Virus record (IMG/VR): IMGVR_UViG_3300002137_000286
Coordinates: 1 to 25,681 of that record
Strand: one strand, 5' to 3'
DNA: 25,681 bases
From: a virus
Every line of letters begins with the position of its first letter. Position 1 is the first letter of the stretch. Shown piece by piece: positions 1 through 25,681 of this stretch. A model generated the notes under the pieces. That model saw only the letters and a program-made list of their open reading frames with translations, searched no databases and was not told the origin of the DNA. A program made the position numbers and the translations under genes.

Positions 1-21
1 GATGACTTTACATCTAAAGGA

Positions 22-426
22 ATGGCTAGTGCTTATTATTTTACTTTAACCCCTTCACCTGATGGTGATGGTTGGGAGGATGTTACATATTATACTAAGC
101 GTCCTACTGCTATGTATACTAATAGAGATGGAGATTTTGACTCTTGGGTTTACATTATGTCTAACCCTACTATGCCCGGTTATTATAAAATTGGGTATAC
201 TAAAAATACTCCTGAAGAGAGAGCTAAGCAAATTTCAAATGCTACGGGGGTTATTGTTCCTATGAAAGTAGAATGGGCATTCCATTGTTATAATGGGTTT
301 GCTTTGGAACAGGAAGTACACCATAAATTAGAGGCTTACCGTATTAATCATAATAGAGAGTTTTTTCAAATCTCTTTAGATGAAGCCCAACAAACTATTG
401 AAGAAATTGGAAAGAGATATGTGTAG
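22..426 (+). CDS. T5orf172 / GIY-YIG superfamily protein (possibly 5'-partial)
   Basis: A 134-residue protein from the ATG at 22. The frame is open to base 1, so the true start may lie outside the window. Residues 42-120 look like a T5orf172 (Mug113-like) domain of the GIY-YIG nuclease superfamily: VYIM near 43 and YYKIGYT at 54-60 form the two-strand GIY-YIG-like signature, followed by an Arg-containing helix (EERAKQ, 65-70), an E-x-x-x-H helix near 97-101 and a conserved-looking NREFF at 111-115. The first 40 residues have no recognisable domain. Members of this family occur in many phages and large DNA viruses, usually without a known role. Nuclease activity is inferred from the family and not certain. 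The gene ends 65 bases before the next start. Confidence 0.7.
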   Translation: MASAYYFTLTPSPDGDGWEDVTYYTKRPTAMYTNRDGDFDSWVYIMSNPTMPGYYKIGYTKNTPEERAKQISNATGVIVPMKVEWAFHCYNGFALEQEVHHKLEAYRINHNREFFQISLDEAQQTIEEIGKRYV

Positions 427-449
427 GGATTTGGCTACCCGAGGATTTG

Positions 450-459
450 TTCGTATATT
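450..459 (+). promoter_or_regulatory. Putative early/middle promoter element (TTCGTATATT)
   Basis: TTCGTATATT lies in the gap before the gene at 492, with CGTATA ending 34 bases before the ATG. Closely similar elements stand before the genes at 1131 and 2114 at nearly the same distance, and one more before 2706. The core resembles a bacterial -10 box, but no clear -35 is visible. Function is inferred from recurrence and position only. Confidence 0.35.
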
Positions 460-491
460 CCGGGGGTAATAAAAAATTAAAAACAAACAAT

Positions 492-695
492 ATGTATAAA
501 GAAGAATTAAAAGCAGAAGCAATAAGAATTATTAAAGCAAATCCTGAACTTAAATCAGAAATACAGGAATTGTATTCGTTAGCCATTTCAGAGATTGAAG
601 AAGGCGGATCAGAATATCATGAGTGTGATTTAGCTCATAATGATATGTTAGAACTTGAATTTCAGAAGCATAATGAAAATAAGAGTTATGGATAA
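492..695 (+). CDS. Small acidic helical protein, unknown function
   Basis: A 67-residue, Glu-rich, probably all-helical protein with no recognised domain. I chose the ATG at 492 because it follows an A-rich leader (AAAACAAACAAT) like other starts here; the in-frame ATG at 447 sits on top of the CGTATA element and would encode an unlikely extension (SGGNKKLKTNN). The last 8 bases overlap the start of the next gene, so the two are probably translationally coupled. It belongs to a run of four tiny genes (492-1307), the usual make-up of an early accessory region in large phages. Confidence 0.6.
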   Translation: MYKEELKAEAIRIIKANPELKSEIQELYSLAISEIEEGGSEYHECDLAHNDMLELEFQKHNENKSYG

Positions 696-885
696 ATTTA
701 AAGAGATATTATTAGAAACAATTGAAGAAAATCGACTAGAGATGTTGATACCTTCAAGAGATTATTCCGAAGAGGAGCTTGTCTATATGCGTGGTTATAA
801 TCAAGCGCTGGAGGATATGCTTGAGGATTATGACGACGATTTATACACTATTAACCACGAATCTCACGCATTTTTATTGAATTAA
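688..885 (+). CDS. Small acidic protein, unknown function
   Basis: A 65-residue acidic protein (MDKFKEILLE at the start, a DYDDD run near the end). Earlier in-frame ATGs at 655 and 673 exist, but the one at 688 gives the short overlap normal for this genome and follows AATAAGAGTT, nearly the same leader as the AATAAAAGTT before the genes at 1131 and 2920. No domain is recognised. The phrase YMRGYNQALEDM suggests a helix. The next gene starts one base after its stop codon, so the genes from 492 to 1084 probably form one transcript. Confidence 0.6.
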   Translation: MDKFKEILLETIEENRLEMLIPSRDYSEEELVYMRGYNQALEDMLEDYDDDLYTINHESHAFLLN

Positions 886-886
886 T

Positions 887-1084
887 ATGAATAAAATAAA
901 AGAACAATTTATAGAAAAATCATCAAGTGAAGAAATGCTTGATATTGTAGAATGCCTTGATAGAGCTGAACAATCAAATCTTTTAATTGAGGTAGTTTAC
1001 ACTGCTTTAAAGGAGATGAAATCTAATCCTAAATCTTCTCCATTACTCTGTTTACAGATTTCTCTAGATAGTTGGGATTGTTAA
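887..1084 (+). CDS. Small hypothetical protein
   Basis: A 65-residue protein, predicted mostly helical, with two Cys residues in its C-terminal part (SSPLLCLQ and the terminal DC). Its ATG comes one base after the upstream stop codon (TAATATG), which points to coupled translation. No similarity to a known family is recognised. It ends just before a recurrent CGTATA element, so it is probably the last gene of the 492-1084 set. Confidence 0.55.
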   Translation: MNKIKEQFIEKSSSEEMLDIVECLDRAEQSNLLIEVVYTALKEMKSNPKSSPLLCLQISLDSWDC

Positions 1085-1091
1085 GGATAGT

Positions 1092-1101
1092 TTCGTATAT
1101 T
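1092..1101 (+). promoter_or_regulatory. Putative early/middle promoter element (TTCGTATATT)
   Basis: Exact TTCGTATATT, as at 450-459, with CGTATA ending 31 bases before the ATG at 1131. It would drive the small gene at 1131 and possibly the tRNA-Leu just downstream. A TATAAATA string at 1107-1114 also matches the T4 late consensus, but it lies within a general A/T leader, so I give it less weight. Confidence 0.4.
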
Positions 1102-1130
1102 GATAATATAAATAAATAAAAATAAAAGTT

Positions 1131-1307
1131 ATGAACGAATTGAAAAATGAATTAGTAAACGAGTTGGCATTTTTGAGTGGATTAAAAGATAAAGTTTGGA
1201 AATACCATCCAAACAATCCCGATAGAGTATCAGTGGTAGATGAATATGCTCAACTACAGATGGAGATTGAGGAAATAGAAGACAGATTAGACCAGTTAGG
1301 TTTTTAA
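1131..1307 (+). CDS. Small helical protein, unknown function
   Basis: A 58-residue reading frame from ATG 1131 to TAA 1305-1307. It is acidic and looks like two helices separated by a short Pro/Asn turn (YHPNNPDR); the second, QLQMEIEEIEDRLDQL, has heptad-like spacing and could form a coiled coil. The leader AAATAAAAGTTATGAA is identical over 16 bases to the one before the HD-domain gene at 2920, which supports this start. The gene ends only seven bases before the tRNA-Leu. No family is recognised; it resembles the small 'degradation/antitoxin-sized' proteins common in phage early regions only in size and charge. Confidence 0.6.
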   Translation: MNELKNELVNELAFLSGLKDKVWKYHPNNPDRVSVVDEYAQLQMEIEEIEDRLDQLGF

Positions 1308-1314
1308 TCAATAT

Positions 1315-1398
1315 GCTGCTGTGGTGGAATAGGTAGACACGTGGGACTTAAAATCCCATTCCCTAAACGGAGTACCGGTTCGATCCCGGTCAGCAGTA
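1315..1398 (+). tRNA. tRNA-Leu (anticodon TAA)
   Basis: An 84-base class II tRNA. The acceptor stem GCTGCTG pairs with CAGCAGT (first pair G-U), the anticodon stem TGGGA/TCCCA closes the loop CTTAAAA with anticodon TAA, a short variable arm follows, and the T arm is ACCGG-TTCGATC-CCGGT. The discriminator base is A at 1398, as expected for Leu; the full CCA is not encoded (ACAG follows). It reads TTA, a Leu codon used very heavily across the window, so it plausibly supports late translation. It sits seven bases after the small gene ending at 1307. Confidence 0.95.
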
Positions 1399-1560
1399 CA
1401 GAAAACCAAAAGGAGGAAAAAGTAATATCGCTATCATAGCGTTTGGCCGTAACAGATAAGTAATGACGATTACGAAACTTAAGGGTAGCCTTTAAAATTT
1501 TTTGATTACAGGTTGGATACCTAAAATCTCCATTATATATTTATCGTAAATTATTTAAAA
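1399..1560 (+). other. Non-coding spacer between tRNAs with predicted hairpins
   Basis: No convincing ORF. A perfect hairpin CGCTA-TCA-TAGCG lies at 1429-1441. CGTAA (1448-1452) can pair with TTACG (1470-1474), and an AAGG/CCTT hairpin at 1481-1492 is followed by a broken T tract. It contains one of the few textbook GGAGG sequences (about 1411-1416), with no start codon at a usable distance. It could be processing spacer, an attenuator or a small RNA. I could not fold it into a tRNA because no T arm is recognisable. Confidence 0.3.
1536..1545 (+). promoter_or_regulatory. Weak match to the late-type element (TATATTTATC)
   Basis: TATATTTATC ends 15 bases before the tRNA-Gly. It matches the first nine bases of the TATATTTATAAC element found before four late genes. 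It could start a transcript carrying tRNA-Gly and the membrane protein gene at 1671. This is the least certain member of the set. Confidence 0.25.
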
Positions 1561-1633
1561 GCGAGAGTAGCTCAGTTGGTAGAGCATTAGTTTACCAAAC
1601 TAAGGGTCGCGAGTTCGAATCTCGTCTTTCGCT
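1561..1633 (+). tRNA. tRNA-Gly (anticodon ACC)
   Basis: A 73-base cloverleaf. The acceptor GCGAGAG pairs with CTTTCGC (one G-U), the D arm is GCTC-AGTTGGTA-GAGC, the anticodon stem TTAGT/ACTAA closes the loop TTACCAA, the variable loop is GGGTC and the T arm is GCGAG-TTCGAAT-CTCGT. The discriminator is T and no CCA is encoded. The body closely resembles bacterial tRNA-Gly(GCC), including the variable loop and T arm, but the loop reads ACC instead of GCC. A34 tRNAs other than Arg-ACG are rare in bacteria. GGT is a common codon in this window. Confidence 0.9.
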
Positions 1634-1670
1634 CTAAGTAAGTTGTTTCAAATTAAATAAATTAAAAATT

Positions 1671-1961
1671 ATGGAACAAATTATTTTAGCTTTCGGTTTA
1701 GGTATTGTATTGGTCATTGACATTGTCTTGGTCTATGTGGTACTACAGTCAAATAAAAAAGTTAATGAATGTGAAAATCATATTCGTAACTTAGAACAAT
1801 CTATCAGTAGTATTTACAATATTATTGAAGAAAAAGATCGTAACCTAGGCGGTTACATTAATGAGGTCGATCGTAAGGTTGATTCTCGAATTGATAAACT
1901 CGATGCTCGGGTGGTGATGGAACTTGAGCGTTTTAAACAAACATACATCAAATCTTATTAA
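1671..1961 (+). CDS. Membrane-anchored coiled-coil protein
   Basis: A 96-residue protein with one clear hydrophobic helix at residues 4-26 (IILAFGLGIVLVIDIVLVYV), then a polar, heptad-like region to the end (NECENHIRNLEQSISSIYNIIEEKDRN...). The likely topology is an N-terminal anchor in the inner membrane with a helical tail in the cytoplasm. No signal cleavage site is seen. The start follows an A/T leader (AATTAAAAATT). It lies 37 bases after tRNA-Gly and may share its transcript, and a strong terminator closes the unit at 1994-2016. A second protein of the same design is encoded at 3705, but with no obvious sequence similarity. Function is unknown; phage lysis or superinfection roles are possible but unsupported. 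Confidence 0.75.
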   Translation: MEQIILAFGLGIVLVIDIVLVYVVLQSNKKVNECENHIRNLEQSISSIYNIIEEKDRNLGGYINEVDRKVDSRIDKLDARVVMELERFKQTYIKSY

Positions 1962-1993
1962 ATAAACTTTCACCGAGACAACTTACTTACATT

Positions 1994-2016
1994 AAAGGGG
2001 CATTTGCCCCTTTTTT
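1994..2016 (+). terminator. Strong intrinsic terminator
   Basis: AAAGGGGCA and TGCCCCTTT form an 8-9 bp stem with a very small loop, followed by a run of six T. This is the clearest rho-independent terminator in the window and ends the tRNA-Gly/membrane protein unit. Confidence 0.9.
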
Positions 2017-2113
2017 GTGTTTATATGTGATTACATATGATTTGTACGTGGTTATGTGAATTATATTCGGTAACGTATAATACACACGTAAAAAACGGAA
2101 TAAACACATATTT
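2017..2113 (+). other. Intergenic region upstream of the gene at 2114
   Basis: Together with the terminator, this is the longest gene-free gap outside the tRNA spacer. It holds ATATGT-GATT-ACATAT (a short hairpin or operator-like palindrome near 2024-2039) and then GTAACGTATAATAC at 2070-2083. The palindrome could be a repressor site, but there is no second copy to support this. Confidence 0.3.
2073..2081 (+). promoter_or_regulatory. Putative promoter (ACGTATAAT)
   Basis: ACGTATAAT contains a perfect TATAAT box (2076-2081) and the CGTATA core seen before the genes at 492 and 1131. CGTATA ends 34 bases before the ATG at 2114, the same spacing as at 492. A weak TTATGT at 2052-2057 could serve as a -35. 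It lies just after a strong terminator, where a new promoter is needed. Confidence 0.45.
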
Positions 2114-2563
2114 ATGTACATGGATATAGAAAAAGTATTTGGATTATTTGATAATGAGGAACCGGATTCATTGCTTGAAAAAGCGAGACTGGTGGATCAA
2201 TTATTAGATTATAAAGAACATCCTTTGTTCTGGGTAGGTATGTTTAAAAAACTTATCCATAATCATAAAACATTCAATAGTAAAGTTTTAGAGTTTTATT
2301 CAAAAATGGATGAGGAATTAGACATATATGATGTTGAAGTTGCCGGTGAATTTGTAGTCTACAATAGAGCTTGGTTTTGGATATCAAAAATAAATATTCA
2401 AGATAGGGATAACCAGGAAGCTATATTACATTACGGAGACGAATATCTAACAACTTATTTTAAGTTTATAATATCGTATTTTGAAGAATTTGAAGAATAT
2501 GAAAAATGTGCCCATATAAAAACACTTCTAGACTATACCCAACTTACTTTAAAAATAAATTAG
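2114..2563 (+). CDS. Hypothetical acidic protein
   Basis: A 149-residue acidic, aromatic-rich protein with no recognised family. It appears alpha-helical throughout (for example DSLLEKARLVDQLLDY, FKFIISYFEEFEEYEK), with conserved-looking Trp positions (LFWVGMFKK, RAWFWISK). No membrane segment or metal-binding pattern is seen. Two starts are possible, ATG 2114 and ATG 2120 (MYMDIEK); the second would leave a longer leader and cannot be excluded. It is preceded by its own promoter-like element and followed by a 142-base leader of the next gene, so it may be monocistronic. Confidence 0.65.
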   Translation: MYMDIEKVFGLFDNEEPDSLLEKARLVDQLLDYKEHPLFWVGMFKKLIHNHKTFNSKVLEFYSKMDEELDIYDVEVAGEFVVYNRAWFWISKINIQDRDNQEAILHYGDEYLTTYFKFIISYFEEFEEYEKCAHIKTLLDYTQLTLKIN

Positions 2564-2579
2564 GAAGTATAAAATATTA

Positions 2580-2590
2580 TTCGTATCTTG
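2580..2590 (+). promoter_or_regulatory. Putative promoter element (TTCGTATCTTG)
   Basis: TTCGTATCTTG matches the TTCGTATATT element at 450 and 1092 at nine of ten positions. It also resembles the Bacteroidota -7 box (TAnnTTTG), one T short. It lies 115 bases before the gene at 2706, so the transcript would have an unusually long leader that contains a purine-rich tract. Confidence 0.35.
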
Positions 2591-2665
2591 GGAGTACAGG
2601 AAATGTAAATGAGGGGATGAGAGGAAGGGAATAAGAGAGATGGATGGGATAAAGGGGTAAATAGG
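2590..2665 (+). other. Purine-rich G/A leader tract
   Basis: A 76-base segment almost free of C and strongly A/G on the + strand, with several G runs (GAGGGGATGAGAGGAAGGG, then ATAAAGGGG). It contains only minimal ORFs (such as ATG AGA GGA AGG GAA TAA). No neighbouring gap has this composition. It may be an RNA leader, a protein-binding site or a weak G-rich structure. Confidence 0.4.
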
Positions 2666-2705
2666 TACCCGGGGTTATAAAATTAATAAAGTAAATAAAT
2701 ATAAT

Positions 2706-2894
2706 ATGCAACATAGAGAAGCAATCACCACAAAACTAGAGAGAGCAGAAGGCTCTATCTCCCGACTACAATCACTATTATCTAGAAATGGAACATTAAG
2801 TGATATTAATAAATTAATAGAGGAAACTAAGGATTCTATTCAAGATGCGAAGGATTATATCCAACGTGAACCTAGAACAGCAGTAGAAAATTAA
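2706..2894 (+). CDS. Small helical protein, unknown function
   Basis: A 62-residue protein predicted to form two amphipathic helices (REAITTKLERAEGSISRLQSLL and DINKLIEETKDSIQDAKDYI) around a short loop, so a helical hairpin or coiled coil is likely. The start follows AAATAAATATAAT, in line with other starts here, and the reading frame shows no clash with another gene. It lies 25 bases before the HD-domain gene and is probably co-transcribed with it. No family is recognised. Confidence 0.65.
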   Translation: MQHREAITTKLERAEGSISRLQSLLSRNGTLSDINKLIEETKDSIQDAKDYIQREPRTAVEN

Positions 2895-2919
2895 AAAATT
2901 AATAAAATAAATAAAAGTT

Positions 2920-3708
2920 ATGAATCTAACAGCAGAAAAAATCCAATTAAATTGGAACGAATTTATGGGTAATATTGATACCTATATCTCATCACCTCGT
3001 AAAGAGAAATTAATCGAATTTTATGAAACGTATCAAGAGCGTATTATACTTATGCCTGCTTCTCATAAAAAAGAATACCATTCTGCCTTTCCCGGAGGTT
3101 ATGTTGACCATGTAAATCGTGTTGTACGAGGAGCATTATCAATGTCTGGGTTGTGGGAAGGTTTTGGATGTGATATGACTACCTTTACTACCGAAGAATT
3201 AGTATTCTCAGCTATTAATCATGATTTAGGTAAAATGGGATCTGAAACCGAAGAATCATATATATCCCAGGATGATAAGTGGAGACGTGAAAAATTAGGA
3301 GAGGATTATAAATTCAATACTAAAGTACCATTTGCTTCTGTACCCGATCGTGGATTATTTATGTTACAATCACATGGTATAACGTATACATTCAATGAAA
3401 TGGTAGCAATCCAGACTCACGATGGATTGTATGATGATGCGAATAAAAAATACCTAATGACGTATATGCCCGAACAAAAACCTCGTACATCATTACCTTT
3501 TATTTTACACCAGGCCGATATGATGGCTGCTAGAATTGAGTTTGAAGTTGAATGGTTACCTAAATTTAAAGGTAGCGTGGCTACCCCAAATAAAGTATTT
3601 ACATTGGGTACCAATAATAAAACGAACGCTGTTAATTCGACAGTTAAAACCAAAGCCCTTGGATCTATTAAAAGTCAAGGACTTAAAAATATGTTAGATA
3701 ATTTATGA
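2920..3708 (+). CDS. HD-domain metal-dependent phosphohydrolase
   Basis: A 262-residue protein with an HD superfamily core. H54 and H64 sit in HSAFPGGYVDH, resembling the H-x-x-PGG-x-x-x-H segment of HD proteins such as YhaM exoribonuclease and some relaxase-linked HD domains. H101-D102 form the HD pair in INHDLGKMG, H152 and H167 (QTHDGL) are candidate extra ligands, and D200 in HQADMMAARIE is the usual last metal ligand. The substrate cannot be told; HD enzymes hydrolyse phosphate esters in nucleotides or nucleic acids. The C-terminal 45 residues are Thr/Asn/Lys-rich and probably disordered. The leader is identical over 16 bases to that of the gene at 1131. The stop overlaps the next start (ATGA). 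Confidence 0.85.
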   Translation: MNLTAEKIQLNWNEFMGNIDTYISSPRKEKLIEFYETYQERIILMPASHKKEYHSAFPGGYVDHVNRVVRGALSMSGLWEGFGCDMTTFTTEELVFSAINHDLGKMGSETEESYISQDDKWRREKLGEDYKFNTKVPFASVPDRGLFMLQSHGITYTFNEMVAIQTHDGLYDDANKKYLMTYMPEQKPRTSLPFILHQADMMAARIEFEVEWLPKFKGSVATPNKVFTLGTNNKTNAVNSTVKTKALGSIKSQGLKNMLDNL

Positions 3709-3980
3709 TATACTTAACAATAATATTATCGGTATTGGTCGTTGCCTTAGGGTATACGACCTTTAACCTTTTACGGAAAAATGAAAAACAAGAAGATATA
3801 CTCTCCGGGTATATGTCTTACTTGAATAAAATTTCAATGTATATCTCCGAAACGGATAAACGTTTAAAAGAGATAGATGCTAAAGAAACATTCAAATCGG
3901 ATGATGAAATTGGATTTTTCTTTGAACAAATAAAAAATATTCAAACCGTTCTTAACAGCTTTAACGTTAAGAATATTTAA
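3705..3980 (+). CDS. Small membrane-anchored helical protein
   Basis: A 91-residue protein with one transmembrane helix at residues 2-22 (IYLTIILSVLVVALGYTTFNLL) followed by a charged helical tail with coiled-coil potential. Its ATG overlaps the upstream stop as ATGA, so translation is probably coupled to the HD-domain protein, and the late sigma gene starts one base after its stop. The design (short N-terminal anchor, cytoplasmic coil) is the same as that of the protein at 1671, although the sequences do not align convincingly. Function is unknown. Confidence 0.75.
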   Translation: MIYLTIILSVLVVALGYTTFNLLRKNEKQEDILSGYMSYLNKISMYISETDKRLKEIDAKETFKSDDEIGFFFEQIKNIQTVLNSFNVKNI

Positions 3981-3981
3981 T

Positions 3982-4680
3982 ATGGCTAAAAGGAGAAAAA
4001 AAGGTATTCAATATTTTACCCAAGAAACCGAAGATTTTATTGTATTATATAATGAAACAGAAGATTTCGATGTAAAGAGTAGAATATACAATGATAAAAT
4101 CCATTATGCTTTTTTCAAACTAACGGAAAACATAATTCATACTTTTAAATTTTATTATACTGAAGTAGATAATATTGAAGATCTACAACACGAGGTAATA
4201 ACATTTCTTCTTTCAAAAATCCATTTATTTGATCAATCACGAGGTGCCAAAGCATTTTCTTATTTTGGCACCATAGCAAAACGATATTTAATATTATCAA
4301 ATCAGAAAAATTATAAAAAACGTGTAGATACTGCACCTATTTCTGTTTTAGAAGATGATGAAAACCATTCATATAATATTTTAGAAGGACATAAGAATGA
4401 TTTATTATCTAAATTTATAGATGAATACACAGAATATTGTACTACAAATATTTATAAATTATTCCCTAAAGGTGATGATGCTACAATAGCAGATGCTATT
4501 TTAGAATTATTTCGTAAAAGAGAAGATATTGATATTTTCAATAAAAAAGCATTATACATTTATATTCGTGAAATGGTAGATGTTAAAACTCCTAAAATTA
4601 CAAAAATAGCTAATCAGCTATATGATGTGTTTAAAACACATTATGTCTTTTATTTGGAAAACGGTTATACAAAGTTTTAG
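3982..4680 (+). CDS. Late transcription sigma factor, gp55-like
   Basis: A 232-residue sigma-70-family protein. Residues about 33-115 resemble sigma region 2: a helix with IEDLQHEVITFLLSKI (65-80), then FDQSRGAKAFSYFGTIAKRYLI (83-104), the pattern of the -10-binding core helix where F/Y/W residues melt the promoter, followed by the basic NYKKR. T4 gp55 is a minimal sigma of similar type (185 residues) that directs RNA polymerase to late promoters. No sigma region 4 is recognisable. The position is telling: five bases after its stop comes the first TATATTTATAAC element, then the late virion genes. It forms an operon with the two genes upstream (gap of one base). Confidence 0.8.
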   Translation: MAKRRKKGIQYFTQETEDFIVLYNETEDFDVKSRIYNDKIHYAFFKLTENIIHTFKFYYTEVDNIEDLQHEVITFLLSKIHLFDQSRGAKAFSYFGTIAKRYLILSNQKNYKKRVDTAPISVLEDDENHSYNILEGHKNDLLSKFIDEYTEYCTTNIYKLFPKGDDATIADAILELFRKREDIDIFNKKALYIYIREMVDVKTPKITKIANQLYDVFKTHYVFYLENGYTKF

Positions 4681-4684
4681 TTTC

Positions 4685-4696
4685 TATATTTATAAC
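4685..4696 (+). promoter_or_regulatory. Putative late promoter (TATATTTATAAC)
   Basis: TATATTTATAAC, 19 bases before the ATG at 4716. The identical 12-mer lies before the genes at 17506 (17 bases) and 21365 (21 bases), and a close variant before 7751 (17 bases). This fixed spacing in intergenic gaps of virion-type genes, just after a gp55-like sigma gene, makes it the best candidate for the phage's late promoter. T4 late promoters read TATAAATA in the sense direction; this one differs. Confidence 0.6.
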
Positions 4697-4715
4697 GGAA
4701 TTAAACGTATGTATT

Positions 4716-5057
4716 ATGTCACAATTAGATAGTGTAGTATTTGGTAAGAAAAAATTCTCGGATATTCTTCAAGAAATATATAATAACCAAACAGAAAAAA
4801 AAAGACAAGTTAGCGCATTAATATCGGAATTAAAACCCTTAATATCCGATATAGGTGATGCTACTCTTATTGTTCCCTTGATTAAGGAATATATGGAAAT
4901 TGGAGTTAAAAATGATGAACAACTCATCAAAATGGCTACCATTATTCAACGTGTATTACAAAATCAAACAACTGAGGGAGAATACACAATTTCAGAAGAT
5001 GAGAAAGACCAACTTTTATCAGCAATGGAAGAACTTCAAACTAAAAAATTAAAATAA
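4716..5057 (+). CDS. Hypothetical protein, first gene of the late block
   Basis: A 113-residue, predicted all-helical protein without a recognised domain. Helices are broken near ISDIGDATLIVPL and EYTISEDEKDQ. It is the first gene after the putative late promoter, and its stop codon overlaps the start of the baseplate hub gene (TAATG), so it is probably made together with virion proteins. A small baseplate, tail-chaperone or assembly role is possible from position only. Confidence 0.65.
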   Translation: MSQLDSVVFGKKKFSDILQEIYNNQTEKKRQVSALISELKPLISDIGDATLIVPLIKEYMEIGVKNDEQLIKMATIIQRVLQNQTTEGEYTISEDEKDQLLSAMEELQTKKLK

Positions 5058-6295
5058 TGGCAACTTATGGGTTTTCATCTTTAAACAAATCCCTTAACTC
5101 TAATGATAAAGGACAACTATCAACGCCTAAACCAGATCAAATAACAGTAGGTAGAGTAACAAAGGTTTATATAGATCCTAACAATCCATCCCAAATAGGA
5201 TGGGTAGAATATGTAAATGTTAATAAACCTAATACACCTCCTAGTGATTTATCTGTTTCTAATACAAGCATATTACCAATAGCAAAACCCATATTATCCC
5301 ATACTAGATATATTCCATTAATTAATGAAATTATATTATTAATAACTGAAGCAGATATAGGAATATCATCTTCTATATCTAGTAAATCAGTATATTATAT
5401 GTCGGTTATTAATATGTGGAATCACCCACATTTAAATGCATTTCCACAATATGAGGGTAATACCTCCCCCACTCAACAAAAGTCATATGTTCAAACAAGT
5501 TTAGGAAGTACAGTAAAACAACCCAATCAACCATCTACAATAACATTAGGTGATACATTTATTGAATTACCTAATATCCACCCATTACAACCCTTTGAAG
5601 GAGATTTAATTCAAGAAGGTAGATGGGGAAATAGTATTAGATTTGGATCAACCATATTATTAAATGGTGACCCACAAAATTGGTGGTCATCCGGGAGTAT
5701 AAGTGGTAATCCTATTACTATCATCAGAAATGGTCAAGGAGAACAATCAAATGAGGGAACAACGGTTGTGGTTGAAGATATAAATAATGATGAATCTTCT
5801 ATTTGGTTAGCAAGTAACCAACAAATCCCACTTACACCAGCAAGTGATGATTATACCAGTTATAAAAATGCACCAACATCCCCAACAGAGTATTTAGGAA
5901 AACAAATAATAATAAATTCAGGTAGATTAGTATTTAATACTACTGAAGATCATCTATTATTAAGTTCAAATAAATCTATAAATTTAAATGGAGTAGAAAG
6001 TGTAAACACAGATACACCTTTATTTGTAGTACAAGCAGATAAAATATATTTAGGTTCAAAAAATGCTGATCAACCATTATTATTAGGAAATAATACAAAA
6101 GATTTACTTAATTCATTATTAATAGATATCAAAACTCTACTAACTGTTCTATCAGCACAACCCGGAGTACAACCAGGAACTCCACTTGAACCAACAAGAA
6201 CAACTGCTGAAAATATGATACCATCTATTAATCAATTAATTAGTGATATTAATGAACCTGGGTATTTAACCTCTAAAGACAATTTTACATCGTAA
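5057..6295 (+). CDS. Baseplate hub protein, gp5-like (OB-fold, no lysozyme seen)
   Basis: A 412-residue protein. Residues about 30-130 resemble the OB-fold of T4 gp5/phage spike proteins: VGRVTKVYIDPNN, a WVEYVNV strand, ILPIAKPILSHTRYIPLINEIILLI. EGRWGNSIRFGST near 187-199 is a motif I associate with gp5-like hub proteins of marine myoviruses, where it stands near the start of the beta region. The C-terminal half (SGRLVFNTTEDHLLLSSNKSINLNG) looks like spike beta-structure. No T4-type lysozyme domain is visible, so peptidoglycan digestion must come from elsewhere. It lies in an operon with genes for other baseplate parts, and its start overlaps the preceding stop. Confidence 0.65.
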   Translation: MATYGFSSLNKSLNSNDKGQLSTPKPDQITVGRVTKVYIDPNNPSQIGWVEYVNVNKPNTPPSDLSVSNTSILPIAKPILSHTRYIPLINEIILLITEADIGISSSISSKSVYYMSVINMWNHPHLNAFPQYEGNTSPTQQKSYVQTSLGSTVKQPNQPSTITLGDTFIELPNIHPLQPFEGDLIQEGRWGNSIRFGSTILLNGDPQNWWSSGSISGNPITIIRNGQGEQSNEGTTVVVEDINNDESSIWLASNQQIPLTPASDDYTSYKNAPTSPTEYLGKQIIINSGRLVFNTTEDHLLLSSNKSINLNGVESVNTDTPLFVVQADKIYLGSKNADQPLLLGNNTKDLLNSLLIDIKTLLTVLSAQPGVQPGTPLEPTRTTAENMIPSINQLISDINEPGYLTSKDNFTS

Positions 6296-6296
6296 T

Positions 6297-7718
6297 ATGG
6301 GACCATTTGAAGATATCAATAATATAAAAGGAAGTATAAAAGATAACTTAAAATCAAAAATACCTTCTAATCCTCTTAATGGGGTGTTTCCCTCAAATAA
6401 AAATACCCCTACATTAGATCCTAAAAATGTATTTCCTACTACTGCTACATTAAATGATGATCAAAAAACACCAATTACTGCTTTCTGGGAAAAAGGTATT
6501 AGCGGATACCCTGTATTTAGTTGTCAAGCCGTAAAACAATATTCTGAAGGTCCAAAAACATTTACTAGTAAAAAATTATCAATTCCCTCAAAACCTACAG
6601 AAGATGAATTAAATTCATCCCTTTCAAATATATTCTTTAATTTATCTCAAGAAATATATGTTTATGATTCTAAACTAAAATTAGAGAATGGTAAAACTGA
6701 ATATAGTCCTGAATTATATAATTTTGTTTACCCAACAAATGTTCCCTGGAAAGAACCAAAACCTTCACCCCAAGATAAAGAAGAGGAAAGAGAAGCAATA
6801 AAAATAACAAATAAGAAACGTACTAAAAAAACAAAATCTCTTAAAGTTAATGAGGAGGCTATATTAAATGCAACCCCAAGTGATTTAAAAACCACAGGAG
6901 CAAGTAAATTACCCGAGTTAATATATAAACTAGGAGAAACAATCCCTATAATAATACTCCCCGTATTAGAAAATTTAATCATTGAATATATAACAAATTA
7001 TATTAAAGATAATATTGACTTATGTCCCCCACGAAATGTTTTAGAAAATTTAACAATTTTAAGAAATAGAATTGTAAATCAATTAAATAAAATAGTTAAT
7101 AATATAGAAAAAATAGGTAGTTCTATATCAGGTATACAACAATTTTTAAAGGGTGTATTAAAATCAATAACTGGAATTGAATTAGCATCTATAGGAATAT
7201 CAGCAGGAGCAAAAGCATTAGTACCTCCTGTAATTATACCCGGTGCTATAACTTCAGCTTTAAATGATGCTCAAACATTTATTAGAAAACAAACATTTGA
7301 TAAATTAGGTAATTCTAAATTATCAAAAGCCACAGCAACAGTAGCATCAGCATCAATGGTTATGTCCTTAATTGCAGGATATGTTCTTCAAGCTTTAGCA
7401 CTCCTTGAAATAATAGATAATATATTAAAAAAATGTGCTCCTGATTTAACACTTGATTCTATATCGGATGAGGTAAAGACAATGTCCCTTTTACAATTAA
7501 ATGCTCAAAATACACAAAATGATACAACCTATAAAGGATTTGTAATAGATATAATTACCGTTCCCTATACTCCTACCGTAAATAGAATACAAGCAGTTGC
7601 TAAAAATAAATACGGAATTATAATGATTACGGGTAATCTATCATTTACAAGTAGCAACCAAACACTAATTAACGAACTTAAATTAATAATTGACAGAGAT
7701 AATTTAACAGGTTACTAA
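6297..7718 (+). CDS. Probable baseplate/tail structural protein with hydrophobic helical centre
   Basis: A 473-residue protein of unrecognised family. Residues 1-185 are polar, Pro/Lys-rich and include a KKRTKKTK basic patch near 172-180. Residues about 208-400 are long helices, several strikingly hydrophobic (IPIIILPVLENLII near 215-230, and ASMVMSLIAGYVLQALALLEII near 351-374), which could insert in a membrane or pack in the tail tube. The last 75 residues form a likely small alpha/beta domain (FVIDIITVPY, GIIMITGNLSF). It starts two bases after the gp5-like gene and the gp25 gene is two genes downstream, so a baseplate hub or tail role fits. A membrane-piercing function is speculation. Confidence 0.55.
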   Translation: MGPFEDINNIKGSIKDNLKSKIPSNPLNGVFPSNKNTPTLDPKNVFPTTATLNDDQKTPITAFWEKGISGYPVFSCQAVKQYSEGPKTFTSKKLSIPSKPTEDELNSSLSNIFFNLSQEIYVYDSKLKLENGKTEYSPELYNFVYPTNVPWKEPKPSPQDKEEEREAIKITNKKRTKKTKSLKVNEEAILNATPSDLKTTGASKLPELIYKLGETIPIIILPVLENLIIEYITNYIKDNIDLCPPRNVLENLTILRNRIVNQLNKIVNNIEKIGSSISGIQQFLKGVLKSITGIELASIGISAGAKALVPPVIIPGAITSALNDAQTFIRKQTFDKLGNSKLSKATATVASASMVMSLIAGYVLQALALLEIIDNILKKCAPDLTLDSISDEVKTMSLLQLNAQNTQNDTTYKGFVIDIITVPYTPTVNRIQAVAKNKYGIIMITGNLSFTSSNQTLINELKLIIDRDNLTGY

Positions 7719-7722
7719 TATT

Positions 7723-7733
7723 AATATTTATAC
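7723..7733 (+). promoter_or_regulatory. Putative late promoter (AATATTTATAC)
   Basis: AATATTTATAC, a close variant of TATATTTATAAC, 17 bases before the ATG at 7751 in a 32-base gap, the only gap of that size between 5057 and 17476. It would give internal late transcription of the gp25-gp6 group. Confidence 0.45.
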
Positions 7734-7750
7734 ATAAACAATAACAATCA

Positions 7751-8086
7751 ATGAAAACCTCAGAACTTAAAAACCTCCTTAAAGAAGCAGTAAAGGAAGC
7801 AATCCAAGAGGAGTTACGTGATATTTTACTGGAAGCAGTTAAAGGATCCAAACCCCAAATTAATGAATCATATGCTCAACCCGTAATTAACCAACCTAAA
7901 CAACTTACTTCTGAAGAACGAAGAAATATGTTTTCAGGTATATTAGGTGAAATGCAACAAGGTGGTGTAGCAAATACAGCATATGCTGGAACAATGCAAG
8001 CTTCTGGTCCTGTAGATGCTATTAATGGATCATTACCTGAAGGAAGTGTAGGATTAGATCAAATAATGAACTTAATGAAAAAATAA
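7751..8086 (+). CDS. Small virion-associated protein with N-terminal amphipathic helix
   Basis: A 111-residue protein. The first 30 residues form one strong amphipathic, charged helix with two L-L-x-E-A-like motifs (LLKEA at 9-13, ILLEA at 25-29). Residues 31-70 are Pro/Gln-rich, and the C-terminal part is Gly/Ala/Gln-rich and low in complexity, ending in a short helix (LDQIMNLMKK). No family is recognised. It sits directly before gp25 with an overlapping stop-start (TAATG) and follows a late-type promoter motif, so it is probably a structural or assembly protein. The L-x-E-A motifs resemble T4 prohead protease sites (see findings). Confidence 0.65.
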   Translation: MKTSELKNLLKEAVKEAIQEELRDILLEAVKGSKPQINESYAQPVINQPKQLTSEERRNMFSGILGEMQQGGVANTAYAGTMQASGPVDAINGSLPEGSVGLDQIMNLMKK

Positions 8087-8493
8087 TGGCATTCGGAGCA
8101 AGAAAAATATTTCCTATAGACACTAAACCGGGAACGGCTGTTGGTGTGTCTTTACCATTTAATGCTCCCGCTGTATTTAATTCAACATATACTACACAAG
8201 ATGCAATTAGAAATAATCTAATTAACTTTTTCCTTACAGATCAACCAGAACGATATTTAAATCCATTATTTGGAGGTAATTTAAGATCATTTGTTTTTGA
8301 ACAAATGTCTGCGGATAATAATGAAAAAATAGATACTTATTTATTACAACAATTATCTCAATATTTTTCAAATCTTGAAGTAGTTAATCTAAATACCAAA
8401 TTCTCACCAGATATTAATACTGTGGATATATCATTAACATATTTAATAAAAAACACAGGAATAACAGACTCAATACAATTAGAATTTAACTAA
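8086..8493 (+). CDS. Baseplate wedge protein, gp25-like
   Basis: A 135-residue protein, close to the 132 of T4 gp25. It has the gp25/lysozyme-like wedge fold: helix AIRNNLINFFLTDQPERYLNP (44-64), then FGGNLRSFVFEQMS and a C-terminal beta pair (VVNLNTKFSPD, VDISLTYLIKNTGITDSIQLEF). In T4 this protein joins gp6 and gp53 in the wedge and sits where the sheath begins. Despite the 'GPW/gp25 lysozyme' name there is no evidence of enzyme activity. It is coupled on both sides by TAATG overlaps, and the next gene is gp6, the order found in many T4-like phages. Confidence 0.88.
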   Translation: MAFGARKIFPIDTKPGTAVGVSLPFNAPAVFNSTYTTQDAIRNNLINFFLTDQPERYLNPLFGGNLRSFVFEQMSADNNEKIDTYLLQQLSQYFSNLEVVNLNTKFSPDINTVDISLTYLIKNTGITDSIQLEFN

Positions 8494-10355
8494 TGGCTAC
8501 TAAAAAAAATATACAATATATCAATAAAGATTTCTCTGAATTGAGAGCATCTTTGGTTGATTATGCTAAAACATATTTCCCCACAACTTATAATGATTTT
8601 ACCCCTACATCACCTGGTATGATGTTTATGGAACAAGCAGCATATGTTGGTGATGTTTTATCATTTTATCTTGATAATCAAATCCAAGAAACATTTTTAC
8701 AATACGCTCGTCAAACAAATAATTTATATGAATTAGCTTATATGTTTGGGTATAAACCAAATGTAACACAAGTAGCTACTACTATTATGGATATATACCA
8801 ATGGGTTCCTGCTATTACTAATTCCGGAAGTCAATATCCTGATTTTAACTATACTTTAAATATACCATCAAACACAGTAGTAACTCAAATATCTAATAAT
8901 AAAATTCCATTTTTAATGGAAAACCCAGTAGATTTTTCAGTTTCAAGTTCATCAGATCCAACAGAAATTTCAATATATGAAATATCAGGTATAACACCAA
9001 CAAAATTCCTATTAAAAAAACAAAGAAGAGCAATATCCTCTACTATATCCACCCAACAATTTTCATTTACTACTCCACAACAATTTACTACTATAAATTT
9101 AAATGCTAATAATATAGTTGGAATTTTAGATATTATAGATTCTGATAGTAATGAATGGTATGAGGTTGATTATCTTGGTCAAGAAATGGTATATAATTCA
9201 ATAAAAAATACCAACGTAAATGATCCAAATTTATCACAATATAAAGGTGATACTCCCTATTTATTAAAATTAGAAAAAATACAACGTAGATTTGCTACCC
9301 GTTTTCTTGATTCAGGATCATTACAAATCCAATTTGGATCAGGAACAGCAATAGATAGTGATGAAGATATAATACCTAACCCAGATAATGTTGGATTAGG
9401 ATTACCATTTGAAAAAGATAAACTTACACAAGCTTACTCACCCTCTAACTTCTTATTTACAAAAACTTATGGTATAGCACCTTCCCAAACAACACTCACT
9501 GTTAGATATTTAACAGGTGGTGGTGTTACTTCGAATGTAGATGCTAATACTTTAACATCAATTAATAAAAATAATATTACATTTTTAAATAGTAATATAT
9601 CTAATACTACAGTAGCTCAAGAAGTTTATAATGGTTTAGCAGTTTCAAACCCAATAGCAGCCGATGGTGGTGGTGATGGAGATACAATAGAAGAATTAAG
9701 ACAAAATTCATCTGCTAATTTTGCTTCTCAATTACGTAACGTAACACAGGACGATTATTTAGTTAGAGCACTTTCTATGCCTGCTAAATATGGAGTGGTA
9801 TCAAAAGCATATATTGAACCAACTAAAGCAGCAACGTTATCTGCTGGTGAATCTAATTCTGTATTAGATTTATACGTTTTATCATATAATGCATCTAAAC
9901 AATTAAATACATCTACCCCAGCATTAAAATCAAATATTACAACATATCTATCTCAATATAGAATGGTAAATGATGCTATTAATATTAAAGATGGATTTAT
10001 AATTAATATAGGAATTAATTTTGATATAATTGTTCTTCCTGATTATAATAGTAATGAAGTATTAATAAAATGTATTGAAGCTTTAAAAGTATATTTTTCA
10101 ATTGATAATTGGCAAATCAATCAACCAATTATTTTAAGAGATATATATGTTCTTTTAGATAAAATTGAAGGTGTACAAACAGTTAAAACAATATCAATAC
10201 CTAATTTTACAGGAGAAGCATTAGGTTACTCTCCTTATTCATATAGTATATCAGCGGCAACTGTAGGTAATGTTATTTATCCTTCACTTGATCCAAGTAT
10301 TTTTGAAATTAAATATCCTAACACAGACATTCAAGGTAGAGTAGTACCTTTATAA
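8493..10355 (+). CDS. Baseplate wedge protein, gp6 / baseplate J-like
   Basis: A 620-residue protein, similar in size to T4 gp6 (660). The N-terminus has the typical opening of the family: YINKDFSELRASLVDYAKTY, SPGMMFMEQAAYVGDVLSFYLDNQIQE (48-74) and LYELAYMFGYKP. The middle holds the J-like core with the motif ADGGGDGDTIEELRQNSSANFASQ (388-411) and VTQDDYLVRALSMPAKYGVVSKAYIE; the C-terminus is alpha/beta and binds neighbouring wedges in T4. gp6 dimers form the ring that holds the baseplate together and changes shape on contraction. The start overlaps the stop of gp25. Confidence 0.92.
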   Translation: MATKKNIQYINKDFSELRASLVDYAKTYFPTTYNDFTPTSPGMMFMEQAAYVGDVLSFYLDNQIQETFLQYARQTNNLYELAYMFGYKPNVTQVATTIMDIYQWVPAITNSGSQYPDFNYTLNIPSNTVVTQISNNKIPFLMENPVDFSVSSSSDPTEISIYEISGITPTKFLLKKQRRAISSTISTQQFSFTTPQQFTTINLNANNIVGILDIIDSDSNEWYEVDYLGQEMVYNSIKNTNVNDPNLSQYKGDTPYLLKLEKIQRRFATRFLDSGSLQIQFGSGTAIDSDEDIIPNPDNVGLGLPFEKDKLTQAYSPSNFLFTKTYGIAPSQTTLTVRYLTGGGVTSNVDANTLTSINKNNITFLNSNISNTTVAQEVYNGLAVSNPIAADGGGDGDTIEELRQNSSANFASQLRNVTQDDYLVRALSMPAKYGVVSKAYIEPTKAATLSAGESNSVLDLYVLSYNASKQLNTSTPALKSNITTYLSQYRMVNDAINIKDGFIINIGINFDIIVLPDYNSNEVLIKCIEALKVYFSIDNWQINQPIILRDIYVLLDKIEGVQTVKTISIPNFTGEALGYSPYSYSISAATVGNVIYPSLDPSIFEIKYPNTDIQGRVVPL

Positions 10356-10365
10356 ATAAAAAATA

Positions 10366-11538
10366 ATGGCAGTATATAAAATATTCCCTTCAAAAGATGC
10401 TACAATGTATTCAATGTATCCTACAATGAATACAGGATTAGATGAGATAATTGAATCTACATTAACATCAATAGCACCAACTGATCCAAATCCTCAAGTT
10501 AGTAGATTTTTAATTAAATTCGATCAATCGAATATTGAAAATGTAATGACTAATCTAGTTAATGGATCTGAATGGCAAGCTAATTTAAGATGTTTTGTTG
10601 CTATAACAACAGGTTTAGATTTAGATACAACAGTAGATATATGGGCTGTATCTGGTTCTTGGGATATGGGAACTGGTAAATATTTAGATCAACCATTATC
10701 TACTGATGGAGTTTCTTGGATATATAGAACATATAATACCGGCTCTCCGTGGAATGCTATATCCCCAGGTCCTAATGTAACTTCTGATTATGATCTTAAT
10801 TACGCACCACCTGGAGGTGGTACGTGGTATAATCAAATATCTTCTGGATCTACAAATACTTATTTATCATCATCACAAGTATATTCATATGCACAAGATA
10901 AAGATTTAAATGTTGATGTTACTAATATAGTAGATGTATGGTTATCTGGTTCTATTTCTTATTATCCGCCAGCATCCATAGTTACAAGTAGTCTTTCCGT
11001 TATTAATGAAGGATTTCTTGTAAAACAACAACTTGAGTGGGTTGATTCAAATAATTACCAACCAGAAATTAAATTTTTCTCTATAGATACCCACACCATA
11101 TATCCTCCAGTATTAGAGATTAAATGGGATGATTATATATATAATACCGGAAGTTTATCTACACTTAACACCCTCCCAGCAACATTAACATTAGCCCAAA
11201 ACCCAGGTACATTTTATTCAGAAAGTATAAATAGATTTAGAGTCAATTCCCGACCTGAATACCCACCCCAAGTTTGGCAAACATCATCAGTATATTTAAC
11301 TAATTATGCTTTACCAACAGCATCCTATTGGGCTTTAAAAGATCTAGATACTAATGAATATGTAATTGATTTTGATACAACCTATACTAAATTAAGTTGT
11401 GATAGTAATGGAAGTTATTTTGATATGCATATGAGTGGTTTGGAACCACAAAGATACTATCAAATAATAATTAAAACTAATATAGATAATTCTACAATTG
11501 TATTTGATGAAGAATATTATTTTAAGATAATTAATTAA
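10366..11538 (+). CDS. Baseplate/tail structural protein with CBM96/DNRLRE-like domain
   Basis: A 390-residue beta-rich protein. Residues 1-255 look like a jelly-roll domain of the DNRLRE/CBM96 type: the opening IFPSKDATMYSMYPTMNTG and RFLIKFD, strand pairs with WAVSGSWDMGTG, and the late TNIVDVWLSGS and GFLVKQ segments are typical of that group, whose members often bind glycans. Residues about 265-390 (SINRFRVNSRP, LPTASYWALKDLDTNEYVIDFD) resemble an Ig/Fn3-like module. It follows gp6 by ten bases, where T4 has gp7 and gp8. A surface-contact role is inferred from fold resemblance, which I can judge only by eye. Confidence 0.55.
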   Translation: MAVYKIFPSKDATMYSMYPTMNTGLDEIIESTLTSIAPTDPNPQVSRFLIKFDQSNIENVMTNLVNGSEWQANLRCFVAITTGLDLDTTVDIWAVSGSWDMGTGKYLDQPLSTDGVSWIYRTYNTGSPWNAISPGPNVTSDYDLNYAPPGGGTWYNQISSGSTNTYLSSSQVYSYAQDKDLNVDVTNIVDVWLSGSISYYPPASIVTSSLSVINEGFLVKQQLEWVDSNNYQPEIKFFSIDTHTIYPPVLEIKWDDYIYNTGSLSTLNTLPATLTLAQNPGTFYSESINRFRVNSRPEYPPQVWQTSSVYLTNYALPTASYWALKDLDTNEYVIDFDTTYTKLSCDSNGSYFDMHMSGLEPQRYYQIIIKTNIDNSTIVFDEEYYFKIIN

Positions 11539-11540
11539 TT

Positions 11541-11870
11541 ATGGAGATAGTTAATTTAAATAAACAGGTATATAATAAAAATCAATATGTAAAAGTAATT
11601 AATACTTCCTTTACCCAATTGATACCTACCCCTGTAATTGAGCCAGCTCTTATTGTTCCTACACTACAGGATTTTTTTAATAATTATAATTCTCTCTTTT
11701 TCCAAATACCTAAATTTGGAGACACGAATTCTCATCAGTATATTATTAACACAAGTAGTAATTATATTGGGGAAAATCAAGATAATGAAACTATACAAGC
11801 ATTGATTGATGAAATAACTCAATTAAGAGAAGAAAATTTAAATTTACAACAACAACTATTTGCAATCTAA
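11541..11870 (+). CDS. Hypothetical small tail protein with C-terminal coiled coil
   Basis: A 109-residue protein. The N-terminal 85 residues show no family; they include a Pro/Ile-rich stretch (IPTPVIEPALIVP). The last 28 residues (ETIQALIDEITQLREENLNLQQQL) form a clear heptad coiled coil, suited to making a dimer or trimer with itself or a partner. It starts two bases after the preceding stop and eleven bases before the giant tail gene, so it is probably a baseplate or fibre linker. Function is inferred from position only. Confidence 0.6.
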   Translation: MEIVNLNKQVYNKNQYVKVINTSFTQLIPTPVIEPALIVPTLQDFFNNYNSLFFQIPKFGDTNSHQYIINTSSNYIGENQDNETIQALIDEITQLREENLNLQQQLFAI

Positions 11871-11881
11871 TCACCAGTTTA

Positions 11882-14800
11882 ATGGAAGATATAATTACAA
11901 TATTACCTATAAATCCAAATAATTTTGAATTACAAGAATATTCAACTAGTGATACTTCTTTAATTCAAACAAATATTATATCTGTTGATTTTGACCCTCA
12001 AACGGATAATATTGAATATTTTGTATATAATCTTAATAATGAGATTATAGCAAGTCAAGAAGCAAATTTTGGAGGATATTCAATTATTAATAATAATGTA
12101 TCAATAGATCCTATATCTGACTTAAAAAATAATGGTCAAGATGAGGGTAGTTTTAATACATTATATAATTTTCAAACAGATAAAATAGGTTCATACTTTT
12201 ACCAACTATTCATACAAGAAATATCATCAGACAGAACTGAAATTAGGCTTAGTAGTAATAAATTATTAGATATAGAATTAATCACCCAAGCCGAAGATCT
12301 AATAAATGAGATTAATAATGCTCCAGTCGATTATGTTGATTTTTTATTAAATTTTGGTAAAAATCAACTAATAATAGCCAATAATATATTATTAGATACA
12401 AGTAACACAGACACACCCTCCATTTTAATTAAATTATATGACCCATTACCTAATAATTTCAACACCCAGTCAGAATGTTGGGTTGTGGAACAATTAGCAG
12501 AGTCGATTGCTTATAATATTTCTATATCTCCTAATTTTTCAGAAATAGATAATAATATTTATCTAAAGGGTCCTAATTTAAACATACCTATTAAAGATAG
12601 AATTAATAACTCTACACCTTATGGTAATTATAATTCATTATCATCAACAAATTCTATCCAAGGATCAGGAAGCCTCCAATACCAATTAAATAGTTTATTA
12701 GTTGAAAAAGGAATTGAAATAAATATTGATTATAGTGATTATAGTAATTTTATAAATTTCTCATCTGCCCAAACTAGAGTAGAAAATTTTTATTATAAAT
12801 TATCATTAATTGAAACATATAATGAAAGTGCTAGTTACTCATCAGGAATAACAACCAACACCTATATATCCTCAAGTAATAATGTTTGGCAAACTAAAAT
12901 AAATGAACTTATTACTGGTTTTGATAGTTATGAGTATTTTTTATATTTTGAATCAGGTTCAGCAAATTGGCCTAAATCAAATTCAACATATCCGTATGTA
13001 AACGAAACATCAACTTCAGTTATAGGTCAAAATTGGTTAGTAAATCAATCAACAATAGCTGAATCCTTTGATCTTGAGAATAATAATTCATTAGTAAATT
13101 CAATTCCTTTATATATACGGGAAGATGCTGCTAATTCACAATTTGAATTATTTATTGAGATGATTGGTCAACATTTTGATAGTATCTTTGTATATTTACA
13201 AGATGTTACTAATAAATATAATGCTGATAATCGTTTAGATTATGGTGTGTCTAAAGATTTAGTAGCAGATATTATACGAGATTTAGGTGTAAAAATATAC
13301 CAAAATAATTTCTCATCCAATGATTTATACCAAGCATTATTAGGTATAACACCTTCAGGTAGTTTATATAATTTACCTTACACCACTGGTATATTACCTA
13401 CTCCATCAGGGTGGGAGTATATTGACACTTATACAACAGCATCAGCAACAGGTTCTTTAGAGCCAACAGATGATGTTAATAAATCTATATATAAAAGAAT
13501 ATACCATAATTTACCTTATTTACTTAAGAAAAAAGGAACAGTAGAAGGATTAAGGGCACTTATCTCAATTTATGGTATCCCAGATACAATATTACGTGTA
13601 AATGAATTTGGAGGTAAAGATAAAGATAATTCAAATGATTGGGATTTTTGGTATAATCAATTTGACTATCAATATAATACTAATAATGATGGTATAATAC
13701 AATCAAATTGGGAAATTAACTCATTATGGAATTCTGAAGATGACCGTCCTCAAACAGTTGAGTTTAGATTTCAAACCCCAGGACTAGAATCAGCATTATC
13801 TAAAAATACTCAAAGTTTATGGAGTTTAGATAGTGATGTTAGAATTGATCTTGAATACACAGGTTCAGGATATACATCCGGATCATATAGTGGTTCAATA
13901 CCAAACCCAGAAAATGAATATGCTACTTTAAAGTTTATTACTAATAATGAATCTGCTAGTATTTATTTACCATTTTATGATGGTGGTTGGTGGTCAGTAG
14001 CCGTAACTCGTGATGGTGATAATTTTAATCTATTTGCTGGAAATAACATTTATACAGGTGAAGAAGGATCATCAATAGGTTTTACAGGATCAGCAACATT
14101 AAATTCATCAGCAACCGAATGGATAAATGGAACATATTCAGATTTATCACCCCTTTCAATAAATAATAAATTCAGTGGATCATTCCAAGAACTTAGATTT
14201 TATAATACTCCAATATTAAGGAGTGTATTTGATGATTATGTGATGAATCACAATTCTATAGAAGGTAATCAAATAAACTCATCACCAGAGCAATTAGCTT
14301 TTAGAGCATCTTTAGGTGGTGAATTATATGTAGGTAATGAATCTATACATCCTAAATCTACAGGTTCAATAGAATATATAACTTCATCATTTACTTCAGG
14401 AAATGTATTTGATATTACAAATGGTGAGTTTACATCTAAAGAAGAATATGTTTATTTTGATCAAGTACCAGCAGGTATAAAAAATAGAAATTCTAATAAG
14501 ATTAAACAATCTACATTAGTATTACCTTATACTTCATCAACATTAAATAACCTCCCTAATAACAATATATTATCCCCACTAATCCGTGTACAACAAAATT
14601 CATATGTAAGTGAAAGTTACACTCAAGATTTAGATTATGTTGAAGTTGCTTTTTCACCCCAAAATGAAATAAACGACGATATTATTAATAGTATCGGGTA
14701 TTTTAACATAGGTGATTATATTGGTGACCCAAGACAGGTATCGTCATCCGCTGACTTTTACCCTGAATTAAATACGCTTAGAGACGAATATTTTAAAAAA

Positions 14801-17476
14801 TATAAATCGAATTATGATATTTGGGATTATGTTCGTTTAATAAAATATTTGGATAATTCGTTATTTAAAATGCTTAAAGATTGGGTACCTGCTAGAACTT
14901 CATTGGCTGCTGGTGTTGTTATTAAACAACATTTACTAGAGAGAAATAAATACCCAGTACCTCAAGTAGATACTTATACAACAACATCGTTCCAAATGCA
15001 AAATCAACCTTTTGTATTCCAAAACATAGAAATTACAGGTTCACCAATCCAAATGTATACTATAACAGGTAGCAATGGTGGATCAATGCCTAATTTAGAA
15101 GGTGAAGTATCAGGTAGTGGACCAGGATTTAATATATCTCCAATAACACAAAGTTGGACAGGTTCAACTCCCTCACTTTTAGGATCAGTTGGATTTACAG
15201 AAACATACCAATATGAATTCTATAATGGTGAATTAAGTGGTTCTGAATTTATTGCTACTAATGGTGAATTAAATACAGAATGTGATCCTTTCAAATCAGT
15301 AGATACAACTGTAATTACTTATAATTTATCTGGAAGTTTTTCATCTAGTTTTAGTGAATTTAATGCTGAAACAAATGCTCAAACCGATAATGGAGAAATT
15401 CATATATGGTTTGATCGTACACTTGTTTCCAATTCACCTAATGATGTAGCAGGTGGTACATTCTACTATAGAATAACAGCACTTTCAATTGCTAAAGAAT
15501 CATTAAATAGTTTAGATTTAAATAATTACATCCCACAAGCATTAGAAATAATACTAAATGCTAATTATATTACTGCTAATTTTACATTAACGGGTTGGAG
15601 TAATTCATTTCCATATACAGGAACAACAATTGCTCCATCTTGGGTAGGTAATCCAAATCCTACATTAGTAATAGATAATATTCAAGAAAGAACATCATTA
15701 AGTGGAGATGGATATTATTTACTTCAGTGTGTACCTAATCAAGATTCATATTTCAAAATATACACTGATTATACAGGCATAGGTACAGTCTCAGTAACCC
15801 CAAAATCATCAGTACTAACAATTATAGAACCATTTGTACCTGCTTCATTTCAAATAAGCGATTGTAATGTTATATTAAATAATGCGCCTGTAGCACGTTT
15901 TAACACGTTATATATGGATGTAGATTATAGCTCCAATGCTATTGTCGCTGTTAACCAACAATCGATTATAAACGGTAATGCTACTAAAGCAGAAGTACAA
16001 GCATCTAATTATACTACAGCAAGAGTAATATATCCTAGATATATAGGTTCTAAAAATACCTCACCTGATTTTAATGTTGGATATAATTCTTCTAATATTA
16101 ATGAACAATCAATATTTAATAATTCTGAAACATCTTTATCCCCACCTTCACTCCCATCAGTAGAATCAGATGGTGTTTATTTTGCTTATTTTGATTGGGT
16201 AGGAGGTACAACACCTGAACTTATAAATAAGTCAGCAGCTCATATTATGTATTTAATTGATACTAAGGGAAATGCTTATACTCCTAATTTAACAAGTTCT
16301 TATTATTATAATTTAATTGATAGTTTTAATTCCAACAATAATAAAGCAAATGTATTATTAATAGGTTCTAATATAGAAACAACGGGTTCAAATAATTCCC
16401 AAATACCAGGAACCGTAGGAATTATCAAACCATCGGCACAACCAAAAGCAATTATATTCTCACAAACAGGTAGTTTATCTAATATACTTCCTTCTATGAG
16501 TTTTTCAAATCCAAATGTTTTACATGATTATACAATTTCATGTCCATTAGATGCTTCTCCTCCAAATTTTCCAAAAGATGTAATAGATTGGCTTCCATTT
16601 GGAACCCCAACATTCCCATCTGGATCAGATGTTAGAGCATATCCATTACTTGATCAAATTGAAATACTTGAAAGTGATAATAATATTAATATATCTTTAA
16701 ATTTAAGTCTTGATTTTCAAGTACCTCCTATCATATATTCAAAAATATTTTTGGATTTCCAAACATCAACGGATGGTGGATCTACTTGGACTAGTATTTA
16801 TCAAGACCAAACACCATTAGTACAAGGTACTAATACTTTCAGATCATCAACCCCTTTTAGACCAGCAATAGCTGGAGATTTATATGCCGTGCGTTTTTCT
16901 TGTACTTATGGTGGAGCTGATTCTAATCCATTATATATAAATCCAAGTAGTTTTCTATCTGTTACACAAAATCCACTACCTGGAGATGATGTATATTATA
17001 CATCAGGTTCTATTGATTATTGGACAATAGGAGGAGGTACAGGAAATGTATTAACAGGTTCTCAATTTACTTCTTTAATATATGGATCAAATCAAAACCA
17101 AGTTACTTCATCTACTGGTCAACCCTCATATGATTACCCATATATTAACTTTAATATACAACCTATGGATGAGATTAGATTTTCAGCTAATGAAGAATTA
17201 TCATACCAAATTCTAGAAGTAACCCCACCTTCAGATACTACTACTGATGAATTATACATAAAAATAGATAGAACAATATCTACAGGATCCATAGATATCA
17301 ATTCATTTATGATTAGAAGATATGTTCCAAACCCAAATTTTGTAGTTTTAGATTCATCTAAACCATCAGGATTACAAATTGGAGCAGGATTTTTACTTCC
17401 TGAATACTCTTCTAATGAACTAAATACCAAATTTGATGAAATAATACAAAACCTTACAGAAAAAGGATTAATTTAA
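11882..17476 (+). CDS. Giant baseplate/tail protein (1864 aa) with LamG-like domain
   Basis: An 1864-residue protein, the longest gene here. Residues about 410-450 (IREDAANSQFELFIEMIGQHFD...) and 535-580 (KRIYHNLPYLLKKKG, GLRALISIYGIPDTILRVNEFGG) form a helical core of a type I associate with large baseplate proteins of marine myoviruses. Residues about 620-800 look like a concanavalin/LamG sandwich (LKFITNNESASIYLPFYDGGWWSVAVTRDG has the usual W-W-x-V-A-x-x-x-D-G strand). A second helical core follows near 980-1025 (WDYVRLIKYLDNSLFKMLKDWVP). The C-terminal 800 residues are Ser/Thr/Asn/Gly-rich beta modules with many TGS/SGS motifs. The place after gp25-gp6 suggests a gp7-like wedge protein fused to receptor-contact modules. 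No catalytic site is seen. Confidence 0.65.
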   Translation: MEDIITILPINPNNFELQEYSTSDTSLIQTNIISVDFDPQTDNIEYFVYNLNNEIIASQEANFGGYSIINNNVSIDPISDLKNNGQDEGSFNTLYNFQTDKIGSYFYQLFIQEISSDRTEIRLSSNKLLDIELITQAEDLINEINNAPVDYVDFLLNFGKNQLIIANNILLDTSNTDTPSILIKLYDPLPNNFNTQSECWVVEQLAESIAYNISISPNFSEIDNNIYLKGPNLNIPIKDRINNSTPYGNYNSLSSTNSIQGSGSLQYQLNSLLVEKGIEINIDYSDYSNFINFSSAQTRVENFYYKLSLIETYNESASYSSGITTNTYISSSNNVWQTKINELITGFDSYEYFLYFESGSANWPKSNSTYPYVNETSTSVIGQNWLVNQSTIAESFDLENNNSLVNSIPLYIREDAANSQFELFIEMIGQHFDSIFVYLQDVTNKYNADNRLDYGVSKDLVADIIRDLGVKIYQNNFSSNDLYQALLGITPSGSLYNLPYTTGILPTPSGWEYIDTYTTASATGSLEPTDDVNKSIYKRIYHNLPYLLKKKGTVEGLRALISIYGIPDTILRVNEFGGKDKDNSNDWDFWYNQFDYQYNTNNDGIIQSNWEINSLWNSEDDRPQTVEFRFQTPGLESALSKNTQSLWSLDSDVRIDLEYTGSGYTSGSYSGSIPNPENEYATLKFITNNESASIYLPFYDGGWWSVAVTRDGDNFNLFAGNNIYTGEEGSSIGFTGSATLNSSATEWINGTYSDLSPLSINNKFSGSFQELRFYNTPILRSVFDDYVMNHNSIEGNQINSSPEQLAFRASLGGELYVGNESIHPKSTGSIEYITSSFTSGNVFDITNGEFTSKEEYVYFDQVPAGIKNRNSNKIKQSTLVLPYTSSTLNNLPNNNILSPLIRVQQNSYVSESYTQDLDYVEVAFSPQNEINDDIINSIGYFNIGDYIGDPRQVSSSADFYPELNTLRDEYFKKYKSNYDIWDYVRLIKYLDNSLFKMLKDWVPARTSLAAGVVIKQHLLERNKYPVPQVDTYTTTSFQMQNQPFVFQNIEITGSPIQMYTITGSNGGSMPNLEGEVSGSGPGFNISPITQSWTGSTPSLLGSVGFTETYQYEFYNGELSGSEFIATNGELNTECDPFKSVDTTVITYNLSGSFSSSFSEFNAETNAQTDNGEIHIWFDRTLVSNSPNDVAGGTFYYRITALSIAKESLNSLDLNNYIPQALEIILNANYITANFTLTGWSNSFPYTGTTIAPSWVGNPNPTLVIDNIQERTSLSGDGYYLLQCVPNQDSYFKIYTDYTGIGTVSVTPKSSVLTIIEPFVPASFQISDCNVILNNAPVARFNTLYMDVDYSSNAIVAVNQQSIINGNATKAEVQASNYTTARVIYPRYIGSKNTSPDFNVGYNSSNINEQSIFNNSETSLSPPSLPSVESDGVYFAYFDWVGGTTPELINKSAAHIMYLIDTKGNAYTPNLTSSYYYNLIDSFNSNNNKANVLLIGSNIETTGSNNSQIPGTVGIIKPSAQPKAIIFSQTGSLSNILPSMSFSNPNVLHDYTISCPLDASPPNFPKDVIDWLPFGTPTFPSGSDVRAYPLLDQIEILESDNNINISLNLSLDFQVPPIIYSKIFLDFQTSTDGGSTWTSIYQDQTPLVQGTNTFRSSTPFRPAIAGDLYAVRFSCTYGGADSNPLYINPSSFLSVTQNPLPGDDVYYTSGSIDYWTIGGGTGNVLTGSQFTSLIYGSNQNQVTSSTGQPSYDYPYINFNIQPMDEIRFSANEELSYQILEVTPPSDTTTDELYIKIDRTISTGSIDINSFMIRRYVPNPNFVVLDSSKPSGLQIGAGFLLPEYSSNELNTKFDEIIQNLTEKGLI

Positions 17477-17488
17477 TATATTTATAAC
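17477..17488 (+). promoter_or_regulatory. Putative late promoter (TATATTTATAAC)
   Basis: An exact copy of the 12-mer at 4685, directly after the stop codon of the giant gene and 17 bases before the ATG at 17506. It would let the tail proteins from 17506 to 21319 be made independently of the very long upstream gene. Confidence 0.6.
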
Positions 17489-17505
17489 AAAACAAAAAAT
17501 AAAAA

Positions 17506-18162
17506 ATGGGATATTTAAATAACTCAGTAGTAACAGTAGACGCTATTTTAACAACAAAAGGACGTCAGTTATTAGCTCAAAATGATGGAGCTTTTAGAAT
17601 TACACAATTTGCATTAGCGGATGATGAAATAGATTATACTCTATACAATCCTAATCACCCATCAGGATCAGCATATTATGGTGAAGCATTACAAAATATG
17701 CCTTTACTTGAAGCATTTCCACAAGAAACTCAAGTAATGAAATACAAATTAGTAACATTACCTCGTGGTACTGCTAAGATGCCTATCCTAGATTTAGGTT
17801 ACCAATCAATAGTAATCAAACAAGGTGCTTCATTAGCAATCACACCTCAAACATTAAATTATCAAGGTGGAAATACATATGAAACAGCAGGATATACAGC
17901 TACAATTTCAGATGTTAGATTATGTTCAACCTTCGAAGGTGTTGGTATTAATACTCCTGAAGTACAAGCATTAAATGCAACAACAACTTTAGGTACAAGC
18001 GTATCTAAAACAGTAGTTGGTACAACAATTAATTTACGTGCAACAACAATAAATACATTATTTGGTACTTCTAATACCGCATTATATGCTACTTTAACTG
18101 TAGTAGGTAGAGACAGTGGTGCTAGGGTAACTATTCCAATAACCGTAACTAAAGTATCTTAA
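17506..18162 (+). CDS. Virion structural protein (tail/fibre type)
   Basis: A 218-residue protein. The N-terminus (GYLNNSVVTVDAILTTKGRQLL, then ITQFALADDEIDYTLYNPNHP) is a sequence I associate with a widespread structural protein of marine and Bacteroidota myoviruses, though its exact place in the virion is not known to me. After about residue 110 comes an Ig-like beta domain (YTATISDVRLCSTF, TTINLRATTINTLF, ATLTVVGRDSGARVTIPITVTKV) of the kind found on phage surfaces. It has its own late promoter motif and is better placed in codon choice for high expression than many neighbours (GGT, CGT). The next gene starts eleven bases after its stop. Confidence 0.65.
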   Translation: MGYLNNSVVTVDAILTTKGRQLLAQNDGAFRITQFALADDEIDYTLYNPNHPSGSAYYGEALQNMPLLEAFPQETQVMKYKLVTLPRGTAKMPILDLGYQSIVIKQGASLAITPQTLNYQGGNTYETAGYTATISDVRLCSTFEGVGINTPEVQALNATTTLGTSVSKTVVGTTINLRATTINTLFGTSNTALYATLTVVGRDSGARVTIPITVTKVS

Positions 18163-18173
18163 AAATAAATATT

Positions 18174-19223
18174 ATGTCATTTAATAGATTAGAAGCCGAC
18201 GATTTTGTAGTATCCGCTGATAGCATCAGTTCTACGTTATGGTCAAACGGTAGTCCAAACTTATCATCATTTTCCACTTCATCAACCCAAGAAGCAGGTT
18301 CATCTGGAAATTTTTATCTAAATATATACTCAGGATCAACTTTTGAAAATATCCAATTTGCAATAGCATATGGCAATTCAGAAGGTTCTGGTAGTTTAGT
18401 ATATAACACAGCAGTTGATGGTAGATCACCATCCTCTACCGTTTATGGTCAATACCAAAACCTAGTAATTGGAGATGAAAATACAAATTTTACATTTGGT
18501 TCCGTTACATCAACTGAGTTTTTTGCTTTACCTATAGAAAGAGCAAGATATAAAGAAAAAATATTTTTAGGATCATTAGGTTTAACAATTACAGGATCAT
18601 CAGGGATAATACAACTTACCGATGATAGTGCATATGTTAGTTCAGTTCAATTTAATGAAGCAGGAAGAGTATTTCAATTAATATCGGGATCTAGAGGTGT
18701 TAAAACAGCAACTCCACTAACAACCGAAGGATATTCACTTAACTCAGGTTCATATGGTTGGTTACTTCCAGATATTGGAACTATCATATTAAATCCATTA
18801 GCTTTAGCATCAAATGCAGCTGGTGGTGGTTGTGGGTTTGTGTATAGTGGATCAACTTCAGGATCAGTAGATCCAATTAAATCTCCAATGGCTTCACTAT
18901 ATCAAGCTATATCAGGATCAGCAACTGGGGTAGCACCAAATACAGGGTCGTTCTATCTAAATTCAGAAGAAACAATTACTTCAGATTTTATATTTGTAAG
19001 ACCTAGAAGTTCAGAATTTAATTACTCCGAAAATCCATCTTATATTTCAGGATCAACAGGTGAAGTATTATATAGTAATTTTATAAACAACCCACAAACA
19101 TATATTACAACAGTAGGTTTATATAATGATACTAATGAATTATTAGCAGTAGCTAAATTATCAAGACCACTACTTAAAGATTTTACAAAAGAAGCTCTAA
19201 TTAGAGTAAAACTTGATTTTTAA
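18174..19223 (+). CDS. Tail structural protein A, paralogous C-terminal domain
   Basis: A 349-residue, Ser/Gly-rich, beta-type protein with many SGS motifs. The C-terminal 85 residues match those of the next gene product: R-x-x-SEFN-x-S-x-NPS-x-x-SGST, then Y-x-TT-x-GLY-x-D-x-x-x-LLA-x-x-KLS-x-PL. The N-terminal parts differ. A Gly-rich AAGGGCGF segment lies near 217-224. No enzyme motif is seen. Position and composition suggest a tail-tip, fibre or collar component. It is part of the 17506-20861 series of co-directed late genes. Confidence 0.65.
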   Translation: MSFNRLEADDFVVSADSISSTLWSNGSPNLSSFSTSSTQEAGSSGNFYLNIYSGSTFENIQFAIAYGNSEGSGSLVYNTAVDGRSPSSTVYGQYQNLVIGDENTNFTFGSVTSTEFFALPIERARYKEKIFLGSLGLTITGSSGIIQLTDDSAYVSSVQFNEAGRVFQLISGSRGVKTATPLTTEGYSLNSGSYGWLLPDIGTIILNPLALASNAAGGGCGFVYSGSTSGSVDPIKSPMASLYQAISGSATGVAPNTGSFYLNSEETITSDFIFVRPRSSEFNYSENPSYISGSTGEVLYSNFINNPQTYITTVGLYNDTNELLAVAKLSRPLLKDFTKEALIRVKLDF

Positions 19224-19228
19224 AATGA

Positions 19229-20239
19229 ATGAATGCATTCAAACAATTTTTAGCATCAGACATAGTAGTAACCCCTTTTGAGGTTAATAAATCATTCTCT
19301 TTTAAAGGGAGTGAATTGGTAGCACCAAACGTAGAAATTAATAGATTTTTAGGACAAAACATTGGTGGATTATTTGATCCATCAACAGACCCAACAACTG
19401 GTTATGATAATTCTCAATATAAGAGACTAGTATATAACTCGGTTAAAGAATTATATTATTCAAATTACATAAGCTCCTCATATGGGGATGATATTAATAT
19501 GGGTTATATATTTCCTGGATCTCAACCTGAAGGAGATAGATTAGTAGGTACAACCCAATCAGATGGTAGATATTTTAATTATTTACAAACTGATTTAACT
19601 TTTGAAAAATATTTTCCAACAGGTTCAAATAATATAGTAGGTGTTATATCTATACCATCTCGATTATATGGAAATTACATTCAACCCAATTCATTTTATT
19701 TTCAAGCACCTAGTGGTTCAATATCCGATGATGGAGAAGGTAATGTAATTTTAACCTCTACAAATGAAATATGTGGTAATATATTCTATTCTCATGGATT
19801 AATTGTACTTACAAGTGATAGCGATCCCCAAAATGATGGTTATGGTGCTGCTATATATGGTTCTGCTCTTTATGGATTAGGTGATACTACATTTATTGAT
19901 AATTTTATAACAGCAACTAACGTAACCTGTTCCTTTTCCTCATCTTTAGATATATTTGAAACACAATATAAATGTACACTTAGAGAAAGTGAATTTAATT
20001 TTAGTTTAAACCCATCACTTTCTTCAGGTAGTACTCAAATTACAGCACCTCAAGGAACGTTTTACACCCCTGGACAATATGTTAGTAATTTTGTAACAGA
20101 GTCATATTTTAGTCCTTATGTTACAACTATAGGATTATATGATGACTATCAAAATCTATTAGCAATAGGTAAATTATCACAACCTTTACCTACTTCTCCA
20201 ACAACAGACACAACAATACTTATAAACATAGACAGATAA
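19229..20239 (+). CDS. Tail structural protein B, paralogous C-terminal domain
   Basis: A 336-residue protein sharing its C-terminal domain (about residues 245-336) with the preceding gene product, with a longer loop inserted between the SEFN and GLY-x-D motifs. The N-terminus (AFKQFLASDIVVTPFEVNKSF) is helical and then beta, and is more hydrophobic than that of its neighbour; SSYGDDIN and YGAAIYGSALYGLGD are notable Gly/Tyr runs. The start at 19229 lies in ATGAATGAATG, which holds ATGs in three frames; only this one opens a long ORF. Presumably a partner of the preceding protein in the same tail structure. Confidence 0.65.
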   Translation: MNAFKQFLASDIVVTPFEVNKSFSFKGSELVAPNVEINRFLGQNIGGLFDPSTDPTTGYDNSQYKRLVYNSVKELYYSNYISSSYGDDINMGYIFPGSQPEGDRLVGTTQSDGRYFNYLQTDLTFEKYFPTGSNNIVGVISIPSRLYGNYIQPNSFYFQAPSGSISDDGEGNVILTSTNEICGNIFYSHGLIVLTSDSDPQNDGYGAAIYGSALYGLGDTTFIDNFITATNVTCSFSSSLDIFETQYKCTLRESEFNFSLNPSLSSGSTQITAPQGTFYTPGQYVSNFVTESYFSPYVTTIGLYDDYQNLLAIGKLSQPLPTSPTTDTTILINIDR

Positions 20240-20243
20240 TAAA

Positions 20244-20861
20244 ATGGCAACTTTAAATAACGCAAATATCATAAACGGTAATCCAGTAGAAACAGCTGAT
20301 ATATTACAATTATACACAGCCTTAGGTACAGGAAGTCCAGGTGATATTACTGGATTAGTAATAACTGGTAGTTTAGATGGAAGTGCAACTTCTATAGTTA
20401 TCCCTACTCCATCAACAATTACAGGAACTTACTATCCAGCATTAGTCCCAGGAAATGGCACCCAAAACCCAGAAATTTCAGATTTTTTATCATACAATGC
20501 AGCAACTAAAGTATTAACAACCACAGCATCATATGCAACAACTGCTGAAAATGCATCTGTAATACAAGTTAATAGCCAAAAATATGATGATGGAGGTATT
20601 GTAACTGGTGATTTTAAATTTATTGCTGGTAAAGTAGCTATGGGTACTGGTACTGCTGTTAGTAGTGCTTTTCTTAATTTAGTAGGTAAAACTTTAGGAA
20701 CAGATGCTTTTATAACAGCAAATTATATATCAGGAAATGGTCCAACAGATTCAGTAATTGTAGATTCAATTGACTTTGCCACGGGGGTTATAACTTTTAT
20801 AAATAATACTTCTGGATCTCCAGTAGTTGCTACTATAGTATTTACTGGAATTTATATTTAA
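20244..20861 (+). CDS. Virion/fibre-type protein
   Basis: A 205-residue Ser/Thr/Gly/Ala-rich protein. The segments SDFLSYNAATKVLTTTASYATTAENA and VTGDFKFIAGKVAMGTG are typical of repetitive fibre stalks and of pre-fibre domains in phage tail proteins, and there are no Cys, no catalytic motif and no signal peptide. The C-terminal 50 residues look like a compact beta domain (DSVIVDSIDFATGVITFINN, VVATIVFTGIYI). It starts four bases after the preceding stop. It may be a short tail fibre or a decoration protein; the sequence does not decide. Confidence 0.6.
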   Translation: MATLNNANIINGNPVETADILQLYTALGTGSPGDITGLVITGSLDGSATSIVIPTPSTITGTYYPALVPGNGTQNPEISDFLSYNAATKVLTTTASYATTAENASVIQVNSQKYDDGGIVTGDFKFIAGKVAMGTGTAVSSAFLNLVGKTLGTDAFITANYISGNGPTDSVIVDSIDFATGVITFINNTSGSPVVATIVFTGIYI

Positions 20862-20872
20862 AAAACAATAAA

Positions 20873-21319
20873 ATGTGGTTATATAAACAAAAGGAAATGG
20901 AGTCAATCTCCGATTTTCCTGAAAACTCTCACGGATTTGTATATCGAATCACTCATAAAGAATCAGGCAAATCATACATTGGTAAAAAAATACTCCAAAA
21001 TACATCTAAAGTAAAATTAGGTAAAAAGGAACTAGCAGAATATGCTGGTGTTGTAGGACGACGCCCATCCTATAGATTAGCAGTTAAAGAATCAACTTGG
21101 AAAACATATTGGGGTTCAAATAAATATCTTACGGAATTATATAAAACCGAACCAAAAGAAAATTTTGAACGTGTTATTCTAATTTGTGCTCCCACAAAAA
21201 AACAATTAACTTACTACGAGATAAAATATCAAATGATATATGAAGTGCTTGAAAAACCAGATGAATTCTATAACGATAACATCCTCGGCAAGTTTTTTAC
21301 AGGTGACTTTGCATCTTAA
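20873..21319 (+). CDS. Seg-like GIY-YIG endonuclease-family protein
   Basis: A 148-residue protein of the GIY-YIG superfamily. FVY (22-24) and YIG (35-37) form the two-strand signature, W77 and YWGS (79-82) follow, E116 in TYYEIKYQ is the candidate metal-binding Glu, and NDNILGKF (134-141) is the conserved-looking end. In T4-like phages similar Seg-type free-standing enzymes act as homing endonucleases, cutting related genomes to spread. Here the gene is intact and sits at the border between virion genes and replication genes, a usual place for such elements. It is distinct from the T5orf172-type protein at 22-426. Confidence 0.8.
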   Translation: MWLYKQKEMESISDFPENSHGFVYRITHKESGKSYIGKKILQNTSKVKLGKKELAEYAGVVGRRPSYRLAVKESTWKTYWGSNKYLTELYKTEPKENFERVILICAPTKKQLTYYEIKYQMIYEVLEKPDEFYNDNILGKFFTGDFAS

Positions 21320-21331
21320 TTTTTTTTTTTA

Positions 21332-21343
21332 TATATTTATAAC
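21332..21343 (+). promoter_or_regulatory. Putative late promoter (TATATTTATAAC)
   Basis: A third exact copy of the 12-mer, 21 bases before the ATG at 21365. It is preceded by an uninterrupted run of eleven T (21320-21330), the longest homopolymer in the window, which could act as an UP-like element or as the terminator tail of the gene ending at 21319. Confidence 0.6.
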
Positions 21344-21364
21344 AAATAAAAAATAAACAACAAA

Positions 21365-21712
21365 ATGAAAGACATTATAAGAATGAATCAATTAGCAGGT
21401 CTTATCACAGAAGGTCAAGCTAAAAAAATGATGGCCATTTTAAATGAAAATAAAAAAAAAGAACAAGATAATTCATTTGAAAAAGAATTTAAATATCTTA
21501 AAATTTCTCCTGAAAAATTTAAAACAGGAGATTTGTTTTTAAGAGCCCCAGAAGAAGGAGGAGAATTTTTTGACCATAAAGAAGCTATTAAAATTTTATC
21601 TATAACTTTACCTAAAGATGGCCGAGGTAATACAGCTATTATAAAAACTAAAGAAGAAGGTGATATAAAATTATCACATGCTTCATTGTATAATATAGCG
21701 AGAAAAAAATAA
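21365..21712 (+). CDS. Hypothetical protein with internal-protein-like N-terminus
   Basis: A 115-residue protein of no recognised family. The N-terminus (MKDIIRMNQLAGLITEGQAKK) is an amphipathic helix containing LITE-G at 13-17. A Lys-rich linker follows (ENKKKEQDN), then a probable small beta barrel (FKTGDLFLRAP, AIKILSITLPKDG, TAIIKTKEEGDIKLS), reminiscent of SH3-like folds by pattern only. It forms a one-gene unit with a late-type promoter motif 21 bases upstream and a hairpin terminator 15 bases downstream. The product may be packaged in the head (see findings). Confidence 0.7.
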   Translation: MKDIIRMNQLAGLITEGQAKKMMAILNENKKKEQDNSFEKEFKYLKISPEKFKTGDLFLRAPEEGGEFFDHKEAIKILSITLPKDGRGNTAIIKTKEEGDIKLSHASLYNIARKK

Positions 21713-21727
21713 AAAATATATTAAGTT

Positions 21728-21755
21728 AAGCTTGGGAAACCAAGCTTTCTTTATT
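21728..21755 (+). terminator. Intrinsic terminator with GAAA tetraloop
   Basis: AAGCTTGG-GAAA-CCAAGCTT forms a perfect 8 bp stem closed by a stable GNRA loop (21728-21747), followed by a T-rich tail broken by C and A (TCTTTATT). It ends the one-gene unit at 21365 and separates late from replication genes; the weak tail may allow read-through to the primase, whose start is only 20 bases away. Confidence 0.75.
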
Positions 21756-21766
21756 ATATTACGGTT

Positions 21767-22696
21767 ATGATAAATCAAAGTCTAGTAGCACTGACTAACT
21801 CTGTGCTCGGTTCTGGCAAATCAACAGCACGAGGTAATTATGCCTATCACTGTCCGCTATGCCATCATACAAAACCAAAACTAGAAATTAATTTATCTGA
21901 AAATCCTAAAGGTGAAAATCCTTGGCATTGTTGGGTTTGTGATAAAAAAGGTAAAAAATTATACCAATTATTTAGATCAATAGATGTTTCTCCGGAGGCA
22001 ATGTCCGAGTTAAGATCCATTGTAAAATACGTTGGTCCTGATACTAAATTTCAAACTGAGGAAAAAGTTAAACTTCCTAAAGAATACCAAACATTTGATA
22101 ATGTAAAACAATCGGATATTGAAGGTAGACAAGCAGCATCATACCTTAAAAATAGAGGTATAACTGAAGATGATATTTTAAAATATAGTATTGGATATTG
22201 TGCTACAGGTAGATATGCTAAAATGGTTATAATCCCATCATATGATGCTAAGGGTACATTAAATTATTTTACAGGCCGTTCATTTGAAAAGGAACCATTT
22301 ACAAAATACAGAAACCCATCAGTCTCCCGTGATATAATTCCATTTGAATTATACATAAACTGGAACATTCCTTTAATTTTATGTGAAGGACCATTTGATG
22401 CCTTAGCTATTAAACGTAATGCTATACCATTATTAGGCAAAAATATTCAGTCTAATTTAATGAAAAAAATTGTTACATCGAGTGTTGAAAAAATATATAT
22501 TGCGTTGGATAAAGACGCTCAAAAACAGGCATTAACGTTTTGTGAACGCCTGATGAATGAAGGTAAAGAAGTGTATTTGGTAGATATGCAAGATAAAGAC
22601 CCGGCTGATATGGGTTTTATTAATTTCACTAATCTAATTCAAGAGACATACCCCCTAACATTCTCAGGGCTATTGGAAAAAAAATTATTCCTATGA
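21767..22696 (+). CDS. DNA primase, DnaG/gp61-type
   Basis: A 309-residue protein with the two signature parts of a DnaG-type primase. The zinc finger has C29-x2-C32 with H33/H34, then C55-x2-C58 (CPLCHH...WHCWVCDKKG). The Toprim domain has E207 in LILCEGPFDALA, D248/D250 in YIALDKDAQ, and DKDPAD at 276-281. It makes RNA primers for lagging-strand synthesis with the replicative helicase. T4 gp61 has 342 residues and the same layout; no extra C-terminal helicase domain is present. The start follows the terminator at 21728 closely. The last four bases overlap the nuclease gene start (ATGA). Confidence 0.92.
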   Translation: MINQSLVALTNSVLGSGKSTARGNYAYHCPLCHHTKPKLEINLSENPKGENPWHCWVCDKKGKKLYQLFRSIDVSPEAMSELRSIVKYVGPDTKFQTEEKVKLPKEYQTFDNVKQSDIEGRQAASYLKNRGITEDDILKYSIGYCATGRYAKMVIIPSYDAKGTLNYFTGRSFEKEPFTKYRNPSVSRDIIPFELYINWNIPLILCEGPFDALAIKRNAIPLLGKNIQSNLMKKIVTSSVEKIYIALDKDAQKQALTFCERLMNEGKEVYLVDMQDKDPADMGFINFTNLIQETYPLTFSGLLEKKLFL

Positions 22697-23478
22697 AAAA
22701 AAGAAACATTAAGCAGTCTTACAACAGAATCTTAGAAATATCTGCAGATTCAAAACAAATTACTATGCCCGATTCTCGATATTATCGTAGGAACGGAAAG
22801 TATTACCCATCAATTACCTATGTACTTCAGTACTACCCAAAAGGTAAATTTTTTGAAGATTGGTTAAAAAAAGTTGGTTATGCCTCTGAACATATTGTTC
22901 GCAAAGCAGGAGAGCAAGGTACAGAAACACACGAGATGATTGAGTCTTACCTTAATGGTGAAGAATTAAACTTCCTATCAGCCTCTGGTTATCCACAATA
23001 TGATCCACTAGTATGGCAGATGTTTTTACGTTTTGTTGATTTTTGGGAAACATATAAACCAAAATTAATTGAAACTGAAGTACATTTATTTTCAGATCAA
23101 ATTAAAGTAGCAGGTACTTGTGATATGGTATGTGAGATTGAAATTGATGGTAAAACAGAACTTTGGATTATTGACTTTAAAACATCAAACCACCTCCAGA
23201 CAACATATGACTTACAAACAGCGATTTATGGTAAATGTTATGAGGAATGTTATGGTAAAAAAGCCGATAGATATGGTGTGCTATGGTTAAAATCTTCAAA
23301 AAGAGGTCCTAAAGATGGTATAATACAAGGTAAAGGATGGGAAATGTATGAATCAAAACGTACACAAGAAGCAAATATTGATATCTTTATGACTGTCAAA
23401 AAATTATTTGATCTAGAAAACCCAAAACATTCGCCTGTATTTACTGAGTTTAGAACGCAAGTTAAAAGAGAGCTGTAA
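22693..23478 (+). CDS. PD-(D/E)XK nuclease, RecB/Cas4-like
   Basis: A 261-residue exonuclease-family protein. The core motifs are in order: H80 in GTETHEMIE, E129, D144 in VAGTCDMV, D161-F-K163 in LWIIDFKTS (the PD-(D/E)XK metal-binding D and catalytic K), and Q175-x3-Y179 in YDLQTAIYG. This set, with the QxxxY motif, is the pattern of the RecB/AddB/Cas4 branch, which degrades DNA ends. An N-terminal region of about 75 residues (YYPSITYVLQYYPKG...) precedes it. The start overlaps the primase stop by four bases, so it probably acts in phage replication or recombination, or in host DNA breakdown. No 4Fe-4S Cys cluster, as in Cas4, is seen. Confidence 0.88.
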   Translation: MKKRNIKQSYNRILEISADSKQITMPDSRYYRRNGKYYPSITYVLQYYPKGKFFEDWLKKVGYASEHIVRKAGEQGTETHEMIESYLNGEELNFLSASGYPQYDPLVWQMFLRFVDFWETYKPKLIETEVHLFSDQIKVAGTCDMVCEIEIDGKTELWIIDFKTSNHLQTTYDLQTAIYGKCYEECYGKKADRYGVLWLKSSKRGPKDGIIQGKGWEMYESKRTQEANIDIFMTVKKLFDLENPKHSPVFTEFRTQVKREL

Positions 23479-23501
23479 TATGTATCACAAACACACATTG
23501 A

Positions 23502-24305
23502 ATGATATCATTGGTACAATTATTACGAGAAGCAATAAACACCCCTAAAGCAGTAATATTAGCAGGCGCCCCAGGTGCTGGTAAATCATCTATTGTTGGG
23601 GATATTATATCTGGTATGGGACTTAAAGTCCTCAACATTGATGATCATTTTATAAAAAATCTAAAAGATACAGATGTTTCATTAGATTTAAAATCATCAG
23701 GAGCTGAAGATAGAAGTAAAGCAGCAGTAGCAATGCAAGCAGCACAAAAAACATATGCTGCTGAATTGGAACAAGAAATCCTAAAAAAAGGAAATATTGT
23801 AATAGACGGTACAGCGGCTTCATATAAAAAAACAGAGCAACTGAAGGAAACCCTTGAAAGTGCTGGTTATGAAGTATTTATGGTTTATGTATATTCTTCA
23901 TTAGAAAAATCACTACGTAAAAACGAGGACAGATTTGAGCGTTCTAAAGGTGAAGACAGAAGTTTAATGCCTTTTATTGTAATGCAAACGTGGTCGGGAG
24001 TTACTAAAAACTTTATTCCTTACCTCAACTTATTTGGTGAAAATTTTGTAGCGACTACTAAAGATAAAGAATTGGTTGATGCTAAAAATTTAGAAGATAT
24101 AATTAAAACATATATTGAGCCTTATACACCCCAAAACACCAAACCAAAAACACCAGCACAACAAGCGAGTTCAGATAAACAAAAAGCCAAAACTGAACAA
24201 GATATTAAAGATTTAATGTCTAAAGAAAAAGTTGAACAACATATACAACATATCGTTTCCGCTGAGGAGGCACAATCAAAATTAAATAAATTTTTACAAT
24301 CATGA
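23502..24305 (+). CDS. Zeta-toxin-like P-loop kinase
   Basis: A 267-residue P-loop protein. Walker A is GAPGAGKS (22-29), a NIDDHF stretch (45-50) gives the acidic residues typical of zeta-type kinases, IVIDGT (99-104) is the Walker B-like strand, and R137-R152 (LRKNEDRFERSKGEDR) is a likely lid. Zeta toxins phosphorylate UDP-N-acetylglucosamine, but phage members of this fold may be nucleic-acid or nucleotide kinases; the substrate cannot be read here. No antitoxin gene is adjacent. The N-terminus (MISLVQLLREAINTP) is an amphipathic segment ahead of the domain, and the C-terminal 60 residues are Lys/Gln-rich and disordered or helical. It is coupled to the next gene by ATGA. Confidence 0.75.
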   Translation: MISLVQLLREAINTPKAVILAGAPGAGKSSIVGDIISGMGLKVLNIDDHFIKNLKDTDVSLDLKSSGAEDRSKAAVAMQAAQKTYAAELEQEILKKGNIVIDGTAASYKKTEQLKETLESAGYEVFMVYVYSSLEKSLRKNEDRFERSKGEDRSLMPFIVMQTWSGVTKNFIPYLNLFGENFVATTKDKELVDAKNLEDIIKTYIEPYTPQNTKPKTPAQQASSDKQKAKTEQDIKDLMSKEKVEQHIQHIVSAEEAQSKLNKFLQS

Positions 24306-24673
24306 AATTATTAGATTTATTAAAGGAAGTTGAAGATTCCCAAGTAATAAAAGAAGTTGAAGGTATCCTTACAGATGAAATCGGTAAATTTTTTGTAGTT
24401 ACAAAACCCATAGGTAAAATGGATAATGTAGAGGATTTAGTTAAAGAATTAACAATTGCCGAACTTATGTCATTGTCTATAGAGGCAAAAGATATTTTAG
24501 GTATTTTTAAAGATAAATTGGGTGCTAAAAGAGCAGGATCTGAAGCACTTAAAGAATATGAATCTACTCTTAAAGAGATGGAAGATGCTATGGAATCATT
24601 CCGCAGTGCTAAAAAAGACATTGAAGAGAAGAAACAATTAGCAAAAGAAAAAATACAAAAACTAAGACAATAA
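24302..24673 (+). CDS. Small charged helical protein, unknown function
   Basis: A 123-residue protein, highly charged and almost entirely helical; the last 50 residues (EYESTLKEMEDAMESFRSAKK, then DIEEKKQLAKEKIQKLR) form a long coiled coil. The N-terminus (MKLLDLLKEVEDSQ) carries the LLKE-V motif at 6-10 and a second VIKE-V nearby. Such acidic/basic helical make-up recalls scaffolding or internal head proteins, but no family is recognised. The start overlaps the kinase stop (ATGA) and the following gene begins directly after its stop (TAAATG), so the three are probably one translation unit. Confidence 0.7.
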   Translation: MKLLDLLKEVEDSQVIKEVEGILTDEIGKFFVVTKPIGKMDNVEDLVKELTIAELMSLSIEAKDILGIFKDKLGAKRAGSEALKEYESTLKEMEDAMESFRSAKKDIEEKKQLAKEKIQKLRQ

Positions 24674-25681
24674 ATGAACCTATTTACCAAGTCTCTAATT
24701 TCCGAGTTGGTTGGTGATAATATTGTTACCGCTCTATATGGCGGAGGATTTAAACCACCAACTAAAGGCCATTTTGAGGTAGTTCAAAAGGCACTTACCG
24801 AATTTCCAGAAATAGACAAGTTTATTGTTTATGTTGGGTCAGGTGAGCGTAATGGAATTACTCAAGCTGAGTCCTTATTGATTTGGGAAATATATAAAAA
24901 ATATTTAGGAGATAAAGTAGAAATACAACCATCAAAAGCACCAATAGGTGATATTATACGTTATGGAAAGAGCCATCCTGAAGAGGTGGTTTATTTTATT
25001 ATAGGTGCTCGTGATGGAAATGAAGGTGATTTACAAGATGTTGCTTTAAGAACATCAGGTGTAGAAGATAAATATCCAAACGTTAAAATTAAAGTTATCC
25101 AAACCCCAGATGCTAGTATAAGTGGAACTAAAGCACGAGAAGCATCTAAAAAATCCCCTGAAGCATTTTATAAATTTTTACCCCCAGTTATAAATGACAA
25201 TGAACGTTTAGAAATTTTTGGTTATATACAAGATGTTGTAACTGAAATAGTAACAGATACAGAAGTTATATGTGATGGATGTGGTTGGGAATGGTCTATA
25301 GTAGATGGTGGAGATGATTTATATATGTGCCATAAATGTGGACACGATAATTCCCCTAAACAATTAAATGAAAATGCTTCATATTCTAAAGATATAGATG
25401 TTAAGGAAAAAATATTAGAATTAACTAAACATATGTTAGCTAAGGGTATGAATATCAAACCTTTACCTAAAGTTAAATTCGTAAACGGTGACAGCAACAA
25501 CGCACGTGAGTTTCTCGGTAAAACAGCGTATTATGACCCGAACAACTTCACAATCACGTTATACACTGAAGGGCGACATCCTAAGGATATAGTACGTTCA
25601 TTTTCACACGAAATGATTCATCATATCCAAAATCTAGAAAACAGATTAGGTGATGTTTCAACTACAAATACAATGGAGGAT
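24674..25681 (+). CDS. Nucleotidyltransferase - zinc ribbon - HExxH metalloprotease fusion (3'-partial)
   Basis: An open frame of 336 residues that runs off the right edge without a stop. Residues 18-185 form a HIGH-superfamily nucleotidyltransferase: GGGFKPPTKGH at 23-33 is the G-x-F-x-P-x-x-x-GH ATP-binding motif, FIIGARDG follows at 108-115, and ISGTKAR at 149-155 is the second motif (as in NMN adenylyltransferases and related enzymes). Residues 196-225 form a zinc ribbon (C200-x2-C203, C219-x2-C222, ending CHKCGHDN). Residues 312-316 (HEMIH) are an HExxH metalloprotease motif. The substrate could be NMN or another nucleotide precursor. It begins with LISE-L at 8-12. The start is fixed by TAAATG. 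Confidence 0.85.
   Translation, partial: MNLFTKSLISELVGDNIVTALYGGGFKPPTKGHFEVVQKALTEFPEIDKFIVYVGSGERNGITQAESLLIWEIYKKYLGDKVEIQPSKAPIGDIIRYGKSHPEEVVYFIIGARDGNEGDLQDVALRTSGVEDKYPNVKIKVIQTPDASISGTKAREASKKSPEAFYKFLPPVINDNERLEIFGYIQDVVTEIVTDTEVICDGCGWEWSIVDGGDDLYMCHKCGHDNSPKQLNENASYSKDIDVKEKILELTKHMLAKGMNIKPLPKVKFVNGDSNNAREFLGKTAYYDPNNFTITLYTEGRHPKDIVRSFSHEMIHHIQNLENRLGDVSTTNTMED

Follow-up and report, generated by a model that had tools for sequence, protein, structure and literature searches.

N-terminal peptides of Immutovirus-group phages as probable T4-type capsid targeting sequences with exchangeable tag classes

Overview

Several proteins encoded in a 25,681-nucleotide stretch of viral DNA (IMG/VR record IMGVR_UViG_3300002137_000286, called here the window) begin with short peptides which, judged from sequence, are probably capsid targeting sequences of the T4 type, forming in this phage group a modular cargo-loading code. 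In relatives of the window (the Immutovirus group) at least four classes of N-terminal tag are found on about 155 body families. The reading we favour is that a T4-type targeting propeptide has been expanded into several swappable classes. To our knowledge, proteins carried in with the phage DNA are known for few phages.

The original prediction held that five unrelated proteins share one N-terminal tag ending in L-[LI]-x-E and are packaged and injected together, like the internal head proteins of T4. The T4 comparison survives on the N-terminal position, the conserved residues, the preference for Glu, the protease and capsid genes, the tag swaps and the excess next to head genes. The single tag and the full list of five members do not: several different tags end alike in L-[LI]-x-E. 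Use of the tag as a finder of further candidates has been borne out by the body families that carry such tags.

In the proposed mechanism, a short amphipathic helix, hydrophobic at the sixth, third and second residue ahead of a Glu, would direct the protein to the core of the prohead, the S77 prohead protease of the phage would cut after the tag Glu, and the freed protein would remain in the head and leave with the DNA. The system would have become modular in this phage group through exchange of the tag classes among body families. We infer that the tagged proteins are targeted, packaged, cleaved and injected and that they act on the host, by analogy with T4 possibly before transcription starts.

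The motif in the window and its relatives

L-[LI]-x-E near the N-terminus is found in 5 of the 26 window genes, where 0.57 are expected, and all five N-termini read as originally described. When residues 2–25 are shuffled, the mean number of window genes with L[LI]xE (Glu at residues 6–17) is 0.57 and the maximum 4 in 2000 trials; the window count alone is little proof, since the pattern was picked after the window was seen. With a less strict pattern, a pair of hydrophobic residues followed by x and Glu, the window alone shows no excess (4 vs 2.6, a value reached by 77 of 300 shuffles). The spacing of the hydrophobic residues from Glu is alike in four of the five tags, the exception being that of the gene at 24674.

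A comparison of residues 6–17 with shuffled controls in relatives, proposed along with the original prediction, does reveal an excess: among 473 body families from seven relatives and the window, the family-weighted count of L[LI]xE is 20.5 against 8.6 ± 2.5 after shuffling, and none of 300 shuffles reaches it. The rate by position, in 271 families of at least 115 residues, is 0.051 at residues 6–17, 0.038 at 18–29 and 0.004–0.029 beyond. For the tighter motif Phi-x-x-Phi-Phi-x-E, the seven relatives show a 2.1- to 6.1-fold enrichment, with 0 to 6 of 500 shuffles reaching the observed count. No motif excess is seen in two Cellulophaga phages in which the protease of Flavobacterium phage immuto has no relative. 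Gene starts are those of our own caller, which recovers 212 of the 239 stops annotated in immuto, together with 179 of the starts, and genes below 60–140 residues, a threshold varying by test, were dropped.

Candidate cargo proteins of the window

The gene at 23502..24305 (+) encodes a P-loop kinase of the zeta-toxin/adenylate-kinase type, a candidate packaged cargo. The product has both the P-loop kinase fold and a Pfam match above cut-off (Zeta_toxin, 8.4e-16; 58.4 bits against 22.3) expected of zeta-toxin-like kinases, and its best structural match in a Foldseek search of the PDB is zeta toxin (3q8x, E 7e-6), with adenylate kinases next. Zeta-toxin-like kinases possess UDP-sugar kinase activity and have an epsilon antitoxin partner. 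The kinase tag, MISLVQLLRE (23502..23531, +), followed by A, belongs to class D and has a predicted cut after Glu10. Residues 4, 7, 8 and 10 of the tag are conserved (entropy 0–0.32) and residues 5, 6 and 9 are variable (2.1–2.2) in 70 of the 101 distinct N-termini, namely those of standard length and P-loop form, with the 31 of non-standard form set aside. Glu10 is present in 69 of these 70 N-termini and in 51 of the 52 whose representative locus was retrieved by something other than the kinase, and it is invariant in alignments of 48 and 50 rows. The tag lies outside the confidently predicted fold, pLDDT falling below 50 in residues 6–11 only. In relatives, tag A stands in for the class D tag on the kinase body. 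Membership of the kinase in the tagged set is well supported.

The same holds for the coiled-coil protein, likewise a candidate packaged cargo (24302..24673, +), whose tag MKLLDLLKE (24302..24328, +), followed by V, is class D-like and one residue shorter. All 11 distinct N-termini of its homologues carry [LI][LI][KNR]E, two of them by way of a different tag (class C); the protein has no match in Pfam or PHROG.

The third gene, at 24674..25681 (+), runs off the window and encodes a candidate cargo, a nucleotidyltransferase (Pfam CTP_transf_like, 4.1e-4) with an HExxH stretch, which is 1312 residues long in a contig 95.6% identical to the window (G019). Its N-terminal extension MNLFTKSLISE (24674..24706, +), followed by L, does not match the tighter motif. 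Where homologues possess the extension, [LI]xE is found in 39 of 41 N-termini, and 12 of the 59 distinct N-termini are untagged and begin at the fold. This nucleotidyltransferase-peptidase is thus only in part a member of the set; a model of 783 residues has a pTM of 0.35.

The small protein encoded at 21365..21712 (+), in the segE-primase interval, is a candidate cargo supported as a member by its tag class, as it begins with MKDIIRMNQLAGLITE followed by G (21365..21412, +), a class B tag of the LRMQMLAGIITEG type; our caller places the start six codons later, at 21383. The gene is absent from this interval in G019 and G001, a class A gene is found there in L027, and no body homologue was found among the relatives' loci compared.

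The remaining member is doubtful. The baseplate operon includes a small protein whose N-terminus, MKTSELKNLLKE followed by A (7751..7786, +), is class C-like; the helix is kept in four N-termini of its homologues, one of which has Asp at the Glu position.

Tag classes and their exchange

Four classes of N-terminal tag are defined: A (MDNFDLKKYLAEG), B (LRMQMLAGIITEG), C (MKKSELKxxIKE) and D (MISLxxLLxE). Tags A and B are peptides of about 10–20 residues and, among the matches listed, are N-terminal in 227 of 230 and 156 of 159 occurrences, correspondingly, the latter on at least 67 body families; the totals, which come from tag scans, are to be read as at least these values. The tag A pattern matches at least 120 stretches of viral contigs. 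In genomes of 84,980 species it has a single match, in a MAG that also contains portal and baseplate genes typical of these phages.

More than one tag class is found on 10 of 155 body families (E ≤ 1e-3) or 11 of 167 (1e-6), which indicates that the tags are modules that are swapped; an example is a body that is preceded by tag A in L441 and by tag B in L426. The body families were built by single-linkage BLAST grouping; at E 1e-3, 107 of the 155 contain a single member, and one large family is possibly a chimera. The fraction 492/4127 for the genes of this analysis is not a genome-wide rate, because the loci were partly fetched by tag. A test of modularity on 704 proteins gives 165 cross-family pairs at the N-terminus against 9, 8, 1 and 2 at four control positions. 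The same test yields no pair in two phages where the protease has no match and none among the window's own proteins, the window being a fragment short of head genes; in T4 it yields three pairs, one of them ipII/ipIII.

In class D, residue 10 is Glu in 133 genes from 22 families (kinases make up 88 of these genes), Asp in 2, Gln in 3 and Lys in none. Class D thus possesses Leu/Ile-x-Glu with a preference for Glu, which speaks of motif presence, as distinct from cleavage. Since many tag loci were fetched with patterns that fix the Glu, its conservation is informative only for class D, the kinase and the coiled-coil protein. Loci of the control phages were left out of the class D count and of the tag-swap family analysis.

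The codons of the tags vary, Arg7 of tag B being encoded by four and Leu11 by five, and an element acting in the DNA or in translation is therefore not favoured as the only cause of conservation. The case is less clear for tag A, where Leu6, Leu10, Ala11 and Gly13 use fewer codons than in the bodies. The low codon variation of these Leu, Ala and Gly residues fits recent spread by recombination, and some constraint at the DNA level is also possible.

Chance likeness of N-terminal helices rich in Lys, Glu and Leu has on its side the shortness of the original pattern and the match of T4 DNA ligase to the tighter motif, but as a general account it is rejected as very improbable by the shuffles, the internal control positions, the phages without a protease match, the codon variation of fixed residues (clear in tag B) and the swapping of whole tags on one body. 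It may account for the 7751 protein.

Little is recognizable in the tagged bodies. With representatives of at least 110 residues, 54 from the 85 class A families match five Pfam families and 55 from the 67 class B families match two, each on one member; the same class A representatives match 19 PHROG families, 15 of which have no description, and the 55 class B representatives match none. The tag strings did not occur in the literature texts searched.

A wider reading, to which we give slightly better than even chances, is that of an open-ended delivery code, in which swappable head-entry tags on some 150 families would give every virion a particular set of effectors. These would include P-loop kinases, nucleotidyltransferase-peptidases, ADP-ribosyltransferase-like and protein-kinase-like proteins and many unknown ones, and the logic would be comparable to that of a bacterial effector secretion signal.

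Protease, capsid and genome position

The original prediction also proposed a search for a gp21-like protease and the same site in the capsid; relatives encode both an S77 prohead protease and a Gp23 capsid protein, with matching sites in each. The immuto protease matches Peptidase_S77 in Pfam (8.9e-35), and relatives of it are found in 12 of 18 records with the immuto protein as query and in 10 of 22 with Pfam S77, the records being mostly fragments; the window itself does not extend to this region. Tagged proteins of immuto include gp003, gp076, gp077 and gp092. The protease N-terminus reads [LIV]L[IV]E-T in 6 of 7 cases, the immuto sequence being LLIN, and all six capsid proteins contain Q[LI]V-x-E, with Val and not Leu/Ile at P3. 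A literature search on phage immuto found nothing on its virion.

In four genomes, genes with the tighter motif are concentrated in the block between the exonuclease and major capsid genes (30 of 115 genes, against 27 of 532 elsewhere, p 2.6e-10). In immuto, the motif in its loose form is not equally common in early genes, being found in 15 of the 137 genes of the early blocks (1–81.5 kb) and in 19 of the 37 in the tag-array and head blocks.

These data bear on two further explanations. The helices could serve another structure or partner of the virion (tail, baseplate, portal or a docking protein), with the Glu used for docking and not for cleavage; the class C-like start of 7751 and its relatives in the baseplate operon and the 27 matching genes outside the exonuclease-capsid block are in line with this. 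The excess inside that block, the presence of hydrophobic-x-Glu where it is expected in the capsid and protease proteins, and the position-by-position agreement with the T4 targeting sequence make it unlikely. Less likely still are sorting or regulatory peptides without a virion role, such as docking helices for replication or lysis, or degrons, spread by recombination. The mostly unknown function of the bodies and the primase and exonuclease genes adjoining the cargo genes would suit such peptides, but they predict neither the like sites in the N-terminal regions of capsid and protease nor the T4 position match, and the immuto early blocks are poor in the motif.

If capsid targeting is indeed the function, the tag is readable, and viromes could be searched by sequence for head-carried proteins, with hundreds of uncharacterised candidates for early host takeover or counter-defence flagged. 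It would also provide naturally occurring tags with which phage heads could be loaded with proteins, and an example of the spread of a targeting peptide across unrelated genes.

Comparison with known systems

Expansion of the tags is apparently not general among protease-bearing phages, since the tighter motif shows little or no excess in S-PM2 (6 vs 3.8), HTVC008M (6 vs 4.0), T4 (11 vs 7.1) and Mel-JY01 (10 vs 5.4), all with a protease match. The original pattern is in excess in T4 (9 vs 3.7; 4 of 300 shuffles) and S-PM2 (6 vs 1.9; 2 of 300) and hardly so in HTVC008M and Mel-JY01. The wide motif is found in 15 called genes of T4. Among the eight looked up, ipII, ipIII, alt, gp24 and gp2 (presumably a virion protein) fit, and DNA ligase, pseT.1 and e.5 do not, so that this motif is not specific on its own.

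The literature found on capsid targeting in related phages concerns mainly T4, P1 and SPN3US. In P1, PMC9024508 describes an N-terminal signal that takes DarB, and also a reporter, to the head, the first 30 residues being reported as sufficient; P1 is of another lineage, and the likeness concerns the head-directing N-terminal signal. The prohead protease of SPN3US and phiKZ also cuts after Glu in ejection proteins, and two processed paralogues share an identical 15-residue N-terminus, as given in PMC5694885. SPN3US differs in its A-x-E motif and in several propeptides of more than 100 residues, gp45 alone being T4-like in length (PMC5694885).

The closest parallel is T4, where the internal proteins also occur alongside an S77 protease (gp21) and a Gp23 capsid and carry a tag that is portable between proteins; for the Immutovirus group, the swaps in 10–11 families suggest that the tags may be portable too. 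The ipII/ipIII tag, MKTYQEFIAE, shares with the tags described here the form of a 10–20-residue N-terminal peptide, hydrophobic residues 4, 7 and 8, Glu10 and Leu/Ile-x-Glu. In the IPIII sequence, residues 4 and 7 are assigned to targeting and 8 and 10 to processing in PMC9026906; these are the four positions conserved in the window kinase tag. The same paper describes the IPI tag as similar to that of ipII/ipIII and the Alt propeptide as 7 residues long (PMC9026906), so Alt is not cut at the Glu picked by the motif. The N-terminus of the relatives' proteases resembles the LIE-9 site of gp21 as given there (PMC9026906). The T4 vertex protein gp24, MAKINELLRE, has LLRE and Glu10 as in the window kinase and is annotated as cleaved by gp21; it differs from cargo in being a shell protein. 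A second Glu site is common within the Immutovirus-group tags, unlike the T4 tag, and the two match in residue pattern only, being too short for judging common descent. While the exact T4 tag is found on two proteins, in the Immutovirus group about 155 body families share at least four interchangeable classes.

The window and its relatives

The window, 25,681 bases long, is a viral fragment. When three of its proteins were searched against annotated phages, Flavobacterium phage vB_FspM_immuto (immuto) was nearest for the nucleotidyltransferase (40.9%) and the baseplate wedge protein (44.8%), and the kinase gave only distant matches (26.8–34.6%) in Methylophilales, Pelagibacter and Agrobacterium phages. 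Bases 21766–25681 are 95.6% identical to contig G019 (18,185 bases), which extends further to the right. The comparison set consisted of immuto (160,410 bases) and six long related contigs, G001, G002, G003, G005, G006 and G013. The first frame of the window (1–426) resembles the T5orf172/GIY-YIG type by eye, and tRNA-Leu (taa) and tRNA-Gly (acc) genes lie at 1315–1399 and 1561–1634 with small genes adjacent.

The N-terminal motif

The original prediction held that five unrelated window proteins share an N-terminal tag ending in L-[LI]-x-E, and the five N-termini do read as it gave them. Of the 26 window genes, 5 have L[LI]xE with its Glu within residues 6–17, against 0.57 expected, the maximum in 2000 shuffles of residues 2–25 being 4. 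The case for a tagged kinase (gene start 23502) is strong, with [LI][LI]xE in 98 of 101 distinct N-termini, as is that for the coiled-coil protein (24302; 11 of 11), and the small protein at 21365 starts with tag class B. The nucleotidyltransferase (24674) fits in part: of its 59 distinct N-termini, 41 have an extension of at least 15 residues, 39 of these holding [LI]xE, but 12 start directly at the fold (six were unclassed by the rule). The product of 7751 keeps its helix in relatives, but one has Asp, and it is not counted as a member.

Across 473 body families (the body being the protein beyond the tag) from eight records, L[LI]xE gave 20.5 family-weighted matches against 8.6 expected, and none of 300 shuffles was as high. 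A tighter motif, Phi-x-x-Phi-Phi-x-E, lies above the shuffle mean in all seven relatives (z 2.4 to 7.8). Its excess is only slight in T4 (11 vs 7.1 shuffled) and Mel-JY01 (10 vs 5.4) and not clear in S-PM2 (6 vs 3.8) or HTVC008M (6 vs 4.0); L[LI]xE is in excess in T4 (9 vs 3.7) and S-PM2 (6 vs 1.9), hardly in Mel-JY01 (5 vs 2.5) and not in HTVC008M (3 vs 2.2).

The motif by itself is not specific, because T4 DNA ligase is also picked. T4 has 15 matches to a wide form of the motif. Among the eight whose annotation was looked up, ipII, ipIII, alt and gp24 are internal, capsid or shell proteins, gp2 is the protector of injected DNA ends, and ligase, pseT.1 and e.5 are annotated as neither internal, capsid nor shell. 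According to PMC9026906, T4 Alt is cut after about seven residues, not at the Glu picked by the motif.

Tag classes on unrelated bodies

In a motif-free test, residues 2–26 of 704 proteins of at least 140 residues were compared between body families. At a score of at least 45, 165 N-terminal pairs joined different families, whereas three internal control positions gave 9, 8 and 1 and the C-terminus gave 2; several clusters are ordinary (nucleotide-binding starts, or conserved genes split by the grouping method), so the 165 are not to be taken at face value. The biggest cluster, of 19 proteins from 16 families, starts M[DN]NFDLKKYLAEG or nearly so. Counted per genome, at a different threshold, pairs numbered 28 in G002, 22 in G001, 15 in immuto (some being lipoprotein-like signal starts), 13 in G013, 7 in G006, 5 in G003 and 3 in G005. 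Mel-JY01 gave 5, with 3 at an inner control position, T4 gave 3, ipII/ipIII among them, S-PM2 and HTVC008M gave 1 each, and none were found in the window, in G019 or in either of two Cellulophaga phages lacking a protease match.

An exact-pattern scan for tag A, whose DNA pattern does not require a start codon, matched at least 120 times in viral contigs and once in the genomes of 84,980 prokaryote species. The latter match is in a bacterial MAG (L423, JAAEPJ010000459.1) that includes contigs from a member of this phage group, with its portal and baseplate genes; these contigs are probably mis-binned. Tag A is nevertheless N-terminal in 227 of 230 distinct occurrences, on 85 body families; for tag B (LRMQMLAGIITEG) the figure is 156 of 159, on 67 families. 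Codons of the fixed residues vary about as much as the bodies in tag B and less in tag A, so the protein is what is conserved; for tag A, a recent spread is possible. Adding classes C (MKKSELKxxIKE) and D (MxxLxxLLxE) brings the total to 492 distinct tagged genes in 155 body families at E 1e-3 (107 single-member) or 167 at E 1e-6.

More than one tag class is found on 10 (E 1e-3) or 11 (E 1e-6) of these families. In the clearest swap, one body carries tag A at locus L441:2732–3283 and tag B at L426:5003–5551, the two being near-identical over the displayed residues following the tag. The kinase body has class D in 88 distinct genes and tag A in 7, and the coiled-coil body has a class D-like start, with class C in two distinct N-termini.

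Genomic position

The tighter motif is carried by 30 of 115 genes between the exonuclease and major capsid genes versus 27 of 532 elsewhere (pooled p 2.6e-10). This count covers four genomes, G002, G003 and G005 being left out: immuto (9/22 in the block, 10/190 elsewhere), G001 (10/34, 4/66), G006 (5/32, 4/150) and G013 (6/27, 9/126).

The interval from a segE-like GIY-YIG gene (Pfam SegE_GIY-YIG) to the primase gene, at 20873–21766, differs between relatives. It holds a class B gene in the window (the one at 21365) and a class A gene in locus L027, and is empty in G019 and G001; in immuto, the interval following a gene of similar start (equivalence by eye) holds several genes, three with the tighter motif. 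Since its content varies in this way, the interval looks like an insertion slot for candidate cargo genes.

Prohead protease and capsid

The gp21-like prohead protease implied by the original prediction has a counterpart in immuto, whose gp070 matches Pfam Peptidase_S77 (8.9e-35); the immuto capsid protein is a Gp23 (6.3e-84). A relative of the protease occurs in 12 of 18 long records. Among the 22 tag-bearing records, most of them fragments, 10 have S77 and 9 Gp23, and simple arithmetic from record lengths and an assumed 160 kb genome gives about 8.6 expected with S77. Of the 12 without it, G032 and G039 end 0.7 and 1.6 kb from a portal gene, G028 (124 kb) has a baseplate gene and no portal, protease or capsid match, and the other nine have no portal match either.

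The same site was expected in these proteins, and a similar one appears in both. In six relatives the capsid N-region holds Q[LI]V-x-E, with Val third from last, about 20 residues ahead of a conserved WAG[VI]ALPLVRK. Six of seven proteases start [LIV]L[IV]E-T with Glu at residue 7 or 8, comparable to LIE-9 of T4 gp21 (PMC9026906), but immuto reads LLIN.

Tagged bodies and homologues

Most tagged bodies have no recognisable function in Pfam and PHROG scans of class A and B representatives. An ADP-ribosyltransferase-like YHFT stretch is found in seven tagged genes, some near-copies; the signature occurs in 7/460 tagged vs 9/3185 untagged genes (p 0.002, uncorrected for kinship), and one gene matches Pfam Tox-ART-HYD1 at 4.7e-4, below the family cut-off. 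The tagged product of L395:3413–3928 (171 residues) appears protein kinase-like by eye, with GRGEQGKVY and DFHTGNIG...IFDL, and has no Pfam match.

L201:17629–19977 (in G001) and its relatives encode a multi-domain nucleotidyltransferase with HExxH and a C-terminal DMDGV phosphatase-like part. Of 62 distinct cases, 39 have this part and the nucleotidyltransferase in a single reading frame and 23 have them separate, about 3 of the latter resembling pieces of the fused form; many separate parts have their own start ending Ile/Leu-Lys-Glu by eye. In Agrobacterium phage Atu_ph07 (L245:211–5611), four successive genes start MRWEQLTE (twice), MRWEQLNE and MKWNDLNE, each start followed by a YRGM stretch, and the fourth includes a homologue of the window kinase; in the three scanned with Pfam, the kinase part was the sole match. 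In Pelagibacter phage HTVC008M (L243:14989–17438), a kinase homologue (start MIPFILKE-G) is immediately upstream of a cytidyltransferase gene (MKTLKELLRK, without the Glu), an order that recurs in relatives of the window.

Comparison with T4

In T4 IPIII, positions 4 and 7 serve targeting and 8 and 10 processing (PMC9026906). In 70 standard-form kinase N-termini of the 101 distinct, entropy at 4, 7, 8 and 10 is 0.00, 0.32, 0.19 and 0.11, versus 2.15, 2.10 and 2.17 at 5, 6 and 9. Position 2 is conserved as well, and the probability that all four named positions fall in the five most conserved of 2–14 is p = 0.007. Of the 70, 69 carry Glu10, and so do 51 of the 52 whose representative locus was retrieved by a route other than the kinase. 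Over class D, residue 10 is Glu in 133 genes (22 families), against 2 genes with Asp, 3 with Gln and 0 with Lys; Glu is one position early in 11 genes of 3 families. The predicted structure of the kinase (mean pLDDT 84.9) has a single segment below 50, residues 6–11, ahead of the first strand; the tag is conserved yet outside the confidently modelled fold.

The tag is a genuine feature and is constrained. It is likely to be a T4-type capsid-targeting propeptide, since this reading jointly covers position, residues, Glu, protease, capsid sites and swapping; tagged proteins would be loaded into the head, lose the tag by cleavage and be injected. T4 gp24, which according to its annotation is cut by gp21, begins with MAKINELLRE, and LLRE is also found in the window kinase. 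ADP-ribosyltransferase-like cargo would fit, as a suggestion only, because T4 Alt is annotated as an injected ADP-ribosyltransferase.
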